Origin: Acidimicrobiia bacterium
GTDB taxonomy: Bacteria; Actinomycetota; Acidimicrobiia; Acidimicrobiales; Bin134
DNA: 64,000 nt
Assembly (NCBI GenBank): GCA_022819825.1
Contig: JAJEGM010000016.1
Coordinates: forward strand, 1 to 64,000
Reading direction: 5' to 3'
Positions 1 to 64,000 of the stretch are shown here, in pieces. Both the position numbers and the translations under genes were made by a program. Below the pieces are notes generated by a model that was given only the letters and a program-made list of their open reading frames with translations, made no database searches and had not been told where the DNA came from. Each line of letters begins with the position of its first letter. The stretch's first letter is position 1.

Positions 1-380
1 CCCTCGCCCAACGCCGGATAGAACGTCGCCGGAGCCAGCTCCGCCTCCGCGGGATCAGACACCTCATAGCCCAACTCCTGCAACAGCGTCCGATAAATCG
101 CCGCCTGCATATAACCAGTCGACCAATTCGCCCGAGCCATCCTCACCGTCACACCCTCACCGGGCATGGCCATCTCCTCAGGCATATCCTCCGGCGCCTC
201 ACCATCATCAGACGCATCGGGGGCGTCAGGAGCAGCATCATCCGGAGCAGCATCATCAGGCGCCTCTGTGTCCGGCGCCCCAGCTGGCGCGTCGTCGTCA
301 TCGTTGCCGCAACCAGCAACCACCAGCCCAAAAACTAAGAAAACGGACAAAAGTACCCGCCAAAGGTTTCGCTGTCTCAT
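1..380 (-). CDS. Glycine betaine/choline ABC transporter substrate-binding lipoprotein (OpuAC/ProX-like), 3' part beyond window
   Basis: Only the first 126 residues are present; the gene runs off the left edge. The start is the ATG at 378-380. Residues 1-24 form a lipoprotein signal peptide with lipobox VAGC (Cys24), so the mature protein should be lipid-anchored outside the membrane. An Asp/Ala/Glu/Pro-rich linker follows to about residue 70, a style also seen in other exported proteins of this window. The globular part begins with VRMARANWSTGYMQAAIYR, then a Leu-rich helix ending in LGYEV. This resembles the N-terminal lobe of OpuAC-type quaternary-amine binding proteins. The transporter partners are not visible, so the substrate is inferred from this short stretch. 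Confidence 0.6.
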   Translation of the reverse strand, partial: MRQRNLWRVLLSVFLVFGLVVAGCGNDDDDAPAGAPDTEAPDDAAPDDAAPDAPDASDDGEAPEDMPEEMAMPGEGVTVRMARANWSTGYMQAAIYRTLLQELGYEVSDPAEAELAPATFYPALGE

Positions 381-504
381 TGGTATCCCTCCAATTGCAA
401 TGAAGCCCGACCCGCCACCACGCGCGCCGACCCGCCTAGGGCCAACACCCTAAACCAAACCAGGCCTGAACGCTAGAGACTCTTCGCGGATTGTTGACTG
501 GCCT
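381..504. other. Intergenic region between binding lipoprotein and rhomboid gene
   Basis: This 124-base gap lies upstream of the minus-strand lipoprotein gene and downstream of the rhomboid gene, so it should hold the lipoprotein promoter. I see no convincing promoter hexamers and no hairpin followed by a T-run. Confidence 0.4.
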
Positions 505-1392
505 TCAACGGCGGCGGCGGCGGAGGCGGCGGGCGTGGGCCTCAAGCTGCTTGCGCTGCTTGCGGGTGAGGCTGTCGAGGCCTTGGCTGGATACCTGGTC
601 GAGCAGGGCGTCGATTTCGGGGCTGACTGGGTCCCCAGCCTGGGGGACCGACCGCAGATGGTCTCGACTTCGTCCCCGCCGGTGAGACCGCGAAGAGCGA
701 GTGCTGGTCGAAGACTGGCTCGAGGCCGGGGAAAAGGAGAGCTTGGGAATCCACGTCAGGTTGGTGGCGTAGCCGAAGGCCCGAATGCCGAGCAGGGCCA
801 CAGCCACGGTGCAGGCCAGCACGATCAGGGCGAACCAGTTGCGATTGCCGAGAGCTTGGATGGCGTCGAGCCCGACGATGACGACGGCGATTACCCAACC
901 GGGAATGCCGGGCCAGAACCGGGCATGGGCGTACTGGGCGGCAAACGCCACCAACACTCCCACTTCCACCATGCGCAGGCCGGCCACGAATCCGGTAATG
1001 CCGGTCACCGCCTCCACCGCAGTCACAATCACCGCGGGGACAAGGGTGAGGGCAATGAGGAAGAACGCAAACCGCCAGCGCCCCAGCAGAGACTCAATCT
1101 GGGATCCCAGCATGTAGAAGATGGCGAACAAGATGATGGTCCAGAAATGGGGTTCGTTGGGGATCGGCCAGGTAACCAGCCGCCAGACGTCTCCCTCCAA
1201 CACGCTTCCGAGCGAGAAGTCCTCTGAAACCAGCACCAGCTCGCGAAAGAGCGGGCCAAATCGACCCTCGATTCCCCAGATGATCATGGAGACCACGCCG
1301 AGGCCGACCACAAAGGCGGTGGTTGACACCGGGTATCCCCCGATGCGGAACCAGGGGTCGTCGCTGTAGCCGAAGCGTCGGGACGGATACAT
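505..1392 (-). CDS. Rhomboid-family membrane protein, probably catalytically inactive
   Basis: The 295-residue protein has about six hydrophobic segments between residues 20 and 205, then a Ser/Arg-rich linker and a basic C-terminal helix ending in a run of Arg. The overall layout, with a C-terminal LDxLTRKQRKQLEA-type tail, matches actinobacterial rhomboid-like proteins. The catalytic GxSG motif expected near the fourth membrane segment is absent; the corresponding stretch reads TGFVAGLRMVEVG. No His in a later membrane segment clearly fits the second catalytic residue. It is therefore better described as a pseudoprotease (iRhom-like) than a protease. It starts two bases after the stop of sulfatase copy 1 and is probably the last gene of that operon. 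Confidence 0.7.
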   Translation of the reverse strand: MYPSRRFGYSDDPWFRIGGYPVSTTAFVVGLGVVSMIIWGIEGRFGPLFRELVLVSEDFSLGSVLEGDVWRLVTWPIPNEPHFWTIILFAIFYMLGSQIESLLGRWRFAFFLIALTLVPAVIVTAVEAVTGITGFVAGLRMVEVGVLVAFAAQYAHARFWPGIPGWVIAVVIVGLDAIQALGNRNWFALIVLACTVAVALLGIRAFGYATNLTWIPKLSFSPASSQSSTSTRSSRSHRRGRSRDHLRSVPQAGDPVSPEIDALLDQVSSQGLDSLTRKQRKQLEAHARRLRRRRR

Positions 1393-1394
1393 GG

Positions 1395-3665
1395 CTATTG
1401 GTGGCGCATGGCGTGGGCCATCTCGGCGTCGAAGTCGAATGGTGGGGGCTGACCAGTGTCGATGGTCAAGGTGGCCATGCCACCAGGTGCAGGGGCGGGA
1501 GGGCTGTAGTCGTCACACACAGGGAACGGACGGCCGTAGCCCACAGTCAGAAACGCGCCGTCGGGGGCCCAGTTCATCGACAGGGGCACTGGGTTTTCAC
1601 TCCGGCCAATCTCGGCATCGTCAGCAGTAAGCGTGACCGTGAACAAGCCGCCGTCGGTCGGCGCTACCACTGCACCCACAAAGCAGGCTCCCGTCGGGAC
1701 AGCGGCGGCCGCCCGGTATTCCCTACCGTTCACCACTGCCACCCAGCGGATCTCGCCGTCGGCCAAGAACAGGGCCCAGCCCGAGATCCAGTCGCCCTGT
1801 TCGCAAATGACTCCCGACGCCCCGGCGGTAAGGCCATTGGGGAAAGTGGCCACCGCCCGGTAGCCGCCGAACTGCAATGGCCCGGAGGCCTCGTGAACCT
1901 TGTCGCCGGGGACCAAGTCGTACCGATCCCGCAGCGACATCCAGGGGGCCAGCATGTGGGCAATGCGGTTCACCGAGGTGTCGTCTAAGGGCAAAACCCC
2001 ATTGCGGTCGGCCTCGGCGTCCCACAGCTCGATCATCTCGGCCAGCTTCTCGGGGTGGGTGTCGGCCAGGTTGTGCGACTCGGTGGGATCGGCCACGGTG
2101 TCGAACAGCTCCCACTGGTCGTCGGCGAAGTCGTGGCTGCCGATGATGGCTTCCCGCTCGGCAGCAGTGAGCTGGTTGACGTGATTGGTCACCGCCTTCC
2201 ACCCCTCGTGGTACATGGCCCGGCTGCCCCAGCACTCGTAGTACTGGCTGGTGCGGGCAGCGTCGGGATCATCGTCTTCCAGGATTTGCCGCATGCTGAC
2301 GCCGTCGAACGACATCTGCGCCACCCCGCCGAATTCGGCCGGGGGCTGCACCCCGGCCAGATCCATAATCGTGGGCATCACGTCGGTCACGTGGCTGTAC
2401 TGGTGGCGCAGCTCGCCCCGCGCCGCGATTCCGGCCGGCCAGGAGAGGATCAACGGATCGCGCACGCCGCCCTCGAAGGTGTACCGCTTCCACCGCCGGA
2501 AGGGGGTGTTGCCGGCCAGCGCCCACCCCCAGGGGTAGTGCCCGGACGAGCGGAACCCGCCGAGGTCGTCGTAGTGCGACAGCTCCAGGTCCAGATCGTC
2601 TGCTTCGTCGCTGATGTAGTGGCGGATCTGGTTCCAGCTGCCGTTGGGCCCGCCCTCGGCTGAGGTGCCGTTGTCGGAAATCAGAGCCACCACGGTGTTG
2701 TCGGCCTGGCCGGTCGACTCCAGGTAGCGGAGCACCCGGCCGATGTGGTGGTCGGCGTGGCTCAAGAACCCGGCGTACACCTCCATCATGCGGGCATACA
2801 GCCGCTGGCGATCGGAGTCCACCTCATCCCAGGGCTCCACCCACTCGGGCCGATCCGACAAGTCGACGTCACCCGGTATGACCCCCATTTCCTTCTGGCG
2901 GACCAGCACTTCTTCGCGCCACACGTCCCAGCCCCGGTCGAACTGCCCGGCGTAGCGGTCGATCCACTCCGGGGGCGCCTGATGGGGGGCGTGCGGGGTG
3001 CCGGTGGCGTACCACATCATGAATGGCCTATTTGGGTCGGCCAGCCGCAAGCCCCGCAGGTAGTCGATGGCTTGGTCGGCCAGATCGGCGTCGAGGTGGT
3101 AACCCTCCTCGGGGGTGGCCGGCGGCTCGATATAGGTCTGGTCGCGGACGAGCTGAGGCGTCCACTGGTTGGTCTCCCCGTTGAGGAACCCGTAGTAGTG
3201 GTCGAACCCGACCCCGGTGGGCCAGGTGTGGTAGGGCCCGGCGGCTCGCTGGTCGCGGGGAGTGAGATGCCACTTCCCCACCGCATAAGTAGCCCAGCCT
3301 TCCGCAGCCAGGTACTGGGCCAAGGTCCCGGCCGAATCGGGGATCTGGCCGTTGTAGCCGGGGAAGTTGACGGGCATGTCGGTGAGCATCCCCACCCCCA
3401 CCCGGTGGTGATTCCGACCGGTGAGCAGGCATGCCCGGGTGGGCGAGCACACCGCGGTGGTGTGGAAGTTGGTGAACCGCATCCCCCGGCCGGCCAGGCG
3501 ATCCAGGTTGGGGGTGTCGATATCGGACCCGTAGCACCCCAGCTGGGCGAAGCCGAGATCGTCCAGCACGACCACCAGCACATTGGGGGCATCGGGATCG
3601 TAGGGTCGCGGCACCGGCGGCGATGTCGACTCGGCGAGAGTGAGGCCGATGCGGTGTTCCGTCAT
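1395..3665 (-). CDS. Type I arylsulfatase (AtsD-like), tandem copy 1
   Basis: The 756-residue protein hydrolyses sulfate esters, by family membership. Residues 35-36 (DD) and a later ISDNG motif are Ca2+ ligands. Cys73 in CSPTR is the C-x-P-x-R signature converted to formylglycine by FGE, so this is a Cys-type S1 sulfatase. The N-terminal alkaline-phosphatase-fold domain is followed by a long C-terminal region ending in AMRHQ. The length fits mycobacterial AtsD-type enzymes rather than the shorter Pseudomonas AtsA. No signal peptide is visible, so it is probably cytoplasmic. The reading frame stays open upstream to 3968, but the conserved MTEHRIG start at 3663-3665 gives exactly the length of the other two copies. 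No FGE gene lies in the window. Confidence 0.9.
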   Translation of the reverse strand: MTEHRIGLTLAESTSPPVPRPYDPDAPNVLVVVLDDLGFAQLGCYGSDIDTPNLDRLAGRGMRFTNFHTTAVCSPTRACLLTGRNHHRVGVGMLTDMPVNFPGYNGQIPDSAGTLAQYLAAEGWATYAVGKWHLTPRDQRAAGPYHTWPTGVGFDHYYGFLNGETNQWTPQLVRDQTYIEPPATPEEGYHLDADLADQAIDYLRGLRLADPNRPFMMWYATGTPHAPHQAPPEWIDRYAGQFDRGWDVWREEVLVRQKEMGVIPGDVDLSDRPEWVEPWDEVDSDRQRLYARMMEVYAGFLSHADHHIGRVLRYLESTGQADNTVVALISDNGTSAEGGPNGSWNQIRHYISDEADDLDLELSHYDDLGGFRSSGHYPWGWALAGNTPFRRWKRYTFEGGVRDPLILSWPAGIAARGELRHQYSHVTDVMPTIMDLAGVQPPAEFGGVAQMSFDGVSMRQILEDDDPDAARTSQYYECWGSRAMYHEGWKAVTNHVNQLTAAEREAIIGSHDFADDQWELFDTVADPTESHNLADTHPEKLAEMIELWDAEADRNGVLPLDDTSVNRIAHMLAPWMSLRDRYDLVPGDKVHEASGPLQFGGYRAVATFPNGLTAGASGVICEQGDWISGWALFLADGEIRWVAVVNGREYRAAAAVPTGACFVGAVVAPTDGGLFTVTLTADDAEIGRSENPVPLSMNWAPDGAFLTVGYGRPFPVCDDYSPPAPAPGGMATLTIDTGQPPPFDFDAEMAHAMRHQ

Positions 3666-3741
3666 GAGGTCAGAAGATAGGCGATGGCTACGACGCGAAC
3701 CCCTCGCAGACGGTGGAAGCAGCGCCGGGAGGAGTACACGG

Positions 3742-6012
3742 CTATTGGTGGCGCATGGCGTGGGCCAATTCGGCGTCGAAGTCGAAGGGGGGCGGTTGGC
3801 CGGTCTCGATGACCAACGAGGCCAGGGCCTCGGGTGCCTCAAACGGCGGCTGGTAGTCGTCGCACACCGGGAAGGGGCGCCCATAGCCCACGGTGAGGAA
3901 GGCGCTGTCGGGGGCCCAGTTGGTGGGCAGGGGCAACGGTTCGGCGCCCTGACCGATCTCGGCATCATCGGCGGTGAGCGTCACCATGAACAGGCCACCG
4001 TCGGTGGGGGACAATTCCGCTCCCAGAAAGCGCGCCCCGGTCGGGATGGCGGCGGCAACCCGGTATTCCCGGCCGTGTATCACCGCCACCCAGCGGAGTT
4101 CGCCATCGGCTAAGAACAGCGCCCAGCCTGATATCCAGTCGCCCTGCTCGCAGATAATGCCCTCAGCGCTCTCGGGCAAGCCGTTGGGGAAGGCGGCCAC
4201 GGCGCGGTAGCCGCCGAACTGCAATGGCCCGACGGTCTCATGCACTTTGTCGCCCGGGATCAGCTCATAGCGGGATCGCAGCGACATCCAGGGGACATAC
4301 ATGTGGGCAATGCGGTTGACCTGGGTGTCGTCGAGGGGCAGCACCCCGTTGCGGGCGGCCTCGGCGTCCCACAGCTCGACCATCTCGGCCAGCTTCTCGG
4401 GGTGGGTGTCGGCCAGGTTGTGCGACTCGGTGGGATCGGCCACGGTGTCGAACAGCTCCCACTCGTCCTCGGCAAAATCATGGCTGCCGACGATGGCGTC
4501 TCGGTCGAAGGCGGTGAACTGGCTGACGTGGTTGGTGACCGCCTTCCACCCCTCGTGATAAATGGCCCGACTCCCCCAGCACTCGTAGTACTGGCTGGTG
4601 CGGGCGGCCTCGGGATCATCGTCTTCCAGGATTTGCCGCATGCTGACGCCGTCGAACGACATCTGCTCCACCCCACCGAACACCGAAGGGGGCTGCACCC
4701 CGGCCAGGTCCAAAATGGTGGGCATCACGTCGGTCACGTGGCTGTACTGATGGCGCAGTTCACCCCGCGCCGCGATTCCAGCCGGCCAGGAGAGGATCAG
4801 AGGGTCGCGCACTCCGCCTTCGAAGGTGTACCGCTTCCACCGCCTGAAGGGGGTGTTTCCGGCCAGCGCCCATCCCCAGGGGTAGTGCCCTGCGGAGCGG
4901 AACCCGCCCAAGTCGTCGTAATGGGCTAGCTCCAACTCCAGATCGTCTGCTTCGTCGCTGATGTAGTGGCGGGGCTGGTTCCAAGTGCCGTTGGGCCCGC
5001 CCTCTGGCGAAGAGCCGTTATCAGAGATAAAGGCGATAACGGTGTTGTCGGCCTCGTCGGTGGACTCCAAGTAGTCGAGCAACCGGCCGATGTGGTGGTC
5101 GGCGTGGCTCACGAACCCCGCGTACACCTCCATCATGCGGGCATACAGCCGTCGCCGATCAGGGTCGATGCCATCCCAGGGCTCGACCCATTCGGGCCGC
5201 TCCGACAAAGCGATGTCACCGGCCATGACCCCCATCTCCTTCTGGCGGGCCAGCACTTCTTCTCTCACCACGTCCCAACCCCGGTCGAACTGCCCGGCGT
5301 AGCCATCGATCCACTCCGGCGGCGCCTGATGGGGGGCATGGGGGGTGCCGGTGGCGTACCACATCATGAACGGCCGATTGGGGTCGGCCAGCCGCAGGTT
5401 GCGCAGGTAGTCGATGGCCTGGTCGGCCAAATCGGCATCAAGGTGGTATCCCTCTTCAGGGGTGGCCGGAGGCTCGATGTAGGTCTGGTCGCGGACGAGC
5501 TGAGGCGTCCACTGATTGGTCTCCGCGTTGATGAACCCGTAGTAGTGGTCGAAGCCCTTCCCGGTGGGCCAGAAATCATATGGCCCGGCGGCGAGCTGGT
5601 CGCGGGGGGTCAGGTGCCACTTCCCCACCATGAAGGTGGCCCAGCCCTCGGCGCCCAGGTACTGGGCCAGGGTCCCGGCCGAGTCGGGGATCCTGCCGGT
5701 GTAGCCGGGAAAATTGATGGGCAAGTCGGGAACCAACCCCATGCCTACCCGATGGTGATTGCGCCCGGTGAGCAGGCACGCCCGGGTGGGAGAGCAAATC
5801 GCAGTGGTGTGGAAGTTAGTGAACCGGAGACCCCGGGCCGCCAACCGGTCGAGGTTGGGAGTGTGTATGTCGGAGCCGTAACACCCCAGCTGGGCGAAGC
5901 CGAGATCGTCCAGCACGACCACCAGCACGTTGGGGGCATCGGGGTTGTAGGGCCGCGGCACCGGCGGTGACGTGGATTCAGCCAGGGTGAGGCCGATGCG
6001 ATGCTCCGTCAT
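3742..6012 (-). CDS. Type I arylsulfatase (AtsD-like), tandem copy 2
   Basis: This is the middle of three co-oriented paralogues, also 756 residues and starting MTEHRIG. The Ca2+-binding DD is at residues 35-36 and the formylglycine motif is again CSPTR, in the context TTAICSPTRACLLTG. It differs from copies 1 and 3 between roughly residues 90 and 160 (VGMGLVPDLP; FMVGKW; DFWPTGKGF; FINAETN), where those two agree. Its last 60 residues (PFEAPEALASLVIETG) match copy 3 instead. Its ATG overlaps the stop of copy 3 in an ATGA, so the copies are translationally coupled. Different substrates are possible but not deducible. Confidence 0.9.
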   Translation of the reverse strand: MTEHRIGLTLAESTSPPVPRPYNPDAPNVLVVVLDDLGFAQLGCYGSDIHTPNLDRLAARGLRFTNFHTTAICSPTRACLLTGRNHHRVGMGLVPDLPINFPGYTGRIPDSAGTLAQYLGAEGWATFMVGKWHLTPRDQLAAGPYDFWPTGKGFDHYYGFINAETNQWTPQLVRDQTYIEPPATPEEGYHLDADLADQAIDYLRNLRLADPNRPFMMWYATGTPHAPHQAPPEWIDGYAGQFDRGWDVVREEVLARQKEMGVMAGDIALSERPEWVEPWDGIDPDRRRLYARMMEVYAGFVSHADHHIGRLLDYLESTDEADNTVIAFISDNGSSPEGGPNGTWNQPRHYISDEADDLELELAHYDDLGGFRSAGHYPWGWALAGNTPFRRWKRYTFEGGVRDPLILSWPAGIAARGELRHQYSHVTDVMPTILDLAGVQPPSVFGGVEQMSFDGVSMRQILEDDDPEAARTSQYYECWGSRAIYHEGWKAVTNHVSQFTAFDRDAIVGSHDFAEDEWELFDTVADPTESHNLADTHPEKLAEMVELWDAEAARNGVLPLDDTQVNRIAHMYVPWMSLRSRYELIPGDKVHETVGPLQFGGYRAVAAFPNGLPESAEGIICEQGDWISGWALFLADGELRWVAVIHGREYRVAAAIPTGARFLGAELSPTDGGLFMVTLTADDAEIGQGAEPLPLPTNWAPDSAFLTVGYGRPFPVCDDYQPPFEAPEALASLVIETGQPPPFDFDAELAHAMRHQ

Positions 6013-8279
6013 TGGTGGCGCATGGCGCGGGCCATCTCGGCATCGAAGTCGAACGGGGGCAGAGGGCCGGTCTCGATGACCAGCGAGGCTAGGGCCTCGG
6101 GCGCTTCGAACGGCGGCTCATAGTCGTCGCACACCGGGAAGGGGCGGCCAAAGCCCACGTTGAGGAACGCTCCGTCGGCCGCCCAGTTTGTGGGCAGCGG
6201 CACCGGTTGGGAACCTCGGCCGATCTCGGCGTCGTCGGCGGTGAGCGTCACCGTGAACAGGCCGTCGTCGGTCGGGGCTAAAACCGCCCCCAAAAAGCGC
6301 GCTCCGGTTGGAACGGGCGCGGTTGCCCGATATTCCCGACCGCTTACCACAGCCACCCAGCGGAGCTCACCGTCGGCCAAGAACAGCGCCCACCCTGAGA
6401 TCCAGTCTCCTTGCTCGCAGATAATGCCCTCCGCGTTCTCGGGCAAGCCGCCGGGGAAGGCGGCCACGGCCCGGTAGCCGCCGAACTGCAATGGTCCGGC
6501 CGCTTCGTGCACACTGTCGCCCGGCACCAAGTCGTAGCGGGGCCGCAGCGACATCCAAGGGACATACATGTGGGCGATGCGATTGACCGCGGTGTCGTCG
6601 AGAGGCAGCACCCCGTTGCGATCGGCCTCGGCGTCCCACAACTCGACCAGCTCGACCAGCTTCTCGGGATGGGTGTCGGCCAGGTTGTTCGACTCGATGG
6701 GGTCGGCCACGGTGTAGAACAGCTCCCACTCGTCTTCAGCAAAGTCGAGGCTGCCGACGATGGCGTCTCGGTCGGCGGAGGTGAGCTGGTTGACGTGGTT
6801 GGTGACCGCCTTCCACCCCTCGTGGTACATGGCCCGGCTGCCCCAGCACTCGTAGTACTGGCTGGTGCGGGCAGCGTCGGGATCATCGTCCAGCACGATC
6901 TGGCGCATGCTGACGCCGTCGAACGACATCTGCGCCACCCCGCCGAATTCGGCCGGGGGCTGCACCCCGACCAGATCCAAAATCGTGGGCATCACATCGG
7001 TCACATGGGAGTACTGGTGGCGCAATTCGCCCTGAGCGGCGATCCCGGCTGGCCAGGTCAAGATCAATGGGTCGCGCACGCCGCCCTCGAAGGTGTATTT
7101 CTTCCACCGCCGGAAGGGGGTGTTGCCAGCCAGCGCCCAGCCCCACGGGTAGTGCCCACAGGAGCGGAACCCGCCCAAATCGTCGTAGTGGGACATCTCC
7201 AGTTCTATGTCGTCTTCATCGTCGCTGATGACGTGGCGGAGCTGGTTCCAGGTACCGTGGGGTCCCCCTTCGGCCGAGCCGCCGTTGTCGGAGATCAACG
7301 CCACCACGGTGTTGTCGGCCTCGCCGGTGGATTCCAGGTAGTCGAGCAATCGGCCGATGTGGTGGTCGAAGTGGCTCAAGAACCCGGCGTAGACCTCCAT
7401 CATGCGGGCATACAGCCGCTGGCGGTCGGGGTCCACGTCAGCCCAGGCCTCGACCCATTCGGGCCGCTCCGACAAATCCACATCGGGCGCGATGACCCCC
7501 ATCTTCTTCTGGCGGGCCAGCACTTCTTCTCGCCACACGTCCCAGCCCCGGTCGAACTGCCCGGCGTAGCCATCGATCCACTCCGGCGGCGCTTGGTGGG
7601 GGGCGTGGGGGGTGCCGGTGGCGTACCACATCAAAAACGGCCGATCGGGGTCGGCCAATCGCAACTCCCGCACGTAGTCGATGGCCTGATCGGCCAGATC
7701 GGCATCAACGTGGTATCCGTCCTCAGGACCGGCCGGGGGTTCGATATAGGTCTGATCCCGGATGAGCTGGGGCGTCCACTGGTTGGTCTGCCCGTTGAGG
7801 AAGCCGTAGTAGTGGTCGAAGCCCACCCCGGTGGGCCAGGTGTGGTAGGGCCCGGCGGCTCGCTGGTCGCGGGGAGTGAGATGCCACTTCCCCACCGCGT
7901 AGGTGGCCCAGCCCTCGGCACCCAGGTATTGGGCCAAGGTCCCGGCCGAATCGGGGATCTGGCCGTTGTAGCCGGGAAAATTGATGGGCAGGTCGGTGAG
8001 CATCCCCACCCCCACCCGGTGGTGATTCCGACCGGTGAGCAGGCAGGCCCGGGTGGGAGAGCAAATCGCAGTGGTGTGGAAGTTGGTGAACCGCAGGCCC
8101 CGGGCCGCCAAGCGGTCGAGGTTGGGAGTGTCGATGTCGGACCCATAGCACCCCAGCTGGGCGAAACCAAGGTCGTCCAGCACGATCACCAGCACATTGG
8201 GGGCACCGGGATCGTAAGGTCGGGCCACCGGCGGTGATGTGGATTCCGCCAGGGTCAGCCCGATGCGGAGTTCCGTCAT
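6009..8279 (-). CDS. Type I arylsulfatase (AtsD-like), tandem copy 3 (first transcribed)
   Basis: The 756-residue protein starts MTELRIG at 8277-8279. A further upstream in-frame Met exists at 8366, but that would overlap the monooxygenase gene and break the shared length. CSPTR at residues 73-77 is the formylglycine site and the DD pair is at 35-36. It lacks a signal peptide. It lies 22 bases after the flavin monooxygenase gene on the same strand, so monooxygenase, three sulfatases and rhomboid probably form one transcript. This context suggests desulfation coupled to oxidation of an organic sulfate such as a sulfated sterol, but that is inference. Confidence 0.9.
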   Translation of the reverse strand: MTELRIGLTLAESTSPPVARPYDPGAPNVLVIVLDDLGFAQLGCYGSDIDTPNLDRLAARGLRFTNFHTTAICSPTRACLLTGRNHHRVGVGMLTDLPINFPGYNGQIPDSAGTLAQYLGAEGWATYAVGKWHLTPRDQRAAGPYHTWPTGVGFDHYYGFLNGQTNQWTPQLIRDQTYIEPPAGPEDGYHVDADLADQAIDYVRELRLADPDRPFLMWYATGTPHAPHQAPPEWIDGYAGQFDRGWDVWREEVLARQKKMGVIAPDVDLSERPEWVEAWADVDPDRQRLYARMMEVYAGFLSHFDHHIGRLLDYLESTGEADNTVVALISDNGGSAEGGPHGTWNQLRHVISDDEDDIELEMSHYDDLGGFRSCGHYPWGWALAGNTPFRRWKKYTFEGGVRDPLILTWPAGIAAQGELRHQYSHVTDVMPTILDLVGVQPPAEFGGVAQMSFDGVSMRQIVLDDDPDAARTSQYYECWGSRAMYHEGWKAVTNHVNQLTSADRDAIVGSLDFAEDEWELFYTVADPIESNNLADTHPEKLVELVELWDAEADRNGVLPLDDTAVNRIAHMYVPWMSLRPRYDLVPGDSVHEAAGPLQFGGYRAVAAFPGGLPENAEGIICEQGDWISGWALFLADGELRWVAVVSGREYRATAPVPTGARFLGAVLAPTDDGLFTVTLTADDAEIGRGSQPVPLPTNWAADGAFLNVGFGRPFPVCDDYEPPFEAPEALASLVIETGPLPPFDFDAEMARAMRHQ

Positions 8280-8301
8280 TGGATCAGAAGGTAGGCGTTG
8301 A

Positions 8302-9966
8302 CTACGACGGGATGAGCGCAAACCCCTCATAGCCGGCGGCGGCCACTTGCTCGCACTTCTCGGCATAGTCGGGGAAGCCGGGCAGGGGCATGAACACCCG
8401 GGTCTTACCGGGGATGTTGGCTCCCAAGTACCAAGAGTTGCAGGTGGGGTACAGCGTGTAGCTGGCCACCAGGTTCACGTGGTCCACCCAGGCCTCGGTG
8501 GCCTCCTCGGTGGCTTCGATGTGGCGGTGGCCGTTGGCCCGCATGTAATCGATGCAGTCGCCGATCCAGTCCACATGCTGCTCGATGCACACAATCATGT
8601 TGGCCAACACCGAGGGGCTGCCCGGGCCGGTGATGGTGAACATGTTGGGGAAGTCGGGCACCCCCAGACCCAGGTAGGTGCGGGGCCCGGCGTACCACTG
8701 CTCGGACAAAGGAAGCCCGCCCCGGCCTTGGATGTTGATACGGAGCAGCGAGCCGGTCATGGCGTCGTAGCCGGTGGCGAACACGATCACGTCGAGGTCG
8801 TAGCGGGTGCCGTCGGCGAGCCGCACGCCGTCGGGGGTGATCTCGTCGATGACGTTCTCGCTGATGTCCACCAGGGTGACGTTGTCGCGGTTGAATGTCT
8901 TGAAGTAATCGGTGTCGAGCACCAGCCGCTTGCAGCCGATGTAGGTGGTGGGGATGAGGCGATCGGCCACCTCGGGGTCTTGGACCGTCTCGCGGATCTT
9001 CTGCTTGACGAAGTCGGCTGCCACGTGATTGGCCTCCGGCGTGCGAGCGATGTCGGAGTAGGCGCCGAGGAAGGCGAAGCCGCCGATCTCCCAGCGGGCT
9101 TCGAACTCCTTGAACGCCTCCTCAACCTCGACATCGAGCACCGAGCCCTCGTTCCAGTCGAAACGGGCCCCAAGTGCGCCCTGCTGGGTCTTGTTCTGCT
9201 CCCGGAGCCGGTGGTAGTCGGCCTTGACCTCTGCTTGCTCCGCCGGGTCGAGGGGATGATTGCGCGCCGGGATGGCGTACTGGGGGGTGCGCTGGAACAC
9301 GGTGAGGTGGTCGGCGGTCTCAGCGATCACCGGAATGGCCTGGATGCCCGACGAGCCGGTGCCGATGATCCCTACCCGCTTGCCGGCGAAGTCGATGCCC
9401 TCCTTGGGGTAGCGGCCGGTGTGGCACACCTCGCCCTGGAATGTGTCGACGCCGGCGATGTCGGGAACGTTTGACGACGAAAGACAACCCACCGCGGTGA
9501 TGAGGTATTGAGCGGTGACGTGGTCGGTGTCGTCGTCGTTGGGAGCGTGGTTGTGGTCGATGTGGTTGACGGCGGGCGCGCTGCTCACCTGCCATTGGCC
9601 GGTGTCGTCGTCGAAGGCGGCCTTGGTGACCATGGTGTTGAACTGGATGTCCCGATACAGGTCGTACCGCTCGGCCACGTGCTGGGCATAGCGGAGGATC
9701 TCAGGCTGGCCCGGATAGCGCTCAGTCCACTCCCACTCCTGCTCCAGTTCGGGGTCGAAGCTGTAGCAGTACTCCAGGCTCTCCACGTCGCAGCGGGCGC
9801 CGGGATAGCGGTTCCAGTACCAGGTGCCGCCCACGTCGTCGCCGCGCTCGTATACCCGGGCCGTCAGCCCAAGCTGGCGGAGCTTGTAAAGCATGTACAT
9901 GCCAGCGAATCCGGCGCCGATTACCACGGCGTCGTAGTGGACAGGGTTTTGTTCGTTGGTGCTCAT
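8302..9966 (-). CDS. Flavin-containing Baeyer-Villiger-type monooxygenase
   Basis: The 554-residue protein has an N-terminal FAD-binding Rossmann motif (GAGFAGMYMLYKL, near residue 17) and a second GxGxxG for NADPH (GIIGTGSSGIQ). Between them lies FQGEVCHTGRYP, which fits the type I BVMO fingerprint FxGxxxHxxxWP except that Tyr replaces Trp. BVMOs insert oxygen next to a ketone using NADPH and O2; homologues act on cyclic ketones and steroids. It is the first gene of the probable sulfatase operon and sits 44 bases after a P450 gene on the same strand. The substrate is unknown. Confidence 0.85.
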   Translation of the reverse strand: MSTNEQNPVHYDAVVIGAGFAGMYMLYKLRQLGLTARVYERGDDVGGTWYWNRYPGARCDVESLEYCYSFDPELEQEWEWTERYPGQPEILRYAQHVAERYDLYRDIQFNTMVTKAAFDDDTGQWQVSSAPAVNHIDHNHAPNDDDTDHVTAQYLITAVGCLSSSNVPDIAGVDTFQGEVCHTGRYPKEGIDFAGKRVGIIGTGSSGIQAIPVIAETADHLTVFQRTPQYAIPARNHPLDPAEQAEVKADYHRLREQNKTQQGALGARFDWNEGSVLDVEVEEAFKEFEARWEIGGFAFLGAYSDIARTPEANHVAADFVKQKIRETVQDPEVADRLIPTTYIGCKRLVLDTDYFKTFNRDNVTLVDISENVIDEITPDGVRLADGTRYDLDVIVFATGYDAMTGSLLRINIQGRGGLPLSEQWYAGPRTYLGLGVPDFPNMFTITGPGSPSVLANMIVCIEQHVDWIGDCIDYMRANGHRHIEATEEATEAWVDHVNLVASYTLYPTCNSWYLGANIPGKTRVFMPLPGFPDYAEKCEQVAAAGYEGFALIPS

Positions 9967-10010
9967 GGTGGTTTCAGTTGTGGGTTTGGGCTGGGACTCA
10001 GCGTTGGGGC

Positions 10011-11264
10011 TCAGGCTGCGGGACGGAGCTTGTAGCGGACCGGCAGCTGCTTCGCCCCGACAATGAGGTTGGACTCGGTGCGGACGATCGGCCCCGCCGG
10101 CTCGATCTCGATTACCCGCTCAGCCAATTGCCTGATGAGCGCCTGGGTGCTGGCCCGAGCCAGATGCGCTCCCAGGCAGTAGTGCTCGGCCCAGCCGAAT
10201 CCCAGGTGACGGTTGGGGTGGCGGCCGATGTCGAAGTCGTGGGGACGGTCGAACACCGCCTCATCCCGATTTCCCGAGGCGTAGAAGAACACCACAAAGT
10301 CGCCTTCTTTCACCGGCTGACCGGCCACGGTGGCATCGGCCATGGCGGTGCGCTTCATGTAGTTCACCGGGGTGGACCACCGCACCACTTCTTCCACGGC
10401 GTCTTTGGCCATCTCCGGGTTCTCCCGCAGCCGCTGAAGCTGGTCGGGATAGGCCAAGAACGCTTCCAGCGCGCCCGACAGGCCATTGCGAGTGGTGTCG
10501 TGGCCGGCGGTGAACACAATCAGGTAGTAGCCAAAGGTCTCGATCTCAGGCAGGGCATCTCCGGTGGGCAAATGGGCATTGGCCAGCATGGTGGCCAGAT
10601 CCTCTTGGGGGTTGGCCCGGCGATCCTTGATAATGCGGTCGAACATGGCGTAGAACTCCATGCCCACTTCTGCACTGGCCTGATAGCGGGTTTCCGCCTC
10701 GCGCCGGTAGTCGGGATCGTCGCCCGACAGAAGCTGCTGGGTTAGCACCAACAGGCGCTCTTCGTCTTCGCGGTCGATGCCGAGAATGGTGGCCAGCACC
10801 CGCAACGGGTGGCGCTGGGCGATGATGTCCACAAAGTCGCACTCGCCCTCATCGCCCAGGCTGTCGAGCAGGGCCTTGGCGCTGTCGTTCACGATCTGGT
10901 CGAGCTGGCTGATGCCACGAGGGGTGAAGAAGCCGCTGGCCACTTTGCGGTAAAGCCGATGGTCGGGCGGGTCCATACTGATGATTGTCCGCATGTCGCC
11001 GATGATGCTGCCGTGCTCCTCCAAATCGGCGACCTGCTGATCGGTGCGGATCGTGATGCTGTCGGCCTCGTTGCTGAACAACTCCGGTTGCATCGAGACT
11101 TCAATGATGTCGGCGTGGCGGGTGACGGCCCAGAAGTTCTGGTAGCCGTCGGGTTCGCACCAGTGCACCGGGGAGTTCTGGCGCATCCAGGCCAATAGCT
11201 CGTGAGGCTGGCCGTTCTCGCCGTAACGCTTGGGGGAGATGAGGTCTAGGGGGTCGACGTCCAC
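10011..11264 (-). CDS. Cytochrome P450
   Basis: The 417-residue soluble P450 has an I-helix AGHDTTRNG for oxygen activation and a Cys-ligand loop HLGFGWAEHYCLGAHLAR near residue 355. The usual FGxGxHxCxG is altered, with Ala at the third Gly position. The GTG start at 11262-11264 gives an N-terminus typical of bacterial class I P450s. It looks like the CYP families that hydroxylate terpenoids, fatty acids or sterol side chains in mycobacteria and relatives. No ferredoxin or reductase gene is nearby. Its position upstream of the BVMO suggests a joint oxidative pathway. Confidence 0.85.
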   Translation of the reverse strand: MDVDPLDLISPKRYGENGQPHELLAWMRQNSPVHWCEPDGYQNFWAVTRHADIIEVSMQPELFSNEADSITIRTDQQVADLEEHGSIIGDMRTIISMDPPDHRLYRKVASGFFTPRGISQLDQIVNDSAKALLDSLGDEGECDFVDIIAQRHPLRVLATILGIDREDEERLLVLTQQLLSGDDPDYRREAETRYQASAEVGMEFYAMFDRIIKDRRANPQEDLATMLANAHLPTGDALPEIETFGYYLIVFTAGHDTTRNGLSGALEAFLAYPDQLQRLRENPEMAKDAVEEVVRWSTPVNYMKRTAMADATVAGQPVKEGDFVVFFYASGNRDEAVFDRPHDFDIGRHPNRHLGFGWAEHYCLGAHLARASTQALIRQLAERVIEIEPAGPIVRTESNLIVGAKQLPVRYKLRPAA

Positions 11265-11344
11265 GTATTAGACGTTAGATCGTGGGGAATGCCTGATCCA
11301 TAACGCAGCGAGAATGTCATTACCATCAGTCGGCAGGCTTGGCG

Positions 11345-12433
11345 TTACTGGCTGAGAATTCCGCTGGATTGGATTATTTCTTCGGTGGTTTCGAAGCCGC
11401 CGCCGAGGGCGTCGAAATCGACGGAGCCGATGGACAGGGCGGTCAGCGGGGGCAGCACCGGGTTGGGCTCGACGCCTCCGGCCAGCGGGTATTCGTAGGT
11501 GTTGCGGGTGAAGTACCGCTGCACCGATGGGGAGAGCAGGTAGGCAATCAGATCCTGGGATGCTTGCCGGTCGGACACATTGGTGGTCGTGGAGGCGGCG
11601 GTGATGATGAGCAGCGAGCCGATGTCCTCGTCGGAGAGGTCATAGTTAGCGGCTAGATGCTCCTGTCCGGCCGCCTCGGCATCAGCCGCCAACCGGTAGT
11701 TGTAGTAGTGGTTCACGAGGCCCACGTCGATCTCGCCTCGGGCGGCGGCCTCCACGATGGCCACATTGTTGGGGTAGTAGCGGGCGTCGTTATCCACCAT
11801 GTCGCTCAGCCACTGGGTGGCCACATCGTTGCCGTACTGGTCGCGGAACACCGTGAACCAGTCCACGAACGACCCGTTGGTGGCTGGAATGGCCACCCGA
11901 CCCTCCCACTCCGGATCGGTGAGGTCGAAAACCGAGGTCGGCAGCTCGGAGGGGGGCACGACTTCGACATTGTGAACCAGCACCCGCTTGCGCCCGGAGA
12001 ATCCGATCCAGGTGCCGTTGGCTCCACGATGGTCTTCGCGCACCAGTTCCAGCACGCTGCTGTCCATTGAGGCGAGCAGACCCTTTGATTCCAGGAACCC
12101 CACCGGACCTGGCGACCGGGAAATGAACACGTCAGCGTCAGTTCGATCGCCCTCGGTGTCGATCAGAAGGGCCAAATCGGTGGACGAGCCCCAGCGAACC
12201 CGGACTGACGTGCCGCTTTCACAGGCGAAGGCATCCAGCACCGGCTTGATCAAGTTCTCACTGCGACCGGAATACACGGTGACCGACGAGCCATTGTCTT
12301 CGGCGCACTTGCCGTCGTAGACGGTGGCAGCAACGCCTTCGAGTTTGGTGCCGCCGTCGCCACCGCAAGCGGCAGCTAGGAGGGCCATTGCGAGCAGCGC
12401 GCCAGCCAGCCCAATACGGGAATTCTTGCTCAT
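11345..12433 (-). CDS. Iron(III) ABC transporter substrate-binding lipoprotein (FbpA/FutA-like)
   Basis: The 362-residue protein has a signal peptide ending in lipobox LAAAC (about Cys23), so it should be tethered outside the membrane. The fold signature VTVYSGRSENLIKPVLDAF, ADVFISRSPGPVGFLE and a late NHYYNYR region fit family 1 iron-binding proteins, where tandem Tyr residues bind Fe3+. No permease or ATPase gene adjoins it, so it must use components encoded elsewhere. A DtxR/IdeR-type palindrome lies about 40 bases upstream of the ATG, in line with repression by iron. It separates two P450 genes, both heme proteins. Confidence 0.85.
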   Translation of the reverse strand: MSKNSRIGLAGALLAMALLAAACGGDGGTKLEGVAATVYDGKCAEDNGSSVTVYSGRSENLIKPVLDAFACESGTSVRVRWGSSTDLALLIDTEGDRTDADVFISRSPGPVGFLESKGLLASMDSSVLELVREDHRGANGTWIGFSGRKRVLVHNVEVVPPSELPTSVFDLTDPEWEGRVAIPATNGSFVDWFTVFRDQYGNDVATQWLSDMVDNDARYYPNNVAIVEAAARGEIDVGLVNHYYNYRLAADAEAAGQEHLAANYDLSDEDIGSLLIITAASTTTNVSDRQASQDLIAYLLSPSVQRYFTRNTYEYPLAGGVEPNPVLPPLTALSIGSVDFDALGGGFETTEEIIQSSGILSQ

Positions 12434-12467
12434 GAGCGCAGAACTCTAGAGTTACTGCGCTAATCCG

Positions 12468-12486
12468 TCAAGTTAGCCTAACAATT
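12468..12486. promoter_or_regulatory. Putative IdeR/DtxR iron box
   Basis: The core GTTAGCCTAAC (12472-12482) is identical to the central 11 bases of the DtxR/IdeR consensus, GTTAGSCTAAC, apart from the free S position. The outer bases match only partly. It lies 39-49 bases upstream of the iron-binding lipoprotein start, so metal-loaded IdeR could block its promoter. The regulator gene is not in this window. Confidence 0.7.
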
Positions 12487-12510
12487 ATCGTATAGGTGGC
12501 AAAAGCCCGT

Positions 12511-13731
12511 CTAGGCGGCAGGTTTGACCCCATCCCACCGCAGCGGCAACTCGACGTATCCGTCGACCAGGGTGGAGTGCAGCCGGCGCAGGGTCTGGGG
12601 ATCATCTATCCCCAACTCCAAGCCCTCAAAGCGGCCGACGATGGCCTCGAACATCATCGTGGCCTCCAGGCGGGCCAGCGACGCCCCCAGGCAGAAATGG
12701 GGTCCGCCGGCACCGAAGGCCACGTGCTGGCTGGCGTCGCGAGTCACATCCAACGTGTCGGGGCTCTCGAAAGCCCGCTCGTCCCGGTTGGCCGATGGGT
12801 ACCAGATCACCACCGGCTCGCCAGCTTTGATCTCCTGATCTCCTACCACGGTGTCGTAGCTGGGTCGGCGCACGAACTGCATCACCGGGGTGGTGAATCG
12901 CAACAGCTCCTCTACGGCGTTGGGGATGAGCGACGGGTCGTCTTTGAGGATCTGCATCTGGTTGGGGTTGCGGATGAGCTCCAGCGTGCCGGTGGTGATG
13001 AGGTTGCGGGTGGTCTCGGAGCCGGCGTTTTGGAGGAGCATGAAGAACACGTCGATCTGCATCTGGTCGAGCGACTCCCCGTCGATCTCGGCCTCCATCA
13101 GCACGCTGATGAGGTCGTCGTGGGGCTCCTTCTTGCGAATCTCGCACATCTGGTCGGCGTAGGCGAACATCTGCGCTCCGGCCTCGATCATCTCCTCGGT
13201 GGTGTACTTCTCGTCGAAGCCAAACGTGATCTCGGTCCAGTGGAAGATCTGGTGGCGATCTTCCTCGGGCACGCCCACCAAGTCGGCGATCACCTGCAAG
13301 GGCAACTCCACTGCGATCTCGCTGACCATCTCACAGCTGCTCTTGTCGGCCACCTGATCGATCAACCGGTCGACCTGCGACTGGATCCTCTCCTCCAAAT
13401 CGCGCACCCGACGGGGCGTGAACCCCCGGTTGACCAGCTTGCGCATCTTGGTGTGATCGGGCGGGTCCAGGCTGATGAGCATCTGCGAGTTGGAACCGTC
13501 GTCAACCGCGGGCGGCTCGTCTCCGGCCAAAAAGGGGTTGGGTTGGCTCTTGAAGCAATCTGAGTCGCGCGACACCCGCTGCACATCGGCGTGGCGGGTG
13601 ACGTTCCAGAAGCCGTCCCAGTGAGGGTGCTCGCTCCAGAACACCGGATCGTTGTCGCGCTTGTGGCGGAAGTAGTCGTGGGGGAAACCGTTCTTGAATG
13701 TCGAGGGATTCCAAAGTTCCAGATTCTCCAT
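12511..13731 (-). CDS. Cytochrome P450 (CYP124/CYP125/CYP142-like)
   Basis: The 406-residue P450 has I-helix LLQNAGSETTRN and heme loop FGAGGPHFCLGASLAR near residue 345. The GGPHxCLG form is typical of mycobacterial sterol-side-chain and methyl-branched-lipid hydroxylases CYP124, CYP125 and CYP142. It starts at the ATG at 13729-13731, 18 bases after the methyltransferase gene on the same strand. By family it would hydroxylate a terminal methyl group of a sterol or isoprenoid chain. The exact CYP family needs a sequence comparison; the substrate is inferred. Confidence 0.85.
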   Translation of the reverse strand: MENLELWNPSTFKNGFPHDYFRHKRDNDPVFWSEHPHWDGFWNVTRHADVQRVSRDSDCFKSQPNPFLAGDEPPAVDDGSNSQMLISLDPPDHTKMRKLVNRGFTPRRVRDLEERIQSQVDRLIDQVADKSSCEMVSEIAVELPLQVIADLVGVPEEDRHQIFHWTEITFGFDEKYTTEEMIEAGAQMFAYADQMCEIRKKEPHDDLISVLMEAEIDGESLDQMQIDVFFMLLQNAGSETTRNLITTGTLELIRNPNQMQILKDDPSLIPNAVEELLRFTTPVMQFVRRPSYDTVVGDQEIKAGEPVVIWYPSANRDERAFESPDTLDVTRDASQHVAFGAGGPHFCLGASLARLEATMMFEAIVGRFEGLELGIDDPQTLRRLHSTLVDGYVELPLRWDGVKPAA

Positions 13732-13749
13732 CTCAGCCTCCTGAGTTCC

Positions 13750-14535
13750 TTATTTGGCGGGCTTTCGGCCCCATACCGCGATCGACAGAGAACTCATCAT
13801 GACAAATCCGGGAGCCCGAACCTGAGCCAGGGCTGTCTGGCCTTGCTCAGCGGTTACCAGGCCGGCCTGCACAATGGGGGGAATGGCCCGCTCCATGGCG
13901 AGGAACCACCACTCCCCGCCCGGCTCTCCAGAGCGCATGGCCCAGACCTCTCCGGTGATGTCGATGTGTTCGGCTCCCAGATCGCGGAACCGCCCCGGCA
14001 GGCGCACTCCGAAGTTGGGATCGCGCCACTCAGCGGTGGCCCCGGTGGCCATGGCGCGGTGGACGGTGGCGTAGGGCTCGGGCAGGGGCTGTTCGCTGAA
14101 CGCCTGAAAGGCGCCGTCCTCCACCACCAGCCAGCCACCCGGCGCCACCGCCGCCCACAGTGTTTCAATCACTTGATCTCGTTCTGGCACATGCTGGAGC
14201 ACCGCGCGAGTGTGGACGAGATCAAAGGCTGCCCGGGGCGCGGGGTCTCTGGCCACGTCGTGCTGCTCCACCACCACGTTTGGAAGCACCGGCCGGTGGA
14301 ACTGGAGATCCAAGTCGGTGGACCACACCGCTCCCTCTGGCCCGACCTTTCGGCCCAGCCAAGCTGACACCGAACCCGCACCGGCGCCCACTTCCCAACA
14401 CCTCCAGCCGTAGCTCAGCCCGATGCGGTCGAGGACGCGGCGGGTGCGGGGGTCGCGGGCTTCGGCCAGTTGATTGAGGCGTACGCGCTCGCTGTCCTCA
14501 TAGCCCTCGTAGGCTCCGTAACTCTCGTCGGCCAC
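13750..14535 (-). CDS. Class I SAM-dependent methyltransferase
   Basis: The 261-residue protein carries SAM motif I, WEVGAGAGSVSAWLG (about residues 47-61), an acidic STDLDL strand end and FDLVHTRAVLQHVPERDQV. It then has APGGWLVVEDG, a typical post-motif III strand of small-molecule methyltransferases. Start is GTG at 14533-14535. It diverges from the acyl-CoA dehydrogenase gene across 47 bases and probably heads an operon with the downstream P450. Acceptor unknown. Confidence 0.8.
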   Translation of the reverse strand: MADESYGAYEGYEDSERVRLNQLAEARDPRTRRVLDRIGLSYGWRCWEVGAGAGSVSAWLGRKVGPEGAVWSTDLDLQFHRPVLPNVVVEQHDVARDPAPRAAFDLVHTRAVLQHVPERDQVIETLWAAVAPGGWLVVEDGAFQAFSEQPLPEPYATVHRAMATGATAEWRDPNFGVRLPGRFRDLGAEHIDITGEVWAMRSGEPGGEWWFLAMERAIPPIVQAGLVTAEQGQTALAQVRAPGFVMMSSLSIAVWGRKPAK

Positions 14536-14582
14536 CCGGCTACTCCTCTGATTCCCTTGGCGCCATACCGTATCGTCGCAGT

Positions 14583-15833
14583 GTGGGCAACCAAGCCGAG
14601 CACACTGAGGACACTCCCGACCAAGCTGCCTTCAGGGCTGAAGCGCGAGCCTGGCTGGCGGCTAGAGCCCCTCTGAAGGAGGACGGCGATGGCTGGTCCA
14701 CCCGGACCACCCACCCCGACGTCGCCGCGGAAAAGGCCCACATGGACCGGTGCCGAGCGTGGCAGCGGGAGCTCTACGACAGCGGATGGGCGGCCATCGA
14801 CTGGCCCGTCGACCACGGCGGCCAGGGCGGGGAGCGGTGGCAACGGCAGATCTTCCAGCAGGAGGCCGCTCAATTCGATGTCACCAGCGGCTTTCTCGCC
14901 GCCGGTATCGCCCTGGCCGGCCCGGCCATCGGCCATTTCGGCACCGACGAGCAGAAGGCCCACCACCTCAGGCCCATGCTGCGGGGCGACGTGGTGTGGT
15001 GCCAGCTGTTCAGCGAGCCCGGCGCCGGATCGGATCTGGCCAACCTGGCAACCAGGGCCGAACGCGACGGCGACGAGTTCGTGGTGAGCGGGCAGAAGGT
15101 GTGGAACTCGTCGGCCCACCTGTCGGACTGGGGAATCCTGCTGGCCCGCACCGATTCCGACACCCCCAAGCACAAGGGGATCACGTTCTTCCTGCTGGAT
15201 ATGGCCACCCCCGGCGTGGACCCCCGTCCCATACGCACCATCAACGGGTCGTCCCACTTCAACGAGGTGTTCTTGAGCGACGTACGGGTCCCGGCCGAAA
15301 ACGTGGTCGGCGAAGTGAACAGCGGCTGGGCGGTAGCCCGGCTGGTGCTGGCCAACGAGTCCACCATGATCGGCGGCGGCATGGACCGGGCCGACAGTGC
15401 GGCCAACCTGATCGCCCTGGCCCGGCGGTGGGGCACGGCCCAAGACCCGATGGTTCGCCAGGAACTGGCCCAGGCCTATACCAAAGAGAAACTGTTGGAT
15501 TGGATGGGCCGGCGGTTGCAAGAAGACGTGCGCCAGGGCCGTCAGCCGAGCTTCGACGGCTCGACCCTGAAGGTGTACTGGTCGGAAAGCCGCCGGGACC
15601 GGGGCAACCTCGGCGTGGGGATGCTGGGGGGATACGGGGTGGCCGGCAACCACGCCGACACCGGGGTATGGGCCAACGAGGCGCTGAACCGGTTCTGGGG
15701 TTCCATCGGCGGGGGCACCGACGAGGTACACCGCAACAACATGGCCGAGCGGGTGCTCGGACTGCCCCCCGAGCCCCGGGTGGACAAGCACGTTCCGTGG
15801 CGGGAGCAAGTGGGCGGACCGGGTTCGAAATAG
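14583..15833 (+). CDS. Acyl-CoA dehydrogenase (FadE family)
   Basis: The 416-residue flavoprotein would oxidise acyl-CoA to enoyl-CoA, passing electrons to ETF. Seen are the FAD/substrate region WCQLFSEPGAGSDLANL, the strand VVSGQKVWNSSAHLSDWGILLART, and the C-terminal GGTDEVHRNNMAERVLGLP common to FadE proteins. The GTG start at 14583 is chosen because MGNQAEH leads directly into the usual helical N-terminus. The gene stands alone between a divergent methyltransferase gene and a sigma factor gene. With the P450s and CoA transferase it fits lipid or sterol catabolism. Confidence 0.9.
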   Translation: MGNQAEHTEDTPDQAAFRAEARAWLAARAPLKEDGDGWSTRTTHPDVAAEKAHMDRCRAWQRELYDSGWAAIDWPVDHGGQGGERWQRQIFQQEAAQFDVTSGFLAAGIALAGPAIGHFGTDEQKAHHLRPMLRGDVVWCQLFSEPGAGSDLANLATRAERDGDEFVVSGQKVWNSSAHLSDWGILLARTDSDTPKHKGITFFLLDMATPGVDPRPIRTINGSSHFNEVFLSDVRVPAENVVGEVNSGWAVARLVLANESTMIGGGMDRADSAANLIALARRWGTAQDPMVRQELAQAYTKEKLLDWMGRRLQEDVRQGRQPSFDGSTLKVYWSESRRDRGNLGVGMLGGYGVAGNHADTGVWANEALNRFWGSIGGGTDEVHRNNMAERVLGLPPEPRVDKHVPWREQVGGPGSK

Positions 15834-15905
15834 CGCCTTGTATTCACCCTTTGTTCATCTCAGTCGCGATCACAATCGCCGACCCCAGCAGTAAGCTGTT
15901 TCCAG

Positions 15906-16505
15906 ATGGCTGACCAAGCCAAGTTCGCCGAGCAGGCCATGGTCTACATGGACCAGCTCTATTCGGCAGCCCGGCGAATGACCCGAAACACGGCCGACGC
16001 CGAAGACCTGGTGCAGGAGACCTACTTGCGGGCCTACCGGGGCTTCGGCAACTTCCAGGAGGGCACCAACCTGCGGGCCTGGCTGTTCCGCATCCTCACC
16101 AATGCGTTCATCAATTCCTACCGGAGCAAGCAGCGCAAGCCGAAGTCGGTAGACCTGGCCGGGGTGGAGGACCTGTACCTGCACCAGCGGCTGGGGGGCG
16201 ACACCAAGGCCAAGCTGGGGGCCAGCGCCGAGGAAGTGCTGATGGAGACCATCACCGAGTCGGAGATCGTGGACGCCCTGGAATCGCTGCCCGAGGAGTA
16301 TCGGATTGCGGTGCTTTTGGCCGACGTGGAGGGTTTCGCCTACAAGGAGATCGCCGAAATCCTGGACGTGCCCATGGGCACGGTCATGAGCAGGCTGCAT
16401 CGGGGAAGAAAAACGCTCCAGAAGCGGTTGTTAGAGTTCGGACAAACCAGGGGCTGGGTGGATCCACCCGACCCCGACCGGGCGCCGGCTCCGGCTGGCA
16501 TCTGA
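15906..16505 (+). CDS. ECF RNA polymerase sigma factor, SigR/SigH group
   Basis: The 199-residue protein has sigma region 2 ([16 protein letters not shown] and [20 protein letters not shown]) and region 4 with a helix-turn-helix ([27 protein letters not shown]). The [12 protein letters not shown] stretch is characteristic of SigR of Streptomyces and SigH of Mycobacterium, which drive the thiol-oxidative stress response. The next gene encodes a small Cys-containing RsrA-like protein, as expected for this group. I could not find the GGAAT/GTT autoregulatory promoter in the 72 bases upstream. Confidence 0.88.
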
Positions 16506-16522
16506 TTTCCGGAGGCACCGCG

Positions 16523-16807
16523 ATGGGCAGCGAACAGCATTGCTTGGGGGTACCCAACCAGTGCGATCTCTCGCGCCAGCTCATCGCCCAGGCATTGGAC
16601 GGCCAGCCCACGCTGGAGAGCATCAACCAAGTTCGCCTGGAGCTGGCCAACTGCCTCCCCTGCGTTCAGATCCTCGACGTGGAGGTGCGCTTCAAGCTGG
16701 CCATGGGCCAGGCCTGCCGGGAGTCGGCCCCCGCCTCCCTGCAAATCCGCATCACCGAGACCCTCCAGCGCGTGGTGCTCGACGACCTGGATATCCAAGA
16801 TTTCTGA
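16523..16807 (+). CDS. RsrA-like mycothiol-system anti-sigma factor with altered zinc motif
   Basis: The 94-residue protein lies 17 bases after the sigma factor gene, preceded by a GGAGG-like site. RsrA proteins hold SigR inactive through a zinc site (HxxxCxxC plus an N-terminal Cys) that opens on disulfide formation. Here Cys14, Cys44 and Cys47 (NCLPC) fit the pattern, and Cys65 sits like the later RsrA Cys. The position expected for the His (residue 40) is Glu. Either Glu, His6 or Cys7 replaces it, or zinc binding is lost. Assignment rests mainly on size, cysteines and neighbour. Confidence 0.65.
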   Translation: MGSEQHCLGVPNQCDLSRQLIAQALDGQPTLESINQVRLELANCLPCVQILDVEVRFKLAMGQACRESAPASLQIRITETLQRVVLDDLDIQDF

Positions 16808-16865
16808 GCGTGCGGCCCATCTGCCCGGCGTGGAGTCTCCGCAAGCAGACCACTAGGGTGAGCGC

Positions 16866-17042
16866 ATGGATTTGATCGCCGCCGTGGTGTGGCACTGGTG
16901 GATCGCCCTGCTGCTGGTTATCGGGACAGCTCCCTTGGTAATCGCCACCATCGTCGGCTACTTCACCAAGGTGGTGGCCCCCCGCTACAACAGTCGGCAC
17001 CAGCGGGAAACCAGAGCTCAGAGCGCCGGCGAATCCGAGTAA
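16866..17042 (+). CDS. Small single-pass membrane protein
   Basis: A 58-residue ORF begins at ATG 16866 with MDLIAAVVWHWWIALLL and has one membrane segment of about 30 residues (residues 3-32). A basic, polar tail ends in AGESE. It ends six bases before the GTG of the metalloprotease gene, so it is probably co-transcribed with it. I do not recognise the family. Support is the operon-like spacing, the hydrophobic profile and clean codon use. Confidence 0.55.
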   Translation: MDLIAAVVWHWWIALLLVIGTAPLVIATIVGYFTKVVAPRYNSRHQRETRAQSAGESE

Positions 17043-17048
17043 TCCCCG

Positions 17049-18131
17049 GTGGTTGCAGCAGCCGATCCCGTCGACTGGCGGCTGGCTGAGCGAGTAGCCA
17101 AAAAGGTGGGCGGCCACGAGCCATTCCTCGACTCCTATCGCTACCGCAGCCTCGCCCCCGAACTCGCCGAGTTCACCGCCCAAGCCGAGGAGATGGTGGC
17201 GGCCGAAACCGGGCTGAAGTCGATGTGCGGCGCGGCCCGGGCCCGTGTGACCACCCGAGCCGGATGGATTGACGCCAACGTGGCCTCCTTCCAGCGCCTG
17301 CTGCGCCCGGTGACCGACAAGATGGCCGAGCGGATGTCGGCCTCGTGGTTCGCCCCGGTGGCCCAGCGGGTGAGCGGCACTGAGATGGGGGCGGTGCTGG
17401 GCTGGATGTCTACCCGGGTGCTGGGCCAGTACGACCTGCTCATCATCGAGGACGACCGGCCCGAGGACCAGGACATGGTCTATTACGTGGGCCCCAACGT
17501 GATGGCGCTCGAGCACAAGCACGGATTCGACCCCCGCCAGTTCCGGCTGTGGCTGGCCCTGCACGAGACCACCCACCGGGCCCAGTTCACCGGCATCGAG
17601 TGGCTGCGGCCCCACTTCCTGGGCCTGGTTCAAGAGGCCCTCGATACCGCCGAGCCCGACCTGGAGCATTTCAAGCAGGTGGCCAAGCAGGTGATGGACG
17701 CCCGGCGGCGGGGCGAGGATCTGCTGGCCGACGGGGGCCTCCCCGCCCTTTTGGCCACCCCCGAGCAGAAGGTGGTGCTGGACCGCATCGGCGGCATGAT
17801 GAGCCTGCTGGAAGGCCACGGCGACGTGACCATGGACCGGGCCGGAGCCGGCCGCATCCCCGACGCCACCCGGTTCGCCCGGGTGCTGCGCCAACGCCGC
17901 AACTCGGCCAAGGGAGTGTCCAAGCTGGTGCAGCGCATGATCGGCATCGAGGCCAAGCTGAACCAGTACGCCGCCGGCGAGGCGTTTATTGAGATGGTAG
18001 AAGCCAGAGGCGGCCCCGAACTCTTGAACCGGGCGTGGGAGTGTTCCGAACGCCTCCCCACCATGACCGAGATCCGCAACCCGCAGCAATGGATCGACCG
18101 GGTCAACGGCACCCCTGCCCTGGCCAGCTGA
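17049..18131 (+). CDS. DUF2342 zinc-dependent metalloprotease-like protein
   Basis: The 360-residue protein belongs to the actinobacterial DUF2342 group, often annotated as a zinc metalloprotease or F420-biosynthesis-associated protein. The sequence shows LHETTHRAQF near residue 173, an HExxH-type motif, within a mostly helical protein. The early stretch WIDANVASFQRLLRP is another family mark. It starts at GTG 17049. As in many actinobacteria it directly precedes tilS and hpt. No signal peptide; cytoplasmic. Its substrate is unknown. Confidence 0.82.
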   Translation: MVAAADPVDWRLAERVAKKVGGHEPFLDSYRYRSLAPELAEFTAQAEEMVAAETGLKSMCGAARARVTTRAGWIDANVASFQRLLRPVTDKMAERMSASWFAPVAQRVSGTEMGAVLGWMSTRVLGQYDLLIIEDDRPEDQDMVYYVGPNVMALEHKHGFDPRQFRLWLALHETTHRAQFTGIEWLRPHFLGLVQEALDTAEPDLEHFKQVAKQVMDARRRGEDLLADGGLPALLATPEQKVVLDRIGGMMSLLEGHGDVTMDRAGAGRIPDATRFARVLRQRRNSAKGVSKLVQRMIGIEAKLNQYAAGEAFIEMVEARGGPELLNRAWECSERLPTMTEIRNPQQWIDRVNGTPALAS

Positions 18132-18162
18132 ACGCGTCGGCCACCGCGGCGCAGCCAGCCTG

Positions 18163-19035
18163 ATGATTTCCGACCTTCTGGCCCGCTGCACCTTTCCCTC
18201 TGCTGGCCCCTCCCCGGGCACGGCAGTGGACTGCGCGGTGTCGGGCGGGCCGGATTCGCTGGCGCTTTTGGTGCTGGCCTCCGAGGCAGGCTGCAAGGTG
18301 ACCGCCTGGCATGTGGACCACGGCCTGCGGCCCGGCTCAGCGGGCGAGACCGAGGTGGTGGCTCAGGCGGCAACCCGCTGGGGGGCGGCCTTCGAAGCCC
18401 GCACCGCCCACTGCGAACCCGGCCCCAATCTGGAAGCCCGAGCCCGGGAAGCCCGCTATCAAGTGCTGCCCGAAGGGGTGCTCACCGGCCACACCGCGGA
18501 TGACCAAGCCGAGACGGTGTTGTTGAACCTCATGCGGGGAGCAGGCCTGGACGGTTTGGCCGGCATCGACCCTGCCCGACGCCCGCTGCTGGCGTTGCGC
18601 CGCCACGAGACCCAAGCGCTGTGCGACTCCCTCGGATTAGAGCCGGTGCAAGACCCGTCCAACCTCGACCCCGCCCACCGCCGCAACCGAGTCCGCCACG
18701 AGCTGCTGCCGCTGCTTTGCGACATCGCCGATCGCGACGTGGTGCCGATCATCTCCCGGGGCGCGGGCTTGATGGGCGGCATCCGCGACCTGCTCGACGA
18801 GCTGGCCGCGGCCATCGACCCCACCGACGCCAAGGCGATGGCCGAGGCCCCCGAGCCCCTGGCCCAAATGGCGCTGCGGCGGTGGATCCAGCGGGAAACC
18901 AGCGCCGAGCATCCCCCAGATGCCGCCGCCATTGACCGGGTCATGGCCGTGGTCCGAAACGAGATTCGATCCACTGAAATTGGCGGAGGCTGGCGGGTTA
19001 CCCGATCTTCCCAACGGCTCGGCCTCCAAAGATAA
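18163..19035 (+). CDS. tilS: tRNA(Ile)-lysidine synthase
   Basis: The 290-residue enzyme attaches lysine to C34 of the CAU-anticodon tRNA-Ile so that it reads AUA. The PP-loop ATP motif SGGPDS is at residues 28-33. WHVDHGLR and TGHTADDQAETVLLNLMRG are family-specific. It is short because it lacks the C-terminal domains of E. coli TilS, as is usual in actinobacteria. It sits between the DUF2342 gene and hpt, the conserved order. Confidence 0.92.
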   Translation: MISDLLARCTFPSAGPSPGTAVDCAVSGGPDSLALLVLASEAGCKVTAWHVDHGLRPGSAGETEVVAQAATRWGAAFEARTAHCEPGPNLEARAREARYQVLPEGVLTGHTADDQAETVLLNLMRGAGLDGLAGIDPARRPLLALRRHETQALCDSLGLEPVQDPSNLDPAHRRNRVRHELLPLLCDIADRDVVPIISRGAGLMGGIRDLLDELAAAIDPTDAKAMAEAPEPLAQMALRRWIQRETSAEHPPDAAAIDRVMAVVRNEIRSTEIGGGWRVTRSSQRLGLQR

Positions 19036-19055
19036 GCACCACTAGGTTGGCCCTC

Positions 19056-19613
19056 GTGTCCACCGAGGCGACCACCGGCAACGGCGACCCCGGCCCGATC
19101 CTGATCTCCAACGGCGAGCTGACAACCTGCATCGCCGACCTCGGTTCCCGCATCACCGCCGACTACCAGGGCCGAGCTCCCCTGCTGGTGGGCGTGCTCA
19201 AAGGCGCCTTCATGTTCATGGCCGATCTGGCCCGAGCCATCGACCTCCCCGTGGAGTTCGACTTCATGGCGGTTTCGTCCTACGGCAGCTCCACCCGCAC
19301 CAGCGGCGTGGTGAGGATTGTCAAAGACCTCGACCTCGACTTGGCCGGGCGCGACGTGATCTTGGTGGAAGACATCATCGACAGCGGCTTGACCCTCAAC
19401 TACCTCCGCAAGAATCTGGCCGCCCGCAACCCGGCCAGCCTGGAAGTGTGCGCCCTACTCGTCCGCAAGGGCCGCCAGTACGAAGACCTCGATCTGCGCT
19501 ACGTGGGGTTCGAGATCCCGCCCGACTTCGTGGTGGGCTACGGCCTCGACGTGGGCGAGCGCTACCGCCAACTCCCCCACATCTGCCAATACCAGCCGAA
19601 CAGCAATTCATAG
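19056..19613 (+). CDS. hpt: Hypoxanthine-guanine phosphoribosyltransferase
   Basis: The enzyme salvages hypoxanthine and guanine using PRPP. The PRPP loop VILVEDIIDSGLTL lies near residue 105 and the purine-side region DFVVGYGLDVGERYRQLPHI at the C-terminus. I prefer the GTG at 19056 (MSTEATTG), with AGG nine bases upstream, over the TTG at 19047, which has no room for a ribosome site. In many actinobacteria ftsH follows; here a pilus operon follows after 100 bases. Confidence 0.93.
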   Translation: MSTEATTGNGDPGPILISNGELTTCIADLGSRITADYQGRAPLLVGVLKGAFMFMADLARAIDLPVEFDFMAVSSYGSSTRTSGVVRIVKDLDLDLAGRDVILVEDIIDSGLTLNYLRKNLAARNPASLEVCALLVRKGRQYEDLDLRYVGFEIPPDFVVGYGLDVGERYRQLPHICQYQPNSNS

Positions 19614-19713
19614 AAATATCTGAAATACATCTTGCTTCAGCAGGCAAGGTGTGGCAGATTGGCCACATCGGAGCGACTAGACGGCTCCCTCCCCGACCTT
19701 CCGGACACAACCC

Positions 19714-20508
19714 ATGCGGATGGCAAGCGAGGATCGCCGACGACAGCTCCCCTGGGTGGCCCTCGGGCTGACCGTCACTCTCACTGCGGCGATCATCTTC
19801 GCCCTGTGGGCATCGTCACTAAGCAGCCGCACTGCGGTGGCGGTGGCTGCCCGTGAAATCTCCTCCGGCTCGACTGTTGAGATCGAAGACCTCCGAGCCG
19901 TGGAAGTCGCCAGCGGCCAAGGAGCGGGATTTGTACCGATGGCCGATTTGGAATTCGTGGTGGGCCGGACCGTCCGAACCTCTATTCCCGAGGGGGCAAT
20001 TTTCCATCCGGGCATGTTGTCAACGAACTCGCTGATTGACCGAGGAGCAGCCGTCGTTGGCGCTGTGCTCCAGCCAGGCGAATATCCGATTGCCCATCTC
20101 AGCCCAGGGCAACCAGTTGGGGTAGTGATAACGAGCCATTCCAACCAACCAAATGCCGTGGATCGAATTGACCGCGTGAATCGGACTGCATCGCCAGACA
20201 CTCTGGATGCGGCCATCCAAGCCACGGTCGCCGAAGTGAGTGAAATCCGGGAATCAGGCCGACAAGCGCTTTTTCTCTCGTTACTGGCCTCCGCTGACGA
20301 CGCAGTGGTCATCAGCAAGGCAGCTGCGTCCAACGAGCTGCGCCTAATCCTCTTGCCCAACAAGTCCCAACAAGCCTCTCGGGGAGAGCAACGAGATGAC
20401 TCCCAAGAAGCCTCTCGGGGAGAGCAACGAGATGACTCCCAAGAAGTCTCTCAAGTGGCTGGCAGGCTGACGAGGTCTCACCAGGTAGTGGCTAGGACAG
20501 GTCCATGA
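19714..20508 (+). CDS. CpaB-like SAF-domain protein of the Tad pilus operon
   Basis: The 264-residue protein has one N-terminal membrane segment (about residues 13-32) followed by a SAF-like domain (VAVAAREISSGSTVEIEDL, then TSIPEGAIFHPGML). This resembles CpaB/RcpC, the periplasmic or wall-side component of Flp pilus assembly. The C-terminus contains a 12-residue unit, SQ(E)ASRGEQRDD, present twice and begun a third time, encoded by a 36-base tandem repeat. Its stop overlaps the next start in an ATGA. It is the first gene of the pilus operon. Confidence 0.75.
   Translation: MRMASEDRRRQLPWVALGLTVTLTAAIIFALWASSLSSRTAVAVAAREISSGSTVEIEDLRAVEVASGQGAGFVPMADLEFVVGRTVRTSIPEGAIFHPGMLSTNSLIDRGAAVVGAVLQPGEYPIAHLSPGQPVGVVITSHSNQPNAVDRIDRVNRTASPDTLDAAIQATVAEVSEIRESGRQALFLSLLASADDAVVISKAAASNELRLILLPNKSQQASRGEQRDDSQEASRGEQRDDSQEVSQVAGRLTRSHQVVARTGP
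20365..20452 (+). repeat. 36-base in-frame tandem repeat, about 2.4 copies
   Basis: Unit 1 spans 20365-20400 and unit 2 20401-20436; they differ at one base. A diverged partial unit 3 starts at 20437. Each unit encodes 12 residues of a charged, Gln-rich tail in the CpaB-like protein. As 36 is a multiple of three, copy-number change would lengthen or shorten the tail without a frameshift. Confidence 0.9.
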
Positions 20509-21251
20509 GCATCATCGCAGTGGGCAGTGCAAAGGCCAGTCCCGGTGCCACCAGCTTGTCGGTTGGACTCGGACTGTCATGGGAGTGGACCACCGGGCGA
20601 CGAGCGGTTTTGGTTGAAGCGGACGGAGATGGCGGGGTCTTGGCGGCGCGTTTTGGACTGGCCCCCGTACCGTCTTTAGTGGAGTTATCGGGAACAGCCC
20701 GACATGAGCTGACCATGGCTCGGCTTCAAGCCAGCTGCCAGTTGCTGGCTGGCCAATTGCCCACCCTCGTTGCTCCAGGGTGTGGAGAAACCACAACGTT
20801 GGTTCTCGCTTCACTGGCGAAGCGATTGACAGATGGCTTTGGCCTCCTTGACGACATCGACGCGGTCGTTGACGTTGGCCGAATACGGCCTCACTCCCCC
20901 GCTGCCGAACTCATTGAACACTGCGATCTGCTGGTGCTTGTTACTAGACCTTGCTTCGATCAGCTCGTGCCCCTCGTCCACCAGGCCCGCAGGACCATCT
21001 CCCACGACATTCCCACCACACTGGTATGCGTTGGCGACCGCCCCTATTCGCCAACAGAGATGGCAAAGGCCTGTCAACTCGACCTCCTCGGCGTGATGGC
21101 CTACGAACGAAGAATCGCCCAAGCTCTGGAAAGGGGGTTGCCTCCCCATCAGCGCCATCGCCGGCTGCTGATGTGGCGTACCCTGACCGAGCTCGTCCAT
21201 CGAATCCAGTTCCGCTTGCAGGCTGCGCCAGCCGGTCGCGAGGCGGCGTAG
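20505..21251 (+). CDS. CpaE/MinD-like P-loop ATPase of the Tad pilus operon
   Basis: The 248-residue protein has the ParA/MinD layout: an N-terminal strand IIAVGSAKASPGATSLSVGL in the deviant Walker A position, EADGDGG as the switch-like Asp strand, DAVVDVGRI, and LLVLVTRPCFDQL. The Walker A is degenerate, lacking the KGGxGKT core, so ATP binding may be weak or altered. CpaE-type proteins place the pilus machine in the cell. Start overlaps the previous stop (ATGA) and its stop overlaps the tadA GTG. Confidence 0.72.
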   Translation: MSIIAVGSAKASPGATSLSVGLGLSWEWTTGRRAVLVEADGDGGVLAARFGLAPVPSLVELSGTARHELTMARLQASCQLLAGQLPTLVAPGCGETTTLVLASLAKRLTDGFGLLDDIDAVVDVGRIRPHSPAAELIEHCDLLVLVTRPCFDQLVPLVHQARRTISHDIPTTLVCVGDRPYSPTEMAKACQLDLLGVMAYERRIAQALERGLPPHQRHRRLLMWRTLTELVHRIQFRLQAAPAGREAA

Positions 21252-22555
21252 TGGCCTGTCCCCACGTTGAACGCGTACTTGCCGTGGTCACCCAAAGACT
21301 CGACCAGACGGAGACAGACCGACTCGGCGACCGGCATGAACAAATGGCTCTGGCCGGACACTTCATACATGAAGCCCTTGACATGATCGCCGCCGATCGG
21401 GCGAGGGCGTTTCTCACCCCGATTGGCGAAGCCGATGAGTCGCGCATTGCCGACGAAGTGCTGGCCACGTTGTTCGGCCTTGGGCCTATCGAACGGTTGT
21501 TGGCCGATGAGTCGGTCGAAAACATAAGTGTGAACGGGTGCGACACGGTTTGGGTTCAATATGCCGGTGGCGTCAAACGTCGAGCCGAGGCCATCGCCGA
21601 GTCGGACGACGAATTGGTTGCGCTGATACGCAAGGCGGCTGCTCGGCTCGGACGCAATGAACGGCGGTTCGACATCGCCAACCCGTTTCTGGACCTACGG
21701 CTGCCCGACGGGTCCCGTTTGAATGCGGTGATGGCGGTCTCAGAACGCCCTGCGGTGTCAATTCGACGCCACCGCCACGAGCAGGTCACCTTGGCCGACT
21801 TGTGCGAGCTGGGAACAGTGGACAAGACGCTCCGGGATTTCTTGTACGCCGCAGTGAGAGCCCGGATGAGCATCATCGTGTGCGGTGGGACCAACGCGGG
21901 AAAGACGACACTCCTGCGCGCACTTCTCAACGCCTGCGACCCCGATGAGCGGCTGATCACCATTGAAGACCGACTGGAGTTGTGCCTGGCCGCAGACCCA
22001 GACCGGCATCGCGACGTGATCGAGCTGGAAACCCGGACAGCCAACATTGAGGGAACCGGTGAGATCACCATGCAGCAGTTGGTGCGCAACGCGCTGGCCA
22101 TGTCTCCCGACCGGTTGATTGTCGGCGAGGTGCGAGGGTCCGAGGTGGTGGACATGCTTTCGGCGCTGTCCACCGGAAACGACGGCTCAATGTGCACCAT
22201 CCACGCCAACTCTTCTCAGGCAGCGTTTAACAAGATTGCCACCTACGCCTTGCGATCCACGGAACGCATCCCGGTAGAGGCCACCAACCGCATGATCGCG
22301 GAGAGCATCGACTTCGTTGTCCATATCAGCAGGGGAAAGAACGGGCAACGTCAAGTGGGATCGGTGCGGGAGGTCACCGGCACCTCACTGGGAGAAGTCA
22401 ACAGCGCGGAGGTGTTTGCATCCAACGGGTCGTGCCCGGCCCGACCAGGTTCCCCTTTACGACCGACCACTCAACAGCGTTTGGCCGATATCGGCTTCGA
22501 CTACTCCCCCCCAGGGCAGGAATCGGCACCAGAGGACCAGCAATGTCCTCTCTGA
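21251..22555 (+). CDS. tadA: Tad/Flp pilus secretion ATPase TadA (CpaF)
   Basis: The 434-residue hexameric traffic ATPase powers pilin assembly at the inner face of the membrane. Walker A is GGTNAGKTTLLRALL; also seen are TIEDRLEL (Asp box), IVGEVRGSEVVDML (Walker B) and CTIHANSSQAAF (His box). The reading frame is open back to 20951, but GTG at 21251, overlapping the upstream TAG, gives the normal N-terminus ACPHVERVLAVV. The C-terminus continues 13 bases into tadB. Confidence 0.92.
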   Translation: MACPHVERVLAVVTQRLDQTETDRLGDRHEQMALAGHFIHEALDMIAADRARAFLTPIGEADESRIADEVLATLFGLGPIERLLADESVENISVNGCDTVWVQYAGGVKRRAEAIAESDDELVALIRKAAARLGRNERRFDIANPFLDLRLPDGSRLNAVMAVSERPAVSIRRHRHEQVTLADLCELGTVDKTLRDFLYAAVRARMSIIVCGGTNAGKTTLLRALLNACDPDERLITIEDRLELCLAADPDRHRDVIELETRTANIEGTGEITMQQLVRNALAMSPDRLIVGEVRGSEVVDMLSALSTGNDGSMCTIHANSSQAAFNKIATYALRSTERIPVEATNRMIAESIDFVVHISRGKNGQRQVGSVREVTGTSLGEVNSAEVFASNGSCPARPGSPLRPTTQQRLADIGFDYSPPGQESAPEDQQCPL

Positions 22556-23430
22556 TTGGAGCGCTGATCGGAGCAGCACTGGGCTGCGGAATTTTCGTCA
22601 CCGCACTGGGCTGGCGCGGCTTCCTTGCCCCGCCAAAGGCACTTGGCTGGAGGCTCTTTGGAGAGTTCCAATGGGCGCCCACGTCAATCGTGTTCCGCTC
22701 GGCCATTGCTCTTGCCGGTTCCTTAGCGGCATTTGCACTGACCGGATGGCTCGTTGCCGGCCTGACCGCAGGCATCGCTGGTTTCGTGTCGCCGACCCTC
22801 TTGAAGGCCAAGGCAATCCGCGACCAAGAAGTCAATCGAATGGCGGCCTTGGCTACTTGGGTGGAGATGGTCCGGGACACGTGCAGTGCAGCATCCGGGA
22901 TTACCGAGACATTGAAGGCCACAGCAGAAGCCGCTCCAGCGGTCGTGCGGGCCCAGGTCAAGCAACTCGCCGCCCGGGCTGAGCGGGAGCCTCTATGTGA
23001 TGCCCTGGCCAAATTTGCCGATGAGGTAAACCACGCAGTGGCTGACACCGTTGCGGTCACACTCGGATTGGCAGCGGCCAACCAAGTGGGGTCATTGCAG
23101 GAAATGTTGGGCGATCTGGCCGAGAACACTCGCCAAGAAGTGTCGATGCGACTGAGGATTGAGGCGTCTCGAGCTCGGCAATTCACCTCCGCCCGCTTCA
23201 TTGCCGTCGTCGTCGCGGTGTTTTCCATTGCCATGGTGATCTTCAACAGGTCGTACTTGACGCCCTTCGACACCCTGTCGGGGCAGATTGCCCTCGCCGG
23301 GATCGGCGGGCTGTTCCTCGGATCGGAATTCGCCCTTGTACAGATGAGCCGGTTCAACACCCCGCCCCGGACCCTCGAGGTTCATCGAACTCCTCCGACC
23401 CTGAGCGTGGTCAAGGGACACTCAGAATGA
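22543..23430 (+). CDS. tadB: Tad pilus membrane platform protein TadB (T2SS F domain)
   Basis: The 295-residue protein has membrane segments near residues 4-22 and 48-80 and two near the C-terminus, around a cytoplasmic helical F domain (ATWVEMVRDTCSAASGITETL; ALAKFADEVNHAVADT). TadB and TadC form the platform that couples TadA to pilin. ATG 22543 is chosen over an in-frame ATG at 22432 because the latter overlaps tadA by 124 bases and adds 37 non-conserved residues. Confidence 0.85.
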   Translation: MSSLIGALIGAALGCGIFVTALGWRGFLAPPKALGWRLFGEFQWAPTSIVFRSAIALAGSLAAFALTGWLVAGLTAGIAGFVSPTLLKAKAIRDQEVNRMAALATWVEMVRDTCSAASGITETLKATAEAAPAVVRAQVKQLAARAEREPLCDALAKFADEVNHAVADTVAVTLGLAAANQVGSLQEMLGDLAENTRQEVSMRLRIEASRARQFTSARFIAVVVAVFSIAMVIFNRSYLTPFDTLSGQIALAGIGGLFLGSEFALVQMSRFNTPPRTLEVHRTPPTLSVVKGHSE

Positions 23431-24305
23431 CAATCGGAATGGTGTTGGGCACCATGATCGGAGTCGGTCTCGCCATGGCCTGTTGGGGGCTGTTTCCTCC
23501 CCGCGAGCCATTGCAGGCCCGTCTGAGCGAGCTTGGCCAGCGAACCGATGATGTCTACCAATCAAGAACCCGACGCGACCGACTAGGACGGGCCGCAGCA
23601 CGATCATTCGGTCCCTTGGTGTTTCGGGGCCGCCGAATCGACCGCGATCTGAGGGCTGCCGGCCAAAGCCTGGAAGAACTCGCAGTGGCCAAGCTGGGAA
23701 TGCTGGTGCTGGGCGCGGGGTTGCCGGTGGGAATTTGGATAGTTGCCTGGTTGGCTCGAGTGTGGATCTCTCCTGCGGCGGTTGTACTGGCATCCATCTT
23801 GGCCGGAGGACTGCTCTTTCTGGTCCCAGACTTGTCGCTGCGGGATAGAGCCCGATCTCGGCGTCGCGAGCTACGCGACCAGATCAGCACGTACTTAGAT
23901 TTGATGGGCCTCCACCTGTCAGGAGGCTCGGGTATGGAACGGGCGTTGGCCGAATCGGCGGCTCAGGGTTCGGCCTGGGGGTTTATCGAAATTGACAGGG
24001 CGCTGAGGCAAGCCCAGTTGGCCAACGAGCCACCATGGACTGCTCTCAAGAAGCTGGCTCAAGAACTTGGCTCAACGGAACTCGAGGAACTGGCCGCATG
24101 GCTGATGTTGGCCGGCACTTCCGGATCTCGGGTGCGATCGTCCTTGCATGTCAAAGCCCGAGGCTTGCGAGAGCGGGCTCTGAACGAGGCTGAGACTGAA
24201 GCCCAGCAGACCACCGAGCGCATGTCGCTCCCGGTTGTTCTGATGTTCTCGGCATTCCTGGGACTCATCGGCTACCCGGCAATTGTCGCGATTCTGAGCA
24301 CGTGA
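23427..24305 (+). CDS. tadC: Tad pilus membrane platform protein TadC (T2SS F domain)
   Basis: The 292-residue protein begins with a membrane segment, has two more near residues 90-135, then a cytoplasmic F domain (DQISTYLDLMGLHLSGGSGMERAL) and a C-terminal segment (LPVVLMFSAFLGLIGYPAIV). This is the TadC arrangement. ATGA overlap with tadB indicates translational coupling. Confidence 0.87.
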   Translation: MTIGMVLGTMIGVGLAMACWGLFPPREPLQARLSELGQRTDDVYQSRTRRDRLGRAAARSFGPLVFRGRRIDRDLRAAGQSLEELAVAKLGMLVLGAGLPVGIWIVAWLARVWISPAAVVLASILAGGLLFLVPDLSLRDRARSRRRELRDQISTYLDLMGLHLSGGSGMERALAESAAQGSAWGFIEIDRALRQAQLANEPPWTALKKLAQELGSTELEELAAWLMLAGTSGSRVRSSLHVKARGLRERALNEAETEAQQTTERMSLPVVLMFSAFLGLIGYPAIVAILST

Positions 24306-24381
24306 ATGCTCCAGCACGACATGACTCCAAAGTGCCAGCTTATCGGCGGCTTGAACCGCCCCAATCAAGACCTCACCGGAG

Positions 24382-24588
24382 ATGACATTGAGATTGTCCA
24401 TCAAGTTCTGTCAATTTGTCGCCGCAGCGCTGTCAGGACTCCAACAACGAGTCCACCGGGCGTGGCAAAGCGAGCGCGGAGACGTGACCTCGACAGTGAT
24501 CATCATCGCGGTCTTGGTAGCCGCAGCCGTTGCCGCTGGAGTGGTCATCACCACCTTTATCTCCGACCAGACCAGCAAGATCAGCTGA
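24382..24588 (+). CDS. Small Flp/pilin-like protein
   Basis: The 68-residue protein has a polar leader ending in SERG, then DVTSTVIIIAVLVAAAVAAG and ITTFISDQTSKIS: a single hydrophobic helix as in Flp-type pilins. Cleavage after Gly would release a peptide of about 35 residues. The Glu at +5 and the Tyr found in classical Flp pilins are missing. A GGAG sits directly against the ATG, so TTG at 24388 may be the true start. The gene lies after tadC, the usual place for pilins in some actinobacterial tad loci. Confidence 0.65.
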   Translation: MTLRLSIKFCQFVAAALSGLQQRVHRAWQSERGDVTSTVIIIAVLVAAAVAAGVVITTFISDQTSKIS

Positions 24589-24992
24589 TCAAGCAGGGCG
24601 AGGCCAACCAAAGAACCGAGGGCGAGCGTGGCGAGGTGACAACCGCAGTCCTCGCTATTCCCATTGCCATGCTCATAATTCTTCTGATTGTTCAAGCAGC
24701 CCTGGTCTCCCACGCCCAAGCCATAGTCGACGCAGCTGCCCAAGACGGCGCCCAAGCCGGCCAGGGGTCATCGGGGAACGAGGATGTGGCCCGAGCCGCT
24801 GCTCAGTCCACCATCGGAACGTATGCCGAAGACCTATTGTCGAACGTCCACATCTCTTCTCATACCAGCCGTTCGCAGCTCTCGGTGACCGTAGAGGCCG
24901 CGGTGAAGTCGCTGATCCCTGGATACAGGCCAACAATCTCTTCTACTGCCGCAGGTTCGCGCGAAGTCTTCATTCCCGTGAATCAAAGATGA
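24585..24992 (+). CDS. TadE-like minor pilin, probable CTG start
   Basis: The sequence ERGEVTTAVLAIPIAMLIILLIVQAALVSHAQAI is the TadE signature: RG, a hydrophobic helix, then a helix with alanine-rich DAAAQDGAQAG. A conventional start is lacking: the only nearby one (GTG 24636) lies at the cleavage motif and would remove the leader. CTG at 24585 forms a CTGA overlap with the pilin stop and gives a 16-residue leader MIKQGEANQRT... before RG, the normal length. I infer a coupled CTG start. The product is 135 residues. Confidence 0.7.
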   Translation: MIKQGEANQRTEGERGEVTTAVLAIPIAMLIILLIVQAALVSHAQAIVDAAAQDGAQAGQGSSGNEDVARAAAQSTIGTYAEDLLSNVHISSHTSRSQLSVTVEAAVKSLIPGYRPTISSTAAGSREVFIPVNQR

Positions 24993-25438
24993 ATCCCTGT
25001 CGCCGGTGGTGTAACCGGCTCGGCAATAGCCAGGAGCGAGGCAGCAGCGTGGTCGGGCTGACGGTTCTCACCCCGTTAATGGCCATGCTCTTGCTCTTCG
25101 TCGTGGCTGCCGGTCGAGTCGGTGTGGTCGAAAGCAAGTTGACAACCGCGGCCCGCAATGCGGCCCGGGCAGCAACACAATCCCAGTCGCCATCAGCAGC
25201 TCAGATGGCAGCAGTCACAACGGCAGAGTCCACCCTGAACCAGTTGGATATCGGCTGCCACAGGGGACCCCAAGTTCGTGTCCGGGAGATGAATCTTGGA
25301 CCAGGCGGCAAGGTTCATATCCAGGTTTCTTGCGCGGTGCGATTATCTGACCTGACTCTGCTCAAAATCCCCGGCAGCCGCACGGTTGTCGCTGAGTTCA
25401 CCTCTGTGGTGGACCACTATCGAAGCGGAGTCTCGTAG
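24989..25438 (+). CDS. TadE/TadF-like pseudopilin
   Basis: The 149-residue protein starts at ATG 24989, in an ATGA overlap with the previous gene. A leader of about 16 residues ends in QERG, followed by the hydrophobic helix SSVVGLTVLTPLMAMLLLFV and an Ala-rich helix (TTAARNAARAATQ). The remainder contains two Cys (GCHRG; VSCAV) that could form an extracellular disulfide. It fits a TadE/F pseudopilin. Confidence 0.75.
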   Translation: MNPCRRWCNRLGNSQERGSSVVGLTVLTPLMAMLLLFVVAAGRVGVVESKLTTAARNAARAATQSQSPSAAQMAAVTTAESTLNQLDIGCHRGPQVRVREMNLGPGGKVHIQVSCAVRLSDLTLLKIPGSRTVVAEFTSVVDHYRSGVS

Positions 25439-25440
25439 TT

Positions 25441-25938
25441 GTGTACTGGCGTACTTATCAATGGTGGCCTGGTTCTTTCCAACGGTGGAGACGTTGTCAA
25501 AGCCAGACCTGGGCTGGGACGTCGGGATGTCGTCAAAGAGGCCAGGTCAGCGTGTTCTTCGTTGTCTTAGCTGTCGCGCTGGTCATGCTCGGCGGTCTGG
25601 CGTACGACGGCGCCCAGATTCTGAACGCCAAGCGAACAGCTTCAGGATTAGCCCTAGAAGCAGCGAGAGCTGGTGCCCAGGCAATCTCAAGTGAGTCGAT
25701 TTACCAAGAGCCTGGGAACGTGTCCGTTGACCCGACGCTGGCTCAAGTCGCCGCCGCCGAATACCTCGGCCAGCACAAAAAGTGGTCGCTTTCGGTCCAG
25801 GGCGACACGGTTTCGACAACCGTCTGGTTGACCCAGCCTCTTCTGATCCTCTCAATGCTTGGCCTTGATTCACGCCAAGTGGCCGGCTCAGCCACCGCCC
25901 GAGCGGTCCGAGGCGTACAGACAGGAGATGACCTATGA
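25441..25938 (+). CDS. TadG/TadE-like pilus assembly protein
   Basis: The 165-residue protein starts at GTG 25441, two bases after the previous stop. RQRGQVSVFFVVLAVALVMLGGLAYDGAQILNAKRTA is the RG-helix signature of the Tad pseudopilin/TadG N-terminus. Unlike full-length TadG it lacks a von Willebrand domain. Its stop overlaps the ATG of the next gene in an ATGA. Confidence 0.72.
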   Translation: MYWRTYQWWPGSFQRWRRCQSQTWAGTSGCRQRGQVSVFFVVLAVALVMLGGLAYDGAQILNAKRTASGLALEAARAGAQAISSESIYQEPGNVSVDPTLAQVAAAEYLGQHKKWSLSVQGDTVSTTVWLTQPLLILSMLGLDSRQVAGSATARAVRGVQTGDDL

Positions 25939-28916
25939 ATCTGAATAGAGAATTCCGTCAGGAGCTTGTGCGCGGCTTGGGCTCTGCCACCTTGCTGGCC
26001 GGCCTGCTGCTGGGGATTCCGATACTTCTCATCGCCGGAGTGGGTTGGCCATTGCCCAGAGGATTGCCTTCGGGTTCAGACGCATTGGCCGCCATAAAGA
26101 CAGGTGCCATTCCCGCATCCCTGATCTTGAAGTCGATCTCAGTCGTCGTGTGGGTTCTGTGGCTTCAACTGCTGGCCGGACTAGGAGTCGAGGTCTGGGC
26201 TCACTTTCGTGGTCGAGTTGCCCCTCGAGTTGTTCTGGTGCCCTCGTTTATGCAGCGCTTATCCGCTCGCCTTATGGGAACAGCTCTGTTCGTTGCATTC
26301 TCAGTTCAAAATCCCGGAGCCGCCATAGCCGCCAACCAGGACCTCCTTGCCCCGACAACAATCGAGTTAGATGTTGACTCCCTCGATGCGCAAAGTGATG
26401 CCCCGATCGCTCACAGCAGTGACAACCCCTACAGCATTGAGCCCTTCGATGCGGAGCCATTTGTTCACACCGTGGAACGACGCGACAGCCTACAAATGGT
26501 GGCTGAACAGTACTTGGGCGATCCAGACAGATGGACTGAGGTGTTCGTGCTCAATCATGGACAGGCGCAAGCAGATGGTGGCTCGCTTACCGATCCAACC
26601 CGACTACAACCAGGATGGGAGCTTGTCCTGCCCACTGACGCCCGCCCTCCCGCTTCAGGTGAGTACAGCGCCTCAGATGACACGCAACTACTTAGCAAGC
26701 CTTTCGTTGAGTCCGACGATTTGCTGATCACGGTGCAGAGCGGAGACACGCTGTGGAACCTGGCGGACCAACATCTCGACGACCCCGACAGATGGGTTGA
26801 CATCTACGAGTCCAACCAGAACATCATCCAAGACCCCAACGTGATCTTGCCCGGATGGCAGCTTCAAATCCCAGGCCATGATCCTGAGCCAACCATCGTT
26901 GAACTTTCTGTCCAATCACCGCCCGAACCAGCTGACCACTCCACTGTGGCAACCCAACCACCACCCCAGCCAGCCGATCATTACTTACCGGTAGGCCAGC
27001 CATCAGCGGACCCGGCCGACCTCCCTGCTCGGGCCATTGCTTACACCACTGCCAGGGCGACCGTGACCACCAACGTCCCACCGAGCAGACCCGATGGACA
27101 ATCTGCTTCCAGCAAACAGGTGATATTCACACTCGCGGGTCTGGGAGTGTTCGCTAGCAGCCTTGGCTGGGTGTTGGCCCGGCTCCGCAGGACTCAGCGC
27201 CGCCGACTGCCGAACGGTCGAATGCCCCTTCCACCTTCTCAGAAGGCCGTCCAACTAGATCAGCAATTGCAAGCCGCATCCGATCCCAACCGCGCTCTCT
27301 TCTTGGATGCCGCCTTGCGGGTCATGTCTTCCCGGATTGCCGGCGATCCGCCGCCCGAGATCATCGGGGTAATCCTGGATGTGGACAGTGTTTCGATCCA
27401 CCTCAACTCTCCTTCCGCCGCGCCCCCCGGATTCCACACCAGCACGGACAGCAAGACTTGGACGCATTCGAAGGACGTAGTGCTGGAACCGCTTCTCGCT
27501 GAAGCCGACGGTGTACCGGCACCGCTCCCCACCCTGGCCACCTTTGGCAAGAGTGATGGCAAGGAATGTTTGTTGAACCTTGAACATCTAGTGGCGGTGA
27601 GCCTGGAAGGAGATTCAAGAGCGATCATCGATTTGTGCGCCGCTATAGCCACCCAACTGGCCAGTAGTCATTTGGCCGATGACCTCACGGTCATCTGTGT
27701 GGGCTTCGGTCAAGAGCTGGCAATGTTCGAGCGGGTCGAATACGTACCGGATGTGGCCTCAGCCATCGAGCGAATCAGGCATCAACAGCGGCAGAACCAA
27801 GCCTTGTTTGGAAATCATCCGCTTCCCTTCAACAGCAGATTCGGAAGCAGCGGTGACTATTGGCACCCCCTGGTGACCTTGGTTCCCCACCGCCAAGAAA
27901 CACTTGGCCTTCTCGAATTATGTGGTTCATCGGTATGCGTTGTTGCTCACGGACTCGAAGGAGCACCTTGGGTAGCCCAATTCGATGAGGATGGCCTGCT
28001 GTTGCAGCCAATCGGCCTTCGGCTAGAAGCTCACGGCCTGCCTGATTCTGACGTCACCGCCTTTGCCGAATTGGCCTCCTCGGCAAAGGACACCGAGGGC
28101 GTGGTGTTGACAGTAGCCAAGCCCAACAACAAACCCTCCTCTCCGAATCCAATGATTGTTGACATTGAAGTTCGGGTGATGGGATCGGTGGACGTTCTCG
28201 GCGCTGCGCAACCGTTTACCTCCCGCCGAGCGCTGGATCTGGTGACCTACCTGGCCTTCCACCCTGAGGGAGCTGACCGAGATCAGTTAAGGACCCAGAT
28301 TTGGCCACCAGACGATCCTCCTTCTGAGTCGACCCTGGCCAATACGGTGAGTCGGGCCCGAAAAGCGCTGGGCATCAATGATGACGGCGAGCCCTACTTG
28401 CCGAGAGTGAGCCCAGAGGGGATTTATCAGCTGCGAACAGAGGTGGGAACTGATGTTGGCAGGTTCGAAGCTCTCGTCTCCGCTGCCCGCACCGATAACG
28501 GGGAACGCGGCCGAGAACAGCTTCAAACCGCTCTCGAACTGGTTCGGGGGACCCCCTTCACCGGGGGCGTTGGCGACATGTACCGATGGGCCGACTTCGG
28601 TCTTCGGACCCGAATCGACTGCTTGGTGGACAACACGGCTCATGATCTGGCCAAAAGGTGCATTGATGTCGGCGATTTCCAAGGCGCTCGACAAGCGGTG
28701 ATGACCAGTCTCCAACTGGTGGGCGTTTGCGAGGAGTGCTACCGCTGGCGGTTGATGGCCGCAGCCGAGAACCCCACCGAGGTGCGCCAGATCATGACCG
28801 AACTGGTGGGCTTGCTCCGGCGGGAGAGCGACCAACCTGAGGCTGACGATCTGATCAGTGCCGATCTGTTGGAACTGTATGAGCAGCTCATGTCGGGCCG
28901 AATGGTGTTCAGCTAG
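25935..28916 (+). CDS. Membrane-bound LysM-BTAD protein ending the Tad operon
   Basis: The 993-residue protein combines parts rarely together. There are two N-terminal membrane segments (about 18-38 and 62-82) and two LysM domains (about 175-235, VHTVERRDSLQMVAEQYLGD; 262-315, ITVQSGDTLWNLADQHLDD). A Pro-rich linker and another membrane segment near 396-413 follow. A long C-terminal part ends in an OmpR-like winged helix (VDVLGAAQPFTSRRALDLVTYLAFHP) and a BTAD tetratricopeptide-like region. The LysM units could bind wall glycan outside and the BTAD part would lie inside. This suggests a wall-sensing or pilus-linked regulator, but no function is proven. Confidence 0.8.
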   Translation: MNLNREFRQELVRGLGSATLLAGLLLGIPILLIAGVGWPLPRGLPSGSDALAAIKTGAIPASLILKSISVVVWVLWLQLLAGLGVEVWAHFRGRVAPRVVLVPSFMQRLSARLMGTALFVAFSVQNPGAAIAANQDLLAPTTIELDVDSLDAQSDAPIAHSSDNPYSIEPFDAEPFVHTVERRDSLQMVAEQYLGDPDRWTEVFVLNHGQAQADGGSLTDPTRLQPGWELVLPTDARPPASGEYSASDDTQLLSKPFVESDDLLITVQSGDTLWNLADQHLDDPDRWVDIYESNQNIIQDPNVILPGWQLQIPGHDPEPTIVELSVQSPPEPADHSTVATQPPPQPADHYLPVGQPSADPADLPARAIAYTTARATVTTNVPPSRPDGQSASSKQVIFTLAGLGVFASSLGWVLARLRRTQRRRLPNGRMPLPPSQKAVQLDQQLQAASDPNRALFLDAALRVMSSRIAGDPPPEIIGVILDVDSVSIHLNSPSAAPPGFHTSTDSKTWTHSKDVVLEPLLAEADGVPAPLPTLATFGKSDGKECLLNLEHLVAVSLEGDSRAIIDLCAAIATQLASSHLADDLTVICVGFGQELAMFERVEYVPDVASAIERIRHQQRQNQALFGNHPLPFNSRFGSSGDYWHPLVTLVPHRQETLGLLELCGSSVCVVAHGLEGAPWVAQFDEDGLLLQPIGLRLEAHGLPDSDVTAFAELASSAKDTEGVVLTVAKPNNKPSSPNPMIVDIEVRVMGSVDVLGAAQPFTSRRALDLVTYLAFHPEGADRDQLRTQIWPPDDPPSESTLANTVSRARKALGINDDGEPYLPRVSPEGIYQLRTEVGTDVGRFEALVSAARTDNGERGREQLQTALELVRGTPFTGGVGDMYRWADFGLRTRIDCLVDNTAHDLAKRCIDVGDFQGARQAVMTSLQLVGVCEECYRWRLMAAAENPTEVRQIMTELVGLLRRESDQPEADDLISADLLELYEQLMSGRMVFS

Positions 28917-30286
28917 CCGACGGAGGTCTGCTCTTCCTTCTTCTTATGGCTGCGGCGGCGGATCCACCAGATCAGAGCGGCGATCACGGCGATGATGGGC
29001 AGGAAGGGCAGCAGCACGCCGACCACGATCAGGATCACGCTGAACACGGCCACCACTCCGCTGGCGCCGTCGGACACCGAGTCGCCGAAACCGGGCAGGG
29101 CGTCGTCGGTGTCAACCTGCACCCACACCACCGACTCGCCCCACACCTCGTCGAGCGCGGTGCCGTCGAAGTCGACGGGGGTGGCGGTCACCTCCAGCTC
29201 GATGGGCAGGCCCCGGGTGGCCACTCGGCCGGCCAGGCGGCCTTCTTCGATAGGGAGGGTTAGCACTGCGGCCATGAGCTCGTTGGCCTCAATGCGGTTG
29301 AAGCGGCCCTGGATGGTTTGGAAGTTGTCCAGGTTGAGGCGGAGGTTGCGGGTGCTCACCTCCACGTCGGTTAGTGCTGAGGTGCCGGTGTTCTCCACCT
29401 CCAGGCAGAGGTAGACCGCTGTCTCGGGTTCCACGGTTATGTTCTGGACGCCCAGGCAGGGATCGTCGGCATCTTCGGACACCCAGGCGGTGACCAGAAT
29501 CCCGGTGTCGGGCAGCACGGTGGGCGACTGGGTGATGGTGAGCGTGATGGTGGCCAGATCGACCTGGTCTTGCAGGGTGCGGAGCTGGCCCCGCAGCCGT
29601 TCCAGGGTGGTCTCGCGGTCGAGCAGCTCCCGCTCGAGCTCGGCCACATCTTCGAGATCAGTGGCTGCTTGGAGGAAGTTCCGCAGTCGCTCCACGCTGG
29701 CCTCGGCAGTGATGATGCGGCTCCTCAGATCGACGATGATCTCGGTCACGTCGTCGGAGCTGATCGACTGGTCCACCAGCCTGCCCACGCCGGCCAGCCG
29801 TTCGAGGGCGGTGGAGAAGTTGTCGGGCAGCACCTTGAAGGTGATGGCGGTACGGGGCAGAGGCTCGGTGCGGGTGGTTTGGGAGAACACGATGCCGCCC
29901 AAGCCCTGCACGATGGCCACCGCCTCCCGGCTGGCCGCGGTCACGTCGTCGGCCTGCACTGAGATCTCGGCGGTGTAGATGATGTCGCGGCCCAGATCGG
30001 CGGGGGTGAGGGCGGTGGGAACGGCGAGGCCGCCTTCTTCCTCAGCCGGTCCCATGTCATCTGCTGCCATTGCTGCTTCGGGTTCCGGGCGCGCCAGCCT
30101 CTCCCCCGAGTCGTCGGCCGCGGCCGCCGGGACATCGAAATCGGCAGGGGCGGAAGCTTCTTCCATGTCGTCGTCACCGTTGTTGCAGGCGCCCAAGAAC
30201 AGGAACAAGGCGCTGAACAACGCCAGAAGCATGAAGCTCAGGGTGTGGCGCTTCGGCCTAGTTGAAGTGCGGATCGCGTCGTGCAT
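28913..30286 (-). CDS. DUF4349 lipoprotein with coiled coil and C-terminal membrane segment
   Basis: The 457-residue protein has a signal peptide with lipobox LGAC (about Cys34) and an acidic linker. The DUF4349 domain (IIYTAEISVQADDVTAASREAVAIVQGLGGIV...) includes a coiled coil near residues 190-245 (SVERLRNFLQAATDLEDVAELERELL). A membrane segment and a basic tail (RRRSHKKKEEQ) end the protein. It would be exported and anchored at both ends. It converges with the LysM-BTAD gene, their TAG stops sharing the four bases CTAG. It diverges from the ECF sigma gene. Function unknown. Confidence 0.8.
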   Translation of the reverse strand: MHDAIRTSTRPKRHTLSFMLLALFSALFLFLGACNNGDDDMEEASAPADFDVPAAAADDSGERLARPEPEAAMAADDMGPAEEEGGLAVPTALTPADLGRDIIYTAEISVQADDVTAASREAVAIVQGLGGIVFSQTTRTEPLPRTAITFKVLPDNFSTALERLAGVGRLVDQSISSDDVTEIIVDLRSRIITAEASVERLRNFLQAATDLEDVAELERELLDRETTLERLRGQLRTLQDQVDLATITLTITQSPTVLPDTGILVTAWVSEDADDPCLGVQNITVEPETAVYLCLEVENTGTSALTDVEVSTRNLRLNLDNFQTIQGRFNRIEANELMAAVLTLPIEEGRLAGRVATRGLPIELEVTATPVDFDGTALDEVWGESVVWVQVDTDDALPGFGDSVSDGASGVVAVFSVILIVVGVLLPFLPIIAVIAALIWWIRRRSHKKKEEQTSVG

Positions 30287-30433
30287 GGGTTTTCTCCCTC
30301 TTCGAGCGTTGCCAACTGAGACGAAGGGCGGGGCGGATTAGTTCCCGGCGAGCCAGAGGCACAGTGCAACCTGCCGGGGGCGGCGGGTGGGTACCCTCGG
30401 GGAATCAGAGGCGCGGCGGATGACACGGAGCTG

Positions 30434-30979
30434 GTGGAGAAGGCCCAGAAAGGCGACCAAGACGCCCTCGATGCCCTGCTGCGCCAGCACTACAACAAGA
30501 TCTACGCCATTTGCCGGCGGCTGGCCGGCAACGAGGCCGACGCCCTCGATGCCACCCAGGAAGCGCTCATCACCCTGGTGCGGCGTATCGACCGCTTCGA
30601 CGGTCGGTCGAAGTTCACCACCTGGATGCACCGGGTGGTGACCAACGCCTGTTTGGACGAGCTGCGGCGGCGGGGCCGACGCCCGGTGCCGTCCCCCGTG
30701 GAAGAGCAGCCCTTGGCGGCGGCCGAGCGGCCGGTAGCCGACACAGTGGGCGATCGCCTGGACATCGAAGCCGCTTTGGCCCAGCTTCCCGAGGAATTCC
30801 GGGTGCCGGTGGTGCTGTGCGATCAGGTGGGCTTGAGCTATGAGGAGATCGCCGAAGAACTGAACATCGCCCCCGGGACAGTGAGGTCCCGCATCTCCCG
30901 GGGGCGCCGGCGCCTGGCGGAAGTGCTGCGCGGGAACCCAGACGGCCCCGGCCAACGTCACACTGGGGAGAGACCATGA
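30434..30979 (+). CDS. ECF RNA polymerase sigma factor
   Basis: The 181-residue protein contains sigma region 2 (DALDALLRQHYNKIYAICRRLAG, then ALDATQEALITLVRRIDRFDGRSKFTTWMHRVVTNACLDELR) and region 4 (LSYEEIAEELNIAPGTVRSRISRGRRRL). The frame is open further upstream without ATG, GTG or TTG, so GTG 30434 is the best start. The next gene overlaps by ATGA and looks like its membrane anti-sigma factor. The divergent DUF4349 gene may be a target. Confidence 0.88.
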   Translation: MEKAQKGDQDALDALLRQHYNKIYAICRRLAGNEADALDATQEALITLVRRIDRFDGRSKFTTWMHRVVTNACLDELRRRGRRPVPSPVEEQPLAAAERPVADTVGDRLDIEAALAQLPEEFRVPVVLCDQVGLSYEEIAEELNIAPGTVRSRISRGRRRLAEVLRGNPDGPGQRHTGERP

Positions 30980-31992
30980 GCGACGAACGCGGTCGGATGA
31001 CCCCAGAGCAACTGGACGAGCTGGCCTCCGCCTATCTGGACGGGGAGGCCACGGCAGAAGAGGCCGCCCTGGTGGAGAGCGATCCCCGGCTGCAAGAGAT
31101 GGTGGAAGAGCTTCGGGCGGTCAGAAATATGGTGGGTGCCCCCGTGGAGGTGCCTTCCGACGAGGTGCGAGACCAGATGATCGCTCGAGCACTGGATCAC
31201 CGGGCCCCGGTGGTGTCGATGAAGACGGCCCGGCGCCGGTTGCGGGCCATCCCCCCTCAGGCCAGGGTGATCCTGGCCGCGGCCGCGGTTGTGGCGGCCA
31301 TTGCCGCGGTGGGTGTGACCATCTTTGAGCGGCAAGGAGACGAATTCGCCGACGACGACATGGCATCCGCCCCCGTGGTGCAAGCCGCTGCGCCGGCGGA
31401 CGCCGAGCACATGCCGCTGCCCGCTGCTGCCGACGAACCCGAGAGCATGGAAGCTGCCGAAGAACCGGCTGCGAGTTTTGATTCTGACGACGCTGATGAT
31501 GTCTTCGCTACAGAAGCCCCTGCCGAGGAGATGATGGAAGACGAAATGGCCGTCGAACTCGTAGAAGCCCCCATGGACGACGGGGGCTACCCAGAAGAGG
31601 AACCACTGGAAGCCCCCGCCGAGGAGTCCGACGACGGGGAGGTGGCCATGGCCGATGAAGCGGCCGACGTTGCGCCGACATCAGGAGAGGAGCTCCTGGT
31701 ATTCGAGACTGCGTCTGATCTCGTCGACTACATGATGCTGTTGGCTGAAGACCTCGTCGACGCCCAAGGCACCAGCAGACTTGACGAAGCCACCGCAATC
31801 GACCTCATGGGCTGTCCGCTGTTCCCGGACGAGGGCATCGAATTGCTGAGTCGATTCGACGCCGTGGTCGATGAAGTGGAAGTGCAGGTGTCGGTGTACC
31901 TCGACGGCGATGATCTGCAATTGACGGAGACATCCCCGCCCCCCGATTGCGAACTGCTCAATTCCCACACCTTCCTCAATTGGCTCGAATAG
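30976..31992 (+). CDS. Putative membrane anti-sigma factor with acidic extracellular domain
   Basis: The 338-residue protein starts with a helical domain (TPEQLDELASAYLDGEATAEEAALVESDPRL) like anti-sigma N-terminal domains, but it has no zinc-finger Cys. One membrane segment (about residues 93-115) follows a basic region. Next comes a very acidic, Ala/Glu/Asp/Met-rich stretch to about residue 230 and a C-terminal globular part with two Cys (LMGCPLF; PDCELL). It is coupled to the ECF sigma gene by ATGA. Confidence 0.75.
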   Translation: MSDERGRMTPEQLDELASAYLDGEATAEEAALVESDPRLQEMVEELRAVRNMVGAPVEVPSDEVRDQMIARALDHRAPVVSMKTARRRLRAIPPQARVILAAAAVVAAIAAVGVTIFERQGDEFADDDMASAPVVQAAAPADAEHMPLPAAADEPESMEAAEEPAASFDSDDADDVFATEAPAEEMMEDEMAVELVEAPMDDGGYPEEEPLEAPAEESDDGEVAMADEAADVAPTSGEELLVFETASDLVDYMMLLAEDLVDAQGTSRLDEATAIDLMGCPLFPDEGIELLSRFDAVVDEVEVQVSVYLDGDDLQLTETSPPPDCELLNSHTFLNWLE

Positions 31993-32052
31993 CCCTTGCC
32001 CCCTCTCCCCCAACATCCGATCTGACACACCTCGGCGGTAGTCTGAAGTCCT

Positions 32053-32382
32053 ATGGCTGAAGCCTCTGAGCCGAAAGACGAAGCAACCACTGCTTCCATG
32101 CTGGGGCTGTCTGAGGACTGGCCCGAGCAGGCTGCCGATGCCGTGGTGAACGCGGTGGACAAGGTCCGCGATGTAACCACCGGGCCGGTTATCAACATCA
32201 GCCGCCTACTGGCCTACCTCATTTTCGGCGTGTTTCCCCTGGTTATCGTGTTGGTGCTGGGCATCATCGCGGCGGTACGCGGGTTAGAGATAGCCACCGG
32301 GCGGGCTTGGGCCGCTCACGGCATCCTCGGTTTGCTGTTCGTATCACTCGGTGCTCTTGCCTGGTCGAGGCGAGCCTCATGA
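32053..32382 (+). CDS. Small two-pass membrane protein
   Basis: The 109-residue protein has a polar N-terminal half and two hydrophobic segments (ISRLLAYLIFGVFPLVIVLVL and HGILGLLFVSLGALAW). Its stop overlaps the trxB ATG in an ATGA, so it is translated with trxB. This position, before trxB, is common for a small unnamed membrane protein in Acidimicrobiia-like genomes, but I cannot name a function. Confidence 0.7.
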   Translation: MAEASEPKDEATTASMLGLSEDWPEQAADAVVNAVDKVRDVTTGPVINISRLLAYLIFGVFPLVIVLVLGIIAAVRGLEIATGRAWAAHGILGLLFVSLGALAWSRRAS

Positions 32383-33356
32383 CCGCCACTGAGCAGGACA
32401 TCCGCAATGTGATCATCGTCGGCTCAGGCCCGGCGGGGCTCACGGCGGCCATCTACTCGGCTCGGGCAAACCTCGCTCCCCTGGTGATCGAAGGCGAGCC
32501 CTCGTCCACCAGCGACCAACCCGGCGGCCAGTTGATGCTCACCACCGACGTGGAGAACTACCCCGGCTTTCCCGACGGGGTGATGGGCCCGGAGCTGATG
32601 ATCAAGTTCCGAGAGCAGGCTCAGCGATTCGGCGCGGAGATGCTCACCGACAAGGTCACGAAGGTGGATCTGTCGGGGCCGCCCCACGGCGTGTGGGTGG
32701 GCGATCCAGCTGCGCCCGAGCCCACCTACCGGGCGTGGGCGGTGATCGTGTCCACCGGCGCCCAGTCGCTCATGCTGGGCTTGGAAGCCGAAGAACGGCT
32801 CATCGGCCATGGTCTTTCCACTTGTGCCACCTGCGACGGGTTCTTCTTCCGAGACCAGCACATCGCCGTGGTGGGCGGAGGTGACTCCGCCATGGAGGAG
32901 GCCACCTTTTTGACTCGATTTGCCTCAAAAGTCACGGTAATACACCGAAGAGACGAACTGCGGGCCTCCAAGATCATGCAGGATCGGGCGTTCGCCAACG
33001 ATCGCATCGAGTTCCTGTGGAACAATGTGGTAACTGACATTCTCGGCGAAGACAAGCTCGCCGGCATCGAGGTGCAGAACACCGTCACCGGCGAAGCCTC
33101 AGTGCTGGATGTGACCGGACTGTTCATCGCCATCGGCCACCGGCCCAACACCGACCTGTTCGAAGGGCAGCTGAAGCGCAAGGAGAACGGGTATCTGGTG
33201 ACCGAACCCGACTCCAGCCGCACCGAGATCGAGGGCGTTTTCGCCTGCGGCGACGTGCAAGACGACTTCTACCGCCAGGCAGTAACCGCCGCCGGCTCGG
33301 GCTGCATGGCCGCTATCGACGCTGAGCGGTGGCTGGAGTCCGCCGGACACGGCTAA
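32379..33356 (+). CDS. trxB: Thioredoxin-disulfide reductase
   Basis: The 325-residue flavoenzyme reduces thioredoxin with NADPH. The FAD motif GSGPAGLTAAIYSARA starts at residue 15, the redox pair is Cys149/Cys152 (CATC), the NADPH motif is GGGDSAMEEA and the FAD-binding end is GVFACGDVQD. ATG 32379 is preferred to an upstream in-frame ATG at 32307, which would overlap the preceding gene by 76 bases. trxA follows after 62 bases. Confidence 0.95.
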   Translation: MTATEQDIRNVIIVGSGPAGLTAAIYSARANLAPLVIEGEPSSTSDQPGGQLMLTTDVENYPGFPDGVMGPELMIKFREQAQRFGAEMLTDKVTKVDLSGPPHGVWVGDPAAPEPTYRAWAVIVSTGAQSLMLGLEAEERLIGHGLSTCATCDGFFFRDQHIAVVGGGDSAMEEATFLTRFASKVTVIHRRDELRASKIMQDRAFANDRIEFLWNNVVTDILGEDKLAGIEVQNTVTGEASVLDVTGLFIAIGHRPNTDLFEGQLKRKENGYLVTEPDSSRTEIEGVFACGDVQDDFYRQAVTAAGSGCMAAIDAERWLESAGHG

Positions 33357-33418
33357 CCCCGAAATCCGCTGATAGGCTGACCATTCCTCGAACGCTGCAA
33401 CCGAAGGGATCCCCGAAG

Positions 33419-33748
33419 ATGGCCGAGAGCATCACCACGCTCACCAATGAGACCTTTGATGAGGTCATCGGCAGCGCGGAGCTGCCGGTTGTTGTCGATT
33501 TCTGGGCCGAGTGGTGCGGCCCGTGCAAGATGATCGCCCCGATCCTCGATGAGATCGCGGTTGAGAAGGCCGGCGTGATCAACGTGGCCAAGCTCAACGT
33601 GGACGACGCCCAAGACGTGGCGCTTCGGTACCAGGTGATGAGCATTCCCACGCTGATCGTGTTCAAAGACGGAGAGCCGGCCAAGCGGATCGTGGGCGCC
33701 AAGGGCAAGCAGCAGCTGCTTCAGGAGATCGGCGAAGTCGCCTTCTAG
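33419..33748 (+). CDS. trxA: Thioredoxin
   Basis: The 109-residue protein has the active site WCGPC (Cys33/Cys36), the buried Asp in VVVDFWAEW and the cis-Pro loop MSIPTLIVF. It is the general disulfide reductant of the cytoplasm, recharged by the adjacent trxB product. The ATG at 33419 gives the normal length. Confidence 0.95.
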   Translation: MAESITTLTNETFDEVIGSAELPVVVDFWAEWCGPCKMIAPILDEIAVEKAGVINVAKLNVDDAQDVALRYQVMSIPTLIVFKDGEPAKRIVGAKGKQQLLQEIGEVAF

Positions 33749-33792
33749 TTTTCGCTCATAAGCTGCGGGGGGTTGTAGCAGGAGCACCAGTT

Positions 33793-34773
33793 TTGGCCGA
33801 TACCCAACTCCCCACCTTGAAACGAGGAGACGAGAGCGAAGACGTCGTTCTTTTGCAGCAGCAGCTGGCAACGGCCGGGTTCGCCCTCGCGCTGGCAGCA
33901 AACGGGAGTTTTGACGCCTCCACCGCGGCAGCCGTTGCCGATTTCCAAGCCAGTCGGGGGCTGACTGTGGACGGGATCTGCGGTCCGCATACCTGGAACG
34001 CATTGCAAGAGGCCAACTGGTCGCTGGGCGATCGAAACCTGTACTTGAGCCAGCCGATGCTGCGGGGGGACGATGTGGCCGAGTTGCAGCTGCGCCTGGG
34101 CTCGTTGGGCTTTGACGCTGGACGGGTAGACGGCATTTTCGGCCCCAATACTGCTGGCGCGGTCACAGAATTCCAGGTGAACAGCGGTCTAATCGTCGAT
34201 GCGGTGTGCGGGGAGGAGACAACCGGCTCGCTCCAGCGCATGTCGGCCAGAGTGACGCCGGCCACGGTGGCCGCGGTTCGAGAGCGGGCCAAGCTCCAGG
34301 GGGCACCTCGACGGCTAACCGAACAGCACATCATGATCGCATCCACGAGCACCATGGCCGCGGTGGCGGGAGAGTTGGCCACCGGTTTGCGTCGATCAGG
34401 GGCTACCGTGAGCGAAGTCTGCGACTGGCCGGAGGCCGAGCGAGCCGACGAGGCCAATCGCTTGACCGTGGATGTGTACCTGGGATTGCTCCCCTCAGAA
34501 GAGGCGGAGTGCCGAGTGGCCTACTTTGCCACCGAGGGATTTGTCTCCCCTGGCGGCCACCGATTGGCCAGTATCCTGGGACAACGGCTCCCTGCCGCCT
34601 TGGGCATTGACGGGGCTGATGTGAGGGGCATGCGGTTGCCTGTGCTGCGTCACACCCGTATGACCGCGGTTCAGTGCCGTGTCGGCCCCACTGGCCTCGT
34701 GCAAGCCCGTCTCTCTCCCCTAGCGCGCTCCATAGAAGGCAGCCTCGCCCGCTGGGCCACCCAACCCGCTTGA
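33793..34773 (+). CDS. CwlM-like peptidoglycan-binding protein with degenerate amidase domain
   Basis: The 326-residue protein has two PG_binding_1 domains (about residues 8-70, and 85-147 with GDDVAELQLRLGSLGFDAGRVDGIFGPNT). A C-terminal Amidase_3-like domain runs from about residue 175. The zinc ligands of N-acetylmuramoyl-L-alanine amidases are missing: the first strand reads HIMIASTS where a DPGHGG-type motif is expected. The gene sits between trxA and parB, exactly where mycobacteria have cwlM, whose product regulates MurA rather than cutting wall. A similar regulatory role is inferred. Start is TTG 33793; no signal peptide. Confidence 0.75.
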   Translation: MADTQLPTLKRGDESEDVVLLQQQLATAGFALALAANGSFDASTAAAVADFQASRGLTVDGICGPHTWNALQEANWSLGDRNLYLSQPMLRGDDVAELQLRLGSLGFDAGRVDGIFGPNTAGAVTEFQVNSGLIVDAVCGEETTGSLQRMSARVTPATVAAVRERAKLQGAPRRLTEQHIMIASTSTMAAVAGELATGLRRSGATVSEVCDWPEAERADEANRLTVDVYLGLLPSEEAECRVAYFATEGFVSPGGHRLASILGQRLPAALGIDGADVRGMRLPVLRHTRMTAVQCRVGPTGLVQARLSPLARSIEGSLARWATQPA

Positions 34774-35652
34774 CTAAGCGTGGAGCATTACCCGGTAAAT
34801 CCGCTCCAGATCATCCAAGTCAGCAAACTTGATCACCAGTTTTCCCTGACCCTTGCCGAGCGTCACATCCACCTTGGTGCTGAGGTGATCGCTCAGCAGG
34901 CTCTCCAGTTCTAGTACCGCCGCTCCCCTATCAGCGCCGCTCTGTCCCTGTGAAAGCTGCTTGGGCTTTTTGACCGGCGGAGCAACGCCCCGGGCCTCTT
35001 GTTCGACCATTCGCACTGTCAGGCCGTCTGCCACTGCTTTCTTGGCCAGCTTGATCAAGCGCTTCTCGTTGGAGATGCCGAGCAGGGCCCGGGCATGGCC
35101 GGCTGACAGTGAGCCGTTGACCACCATGGTTTTGACCTCGTCGGGGAGATGCAAGAGACGCACCGTGTTCGCCACTGCCGATCGGCTCCGACCGAGCCGT
35201 TTCGCCACGGTCTCCTGGGTGAATCCAAACTCCTCTATCAACTGCTGGCACGCCGCCGCCTCCTCAATGGCGTTCAGGTCTTCGCGGTGCAGGTTCTCCA
35301 GCAGGGCTTGCTCGAGGGCATCGGCGTTTTCCGCGGTGCGGACAACCGCGGGAATCCGATCAAGTCCCGCCTGTCGGGCGGCCCGGCAACGGCGCTCGCC
35401 GGCGATCAGCTCGTATTTTCCGTCTTCACTGGGACGGACCAACACCGGCTGGAGCACGCCAACTTCTCGGATCGACTCTGTGAGTACATTCAATGCCGCC
35501 TGGTCGAACTTGTCCCGCGGCTGGTACGGATTCACCGAGATGGCATCAAGGGGGAGCTCCAAGAACGAAGCTGAGCGCATCCCATCGGACGTCGATGAGG
35601 AGTCGGAAATGAGGGCACTGAGTCCCCTACCCAACCCTGGCGAGCGAGCCAT
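34774..35652 (-). CDS. parB: Chromosome-partitioning protein ParB
   Basis: The 292-residue CTP-dependent DNA clamp loads at parS. N-terminus RSPGLGRGLSALI is the ParA-interacting peptide. ISVNPYQPRDKFD and LIAGERRCRAARQAGL form the CTP-binding domain with the GERRxRA motif. The helix-turn-helix TQETVAKRLGRSRSAVANTVRLL follows, and a C-terminal dimer domain ends the protein. Its start overlaps parA by 26 bases. Confidence 0.95.
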   Translation of the reverse strand: MARSPGLGRGLSALISDSSSTSDGMRSASFLELPLDAISVNPYQPRDKFDQAALNVLTESIREVGVLQPVLVRPSEDGKYELIAGERRCRAARQAGLDRIPAVVRTAENADALEQALLENLHREDLNAIEEAAACQQLIEEFGFTQETVAKRLGRSRSAVANTVRLLHLPDEVKTMVVNGSLSAGHARALLGISNEKRLIKLAKKAVADGLTVRMVEQEARGVAPPVKKPKQLSQGQSGADRGAAVLELESLLSDHLSTKVDVTLGKGQGKLVIKFADLDDLERIYRVMLHA

Positions 35653-36433
35653 CAGCTACCTCCTTGGCTAGTTCACGGTAGGCCAGCGCTCCTCGTGACC
35701 GTGGATGAGTGACGGTTACCGGAGCCCCGTATGACGGCGCTTCTGCCAAGCGGATATTCCGGGGGATCATCTGATGGCAGACTTTGTCGCCAAAGTAGCT
35801 CCGAATCTCCGAGGCCACTTGGGCCGACAGCTTGGTGCGACCGTCGTACATCACGAGCACGATGAGAGAAATGTCCAAATCACTGTTGAGGCTGTTGCGA
35901 ACCAATTCGATATTCCGCATCAGCTGTCCCAGGCCCTCCAGGGCGTAGTACTCGCACTGGATCGGAACCATTACTTCACGAGCAGCAGCCAGGGCGTTGA
36001 CGGTGAGCAGGCCCAACGATGGAGGGCAGTCGATGAAAACGAAGTCGAATTCGCCGTACACGGTAGACAGGGCAGAATCCAGTCTCCGCTCTCGGTTGAA
36101 CGCCGGCACAAGCTCTATCTCCGCCCCAGCAAGGTCCAAAGTGGACGGCGCCACCCAGAGGTTCTCTACCTGAGTGGCAACAATGCTCTCCCTCAGGGTC
36201 CCGTTTTGCAGCAACACGTCGTAAGTGGACACGCCGCCGGAGAACGGATCGATGCCCAGGCCGGTGGTGGCATTGGCCTGAGGGTCCAGGTCGACCACCA
36301 GCACGCGGTGGCCATTCTCAGCAAGGCACGCAGAGAGGTTGACGGTGGTCGTGGTCTTTCCAACGCCGCCCTTTTGATTAGCAACCGCGATCACACGCCA
36401 TGTCCGAGTTTGGTGTATTTCGCCAATAGACAC
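35627..36433 (-). CDS. parA: Chromosome-partitioning ATPase ParA
   Basis: The 268-residue protein has the deviant Walker A KGGVGKTTTTVNLSACLA near residue 20, VDLDPQANATTGLG and FIDCPPSLGLLTVNAL. It forms the nucleoid gradient that pulls ParB-parS complexes. GTG start at 36431-36433. A palindromic parS-like site lies 52 bases upstream. Confidence 0.95.
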   Translation of the reverse strand: MSIGEIHQTRTWRVIAVANQKGGVGKTTTTVNLSACLAENGHRVLVVDLDPQANATTGLGIDPFSGGVSTYDVLLQNGTLRESIVATQVENLWVAPSTLDLAGAEIELVPAFNRERRLDSALSTVYGEFDFVFIDCPPSLGLLTVNALAAAREVMVPIQCEYYALEGLGQLMRNIELVRNSLNSDLDISLIVLVMYDGRTKLSAQVASEIRSYFGDKVCHQMIPRNIRLAEAPSYGAPVTVTHPRSRGALAYRELAKEVADGSLARVG

Positions 36434-36484
36434 TTGGGGGATTCTCCCTCACCCTCAACCTTGTATCAAGCACCCCCTCGTCAA

Positions 36485-36500
36485 TGTTCCACGTGGAACA
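36485..36500. other. parS-like ParB-binding site
   Basis: The perfect 16-base palindrome TGTTCCACGTGGAACA differs from the Bacillus consensus TGTTTCACGTGAAACA only at two symmetric positions. It lies in the parA-rsmG intergenic space, a usual parS location near the origin. I saw no second copy in the window. Confidence 0.85.
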
Positions 36501-36523
36501 TGTGGGGGCACTTTCCGACGTCT

Positions 36524-37081
36524 TTAGCTTGTTCTTGTGGAGCGGTGGAATCTTGGGGGGGATTGGGTTAGGCGGTCGGGGGCCATACCCTGTTTGGCCA
36601 GCATGTCTGAGGGCCAGGGGGTGGGGTTGGGGGCGGCGCTGACTATGAGCTCGCCACCGGAGCGGAGCAGGGGAGCAGCGGCTTCGACTACCGACGATGG
36701 TGGGCCGAAGCTGCGGGCGGTTACCAGATCGGCGCGACCGCGGTATTGCTCGTCTTCACCGAGGTGCTCAGCGGCCACATGGAGGACATCGACGCGCTCC
36801 GACCAGCCGAGACGGGCGCAGTGCAGTTCCAGGAAAGCGGCTCTGGACAGCGAGGACTCCACCAGCGTCCACTTCGATTGAGGCCAGACCGCGGCCAACA
36901 CCAAAGCCGGCAAGCCCCCGCCGCTCCCCAAGTCGACGGCTGCCAATGGAATTGCGGCAACTACTGAGGCAAACCCCAAGGAGTGCTCGATGTGCTGGTT
37001 GACGCCCCGGCCGCCGATCCAGCCCCGCCCCTGAGCTTGGCCGAGTACATCGGCCAGCTTCGCCCGATCAGCACGGTCCAC
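36524..37081 (-). CDS. rsmG: 16S rRNA m7G527 methyltransferase RsmG (GidB)
   Basis: The 185-residue enzyme methylates G527 of 16S rRNA. The SAM motif AAVDLGSGGGLPALVLA is followed by TLVESSLSRAAFL and DLVTARSFGP, all RsmG marks. It is shorter than the usual 200-240 residues; the N-terminal helix starts late, at GTG 37081. Position between parA and jag is canonical. Confidence 0.9.
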   Translation of the reverse strand: MDRADRAKLADVLGQAQGRGWIGGRGVNQHIEHSLGFASVVAAIPLAAVDLGSGGGLPALVLAAVWPQSKWTLVESSLSRAAFLELHCARLGWSERVDVLHVAAEHLGEDEQYRGRADLVTARSFGPPSSVVEAAAPLLRSGGELIVSAAPNPTPWPSDMLAKQGMAPDRLTQSPPRFHRSTRTS

Positions 37082-37096
37082 GTCTATCAGGTCAAG

Positions 37097-38125
37097 TCAG
37101 TCAGGAATGATCACGACCCAGCGGCGAGGCTCCTGGCCTTCGGAGACGGTGCTGACGCCGTCGATCTCGGCGACAACGTCGTGGACTACCTTGCGGTCCG
37201 CCGCGTTCATTGGCTCGAGAGGACGCTCAGCGCCGGTGTCCCTGACTTCCGAGGCAATTTTCTCACAGAAGGACTCCAGGGCCGCCCGCCGACGCTCCCG
37301 GTATCCACCGATGTCAACTCGGATTCGCCCTTCGCAATTCCCGTCCGACTTCCTCTGCACCAACATGCGAGACAAGTCCTCAACCGCTCGCAGTGTGTTT
37401 CCTTTGGGTCCGATCAGCAAGCCCACGCCCTGGATGTTCTCCACCCGCATTTCCATGGTCTCATCGTCTACCCGCTCAGCGGACACCTCGGCGTCTAGCT
37501 CGAAGGCATCCAACAGCCCGTCGAGAAACTCCACTACCAGGGTGCTCTGCTCTTCCAAACTCATCGCATCTTCCATTGGTTTGCTCTCTCTCACTTTTTT
37601 CCCCTCTTGGACATTGGTTGGACGGCTCTCTCGAGCCCCCCTGTTGTTCTTATTCGAATTCTGAGACTTCCTCTGTTCCTGGCGTGAAGCTTGCTCGCCA
37701 GCCGACGCTCGGGAATCCCGTTTCTGGCTTTGACCGCCCCGGCTGTTGTCGCCTTGATTGGCCCGATTCCTGTCTTGCTTCAAACTACCCCGCTCAGGAT
37801 TGCGGTTCCGATTCCCCCCTCTATCTCTGTTCTGGGCCCGATCTCTATTCTGGGATGGCCGGCGACCGCCATTTCGACCCCGGTCTCTATTGTTGGCCCG
37901 ATCTCTGTTCTGGGATGGGCGGCGGTTTCGATTCCTTTTCTCGCGCGGCAGCACAGGGCGAACTCGCGCTCTGATCCGAGCCTCCGTCTTTCGAAATCCC
38001 AAGAGTGCAGACTTGGGCTCATCGACAACGGAGAACTCGGCTTCGCTGCGGTCCACTCCCAACCGATCCAGAGCTGCTTCCTCCGCTTGGGCAATGGTCT
38101 TGCCGGTGACTTCGAGCCACTCCAT
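37097..38125 (-). CDS. jag: Jag/KhpB-like RNA-binding protein with long Arg/Asn-rich linker
   Basis: The 342-residue protein has a Jag-N domain (residues 1-55, GKTIAQAEEAALDRLGVDRSEAEF). A low-complexity linker of about 130 residues rich in Arg, Asn, Gln, Ser and Gly follows, with repeats of NRDRxxNRDRG. Then come a KH domain (GVGLLIGPKGNTLRAV) and an R3H domain ending EPRRWVVIIPD. It binds RNA and partners with YidC and KhpA. The linker, much longer than in Bacillus Jag, could drive condensation with RNA; this is inference. Two bases separate it from yidC. Confidence 0.92.
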   Translation of the reverse strand: MEWLEVTGKTIAQAEEAALDRLGVDRSEAEFSVVDEPKSALLGFRKTEARIRARVRPVLPREKRNRNRRPSQNRDRANNRDRGRNGGRRPSQNRDRAQNRDRGGNRNRNPERGSLKQDRNRANQGDNSRGGQSQKRDSRASAGEQASRQEQRKSQNSNKNNRGARESRPTNVQEGKKVRESKPMEDAMSLEEQSTLVVEFLDGLLDAFELDAEVSAERVDDETMEMRVENIQGVGLLIGPKGNTLRAVEDLSRMLVQRKSDGNCEGRIRVDIGGYRERRRAALESFCEKIASEVRDTGAERPLEPMNAADRKVVHDVVAEIDGVSTVSEGQEPRRWVVIIPD

Positions 38126-38127
38126 GG

Positions 38128-39363
38128 CTACTTTCTCCTCTTTTTCCGCTGGCGCCGACGATCCGTGGGATGTGACTGTTGACCCTTCTGGGTGGTTCGG
38201 CTCGTGTGGCGCTGCTGTGGTCTTGTGTCTGACGACTTCTTGCTACTGGACTTTGTCCCTGATCCCCTCGCGTCCTTTGCATTGGCGTCCTTGCTCCCAG
38301 CCTCCTTGCTCCCAGGCTCTTTTGCTACCCGAGGCGGCGTCCGCTGACCAAGGGAGGTGGGTGTGGTGCGGCGACTGTCTGGGCGCCTCTTCGGCGGAGT
38401 CCTCGATGTGGGTCGCCGACTGCCATGATCCGCCACTGGCGTGCGGGAGCGGGTCAACGGTCGAGGTTCGGGCTCCACGGGCTCCGGAGGCTCTTCCTCC
38501 TCATCGTCCTCGATACTTTCTACAAGGGCTTGGCGTTCTTGATGGGGCCGGTAGATTCGACGGGTGATGACTGCTTGCTGACCCACCCGGACGATGTTCG
38601 AGCTCACAAAGTACAAGTTCAGACCGGCCGGGAACCCGATCGAGATGATCGGCAAGAACCAGGGCATGACCTTCATGATCATCTGCTGCTGGGGGTTGAT
38701 CGGCGTATCAGGGTCGCGACGGCCGGCGATCTGGCGCTGCTGGACATAGCTGGAAACACCGATCAAGACGATCAGCAACAAGAAGGGCAGCGCGGTGGAA
38801 AAGGAGTCTCGGAATGCATCGGTGAGGCTGGCCGACAGATCCATGCTCAAGAAGTTCATCTCCGTTGACTCTTCAAGAGCGACTCGCAATTGGGAGTCAG
38901 CCGCTAGGTACTCCGGGTTGAAGGTCCGCTCGTCAAAATTGGGATTGGGTACTGCGTTCTCCCCAAACGGCAGCCGCCAGCCCACGTAAGACCCTAAATC
39001 ACTGACTCTTCGTGTCAATCCTCGGATTAGTCGGAAAAGGACGAAGAATACTGGAAGCTGAGCGAGTATGGGTAGGCAACTGCCCAGAGGATTCACGTTG
39101 TTGGCCTGGTACAGGCGCATCATCTCTTCGTTCATCCGCTGGCGGTCGCCTTGGTATTTCGCTTGGATCTTCTTGACCTCGGGCTGGAGGGTTTGCATTC
39201 GAAGCATCGACCGCGTGGTGTAGAACGTGAGCGGAGTCAAAATCAGCATCACCGTGAGCGTGAACAGCATGATGGCGATGCCGTAGCTCTCTCCCAGCGT
39301 GTAGTACACCGCCAGCAGCCAGGCGAGCCCGTCGAACAGCCCGTCGAACACCGAGTCAAACAC
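38128..39363 (-). CDS. yidC: Membrane protein insertase YidC/Oxa1
   Basis: The 411-residue insertase folds proteins into the membrane. Seen are the first membrane helix near residues 28-50, the cytoplasmic hairpin EVKKIQAKYQGDRQRMNEEMMRLY, LPILAQLPVFFVLFRLIRG, and late helices including MKVMPWFLPIISIGFPAGLNLYFVSSNIV. A very basic C-terminal tail of about 140 residues (ending RRRQRKKRRK) probably contacts ribosomes. Its GTG start overlaps yidD by eight bases. Confidence 0.94.
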   Translation of the reverse strand: MFDSVFDGLFDGLAWLLAVYYTLGESYGIAIMLFTLTVMLILTPLTFYTTRSMLRMQTLQPEVKKIQAKYQGDRQRMNEEMMRLYQANNVNPLGSCLPILAQLPVFFVLFRLIRGLTRRVSDLGSYVGWRLPFGENAVPNPNFDERTFNPEYLAADSQLRVALEESTEMNFLSMDLSASLTDAFRDSFSTALPFLLLIVLIGVSSYVQQRQIAGRRDPDTPINPQQQMIMKVMPWFLPIISIGFPAGLNLYFVSSNIVRVGQQAVITRRIYRPHQERQALVESIEDDEEEEPPEPVEPEPRPLTRSRTPVADHGSRRPTSRTPPKRRPDSRRTTPTSLGQRTPPRVAKEPGSKEAGSKDANAKDARGSGTKSSSKKSSDTRPQQRHTSRTTQKGQQSHPTDRRRQRKKRRK

Positions 39364-39712
39364 GGGTCACCGCCTTGCTGGAAGCAACGCCGGATCCTCG
39401 AGAAACCTCGCATGAACCAGTTGGCTGAAGCGTGGGATCCGGGGCCAGTCGGCCGTTTTCGTCAGGCACGGGATCCCACCCCGATGGCCCCCCAGGCCGA
39501 CACCGCAGCAGCCGGCGCAGGCCCAGCCAAACTCCCGAGGCCGCACCATGCACCTCCACCGCTTCCAGCGCATAGTAGGAGCAGCTCGGAACGTACCGAC
39601 ATGGGCTTGGACGATGGTCGGTAGCCCGCTGATATCCCATGATCAGGCCTTTGACGGCTCGGGCCGCCATGCTCATCTCCACGCGCCTGTTCCGGTTGTC
39701 TACCGAGCTCAT
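39356..39712 (-). CDS. yidD: Membrane protein insertion efficiency factor YidD
   Basis: The 118-residue product contains the family core GLIMGYQRATDHRPSPCRYVPSCSYYALEAVEVHG with its conserved Cys residues. The ATG at 39710-39712 overlaps the rnpA stop in an ATGA; an upstream in-frame Met would lie inside rnpA. The C-terminal 40 residues are not conserved in the family. Confidence 0.9.
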   Translation of the reverse strand: MSSVDNRNRRVEMSMAARAVKGLIMGYQRATDHRPSPCRYVPSCSYYALEAVEVHGAASGVWLGLRRLLRCRPGGPSGWDPVPDENGRLAPDPTLQPTGSCEVSRGSGVASSKAVTRV

Positions 39713-40053
39713 GGCCCCGTTCGCTCCAACTTGGCCAAACATGCCTCCAGGGAAATCCGCAGGTCAGCGTAAGAAAGCTGTCCCGCGCCCCGCTTCGTGC
39801 CGATTAGGTAGAGACCTGCCGCCAAGCCACTCGGGCTCTCCCGGTCGAGGCCTCTGACGATCTCCCGCAAGCGCCTGCGGATCTTGTTCCGAATCACCGC
39901 GGGGCCCGCCTGACGAGGCAGTGCGTATGCCACCCGGGCCGCGTTGAGGGAGGGGTCGGACAGGAACCGAACCCAAAGCAACCCATGGTCAGCACGAACA
40001 CCATCAGCCCTGAGCCGCGCGAACGCGGAACGTCCCCGGAGCCGCTCAATCAG
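39709..40053 (-). CDS. rnpA: RNase P protein component, probable CTG start
   Basis: The 114-residue protein assists the RNase P RNA in trimming tRNA 5' ends. The RNR motif region [15 protein letters not shown] is clear. Gene calling from TTG 39981 would drop the conserved N-terminal stretch [19 protein letters not shown]. In this frame no ATG, GTG or TTG exists further upstream through rpmH. CTG at 40053 forms a CTGA overlap with the rpmH stop and gives [11 protein letters not shown], matching the usual N-terminus. I infer a coupled CTG start, ATT (40050) being the alternative. Confidence 0.85.
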
Positions 40054-40184
40054 GCCGACAGCCTCTTGCGGCCGCGGCGCCGACGAGCATTGATGATCGC
40101 CCGCCCACTTCTTGTCGTCATCCGATGCCGAAACCCGTGGCGCCGTGCTCGGCGTTGCACATTCGGCTGATACGTGCGCTTCAC
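40050..40184 (-). CDS. rpmH: 50S ribosomal protein L34
   Basis: The 44-residue basic protein starts at GTG 40184 with [20 protein letters not shown], continues [20 protein letters not shown] and ends LSA. This is textbook L34. A strong ribosome site, GGAGGAA, lies five bases upstream. Its stop overlaps the inferred rnpA start. Confidence 0.97.
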
Positions 40185-40531
40185 AACTTCCTCCAAGGCC
40201 GGGGTGCCGTCGTCGTGGGACCGCCCTACAAGCGCCTCCCGTTTCCCGGCGTCTTCCCTACGCTACGGCCTTGCCCAGGGCCACGACAACCAATGCCGCT
40301 GACACCGCCACAATTGCCACCTGAGCGACAATGACAACTATTTCAACACAAGCCTCTGACCTGCGAAAACTACCCAGACGCCCGTGCACGAATAGATAAG
40401 AGGTGCTACAGTCCTGAATTCCAGTCGAGGCGGTGCCAACTTGGTTGGGCAAAACAATAGGACCGCAAGTTATCCACAGCTTATGCACATTTGTGGATAC
40501 TGTATGTCATTTTTTTGGAGTTGCCAACAAA
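40185..40531. other. rpmH-dnaA intergenic region (probable origin-proximal control region)
   Basis: This 347-base divergent spacer should hold the promoters for rpmH and dnaA. It contains three DnaA-box-like sites clustered at 40470-40500. A weak hydrophobic minus-strand ORF (40258-40488) overlaps the boxes and lacks a ribosome site; I do not call it. The right part is visibly AT-richer than the left. Confidence 0.7.
40470..40500. promoter_or_regulatory. Cluster of three DnaA boxes upstream of dnaA
   Basis: TTATCCACA at 40470-40478 is a perfect consensus box. TTATGCACA at 40481-40489 fits TTATNCACA. TGTGGATAC at 40492-40500 is an inverted box with one mismatch. The spacing is tight (two bases between neighbours). 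They could autoregulate dnaA or form part of oriC. Confidence 0.85.
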
Positions 40532-41911
40532 ATGGTATCTGCAACATTTCTTTGGTCTTCCTTCGAAAGCAGCATTCGTGCCCAAGTTCCTGATGCCGTC
40601 TGGCAATCGACTTTCAATCCGGCAAAAGCAACCTCTCTTGAGGAAGACATTCTCGAATTAACCGTTCCAAGCACCATAATTAAAGACCGCCTCGAAGGTG
40701 AGTACTTTGAGGTCTTGAGAAACGCGCTAGCTAGTTCGAATGCCACTCATATCACACTGAAGATCAGCACGGAGCAAGGTTCGACCGATGACGATGACCA
40801 CGTCTCCGTTGCTTCTCCACCTGTGGCCATGCCAGAAATGGCAAGCTCTACTCCGATAAGTCGAACAACGACTGCCCTTCATCCGAACTACGTGTTCGAC
40901 AAGTTTGTCACAGGGCCATCCAATCGGTTTGCCTTGGCAGCTGCCCTCTCGGTGGCTGAAACCCCTGGTAAATCGTACAATCCGCTCTTCATCCATGGTC
41001 ATGCTGGCCTCGGCAAAACGCATTTACTCCAAGCCATCGGCCACTACGTCAAGAGCCACTATGTGGATGATCAGCGTCACCCAATCAAACGAATCGTCTA
41101 CGTCTCCACTGAAACTTTTCTCAATCAATTTGTAGATGCAATCCGAACAAACACTCGAAGTGAATTCAAGAAAATCTACAGAGACGTGGATGTACTTCTC
41201 GTCGATGACATTCAATTTCTTGAAGGCAAAGAAGGTCTCCAAGAAGAGTTCTTTCACACATTCAACTCTCTGCATGAAGTGAACAAGCAGATTGTTCTAA
41301 CGAGTGACCGACCGCCAGATGCCATAGCAACACTTGAAGATCGTATGACAAGCCGGTTCAAGATGGGCTTGCTCGCAGATATTCAGCCTCCCGACATTGA
41401 AACTCGATTGGCAATTCTTCGAAAGAAAGCTGAGCAATCCAATTTCGCCATTAACGATGACGTTCTTACATTCATCGCCAGCAACATCAAGGATAACATT
41501 CGGGAACTAGAAGGAGCTCTTACCCGAGTTACGGCATATGCCAGCTTTAACGATAAGCACCTTGACCTTGAACTAGCTCAGTTTATTCTTCGAGACATCA
41601 CGACACGCCGTGAACCACAGCCGGTTACGGCCGATGTCATTTTGAAGGCGACTGCTGATCTCTTCGCGTTCAGTGTCGAAGACATCGTCGGCCCGCGGCG
41701 ACAGCGACCCCTGGTGAAGGCCCGACAGGTCTCAATGTACGTATTTCGAGAGTTGACCGAACTGAGTTACCCCGACATTGCACGCGTCTTTGGAGGTCGA
41801 GACCACACCACAGCCATTCACGCGGTGCAGAAGATCACGAAGCAGATGGCCGAGCAGCCGGAGACGTTCAACCAGATCAATGAGCTCATTCAAAAGATCA
41901 AGAATGCTTGA
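40532..41911 (+). CDS. dnaA: Chromosomal replication initiator DnaA
   Basis: The 459-residue AAA+ initiator has Walker A GHAGLGKTHLLQAIG, Walker B VLLVDDIQFLEG, sensor SDRPP and the DnaA-box-binding signature GGRDHTTAIHAVQKI. Domain II is short. ATG 40532 is preferred to ATG 40433 because the 33 extra residues would be encoded by the DnaA boxes; GGAG lies about eleven bases upstream. The gene is clearly AT-richer than its neighbours, with many A/T-ending codons. Confidence 0.96.
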   Translation: MVSATFLWSSFESSIRAQVPDAVWQSTFNPAKATSLEEDILELTVPSTIIKDRLEGEYFEVLRNALASSNATHITLKISTEQGSTDDDDHVSVASPPVAMPEMASSTPISRTTTALHPNYVFDKFVTGPSNRFALAAALSVAETPGKSYNPLFIHGHAGLGKTHLLQAIGHYVKSHYVDDQRHPIKRIVYVSTETFLNQFVDAIRTNTRSEFKKIYRDVDVLLVDDIQFLEGKEGLQEEFFHTFNSLHEVNKQIVLTSDRPPDAIATLEDRMTSRFKMGLLADIQPPDIETRLAILRKKAEQSNFAINDDVLTFIASNIKDNIRELEGALTRVTAYASFNDKHLDLELAQFILRDITTRREPQPVTADVILKATADLFAFSVEDIVGPRRQRPLVKARQVSMYVFRELTELSYPDIARVFGGRDHTTAIHAVQKITKQMAEQPETFNQINELIQKIKNA

Positions 41912-42151
41912 ACCCAAGCAATGGGGAACGCAAGTGGAGCAACTTGGGGAAAGGTCACGCTCGGCTGGGGACAGCAGCCGCATCCTCCACAGGAAGTCTG
42001 CCTCCACTGCGAACAATCCACTATCCTGGGGAAACAACGGGAAAAATAAAACCCATCTGAACAGGGGAAATGACACCTTTCCACATTTCCACCCACCTAC
42101 TGCTACTAGCAGTATTTATTAATACAAATACAGGTAGAAAGCGAGCAGCCT
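41912..42151. other. dnaA-dnaN intergenic region, candidate oriC
   Basis: The 240-base region is where oriC lies in many actinobacteria. I find only weak DnaA-box matches (for example CTTTCCACA near 42077-42085). Its right end is AT-rich and carries two overlapping perfect inverted repeats: ACTGCT-ACT-AGCAGT at 42099-42113 and GTATT-TATT-AATAC at 42112-42125. These could be an unwinding element or a regulator site. Confidence 0.6.
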
Positions 42152-43246
42152 GTGAAATTCCGATGTGAACGGGACACCCTCCTAGATGCATTGATGGTGA
42201 CGGGCAGAGCAGCCGGGACCCGAGGTGGGTTCCATCTCGTTCTTTCCGGGGTTCATATGACCTTGGAGGGTGACGAACTTACCCTTACTGCAACCGACAG
42301 GGAGTTGACGATTACCAACCGATTGGAGGTGGCTGGTGACGGCGACGGCACCGCAGTGGTTACTTCTCGGCTGGCCAGTGAAGTGGTTCGCTCCTTGGAT
42401 GCTGGAGCGGTGAATGTGACGGTGGACACGGAAGGCATTCATATTGATTCAGCTCGCTCCAAGTTTTCGTTGCAGACGATGGGAGCAGAGGATTTCCCGC
42501 AGGTGGAGGCTTTGCCGAGCGATCCGGTGGTATTGGAAGCCGAGGGATTGCTGACTGCTCTGCGTCAAGTTGTGAAGGCAGCGTCGGCGGATGAGTCTCG
42601 TCCGGTGTTGACCGGCGTGTTGTTGTCGGCGGAGCAGGAGGGACTCCGACTGGTGACAACGGATTCCTATCGGTTGGCTTTGTGTGATCTGCCCGGATTG
42701 GAGGTTCTCGGGTCTGATCAGAGTGTTCTGGTGCCGTCAAGAGCGCTTCAAGAGGTGATCCGCCTGCTTCCCGACGTAGAGGAAGTCAGTGTGCGATTCA
42801 ACGATCGTGAGGCCTCCTTTGGCTTGGGGGCGATAACGGTGACCACCAGGCTGATTGAAGGGGAATTTCCCAGCTACCAGGGGCTGATACCGACTCATCA
42901 GCCAAACCGCCTCACCGTGAGCAGGGAGGGCTTCATCAACGCGGTGCGAAGGGTCCGTCTCATGGCCCAAGATTCGACTCCAATCCGAATGGATATGTCA
43001 TCAGCTGGACTGGAGCTATCGGCAACGACCCAAGACGTGGGCGAAGCGACCGAACAGCTGGATGCTGTCTTCGAGGGGGAGGACCTCACAGTGGCCTTCA
43101 ATCCCGAGTATCTGCTCGACGGGGCAGAGGCGGCTCCAGGTGAGGAGATCGTGCTGAACACTGTGGATGCTTTGAAGCCGGCGGTGATCCGCACACCCGA
43201 GACCGAGCAGTTCCTGTATTTGCTCATGCCTGTTCGCATCAACTGA
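42152..43246 (+). CDS. dnaN: DNA polymerase III beta sliding clamp
   Basis: The 364-residue clamp starts at GTG 42152 (MKFRCERDTLLDAL). It ends with the typical LMPVRIN. Internal marks include LLTALRQVVKAASADESRPVLTGVLL and TDSYRLALCDL. As a ring it tethers polymerase III to DNA. recF follows after 27 bases. Confidence 0.95.
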   Translation: MKFRCERDTLLDALMVTGRAAGTRGGFHLVLSGVHMTLEGDELTLTATDRELTITNRLEVAGDGDGTAVVTSRLASEVVRSLDAGAVNVTVDTEGIHIDSARSKFSLQTMGAEDFPQVEALPSDPVVLEAEGLLTALRQVVKAASADESRPVLTGVLLSAEQEGLRLVTTDSYRLALCDLPGLEVLGSDQSVLVPSRALQEVIRLLPDVEEVSVRFNDREASFGLGAITVTTRLIEGEFPSYQGLIPTHQPNRLTVSREGFINAVRRVRLMAQDSTPIRMDMSSAGLELSATTQDVGEATEQLDAVFEGEDLTVAFNPEYLLDGAEAAPGEEIVLNTVDALKPAVIRTPETEQFLYLLMPVRIN

Positions 43247-43273
43247 GCCCCGCTTGCGTCAATTGGACAGCGC

Positions 43274-44359
43274 GTGCGCCTTCGACGGCTCTGGCTAGCG
43301 GATTTTCGCAACTATTCCCATCTCGATCTGGAGCTGCCTGCGGGAACCAGCCTGTTTGTGGGACTCAACGGCGAGGGCAAGACCAACCTTCTGGAGGCCG
43401 TCTATTACCTGGCCACGATGTCGTCGTTTCGTGTCAAAGCCGCAGACTCGATGATCCGGACTGGGGCAGACGTCTCCGAGGCGGTGGTGCGAGGGGAGAT
43501 GGTTGCCGATCAGCGGGAAGTTCTGCTTGAGGCCGCGCTCAGATCCACCGGTCGCTCTCAGTTCCAGGTGAACCGCCAAAAGGTGCGTCGCCGAGAACTG
43601 CTCGGTCTTGTTCCCGTGTCTGTTTTCATGCCCGACGATCTGGCGCTGCTCAAGGGCGGGCCTGGAGAGCGGCGCCGATTCATTGACGATGCACTGAGCC
43701 AGATCGACCCTCGCCTCGATGCGGCCAGGGCGGATTTGGAGAGCATCTTGCGCCAGCGGAATGCCCTGCTGCGCCAATCAGGAGGCCAACTCAGCTCAGA
43801 GGTGGCGGTGACACTGGACGTGTGGGACGAAAAACTTGCCGATGTGGGGGAGCGTTTGGCCGATGCCCGAAGGAGCCTGGTGGCAAACCTCGAGCCCAAG
43901 ATGGCTGCGGCCTATGAAGACATCGCGGTCAAGCCGACACCCGTTAGCTTGGCTTACGAGTCAATTTGGTCACCCGGAGAGCTGATCGAGGCCTTGGGCC
44001 GAGTCCGACGAGAAGACCTCCGCCGAGGGGCAACCACAGTGGGCCCTCACCGAGACGACGTGTTGGTGGCTCTTGCTGGCCGGCCGGCTCGCACGCACGC
44101 TTCCCAAGGAGAGCAGCGATCGCTGGCGTTGGCGCTGCGGTTGGCCGTACACCGGGAGTTGGCGGAAACGGCTGGTCAGTTTCCCCTGCTCCTATTGGAC
44201 GACGTGTTCTCGGAACTGGACCCAGAGAGGTCGAAGGGTGTTTTAGAAGCACTGCAATCTGAACAGACGCTGTTGACCACGGCCGGCACACTGCCGTCTG
44301 ATCTCACGTACAACGCCCGATTTCGAGTAGTGGGCGGCCAAGTCATTCGTGAGACGTGA
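43274..44359 (+). CDS. recF: DNA recombination/repair ATPase RecF
   Basis: The 361-residue SMC-like ATPase starts at GTG 43274 (MRLRRLWLADFRNYSHLDLEL). Walker A is GLNGEGKTNLLEAVYYL, the signature is ASQGEQRSLALALRLA and Walker B is LLLDDVFSELD. It loads RecA at gaps with RecO and RecR. Position after dnaN is canonical. Confidence 0.94.
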   Translation: MRLRRLWLADFRNYSHLDLELPAGTSLFVGLNGEGKTNLLEAVYYLATMSSFRVKAADSMIRTGADVSEAVVRGEMVADQREVLLEAALRSTGRSQFQVNRQKVRRRELLGLVPVSVFMPDDLALLKGGPGERRRFIDDALSQIDPRLDAARADLESILRQRNALLRQSGGQLSSEVAVTLDVWDEKLADVGERLADARRSLVANLEPKMAAAYEDIAVKPTPVSLAYESIWSPGELIEALGRVRREDLRRGATTVGPHRDDVLVALAGRPARTHASQGEQRSLALALRLAVHRELAETAGQFPLLLLDDVFSELDPERSKGVLEALQSEQTLLTTAGTLPSDLTYNARFRVVGGQVIRET

Positions 44360-44375
44360 CGTTTGCGACCACGGA

Positions 44376-44714
44376 ATGAGGCAGACTGAGGCGATGGGGT
44401 GGGAACCCTTGCCCAATCGGTCGGGACCCAGACGGCTGAGCGAAGCGCTCGATCAGGTTGCCTCGCGGCTGAAGGTGCCGCGGTCCCAGGTGCTGAAGAT
44501 GGTCTTTGCCGCGTGGGAGGATCTGGTCGGCTCGGTGATGGCAGCCCACTCGTCGCCGGTGCGACTGGTGGACGGAGAGCTGGTGGTAGCGGTGGATGAC
44601 CCGGCATGGGCCACGGAAATGAGGTTTTTCAGCACTGAGCTCATTGGTCGAATCAACGCCATCGCGAAGGAAGAAGCGGTCACATCTCTGACCGTCAGAG
44701 TCCGTCCTGGATGA
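44376..44714 (+). CDS. DUF721 protein, DciA-like helicase-loading factor
   Basis: The 112-residue protein contains the DUF721 pattern: LSEALDQVASRLKVPRSQVLKMVFAAWEDLVG, then VRLVDGELVVAVDDPAWATEMRFF. DciA proteins load or activate the replicative helicase in bacteria lacking DnaC. The place between recF and gyrB is that of Rv0004. ATG 44376 is chosen; a GTG at 44349 would overlap recF. Confidence 0.82.
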   Translation: MRQTEAMGWEPLPNRSGPRRLSEALDQVASRLKVPRSQVLKMVFAAWEDLVGSVMAAHSSPVRLVDGELVVAVDDPAWATEMRFFSTELIGRINAIAKEEAVTSLTVRVRPG

Positions 44715-46878
<2,164 letters not shown>

Positions 46879-46893
46879 GCGCAAAGGACTCCT

Positions 46894-49368
46894 GTGCCCG
46901 ACGAGCCTGATACGTCCCCAGAGTCTGAAGGGGCGCCTGTCAGTTCAATTCAGGACATCGACATCCAGACTGAGATGGAGCAGTCGTTTCTGGACTACGC
47001 CATGTCGGTCATCACCGCCCGGGCGCTCCCCGATGTGCGAGACGGGCTCAAACCGGTCCACCGCCGCATTCTCTGGGGCATGTACGACCAGGGGACCCGG
47101 CCCAATCGGCCCTATGTGAAGTGCGCCCGGGTAGTGGGCGATGTCATGGGCAAGTACCACCCCCACGGAGACCAGGCGATTTACGACGCCCTCGTGCGCT
47201 TGGGCCAGGGGTTCTCGCTGAGGCACCCGCTGATCGACCCCCACGGGAACTTCGGATCTCCCAACGATCCGCCGGCGGCCATGAGGTACACCGAATGCCG
47301 TCTCGACGAGTTGGCCATGAGGCTGCTCGACGGCATCGACGAGCAGACCGTCGATTTCAGCGACAATTTCGATTCCACCGAGCAAGAACCAGAGGTGTTG
47401 CCGTCGCGGTTCCCCAATCTGCTGGTGAATGGCAGCCAGGGCATTGCGGTCGGCATGGCCACCAACATCCCGCCTCACAACCTGGGCGAGGTGATCGACG
47501 CGGTCAACCACTTGCTCGAAAACCCCGAGGCCACCGACGAGAGCCTGATGGAGTTCGTGAAGGGCCCGGACTTCCCCACCCGAGGTTGCATCATGGGCTT
47601 CCAAGGCATCCGCGACGCCTACACCACCGGCCAGGGAGCTATAAAGGTGCGGGCCTCGGCCGAGATCGTGGAGGACGACTCCAAGACCCGGATCGTGGTC
47701 ACCGAGATTCCTTATCAGACCAGTGCCGAGATAATTGAGGAGAAGGTGGCCGATTTGGTAAATCGGCAGGTGATCGACGGCATTCGCCAGATCCACAACG
47801 AATCGGCCAAGGGCCAGACCAGGCTGGTATTCGAGTTGAAGAAAGACGCCCCTGCGCTAGTGGTCCTCAACAACCTCTACAAGCACTCCCCCCTGCAAAG
47901 CACCTTCACGGTGAACATGGTGGCACTGGCCGACGGGGTGCCTCGCACGATGACGCTGCGGGACTGTCTGGCCGCCTACGCCCGCCACCAGCAGGAGGTG
48001 GTGAGCCGTCGGACTCAATTCCGTTTAGACGAGGCTCGGCGACGGGAGCACATCCTTGAGGGTCTTGTGAGAGCGGTAGACATGATCGACGAGATCATTG
48101 CCGCCATACGGGCATCGGAGAACCGGGCTGCCGCCCGGGCCACCCTGATGGGCGAGCAGTTCGAGTTCAGCGAGATCCAGGCCAACCACATCCTGGACCT
48201 TCCCTTGGGGCGGCTCACCCAGCTTGGCCGCCAAGAGCTGAACGATGAACTCGTTGAGAAGCGGGCGCTCATCGTGGATTTGGAGGCCATTCTGGCTGAT
48301 GACGCCAAGCTGCGAGCTGTTATCCGAGAGGAGTTGCTAGAAGTGCGGGAGGCCTTCGCCACCGACCGGCGTACTCAGATAATGGCCGATGAGGGCGAGA
48401 TCGACATCGAGGCCCTGATCGACGACGAGGACTTGATGTTCAGCCTGAGCGCAGCCGGGTATGTCAAGACGGTGACTCCCGACGAGTTCAGAACGCAGGG
48501 GAGAGGCGGCAAAGGAGTCATCGGCGCCAATCTGAAAGACGGCGACTACATTGCCTCGCTCATCCACACCACCGCTCACGCGTATTTGATGTTCTTCACC
48601 AACATGGGGCGCGTGTATCGCATCAAGGCCCACGAGGTGCCCCGAACTAGTCGAACCGCCCGGGGCATGGCCATCGTGAATTTGCTGCATCTGGCGCCCG
48701 AAGAGACCATCTCCGCGGTGATCGACACCCGGGACTACGAAACGATGCGGTTCCTGCTGTTCGTGACTCGCCGGGGGATAGTGAAGCGAACCCGGTTCCT
48801 CGAATACGACAAGACCCGGTCCCGGGGGCTCATCGCCATCAATTTGCGGGAAGACGACGAACTGGTGCGGGTGCTGCCCACCAGCGGAACCGACGACATC
48901 TGCCTAGTGAGCGCCTCAGGCAAGCTGATGCGTTTCTCGGAAGACGAGGTCCGAGCCATGGGACGACAGGCGGCCGGGGTGTGGGGGATGAGGCTGCGAG
49001 GCGACGATGTGGTCGTGGCCGCCAGTGCGGTACAGCCTGGCGACGAGATGTTGCTGGTTACCGACCAGGGATACGGCAAGCGGATGCCTTTGGACGAGTT
49101 TCGGGCCAAGCATCGCGGTGGCATGGGAATGCGGGCCATGAGGATGATGGATGGTCGGGGCACAGTAGTGGCTGCACGGGTAGTGGCTCCGGAGGACGAG
49201 GTGTTCATGGTGGCGTCCAACGGGGTGACCATCCGAATTCCGGTATCTTCGGTTTCGGTGAAAGGACGACAAGCCTCAGGCGTGCGGGTGATGAGCTTGT
49301 CCGACGATCAGCTGGTGGCCGCCGTGGCCCCTGTCTTGTCCAGCTCCGAAGACGAAGACGAGGAGTAG
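46894..49368 (+). CDS. gyrA: DNA gyrase subunit A
   Basis: The 824-residue subunit has the catalytic Tyr132 (AMRYTECRL) and a C-terminal beta-pinwheel with GyrA box QGRGGKG, which separates it from ParC. In the quinolone region [23 protein letters not shown], Gln94 occupies the place of E. coli Ser83 while Asp98 (E. coli Asp87) is kept. A run of acidic residues ends the protein. Start is GTG 46894. Confidence 0.96.
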
Positions 49369-49417
49369 CCTCCTACTCGCCGAAGCTTCCCCCCTGACAT
49401 GACAGCGGAGAAGTGCG

Positions 49418-49783
49418 ATGGACGAGAGGGGATCGATTTCGGTGCTGGGCGTTGGGATGCTGGCGTTGATCGGGATGGCAATCCTGCTGTTGGGCCAACT
49501 CGGCGCTGACGGGGTTCGCCGGGCTCGGGCGACAGCAATTGCCGATGCGGTGGCAATGGCCGCGGCGGCCGACCCCCTGGCTGCTCGAGCCACCGCGGCG
49601 GCCAACCGGGCGACGCTGGTTTCGATGGTGCAAGAGGGCTTCGAAACCGAGGTGGTCGTGCGCCGCGACGGTTCACTGGCGACAGCCAGAGCAGAGTTCC
49701 GACCAATCGGGTGGTGGTGCCAATTAATTGACACCAGCGATCCCTTACACTTCGGGGCGTGTCCATCGACCCCGGTCGGGTGA
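49418..49783 (+). CDS. Orphan TadE/Rv3654c-like protein
   Basis: The 121-residue protein starts MDERGSISVLGVGMLALIGMAILLLGQLGADG with Ala-rich helix RARATAIADAVAMAAAADPLAARA. This is the helicase/secretion-neighbourhood TadE-like family, with RG followed by a pseudopilin helix. It has two Cys near the C-terminus (WWCQLI; FGACP). It is far from the tad operon, just after gyrA, and overlaps the next gene by 25 bases. Confidence 0.68.
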   Translation: MDERGSISVLGVGMLALIGMAILLLGQLGADGVRRARATAIADAVAMAAAADPLAARATAAANRATLVSMVQEGFETEVVVRRDGSLATARAEFRPIGWWCQLIDTSDPLHFGACPSTPVG

Positions 49784-50292
49784 GCGACCCCTCTGCCGCA
49801 CCGTTGCCCAGCCAGGCAGCGGCGCGCCAACCGGTCAAGGTGACCCCGAGGGAGTACCGGAGGGCTGTGCGATTGCAGGCCCGCAAGGTGCGCCGGGTGA
49901 TCCGGCACATCGAGCCCTGGTCGGTGTTGAAGATCTCGTTGATCTTCTACATGTGCCTCTGGGTGATCGTGATGCTGGCCGGCGTGATGCTGTGGAGCAT
50001 TGCGGTGGGCTCGGGCACCGTGGACGACACCGAGTCGTTCATCGAGGAGCTGTTCGCCCTGCAAGAGTTCAAGTTCAACGCCAGCCAGATATTCCGCGGC
50101 TTCGCCATAGGCGGGTTGGTGTTGGTGGTGGCGGGCACGTTCTTCAACGTCTTGCTGTGTGTGCTGTTCAACCTCATCAGTGATCTGACCGGCGGAATGA
50201 GGGTCACAGTCATCGAGGAGGAGACAGCTCGGCAACGGCCCCGGACTCGGCCTCGCCGATTTCGTTGGCCTGCCTGGAACCCCCGTAAGTAG
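49759..50292 (+). CDS. DUF3566 transmembrane protein
   Basis: The 177-residue protein has a basic N-terminal part (REYRRAVRLQARKVRRVIRHI), two membrane segments (VLKISLIFYMCLWVIVMLAGVM and GFAIGGLVLVVAGTFFNVLL) and a basic tail. DUF3566 proteins follow gyrA in most actinobacteria (Rv0007 in M. tuberculosis). Function is not established. GTG 49759 start. Confidence 0.85.
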   Translation: MSIDPGRVSDPSAAPLPSQAAARQPVKVTPREYRRAVRLQARKVRRVIRHIEPWSVLKISLIFYMCLWVIVMLAGVMLWSIAVGSGTVDDTESFIEELFALQEFKFNASQIFRGFAIGGLVLVVAGTFFNVLLCVLFNLISDLTGGMRVTVIEEETARQRPRTRPRRFRWPAWNPRK

Positions 50293-50314
50293 GCTGTCCA
50301 CTCGGTTTGGCATT

Positions 50315-50388
<74 letters not shown>

Positions 50389-50433
50389 CGTTGATGACTT
50401 TCCCCGGTTGCACCGTTGAGGGGGTTCGTTAGG

Positions 50434-50574
50434 ATGGGTGTCGTGAAGATTCTGCGAAGAGCGCTGGTTGCTCTGGCAGGGGCGGCTGCCATCGCTGCCA
50501 TTTTGCGTGCTCGGGGAACCGGGGGCGTCCCGTCTCAGTCGGGCGGGTGGCGCCAGATCAGCGGCAGCAGCTGA
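50434..50574 (+). CDS. Small membrane-associated protein downstream of tRNA-Ile (DLW-39-like position)
   Basis: A 46-residue ORF at ATG 50434 (or GTG 50443) reads MGVVKILRRALVALAGAAAI with one hydrophobic segment, then a polar tail with WRQISGSS. Size, place after gyrA/tRNA-Ile and single helix recall the actinobacterial DLW-39 small proteins, but the DLW motif itself is not present. Confidence 0.5.
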   Translation: MGVVKILRRALVALAGAAAIAAILRARGTGGVPSQSGGWRQISGSS

Positions 50575-50634
50575 CTCTGAACTGCTCTATCTGAGCCGTA
50601 TGGTGACCCTCATTCCGCCGGTCGGATAACTGAT

Positions 50635-51609
50635 ATGGACATCTCGATTGTCGGCGCGGGCGTGGTCGGCGCCGGGGTGGTGAATCACTTGGTTGGCTCG
50701 CCTTCGACGCCCGTCAGTCGGCTGGCTGTGATCGACCGAAATCCCGATCGGGCCTGGCACTTGGCCGAGAAACATGGGCCTCCGGTGACCGTGGGAAGTT
50801 TGGATGATGCGGCCGATGTGGTGGTTCTGGCTACCGCGTCAGGCACCCAGGCCCGACTGGCGCGTCGGCTTCTCAACCAGGGGCGGGTGGTGCTGGCCAC
50901 CTCTGACTCGGTGTCTGATGTGAGGCGGATGCTGGGCATGAACGGCGCGGTTCGACAACAGGGCTCGCTGGTGGTTGCCGGAGTGGGCATGGCCCCCGGG
51001 CTGAGCGATGTGCTCGCCGTTCGAGCGGCCGCGGAGCTCGACCGGGTGACCGAGGTTCACGTCGCCAAGTTCGGCACTGGGGGGCCGGATTGCGCCCGGC
51101 AGCATCACCGGGCATTGAGCTCTCTGGCGTTGGAATGGCGGGGTGGTTGGAAGCAGCGGCCGGGCGGCTCGGGACGGGAGCTCTGCTGGTTTCCAAGCCC
51201 GGTGGACGCGGCGGACTGCTATCGGGCGGCATTGCCCGATCCGATGCTGCTGGTTAGGAAGTTCAGCAGGGCGGATCGGATCACGGCCCGCATGGCAGCT
51301 ACTCGGAGGGATCGCTTTTCCTCCTGGCTGCCGATGCTGCGGCCCCCGCATCCGGAGGGGAAGCTGGGTGCTGTGCGCGTGGAGGTGCGGGGGCAGAAAG
51401 ATGGTGCTTGGGCGGGGCGGATTCTGGGGGCTTCAGGGGCGCCGGGTTTTGTGGCTTCGTCGGTGGTGGTGAGCGCTCTGGAGTTGATCGGGTCGGGAAA
51501 GGTTGATGGAACTGGCGTGGTGGGGTTGTCGGAGATTGTGGACGCGGCTGAGTTTCTAGGAGTGCTGGAAGGGCAAGGGGTGGTCTGTGAGGAGTTTGCC
51601 GGGGTCTAG
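50635..51609 (+). CDS. NAD(P)-binding oxidoreductase, saccharopine-dehydrogenase/Gfo-Idh-like
   Basis: The 324-residue protein starts with a Rossmann motif (DISIVGAGVVGAGVVNHLVG), then VIDRNPDRAWHLAEKHG and VVVLATASGTQARLARRLL. VVAGVGMAPGLSDVLAVRAAAELD resembles the saccharopine reductase-like group. It is likely a cytoplasmic dehydrogenase of unknown substrate. It converges with the phosphatase gene; their TAG stops share CTAG at 51606-51609. Confidence 0.65.
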   Translation: MDISIVGAGVVGAGVVNHLVGSPSTPVSRLAVIDRNPDRAWHLAEKHGPPVTVGSLDDAADVVVLATASGTQARLARRLLNQGRVVLATSDSVSDVRRMLGMNGAVRQQGSLVVAGVGMAPGLSDVLAVRAAAELDRVTEVHVAKFGTGGPDCARQHHRALSSLALEWRGGWKQRPGGSGRELCWFPSPVDAADCYRAALPDPMLLVRKFSRADRITARMAATRRDRFSSWLPMLRPPHPEGKLGAVRVEVRGQKDGAWAGRILGASGAPGFVASSVVVSALELIGSGKVDGTGVVGLSEIVDAAEFLGVLEGQGVVCEEFAGV

Positions 51610-52409
51610 CCGTTGTTGAGGAGAACGCGGAGTTCTTCGTGGAAGTGTCCGTTGGTGGCCAGCCAGTCACCGGCGGATGGGGTTTCGGTGCCGTTCCATT
51701 GGGTGATTTGGCCGCCGGCCTCGGGGATTATGACGAGCATGGGGGCGATGTCCCAGAGGTTGAGGCCGGGATCGATCATGGCGTCGACGCGACCGGTGGC
51801 TACCAGCACGTAGCCGTAGCCGTCGCCCCAGGTGCGCACTCGGGGACCTGTTCGGCTCTCTCGGTCGCGGGTTCGCCTGACTCGATCGAAGGCGCCTTCG
51901 GGCCACCATTCGGTTCCAGATGTGCTCAAGTACGACCGGCTTAGCTCGGTTTGGGTGCTCACTTGGCAGCGGCGGCCGTTGTGGTGGCAACCCAAGCCTC
52001 GACCGGCCCATACCGCTTCGTCCAGGCCGGGCACGGCCGCCACTCCGATGGCCGGGCCGTGCTGGTCTATCAAGGCCAGCAAAGTGGTGTACAGGGGCAC
52101 ACCGCGGACGAAGCTGCGGGTGCCGTCGATGGGGTCGATCACCCAGGTTCGCCCCGATGTGCCCTGCTCTTCGGGGTATTCCTCTCCGATCACCGCATCG
52201 TCGGGGAACCTCTGGGCCAAAGCCTCTCGGAGGAAGGCCTCCGCGGCCTTGTCGGCTTCGGTTACCGGTGACCCGTCGTCCTTGCGCAGCACCGAAAGCT
52301 CATGGTCGGAGAACCACCTCAGTGTTAGCCGCCCGGCTTCTCGGGCCAGCTCTACGGCTTCGTCGAGGAGGTCAGCGGCAACTGCATCGGCCGAGCTGGG
52401 CTCGGTCAT
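51606..52409 (-). CDS. Inositol-monophosphatase-family phosphatase, histidinol-phosphatase-like
   Basis: The 267-residue Mg2+-dependent phosphatase has the metal motifs GEEYPEE and WVIDPIDGTRSFVRGVP, and the late WDIAPMLVIIPEAGG. The TRSFVRGVPLYTTLLAL version is typical of HisN, which removes phosphate from histidinol phosphate. No other histidine genes are near, so the substrate remains open. ATGA overlap with the CoA-transferase gene makes it the last gene of that operon. Confidence 0.8.
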   Translation of the reverse strand: MTEPSSADAVAADLLDEAVELAREAGRLTLRWFSDHELSVLRKDDGSPVTEADKAAEAFLREALAQRFPDDAVIGEEYPEEQGTSGRTWVIDPIDGTRSFVRGVPLYTTLLALIDQHGPAIGVAAVPGLDEAVWAGRGLGCHHNGRRCQVSTQTELSRSYLSTSGTEWWPEGAFDRVRRTRDRESRTGPRVRTWGDGYGYVLVATGRVDAMIDPGLNLWDIAPMLVIIPEAGGQITQWNGTETPSAGDWLATNGHFHEELRVLLNNG

Positions 52410-53638
52410 CCAAGAATGCCTTGGTCCCGCAACGCGGTGAGTCGGTCGTTGTCCAATCCCAAGACCTCGCTGAGCACCTCGTCGGTTTGCTGGCCGACGG
52501 TGGGGGCGTGGGTGGGGACGGGGAGTTCTTCGTCGAAGAACTTGACCGGAAGGGGGAGCTGCTCACAACCCACCTGCTCGGTGGTGAACAGCGGAAGGCG
52601 GTCTTGGAACTGGGGGTCGTCCACCACGTTCTTGGCGTTGTTCACCGGGGCGATGGGCGTGTTCACCCGGTCGCCGAACTCCAGCCATTCGGCGCTGGTC
52701 TTGGTGCGGAAGATGTCCCGCAACTCCCGCTGCATCTCGAGGTTTCCCCGAGCGTGGTCGGCGTACTTCGATCCCGGCCAGCGGTCGAACAGGTCCATGC
52801 GGTCCAACGCCTCGCAGAAGTTCTTCCAAAACGCCTGTTCAGAGGCCATGAACAGCACGTGACCGTCGGAGGACTCATACATCTGATAGCGAACGCCCTC
52901 CCACATGCCGGCCAACCCCGGGGCCCGACGCTCATAGTCGTCGGACGGGTTGCCGGTGACCTCGTCTTCGGGACGCTCGTAGGCCTTCCAGGTTTCGATG
53001 CGGTACCAGTCCATGTAGGCGGCCGCGTCGGACTGAGCCAGCTCGAGCCGACAGCCCTCGCCGGTGTCCCGAGCCCGAATGATTCCGGCACACACCGCGA
53101 GCGCGCCAATGAGGGGGGCGATGTTGATGCCTATGTTGGGCATCTCCGGGATGCGGCAAAAGCCGTCGTCGTCATAGGCGGGGGGGATCAGACCGGCCCA
53201 GGTGTCGTAGGCGATGCCGTGGCTGGGCATGTCCTTGTACGGGCCGGTCATCCCGTAGCCGCTGATGGTGGCGAACACGATCTGGGGGTTGACTTCCTTC
53301 AGCTGCTCATAGCCCAAACCCCGCCGTTCCAGGGCGCCGGGCCTCATGGCCTCCACCACCGCGTCGGCATTGCGAGCCAGATCCAGATAGAGCTCCACGC
53401 CCTCGGGTTGGCGAAGATCGAGCACGATGCTGCGTTTGCCCCGATGGGTGTGCAAATGCAGCAACGACACCCCGTTGACGATGGGCCAGGTCATCTGGCG
53501 GATGTAGTCGCCTTGGGGAGGTTCGACCTTGATGACGTCAGCACCCATGTCGGACAGGAACGTGGTCAAGAAGCCGGGGCCGAGAAGCGAGCTCTCGATC
53601 ACTCGGACGCCGGCGAGGGGGGGAGCAGAGTGGCTCAT
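52406..53638 (-). CDS. CaiB/BaiF family III CoA-transferase
   Basis: The 410-residue protein moves CoA between carboxylic acids. N-terminal marks are LAGVRVIESSLLGPGFLTTFLSDMGADVIKVEPP and RGKRSIVLDLRQPEG; further on is DTWAGLIPP. The C-terminus includes TSAEWLEFGDRVNTPIAPVNN. Four-base overlaps join it to both neighbours. Family members activate acids such as bile acids or carnitine; here the acid is unknown. Confidence 0.87.
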   Translation of the reverse strand: MSHSAPPLAGVRVIESSLLGPGFLTTFLSDMGADVIKVEPPQGDYIRQMTWPIVNGVSLLHLHTHRGKRSIVLDLRQPEGVELYLDLARNADAVVEAMRPGALERRGLGYEQLKEVNPQIVFATISGYGMTGPYKDMPSHGIAYDTWAGLIPPAYDDDGFCRIPEMPNIGINIAPLIGALAVCAGIIRARDTGEGCRLELAQSDAAAYMDWYRIETWKAYERPEDEVTGNPSDDYERRAPGLAGMWEGVRYQMYESSDGHVLFMASEQAFWKNFCEALDRMDLFDRWPGSKYADHARGNLEMQRELRDIFRTKTSAEWLEFGDRVNTPIAPVNNAKNVVDDPQFQDRLPLFTTEQVGCEQLPLPVKFFDEELPVPTHAPTVGQQTDEVLSEVLGLDNDRLTALRDQGILG

Positions 53639-54348
53639 GCCATGGTCCCCCCGTCAACTCTGAGCACGATCCCATTGCAGTAGCTGGCGTCGTCGCTGGC
53701 CAGGAAGGCGAACGCGGAGGCCAGTTCCGGCGGTTGGGCGGGCCGGTGGTAGGGGAGCATGCCGGCCATGAGGGTGAGATCCACGTCTTCCGGGGGGGTG
53801 AACTGCTCGCCGATCGGCGTCTCGACCCCGCCGGGAGCTATGCAGTTGACCCGGATCCCCGACCGCCCGTTGGTGATGGCCATGGTCTGGGTGAGGGCGA
53901 TCACCCCGCCCTTGGACGCTGAATAGGCTGAGCTCCACGCTTGGGCGTTGGTGCCGGCCGTGGAGGCGGTGTTGACGATGTTGCCTTGGGATTCGAGCAA
54001 ATGGGGCAGGCAAGCTTGGGACATGAAGTAGGTGCCGGTGAGGTTGACGCCGATGACCCGGTTCCAAGCCTCGGGGGTTTCATCTTCATCTCGGGCGAAA
54101 TGGCCGATGCCGGCGACATTGCATAGCACGTCAATGCGGCCGTAGGCATCCACTATCTGAGCGACGGTGGGAGCGATGGCGCCGAGGTCTAGCAGGTCCA
54201 GTTGGATGGCCATGTCGACGTCGTCAACCGGATCCCGGTCGATACCCACCACGGTGCCACCCTCTGAGCGCAGACGGTCGGCGGTGGCCCGTCCAATGCC
54301 GGAAGCCGCGCCAGTGACTATGGCGATCTTGTCTTCAAATCGGTTCAT
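53635..54348 (-). CDS. Short-chain dehydrogenase/reductase
   Basis: The protein (237 residues from ATG 54348) has the cofactor motif VTGAASGIGRA, the NAG-type motif written NVAG, the catalytic Ser and YSASKGG (Tyr/Lys), and ends SDDASYCNGIVLRVDGG. Asp in IDRDP after the second strand points to NAD(H). A TTG six bases upstream is an alternative start. It overlaps the CoA-transferase gene by four bases. Confidence 0.88.
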   Translation of the reverse strand: MNRFEDKIAIVTGAASGIGRATADRLRSEGGTVVGIDRDPVDDVDMAIQLDLLDLGAIAPTVAQIVDAYGRIDVLCNVAGIGHFARDEDETPEAWNRVIGVNLTGTYFMSQACLPHLLESQGNIVNTASTAGTNAQAWSSAYSASKGGVIALTQTMAITNGRSGIRVNCIAPGGVETPIGEQFTPPEDVDLTLMAGMLPYHRPAQPPELASAFAFLASDDASYCNGIVLRVDGGTMA

Positions 54349-54362
54349 GCCCAAAGCATGGC

Positions 54363-55025
54363 CTATTGAGACGGTCGGCGATGCATCAAGGCAGGTTGAG
54401 GTGCCGTCATGGCCGTATTCCGAGAGGGTGCCTCAATGATCCCGGTCAACATGTCCACCAGATTGGCGGCATACACGTGGTCTTGAGTGGCCAAGGGATC
54501 GCCTGCTTCGATGCGGCGGGCCCGCTCGGCCAACGAGGCGGTCATCAGCTGGATCATGCCCAGAACCCGCTCGTCTCGCTGGGCTTTGTCGGCCGCCGAT
54601 GAGCGGTCTCGCAACAGCCTCAAGATGGCGTTGAGGTTTGCCGGCACGTGGGTGGGATCGAAATCCCAGCGACTGAAGTCTGCGCTGAGCTGGGCCACTA
54701 TCCGCAGGTAGCACCGACCGCTGTCGGTGGCCAACCGGCGGGTGAGGGGTTGGACCAGCGCCTCGATGAGCGCGGGAGTGTGGTCGTCATCCAACGAAGC
54801 CCACACCTCACCCCGGTCTTGGTCGATGGGCTCACCGTGCTCTCGCAAGATGGCGTCGAGCACCCCGCTACGGGACCCGAAGTGATAGGAGAGCGCCGAG
54901 CTGTTCTTTTGCCCGGCGGCGGCCACGATGTCTTGAACCCGCACCTTCCAGATGCCTTGCTCGGCGAACAGGCGCTCGGCTTCGGCGATGAGTCGGGCTC
55001 GGGTTTCGGTGGCGTCGCGGGGCAC
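54363..55025 (-). CDS. TetR-family transcriptional regulator
   Basis: The 220-residue regulator has the N-terminal DNA-binding domain (TRARLIAEAERLFAEQG, then VQDIVAAAGQKNSSALSYHFGSRSGVLDAIL) and a helical ligand domain. GTG 55025 is chosen, with AAGGA eight bases upstream; the frame is open into the LLM gene but that part is a shadow. It lies inside the LLM-SDR-CoA-transferase operon, and a palindrome upstream of the LLM gene is its likely operator. Confidence 0.85.
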   Translation of the reverse strand: MPRDATETRARLIAEAERLFAEQGIWKVRVQDIVAAAGQKNSSALSYHFGSRSGVLDAILREHGEPIDQDRGEVWASLDDDHTPALIEALVQPLTRRLATDSGRCYLRIVAQLSADFSRWDFDPTHVPANLNAILRLLRDRSSAADKAQRDERVLGMIQLMTASLAERARRIEAGDPLATQDHVYAANLVDMLTGIIEAPSRNTAMTAPQPALMHRRPSQ

Positions 55026-55051
55026 AGCCGCTGTTCCTTGAGTCGGTCGGG

Positions 55052-56272
55052 CTATTTGCCGTGGCCCAGGGGCAATATGGCGGTGTCGGGGATGAGCTCC
55101 ACGTCGATGCCATCGGGCAGCGGGAATTCGAAGTCGGGATACCGACGCTGGGCGGTCGCCCGATATCGGTCGGTGGAGTGGATCGGGTCGGGGTCGTACT
55201 CCGGAATGACCTTGGTGCCGAACACTTCGAGCATCTCGTCGATCTCGTCGTGCTCCATGCCCTCGCCGGGCAGGCCGAACACCACCTGATCGCAGCCTAC
55301 CGTCTGGTAACGGGCCACCTGTTCGCAGACCTCTTCGGCATTGCCGCACAGCATGTAGCCGCCGGCAATGGCCCCGTCGAGCATCTCGTCGGTCCACTCG
55401 ATCTGGTTGGGCGCAGAAGGCCAGGTGATGGCGTCGGGAGACTTGGGCATGGTGTCGTGGTAGAGGTTCACCATCGTGACCAGGTAGCCCCGCCCCTTGG
55501 CTTTGGCGATCTCCCGGGCCCGTTCCCGGTCTTCCAGGCAGATGACGGCGTTGGTCATCATCACGTTGTCGTTCTTGAACTGGCCGACCTGCTCCACCGG
55601 GCTTTGGATGGCTTCCTTGTAGGCGTCGATGCGGCCCTTGAGGTTGAAGATGGGCTCGAAGTTGAAGGCGATGGCGCCGATGCCCAGCGACCCGGCCTTG
55701 GCGAAGGTGGGCGGGTTGCCGCACGCCACCCAGATGGGGGGATGGCCGTGGCCGTGGGGCTTGGGCAGCACGTTGTGGGGCTTGGGCACCGAGAAGTGCT
55801 CGCCCTCGAAGCAGTAGTCACGCTGCTCCCACATACGGGGGATCTCGCGGATTACCTCATCCCACATCGACTTGGTTTCGGGCGGGGTCAGCCCGCCGAA
55901 GGTGGCCACTTCATGGCTGCCTGCACCTCGCCCGGTGCCGAACTCAAAGCGGTTCTCGGTGATGTGGTCGAGCATTGCAGCCCGCTCGGCAATGCGGACC
56001 GGGTGCTCCTTGGCCGTCGGCAGGCTGGTGATTCCAGTGGACAGGTGGATGCGATCGGTTTTGGCGGCCACGTAGCCCATGACCGGCGCTGGCGCCGACA
56101 TGTGGCTGTATTCAGTGAGGCAGTGGTGCTCGCCGAACCAGGCGTACTTCCAGTTGTACTTGTCAGCGGTGATGACGTAGTGGGCCTCCCGCATCAAGGC
56201 AGTGTGCTCGGCTTCGGTGTCGTGGGCTGCTGGCCCAGGGATGTAGCCGTTTACGAATATTCCGAACTCCAT
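55052..56272 (-). CDS. LLM-class flavin-dependent oxidoreductase
   Basis: The 406-residue luciferase-like protein starts MEFGIFVNGYIPG and contains YAWFGEHHCLTEYSHMSAP, STGITSLPTAKEHPVRIAERAAMLD and RFEFGTGRGAGSHEVATFGG, all standard in this superfamily (FMN- or F420-dependent). It is the first gene of the operon. Role could be oxidation or reduction of an organic acid pathway intermediate. Confidence 0.87.
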   Translation of the reverse strand: MEFGIFVNGYIPGPAAHDTEAEHTALMREAHYVITADKYNWKYAWFGEHHCLTEYSHMSAPAPVMGYVAAKTDRIHLSTGITSLPTAKEHPVRIAERAAMLDHITENRFEFGTGRGAGSHEVATFGGLTPPETKSMWDEVIREIPRMWEQRDYCFEGEHFSVPKPHNVLPKPHGHGHPPIWVACGNPPTFAKAGSLGIGAIAFNFEPIFNLKGRIDAYKEAIQSPVEQVGQFKNDNVMMTNAVICLEDRERAREIAKAKGRGYLVTMVNLYHDTMPKSPDAITWPSAPNQIEWTDEMLDGAIAGGYMLCGNAEEVCEQVARYQTVGCDQVVFGLPGEGMEHDEIDEMLEVFGTKVIPEYDPDPIHSTDRYRATAQRRYPDFEFPLPDGIDVELIPDTAILPLGHGK

Positions 56273-56313
56273 GGTCTCCTCCGCGTCCGTTGGGTGAGGG
56301 CAATGCCGAGACA

Positions 56314-56336
56314 GTTCTAATGGAAGATATTAGAAC
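56314..56336. promoter_or_regulatory. Palindromic operator candidate upstream of the LLM/TetR operon
   Basis: GTTCTAAT, seven spacer bases, then ATTAGAAC form a perfect 8-base inverted repeat, 42 bases upstream of the LLM gene start. There is no T-run after it on the minus strand, so it is not a terminator for pheA. Size and symmetry fit TetR binding. Confidence 0.6.
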
Positions 56337-56344
56337 GTGTCAAG

Positions 56345-57292
56345 TCAAGCTTCATCCACTTGGCTGCGGAGGGAGTCCATCCAACTCTGGGCCTCGCTCC
56401 ACGCGGAGGTGGCATTGCTGTTCTTCTCCTCGTGGCCCCGAGTTGTGGTGGGGTAAGAGCCGAGGAACTTCACCTCGCCGTGCTTGGCCAGGATGCTGGT
56501 GAGGCAGTCGGCCACCAGTTGGTCAGCGATGTGGCCCTCAAGGTCGATAAGGAAGCAGTAATCGCCCAATGCCTTCTTGGTGGGCCGGGATTCCAGTTTG
56601 GTGAGGTTGATGGAGCGGGCCGCGAACTCGGCAAGAATGCCCATCAGCGAGCCCGATCGGTCGGCACGCTGGAAGACCACGATTGAGGTCTTGTCGTGCC
56701 CGGTGGGGGAAGGCACTCCCGAACTGGAGACCGCCACGAATCGGGTTTGGTTCTCAGGGTGGTCTTCGATATCGGTGGCGATCAGCTCCAGGCCGTAGAG
56801 CTGCTGAGAAAGGGCGGTGCCGATGGCGGCAACCGCAGCGTCTTGGGAATGGGCGAGGTCCTGCGCCGCGGCTGCGGTGGAATTGGCCGCCACCTCTTCG
56901 GCATGGGGCAGGTTGTTGGTCAGATAGCGCCGGCACTGCGCAGTGGCCACTGGGAAGCTGATGACCCTTTGGATTGTCTCCAACGACGCGCCGGGAAGGC
57001 CGAGAAGGTGGAGTCGGACGTCGATTATCACCTCTCGCTGGATGAGAAGGTCGTGTTCGAAGATCAAAGCGTCGAGGGCGACGTTTACCGTGCCCTCTAT
57101 GGAATTTTCGATAGCGGTGAACCCCAAATCGGCACGGCCGTCCGCGGCGGCTTCGAGCACCTCGGGGATCGACCGGCAGAGCAGGTGATCGGCTTCAGCC
57201 AGGTCGGGTTGGGTGAGAAGCGCCTCCTCTGTGAAAGTGCCCGGAGGTCCGAGATAGGCCACGTGGCTTATGGATCGGGCAGAGGCAGTCAC
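56345..57292 (-). CDS. pheA: Prephenate dehydratase
   Basis: The 315-residue enzyme converts prephenate to phenylpyruvate in phenylalanine synthesis. The dehydratase domain shows YLGPPGTFTEEAL, AIENSIEGTVN and the catalytic NQTRF. The ACT domain (SLMGILAEFAARSINLTKLESRP) includes the ESRP motif that binds phenylalanine for feedback inhibition. GTG 57292 is used; the upstream open frame is a shadow of larB. Confidence 0.93.
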   Translation of the reverse strand: MTASARSISHVAYLGPPGTFTEEALLTQPDLAEADHLLCRSIPEVLEAAADGRADLGFTAIENSIEGTVNVALDALIFEHDLLIQREVIIDVRLHLLGLPGASLETIQRVISFPVATAQCRRYLTNNLPHAEEVAANSTAAAAQDLAHSQDAAVAAIGTALSQQLYGLELIATDIEDHPENQTRFVAVSSSGVPSPTGHDKTSIVVFQRADRSGSLMGILAEFAARSINLTKLESRPTKKALGDYCFLIDLEGHIADQLVADCLTSILAKHGEVKFLGSYPTTTRGHEEKNSNATSAWSEAQSWMDSLRSQVDEA

Positions 57293-57373
57293 AAAGGGGC
57301 AGGATAGTGGTATTGAGAAACGCGGTCGCGGTGAGAAAATGGCAAGGACTGTTGGAAAAGGCGGGATATCGAG

Positions 57374-58150
57374 GTGGATGAGGCTTTTCTTCGGCAAATG
57401 ATGGACGACGTGCGCAGCGGGACGCTGTCGGCTGATGACGCAGTGCGGCGGCTGCGGCGGCTGCCGTTTGCCGATTTGGGGTTTGCCCGGGTGGATCATC
57501 ATCGCAACCTCCGCCAGGGGCTGGCCGAGGTTGTCTACGGACCGGGCAAGACACCTGACCAATGCGCGGCCATTGTCAAGGAACTACTCGATCAGCCCGG
57601 AGGTCCGGTGCTGTTGACTCGGGCCTCAGCCGAGCAGGCCGCGGCCTCGCTGGGCCTCAACCCTGGCGGGGAGCGCTACGAGGCCACGGTGGTCTGGCGG
57701 CCGGCACCCCCGCGGCCCGAACAGGTGGTACTGGCCGCGGCCGGTACCGCCGATCTCCCGGTGGCCGACGAGTGCGGCGTGGTTTTGGCCGCCCATGGGC
57801 TGGCGCCGCAGCGTCTGAACGATGTGGGGGTGGCCGGACTTCATCGGATTCTGAACGAAGTCGACTCGCTGGCGGAAGCCGACGCCGTGGTGGTGGTGGC
57901 CGGGATGGAGGGGGCCTTGGCCTCAGTCGTGGGCGGGCTTACGGCGGCCCCGGTGGTGGCCGTGCCCACTAGCGCGGGGTACGGCTCTTCGTTAGAGGGG
58001 GTCACCCCGTTGCTGGCCATGATGTCGTCTTGCGCCGCGGGTGTGACCGTGGTCGGAGTGGACAATGGATTCGGCGCGGCTTGCGCGGTGCTGCGGCTGT
58101 TCAAGACGAGGGATCGAGCAGTGTCGCGGGCAGGGTTGACCGATGGCTGA
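57374..58150 (+). CDS. larB: Nickel-pincer cofactor biosynthesis protein LarB
   Basis: The 258-residue enzyme carboxylates and hydrolyses nicotinic acid adenine dinucleotide, the first step to the nickel-pincer nucleotide. Marks are GKTPDQCAAIVKELL, AAAGTADLPVADECG and VVVVAGMEGALASVVGGL with VPTSAGYGSS. GTG 57374 start. larC follows after 12 bases; larA and larE are not in the window. Confidence 0.9.
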   Translation: MDEAFLRQMMDDVRSGTLSADDAVRRLRRLPFADLGFARVDHHRNLRQGLAEVVYGPGKTPDQCAAIVKELLDQPGGPVLLTRASAEQAAASLGLNPGGERYEATVVWRPAPPRPEQVVLAAAGTADLPVADECGVVLAAHGLAPQRLNDVGVAGLHRILNEVDSLAEADAVVVVAGMEGALASVVGGLTAAPVVAVPTSAGYGSSLEGVTPLLAMMSSCAAGVTVVGVDNGFGAACAVLRLFKTRDRAVSRAGLTDG

Positions 58151-58162
58151 GCGGAGCGACCG

Positions 58163-59350
58163 ATGGCTGAGCCGGCTGGTGTTGCCTGGTTCCACTGCTT
58201 CAGCGGGATCGCGGGCGATATGGCGCTGGGGGCGCTGATCGACGCCGGGGCAGATGTGGCCGAAGTGCGGAACATATGCGAACTGCTGCCCTTGGGCGGT
58301 TGGGATCTACAAGCCCATCCCACCCAGCGAGGGGGTGTCGCGGCTACCGACGTGCGGGTGATCACCCAGGAGACATCGGTGGTGCGTACCGCCAGTCACA
58401 TCAATGCCCTCGTCGGAGAGGCTCGGCTACCCGACCGGGTGGCCGACCGGGCGCTGGCGATCTTCGATGCCCTGGCCCAGGCCGAGGGCAAGCTGCATCG
58501 CCGGCCGCCAGAACAGGTTCATTTCCATGAAGTGGGCGGGCTGGACGCCATCATCGACGTGGTGGGTACGTGCGCTGCGCTGGAAGTACTGGGGATCGAC
58601 CAGGTTTACTCCAGTGCGGTGGCATGCGGGCGGGGAATGATCCGCAGTGCCCACGGGCATCTGCCCAATCCTCCGCCCGCCGTGGTGGAACTGTTGGTGG
58701 GGTGTCCAACGTTCGGCTTGGACGTGGGTCTGGAGCTGACCACTCCTACTGGTGCGGCGATTCTCTCGGCGCTGGCGGAAGGCTGGGGGCCCATTCCGCC
58801 GATGACGATCTCAGCGAGCGGGTTTGGCTCGGGCGACAACCAACTGGAGGATCGTCCCAATCTGACCCAAGTGGTGGTGGGGACGATGGCGGCATCTCGC
58901 CCCGCGGGCCAGCCAGTGATGTTGTTTGAGACCAATGTGGATGACGCTACGGGGGAGACCCTGGCGCACACGGTGGCATCGCTGTTGGATGCAGGGGCGC
59001 ACGATGCCTGGATCACGCCGATCGTCATGAAGAAGGGGCGGCCGGCGTACACGGTGAGTGCATTGGCCGATCCTGCGGTGGGCGATCAGGTGGCGGCCAC
59101 GTTGGCCGAGGAGACGGGGTCTCTGGGGGTGCGGGGGCAGTTGATCGAGCGGTGGCCTCGGGCCCGGTTGGAGCATGAAGTGGACGTGGATGGGCGCCGG
59201 GTTCGGGTGAAGGTGAGCGCGGGGAGAGTCAAGGTTGAGCACGACGAGGCTGTTAGGGCGTCGAAGCTGTTAGGGCTGCCGGCGCGGGAGGTTGTTTCGT
59301 TGGCTGAGGAGGCTTGGCGGCGTCAAGGAGACGACGAGCCAGTTGCCTAG
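58163..59350 (+). CDS. larC: Nickel insertion protein LarC
   Basis: The 395-residue enzyme inserts nickel into the pincer cofactor by CTP-dependent cyclometallation. The N-terminus FHCFSGIAGDMALGALIDAG and VHFHEVGGLDAIIDVVG are diagnostic. The gene is intact in one frame, unlike Lactobacillus larC, which needs a frameshift. A cofactor user (a LarA-type racemase or epimerase) should lie elsewhere. Confidence 0.92.
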   Translation: MAEPAGVAWFHCFSGIAGDMALGALIDAGADVAEVRNICELLPLGGWDLQAHPTQRGGVAATDVRVITQETSVVRTASHINALVGEARLPDRVADRALAIFDALAQAEGKLHRRPPEQVHFHEVGGLDAIIDVVGTCAALEVLGIDQVYSSAVACGRGMIRSAHGHLPNPPPAVVELLVGCPTFGLDVGLELTTPTGAAILSALAEGWGPIPPMTISASGFGSGDNQLEDRPNLTQVVVGTMAASRPAGQPVMLFETNVDDATGETLAHTVASLLDAGAHDAWITPIVMKKGRPAYTVSALADPAVGDQVAATLAEETGSLGVRGQLIERWPRARLEHEVDVDGRRVRVKVSAGRVKVEHDEAVRASKLLGLPAREVVSLAEEAWRRQGDDEPVA

Positions 59351-59360
59351 TATCGAAGCT

Positions 59361-60077
59361 GTGAATGAAGATCGGCTGTACTTCAGACAGCTTTTGTCGG
59401 GGCGGGACTTGGCGGTTGGGGACATGATGGCCCGGCAGATGGTGAATTTCGTCTACCTGATTGGGGATCGGGAGACGGGGGAAGCAGTGGTGGTGGACCC
59501 GGCTTATGACCCACAGGGGATTGTGGATCTGGTTGAGGCCGACGGGATGCGGCTCACCGGCGTATTGGCTACCCATTACCACCCTGATCATGTGGGTGGG
59601 TCGATGATGCAGTTCTCCATCACGGGGGTGGCCGAGCTGCTGGAGCTGGTGTCGGTTCCGGTGCATGTGCAGGCGGACGAAGCCCGCTATGTGACCATGA
59701 CTACCGGTATTGAGGAAGACGATCTGTGTCTGCACAAGAGCGGTGATGTGCTGTCGGTGGGGCAGGTGGACATTGAGATGATCCACACGCCGGGCCACAC
59801 CCCGGGGAGCCAGTGCTTTTTGACCAACGGGCGCTTGGTGGCTGGCGACACTTTGTTCTTGGAGGGGTGCGGGAGGACCGATCTGCCGGGAAGCGATCCG
59901 GCGGCAATGTACGAGAGCCTGACGCAGCGCCTGGCCCGGGTTCCCGACAGTGCGACGCTGTACCCCGGCCATCTGTACTCGCCCCAGCCGTCGGCGTCGA
60001 TGGGCGAGACCCGCCAAACCAACTATGTGTTCATGCCCCGCTCGGCTGAGCAGTGGCTGGCTATGTTCGGCGGGTGA
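59361..60077 (+). CDS. MBL-fold metallohydrolase (glyoxalase II-like)
   Basis: The 238-residue protein has the metal motif THYHPDHVGG (HxHxDH), IHTPGHTPGSQCF, VAGDTLFLEGCGRTDLPG and a terminal YPGHLYS. These match persulfide-dioxygenase/glyoxalase II-like hydrolases. GTG 59361 (MNEDRLYFRQLLSG) is chosen; the frame is open further into larC. TGATG links it to the next gene. Confidence 0.85.
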   Translation: MNEDRLYFRQLLSGRDLAVGDMMARQMVNFVYLIGDRETGEAVVVDPAYDPQGIVDLVEADGMRLTGVLATHYHPDHVGGSMMQFSITGVAELLELVSVPVHVQADEARYVTMTTGIEEDDLCLHKSGDVLSVGQVDIEMIHTPGHTPGSQCFLTNGRLVAGDTLFLEGCGRTDLPGSDPAAMYESLTQRLARVPDSATLYPGHLYSPQPSASMGETRQTNYVFMPRSAEQWLAMFGG

Positions 60078-60457
60078 TGGAAATGAACTCGACTTCCATC
60101 GGCAATCATCTGGCGGCTCTGGACTCCCATGTGGCCGAGCCGCTGGAAGAGTTGGTACAGGCCCTCCACACAGTGGGCTTGGACCCCGCTCTGTTGGAGC
60201 TGTGTAAGGCCCGCATCGAACAGATGATCAACGGGGAAGCATCGGGCTCGGTCCGGGCTCCGAGCGACGAACGGGAAAGGACTGTACTGGCGTTCACCGA
60301 GCAGTACGTATTGGACGCCCACGGAGTGACCGACGAGCTGTGCGCTGAGTTGAACGCTCATCTCTCGCCACCTGAGCTGGCTGCGCTCACTACGGCCATT
60401 GCCACCTACGAAGCCCTGGCCCGCAGCCAGGCCGCACTGAAAGGAATGATGCCATGA
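60077..60457 (+). CDS. Carboxymuconolactone-decarboxylase-like protein without CxxC
   Basis: The 126-residue helical protein (ATG 60077) resembles the CMD/AhpD fold: LLELCKARIEQMINGE, then ERERTVLAFTEQYVLDAHGVTDELCAELNAHLSPPELAALTTAIATYEALAR. The redox CxxC of AhpD is missing, with a single Cys at the matching helix. It overlaps both neighbours (TGATG upstream, ATGA downstream), so it is probably a partner of the next protein. Confidence 0.65.
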   Translation: MEMNSTSIGNHLAALDSHVAEPLEELVQALHTVGLDPALLELCKARIEQMINGEASGSVRAPSDERERTVLAFTEQYVLDAHGVTDELCAELNAHLSPPELAALTTAIATYEALARSQAALKGMMP

Positions 60458-60957
60458 GCAGGATCACGATTCCCGAGGGGGGCATGTCTGCGTTTGACCA
60501 CCAGCCCGAGCTGTTCGCGGTATTCAACCGCTTCTACGGCACGCTGTGGAGCGAGGGGCAGTTGGATCAGGCCACCAAGGAGGTGGGGCGGCTTCGCAAC
60601 GCCCGGGTCAACGACTGCAACATTTGAAAGAACCTCCGCTTCGCAGGTGCGAAGCAGCAGGGACTCACCGAGGATCTGGTGGACCAGATCGAAGATGGCT
60701 ACGCCGATAGCGACCTGCCTGACCGGTTGAAGCTGGCCTTGAGAATGGCTGATGCGGTGATCTCCGACCCGTCAGGGCTGAGCGCGGCGGACCAAGCGGC
60801 GCTGGGCGAGGAGTTCACCCCGGCCGAGCTGGCTGAACTGGCTCTGACGGTGGCCATGGCCGCCGGGTTCTCCAAAGCGGCAATTGCCTGGGGTCCGCCA
60901 CCGGTTATTCCGGTCACCGAAGTGCCCACCCCTACTCCCGATGGAACGGTGGGCTGA
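60454..60957 (+). CDS. Selenocysteine-containing CMD/AhpD-like protein (CxxU), in-frame TGA
   Basis: From ATG 60454 one frame runs 168 codons to TGA 60955-60957 if the TGA at 60625-60627 is read through. The sequence around it is RNARVNDCNI-U-KNLRFAGAK; relatives have C-x-x-C-K-N-L/I-R-F at this point, so TGA replaces the second redox Cys (Cys55/Sec58). Homology continues smoothly after it (LTEDLVDQIEDGYADSDLP, then LSAADQAALGEEFTPAELAELAL). A hairpin typical of bacterial SECIS begins ten bases after the TGA. The protein would be a thiol/selenol peroxidase or oxidoreductase. Ordinary gene calling would give two fragments or a pseudogene. The Sec machinery (selA, selB, selC, selD) is not in this window. 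Confidence 0.85.
60638..60655 (+). other. Putative bacterial SECIS element
   Basis: GCTTCGC, loop AGGT, GCGAAGC: a perfect 7-base stem with a four-base loop containing GG, placed so that the loop lies 18 bases after the TGA. Bacterial SECIS elements have a small loop with a G in the first two positions at about this distance. It is inside the coding sequence, as is normal in bacteria. Confidence 0.8.
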
Positions 60958-60967
60958 GCCCAAGACG

Positions 60968-61051
<84 letters not shown>

Positions 61052-61204
61052 TGATCGTCGGGGTGGTCAGCGTACAAGACGGGGGGTCAGATCGATAACT
61101 GAGAATGGCCGAAGCCAAGTCTGGTTTGAGACCGACTGCCAATCGTCACGGGCGGTGGTTATAGTCCACCGCAAAGTGGGGGGCACCACGGTCATGGAAC
61201 TCTG

Positions 61205-62002
61205 ATGATCCGGCTAGAAGCGGGGCAAGCCACCGATAGAGGCCGACGTCGAGAGAAAAACGAAGACTCGATGCTGGTTGAAGGGGAACTCTTCGCGGTT
61301 GCCGATGGCTTGGGGGGCCATCGAGGGGGAGCGGAGGCGTCTTCCTTGGCGGTGGCGACGTTGACAGCCGAAATCAAGGCTGCGCTTCATGCTCGGACCG
61401 GAGACCGCCGCCGCCATCGATTTGGCCGTCGGCCAAGTCATTCACCAGTGCCAACGGTGAGTGAGCTGGTGGATGCGGTGGAGCGAGCCAACGAGGAGAT
61501 CTTGGCCGAGTCGATATCGACCAGCGAGTTGTCGGGGATGGGGACAACTCTGTGTGCGCTGGCCGTGGTTGAACAAGACCACCGCGAGGCGTTGGCCTTA
61601 GTGAACGTGGGCGATTCACGGGCCTACCGTTGCGACGAGAGCGGGTTTCACCAGCTGACCGAGGACCACACCGTGGTGCAGGAGATGGTCAAAGCAGGGA
61701 TGATCACCCCGCAAGAGGCTGAAGTCCATGAGTACCGGCATCATCTCAGCCGGGCGCTGGGCATTGAGTCAAAGGTGGTGGTTGACGATTGGACTCTGGC
61801 CCCAGTGACCGGCCATCGCTATCTGCTGTGCTCCGATGGCTTGACCAACGAGGTACACGACCGGGATATTCACGCGATCCTGCTCCAGTTTGAGTCTCCG
61901 AAAGAAGCTGCTGATGCGCTGGTGAGCCTGGCTTTGCAGCATGGCGGAAGCGACAACGTAACGGTGGTTGTCGTGGACGTGATCGACGTAGCCCTACCAT
62001 AA
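61205..62002 (+). CDS. PP2C-family serine/threonine phosphatase
   Basis: The 265-residue Mn2+/Mg2+ phosphatase shows RRREKNEDSM, VADGLGGHRGGAEAS, SGMGTTLCALAVV, NVGDSRAYR, TEDHTVVQEM, CSDGLTNEV and GGSDNVTVVVVDV, the ordered PP2C motifs. It is only the catalytic domain, lacking the membrane part of mycobacterial PstP. It precedes a PASTA kinase by 33 bases, so the pair probably sets phosphorylation of cell-wall and division proteins. Confidence 0.93.
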   Translation: MIRLEAGQATDRGRRREKNEDSMLVEGELFAVADGLGGHRGGAEASSLAVATLTAEIKAALHARTGDRRRHRFGRRPSHSPVPTVSELVDAVERANEEILAESISTSELSGMGTTLCALAVVEQDHREALALVNVGDSRAYRCDESGFHQLTEDHTVVQEMVKAGMITPQEAEVHEYRHHLSRALGIESKVVVDDWTLAPVTGHRYLLCSDGLTNEVHDRDIHAILLQFESPKEAADALVSLALQHGGSDNVTVVVVDVIDVALP

Positions 62003-62035
62003 ATCGAGCAAGTCAAGAAGTACGCTGTTTTCGCC

Positions 62036-64000
62036 ATGACAGACAACGGTCCGGAGCTTTTGGGCGGTCGTTACCGATTGCGAAATCAGATCGCTCGTGG
62101 CGGCATGACCGATGTTTTTCTCGGTGAAGACACCCTTTTATCGCGCCCGGTAGCCATCAAGCGCCTGTTTCCGGAATTCGCCACCGATCCCAGCTTTGTC
62201 GAGCGATTCCGGCGGGAAGCCACCGCAGCGGCCAATCTGAACCATCCCAACATTGTGGCGGTATACGACTGGGGTTCGGCAGAAGGCACGTACTACATCG
62301 TCATGGAGTACATCGAGGGCAAGAGCTTGGCTGAGTTGCTTCGAGGCGGCGCTCGACTCTCTCCTGAGCAGGCCGCAGAAATCGCGATGTACGTGGCCGC
62401 CGCGCTGGGCTGCGCCCACGAGAACGGGGTAATCCACCGCGACGTAAAGCCGGGCAATGTGCTGCTGTCGCCTGATGGAAAAGTGAAGGTGACTGACTTC
62501 GGGATTGCCATTGCCGCGTTCGGGGGAGCGGAGGCGAACCTCACCCAAACCGGCTCTGTGATGGGAACAGCCACCTATTTCTCACCGGAACAGGCCCAAG
62601 GGGAGACCCTGGATCATCGCAGTGATCTGTACTCGCTCGGAGTCGTGCTCTACGAGATGCTCTGCGGTCGTCCTCCTTTTGCGGGCGACAATTCGGTGGC
62701 GGTGGCCTACAAGCATGTCCAGCAAGCGGTGCCCGCCCCGTCGTCGCTGGGAGTTGTGCTGCCGGAGTCACTTGAGGCCATCACCATGAAGCTGCTGGCC
62801 AAGAAGCCGGCACAGCGGTATCCGACGGCCAAAGACCTTCAACGGGATCTGCGGCGTTATCGAGAAGGTCGGCACCAACTATCTGCTCGCCACCAGCCCG
62901 CTGAAGCTCAGAAGGAAACTCCACCTCCGCCACCCCAAGAACCTGAGAAACCGACAAGCGCCCAGCAACCCCCGCCTCCACCGCCCTCAGAGGTGCCGCC
63001 CCAGCCTCCGGCAGTTCCACCTCCCGCGGTGACCGTCTTGGAGCCCTCATCTCGAGCTGGCCTGTACACCGCGGCTGCGGTGATTTTCATCGCCGTGGCC
63101 GTGCTGGTGTTTTTTGTGCTTTCGAACGTCCTGGACAACGGCAATGAGTCGGCACCGCCCGCGGTAACCGTGACCCCCGCTCCGCTTGTTGCCGTACCCG
63201 ATGTGGTGGGCTTGTCGAGTCAGGCGGCGATTCGTGAATTGCGGGCTGCCGGTTTCGTGGTCAGCCAGGCGTTCGTAGCCAGCGAATCGGTGGATGCCAA
63301 CGAGGTGATCTCCCAATCCCCTGCGGCGCTGGATGAAGTGGAGCAGGGGGCGGAAATCGAGGTCACAGTAAGTTCGGGGGCCGTTCCGGTGGCAGTGCCC
63401 GGGGTTGTGGGCCAAAACGCGAATGACGCTGCCCGTTTCTTGCAAGACCGGGGATTTGCCGCTGAACTGCGGGAGGTTGAGGGTTCCACTGCGCCGGCTG
63501 GGCAAGTGTTGCGCCAGGATCCACCGGCCGGAGGCCAAGTCGCACCGGGCAGTACCGTGGTGCTCTTCGTGGCAGAGGGGATTCAGGCCGTTGAGGTGCC
63601 CGATGTGATGGGGATGACTCCATTGCGGGCCGCCCAGGTGTTGACACAAGCCGGTCTTGAAGTGAGCGATGAAGTCTTGGAGGAGTCTTCCATCGATGTA
63701 GAGGCGGGACTTGTCATCAGCACTGATCCAGCCCCACCCGTGTTGCTGCTGCCCGGCACCCCGATCAAGATCCTGGTTTCTTTGGGCCCGGAGAGCGTGA
63801 TCGTGCCCAGCCTGATCGGACTGACCCCGGAAGCGGCTGTACAGCGGTTGGCTGAGCTGGAGCTGGTCTTGGTCGAGCCTGTTCCAGACTGCGACTTCCC
63901 CAATGACACCGAAGAACTGGTTGGGCGAATCATGGGACAGGTGCCTCCTGCTCAAGAGGAACATCCTGCGGGGACGGAGGTAATCGCCTGTTTGGGATTG
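62036..64000 (+). CDS. PASTA-domain serine/threonine kinase (PknB-like), 3' end beyond window
   Basis: 655 residues are visible and the frame is open at the edge. The kinase domain (about residues 12-275) has the loop IARGGMTDVFLG, catalytic Lys in VAIKRL, HRDVKPGN, DFG and the activation segment TGSVMGTATYFSPEQAQG. A Pro-rich juxtamembrane stretch follows, then a membrane segment (AAAVIFIAVAVLVFFVLSNV, near residue 350). At least four PASTA repeats follow, beginning VPDVVG, VPGVVG, VPDVMG and VPSLIG. PASTA units bind muropeptides or lipid II. The partner phosphatase is directly upstream. Confidence 0.95.
   Translation, partial: MTDNGPELLGGRYRLRNQIARGGMTDVFLGEDTLLSRPVAIKRLFPEFATDPSFVERFRREATAAANLNHPNIVAVYDWGSAEGTYYIVMEYIEGKSLAELLRGGARLSPEQAAEIAMYVAAALGCAHENGVIHRDVKPGNVLLSPDGKVKVTDFGIAIAAFGGAEANLTQTGSVMGTATYFSPEQAQGETLDHRSDLYSLGVVLYEMLCGRPPFAGDNSVAVAYKHVQQAVPAPSSLGVVLPESLEAITMKLLAKKPAQRYPTAKDLQRDLRRYREGRHQLSARHQPAEAQKETPPPPPQEPEKPTSAQQPPPPPPSEVPPQPPAVPPPAVTVLEPSSRAGLYTAAAVIFIAVAVLVFFVLSNVLDNGNESAPPAVTVTPAPLVAVPDVVGLSSQAAIRELRAAGFVVSQAFVASESVDANEVISQSPAALDEVEQGAEIEVTVSSGAVPVAVPGVVGQNANDAARFLQDRGFAAELREVEGSTAPAGQVLRQDPPAGGQVAPGSTVVLFVAEGIQAVEVPDVMGMTPLRAAQVLTQAGLEVSDEVLEESSIDVEAGLVISTDPAPPVLLLPGTPIKILVSLGPESVIVPSLIGLTPEAAVQRLAELELVLVEPVPDCDFPNDTEELVGRIMGQVPPAQEEHPAGTEVIACLGL

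Follow-up and report, generated by a model that had tools for sequence, protein, structure and literature searches.

We propose that two adjacent genes of the window (the whole stretch of 64,000 nucleotides analysed here) specify a single two-subunit enzyme, in which a selenoprotein of the CMD/AhpD-like family would be partnered with a redox-dead paralogue encoded just upstream. For this reading as a whole, which joins the selenoprotein to the two-subunit enzyme, we estimate a probability of roughly 0.62 from the sequence comparisons presented below. Its two parts do not carry the same weight. The product of the gene at 60454-60957 is almost certainly a true selenoprotein, belonging to the CMD/AhpD-like (PF02627) family, while the pairing, coupling and paralogy of the neighbours make it probable that they form one two-subunit enzyme. 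The features concerned are the following.

59292..60077, plus strand: MBL-fold hydrolase (GloB-like), matching PF00753; TIGR03413 at 100 bits, below its cut-off of 200.8.
60077..60457, plus strand: divergent CMD paralogue of 126 aa without a CxxC/CxxU pair, assigned by profile homology; ATGA overlap with the next gene.
60454..60957, plus strand: CMD/AhpD-like selenoprotein gene, proposed catalytic subunit; 167 aa, C55-x-x-U58, PF02627.
60625..60627, plus strand: in-frame TGA, proposed selenocysteine 58; all 28 aligned rows have TGA or a Cys codon here.
60638..60655, plus strand: bacterial SECIS-like hairpin GCTTCGC/AGGT/GCGAAGC; perfect stem of 7 bp, loop AGGT.

The TGA is the sole internal stop of the frame 60454-60957, which is open on both sides of it; the 167 codons, when read through, give the motif CNIU, the TGA taking the place of the second Cys of a CxxC pair as stated in a preliminary description of this DNA. 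PF02627 matches the predicted protein with 43.6 bits (cut-off 23), and both this gathering score and the CxxU motif place it in the family. The gene is coupled to its upstream neighbour, as had also been reported, by an ATGA at 60454-60457 in which the stop of the one overlaps the start of the other. The stop of the MBL-fold gene overlaps the ATG of the paralogue by one base (TGATG); we considered this gene as a part of the conserved unit and rejected it, as it adjoins the pair in this genus only. Under a plain table-11 reading the selenoprotein gene falls into 57 codons followed by a 92-aa ORF, the only piece of it present in the plain ORF list, and no NCBIfam model scores above its cut-off; on these grounds it is plausible, as expected earlier, that standard pipelines would overlook the gene. 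Just downstream lies a tRNA-Leu (CAG) at 60967-61051 on the minus strand, convergent with the selenoprotein gene.

The residues E43, R46, R48, A50, C55, U/C58 and R62 are invariant across 28 aligned rows, composed of the window sequence and 27 rows chosen from 50 loci of relatives. AhpD operates through a Glu-Cys-Cys-His relay, the His being located four residues after the second Cys. The window protein resembles mycobacterial AhpD in its CxxC spacing and in having a Glu 12 positions ahead of the first Cys (here E43 and C55), but it would carry Sec for the second Cys and has Arg62 at the position of the AhpD His. Because of this Arg we do not class it as AhpD in the strict sense, and TIGR00778 gives it 17.1 bits against a cut-off of 27.8. 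It also falls outside NF053654 (YciW-related (seleno)protein), scoring 26.8 bits where the cut-off is 310; the model matches 23 of the 28 catalytic rows and 11 of the 19 paralogue rows with E-values of 0.001 or lower. PA0269 and other CMD structures (2o4d, 2ijc, 7xw1) are matched, by sequence profile, by the catalytic and the paralogue families alike. Compared with PA0269-type CMD proteins, Sec is predicted to replace Cys in the window selenoprotein, and the redox pair is absent from the upstream paralogue.

The preliminary description did not recognise the upstream gene, 60077-60457, as a redox-dead paralogue. Its own product has no Pfam match, and direct BLASTP between the two neighbouring window proteins gave no match either. 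An alignment of 19 paralogues, compared profile to profile with the catalytic family, matched it at E 8.1e-18, and the paralogue profile also matches CMD proteins of the PDB; it is on this profile homology that we assign the paralogue to the CMD family. PF02627 itself matches 6 of the 19 paralogue rows, the window's own not being among them. CxxC or CxxU was found in none of 32 paralogue sequences, of which two (L064 and L025) are incomplete or doubtful at the N-terminus. Inspection by eye showed that some relatives keep a lone Cys at the place of the first redox Cys, with a Glu at the second (CDEE in L083, CAAE in L085 and CQHE in L089), as expected of an eroded redox site. The AlphaFold model of the paralogue consists of helices only, with a mean pLDDT of 87.8.

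The 198 genomes of the order gave 26 strong hits to the paralogue, spread over 12 families, a strong hit being defined as E 1e-18 or better; this cut-off was set after viewing the hit list, and the weaker hits of the profile include ordinary CMD proteins. A catalytic CMD lies within 200 nt of 25 of these 26 hits, the exception being G093, where it is 2.7 kb away. Profile A1 was built from 19 of the 32 paralogues, all of them found beside catalytic CMDs, so that the fair test of the pairing is provided by the 12 hits that came from the profile only. The other strong hits are 11 members of profile A1 together with those of G150, G119 and G051, which had previously been seen. All 12 profile-only hits adjoin a catalytic CMD (the second copies of G134 and G057, and the hits of G170, G195, G063, G026, G112, G144, G076, G053, G180 and G155). 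Within the genus the four-base overlap of the two genes is present in 16/16 loci (L020-L022 and L050-L062, with some repeats). A draw of 396 genomes from the phylum, the order included, gave strong hits in 5. Four of these belong to the order, the window's genome among them; the fifth is G565, whose pair has CxxC.

In family f27, the seemingly lone Sec genes of L029, L030 and L031 have weaker paralogue hits directly downstream. These redox-dead CMD-like stretches (L029 2020-2349, L030 1129-1437 on the minus strand, L031 1990-2328) contain no CxxC within the matched part, and they are found downstream of the Sec gene, not upstream, as is the case in L034.

The catalytic partner of the strong hits has Sec in 22 cases and Cys in 4. 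Neither a selA match nor an above-cut-off tRNA-Sec was found in the Cys-pair genomes (G053, G155, G180 and G102), while selA is present in 18 of 20 Sec-pair genomes and tRNA-Sec in one of the other two (Fisher p 4.7e-4, a value that ignores relatedness, three of the four Cys-pair genomes being of one genus). Running counter to a strict rule, G012 and G127 have Cys-form pairs, with weaker paralogue hits, in genomes that possess selA. It is about an even bet, in our view, that these pairs represent a two-subunit CMD class, spread over 12 families of one order and rare in the draw from the phylum. Its catalytic CMD would have a redox-dead paralogue as partner, and would use Sec as the second redox residue in genomes able to make Sec, or Cys in other ones.

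How could such an enzyme work? SelB with Sec-tRNA would decode the TGA at the hairpin, giving the redox pair C55-x-x-U58, which, judging from the chemistry of the family, would be expected to act as a peroxidase or disulfide-reductase centre. The selenoprotein and the coupled paralogue would be the two subunits of one oligomer, where the redox-dead subunit may serve assembly or substrate binding. CMD proteins are oligomers, and the known AhpD/CMD enzymes are homo-oligomers, which speaks for the main alternative, namely that the selenoprotein works alone as a homo-oligomer and that the upstream paralogue is a separate protein, merely co-transcribed. Other CMD selenoproteins of the order, for instance that of locus L092, indeed lack a redox-dead neighbour within the sequence retrieved around them. 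Against this stands the proximity of a catalytic CMD to nearly every strong paralogue hit in the 12 families, and also a deletion in the sister genome G176 (locus L068), where a single gap of ~576 bp (measured against L054) removes most of the upstream paralogue together with codons 1-87, half of the selenoprotein gene. The remnant is the part behind the TGA, and selA and tRNA-Sec stay in this genome. We therefore consider a selenoprotein acting alone to be a serious possibility, at clearly less than even odds, and we favour the two-subunit enzyme.

The selenoprotein itself is better supported: in relatives, the TGA, the frame that follows it and a hairpin are conserved well beyond chance. A contig scan gave 20 named relatives, 13 of them titled Acidimicrobiia or Acidimicrobiales and the others Sva0996 marine group, Candidatus Poriferisocius, Candidatus Hopanoidivorans, Actinomycetota or just bacterium. 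TGA stands at the CxxU position in 19 of the 20, the remaining one (L068) being the deletion described above. Within the genus, 16/22 genomes have a match at E 1e-15, 15 of them with one TGA and G176 truncated, so that genes broken after the TGA in sister strains, the outcome named beforehand as refuting, are absent from 15 of the 16 matching genomes. No match at this threshold was found in 6/22 genomes of the genus, three of which are at least 95% complete and have selA. A relative (E 1e-6) is present in 63 of the 198 genomes of the order, and in the 30 fetched loci L020-L049 the position is occupied by Sec in 23 and by Cys in 6, 1 being truncated. A Cys at the TGA codon, which the preliminary description had suggested looking for, is found in more distant homologues.

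Selection behaves in the same way on both sides of the TGA. In 13 orthologues, namely the window's own and those of 12 named loci, dN/dS comes to 0.071 ahead of it and 0.083 behind it; 200 codons of the adjacent MBL gene give 0.057, and the +1 frame downstream of the TGA gives 1.8. A pseudogene or two fragments, with the TGA as a real stop, would suit the table-11 reading and the truncated copy of the sister genome, but we reject it as extremely improbable because the TGA is conserved in the relatives and purifying selection behind it is about as strong as before it, and Sec machinery is present.

As first described, a perfect 7-bp hairpin with an AGGT loop is present at 60638-60655, with 10 bases between the TGA and the stem and the start of the loop 17 nt after the TGA. 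Bacterial SECIS elements, according to a review, have a loop of 3-9 nt, a stem of 4-16 bp, a G in the first two loop bases, a distance of 16-37 nt from the UGA and an MFE of -7.5 kcal/mol or lower (PMC13188914). The window hairpin satisfies all of these constraints (4-nt loop, 7 bp, 17 nt, -10.5 kcal/mol), and so passes the SECIS check proposed for it. Taken alone it is weak evidence, because 298 of 3000 synonymous recodings (~10%) also satisfy them, 65/3000 being at least as stable, as do 148 of the 1851 TGAs of the window on both strands. A chance hairpin is thus allowed by the window alone, but its conservation in relatives makes this unlikely.

Indeed, the bSECIS constraints are satisfied by 40 of the 54 Sec rows, or by 33 of the 44 distinct ones, against that background of 148/1851; the 54 rows include the window's own, and they are not all independent, as several named loci come from genomes that are also represented by another locus (e.g. 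L052/L021 and L069/L024). The other 14 fail a strict test for a contiguous stem, and 12 of these retain 6 of the 7 pairs in register, L028 and L039 having 3 and 4. Stem sequences vary while the pairing is retained in place (GCTTCGC, GTTTCGC with GCGAAAC, GCAGCGC, GCCTGGC, TCTAGC), and in L025, as well as in L024/L069 (a single genome), two synonymous changes have turned a C-G pair into U-A. Watson-Crick stems at the place of the hairpin average 3.6 pairs in Cys rows and 5.4 in Sec rows (12 Cys rows from 10 loci versus 34 distinct Sec rows; p 1.4e-4, flattered by the repeated Cys rows L040 = L093 and L047 = L094). When wobble is allowed, some Cys rows also make long stems (9 pairs in L046 and 8 in L080). 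In the 13 orthologues, pS is 0.135 in codons 59-70, which hold the hairpin, versus 0.443 in codons 71-167, and this low value points to a second constraint on the same bases. A second type of hairpin has a CGTGA loop 24 nt from the TGA, where the first has AGGT at 17 nt; it occurs in the f27 loci L029, L030, L031, L033 and L036, as well as in L032 and L034.

A search for selA, selB, selC and selD had been proposed as a check, and all four were found in the window's genome (3.44 Mb, 91.5% complete). The tRNA-Sec lies on C22 (67.5 bits, cut-off 47) and is also called by ARAGORN, with the anticodon TCA; selA (400.4 bits, cut-off 267.9) and selB (276.8 bits, cut-off 242.25) adjoin each other on C43. 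The selD gene, on C29 (L018; 354.9 bits, cut-off 125), has an in-frame TGA of its own at residue 11 of the match, and the best hairpin behind it (8 pairs, loop CCG, 15 nt past the TGA) is just outside the strict bSECIS constraints in its spacing and loop G. In the genus, selA is present in 21/22 genomes, and in the order a selA match (E 1e-30) is found in 117/198. It accompanies the residue: 37 of 40 genomes with a TGA-bearing hit have selA, versus 11 of 23 with TGA-free hits only (Fisher p 1.2e-4, calculated without regard to the relatedness of the genomes). The three TGA-bearing genomes without selA are G063 and G197, both with an above-cut-off tRNA-Sec, and G170 (83% complete), in which TGA genes are present and neither selA nor an above-cut-off tRNA-Sec was found. 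G200 has the selenoprotein gene and tRNA-Sec, and gave no selA match.

As the evidence is of sequence only, one might suppose that suppression or a changed code inserts another amino acid at the TGA, but the tRNA-Sec with anticodon TCA, the SECIS-like hairpin, Cys as the exchanged residue, the TGA of selD itself and the use of TGA as the stop of the two genes just upstream and of the selenoprotein gene leave this explanation hardly any probability. The initial reading of the gene as a selenoprotein is thus supported, its computable checks having been passed.

Selenoproteins of this kind have been described from environmental data, as had been stated at the outset: for AhpD-like 2 (pfam02627, CxxU), the Global Ocean Sampling survey lists 70 selenoproteins in a table (PMC2398784), and CMD-like CxxU proteins of PF02627 are covered in the review cited above (PMC13188914). 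The window selenoprotein therefore adds one more member to a kind already described. Its likeness to AhpD-like 2 is one of Pfam family and CxxU motif; for AhpD-like 2, the available part of the survey names no redox-dead partner, and mentions one gene that adjoined a Prx-like 1 selenoprotein gene (PMC2398784). A pair of CMD/CxxU protein and redox-dead paralogue was not found in the literature searched, as far as its accessible text goes, which is limited evidence of novelty, and for selenoproteins together with Acidimicrobi that literature gave only scattered mentions.

By this analysis, what a plain table-11 reading divides is confirmed as a single gene, and it belongs to a group for which little selenoprotein literature was found. 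It also brings to light natural experiments, in the form of one gene pair that exists in Sec and Cys forms, and of a sister genome from which the pair has been cut out while the Sec machinery is retained. Should the two proteins form a complex, a selenoenzyme has been kept together with a degenerate paralogue, and the role of the dead subunit becomes testable.

The order as a whole looks rich in CMD selenoproteins. Internal TGAs occur in 60 of 96 CMD-like hits (one of them also with a TAG), in 40 of the 198 genomes, the placement of the TGA having been checked in the fetched loci only; G195 has four such hits, and G026, G112 and G170 have three each. The window's genome contains another gene of the AhpD/CMD-like type, in which a TGA (CVVU) lies in frame at base 1928 of locus L092 (G000:C26:19000-23500), and the hairpin of this gene passes the bSECIS test.
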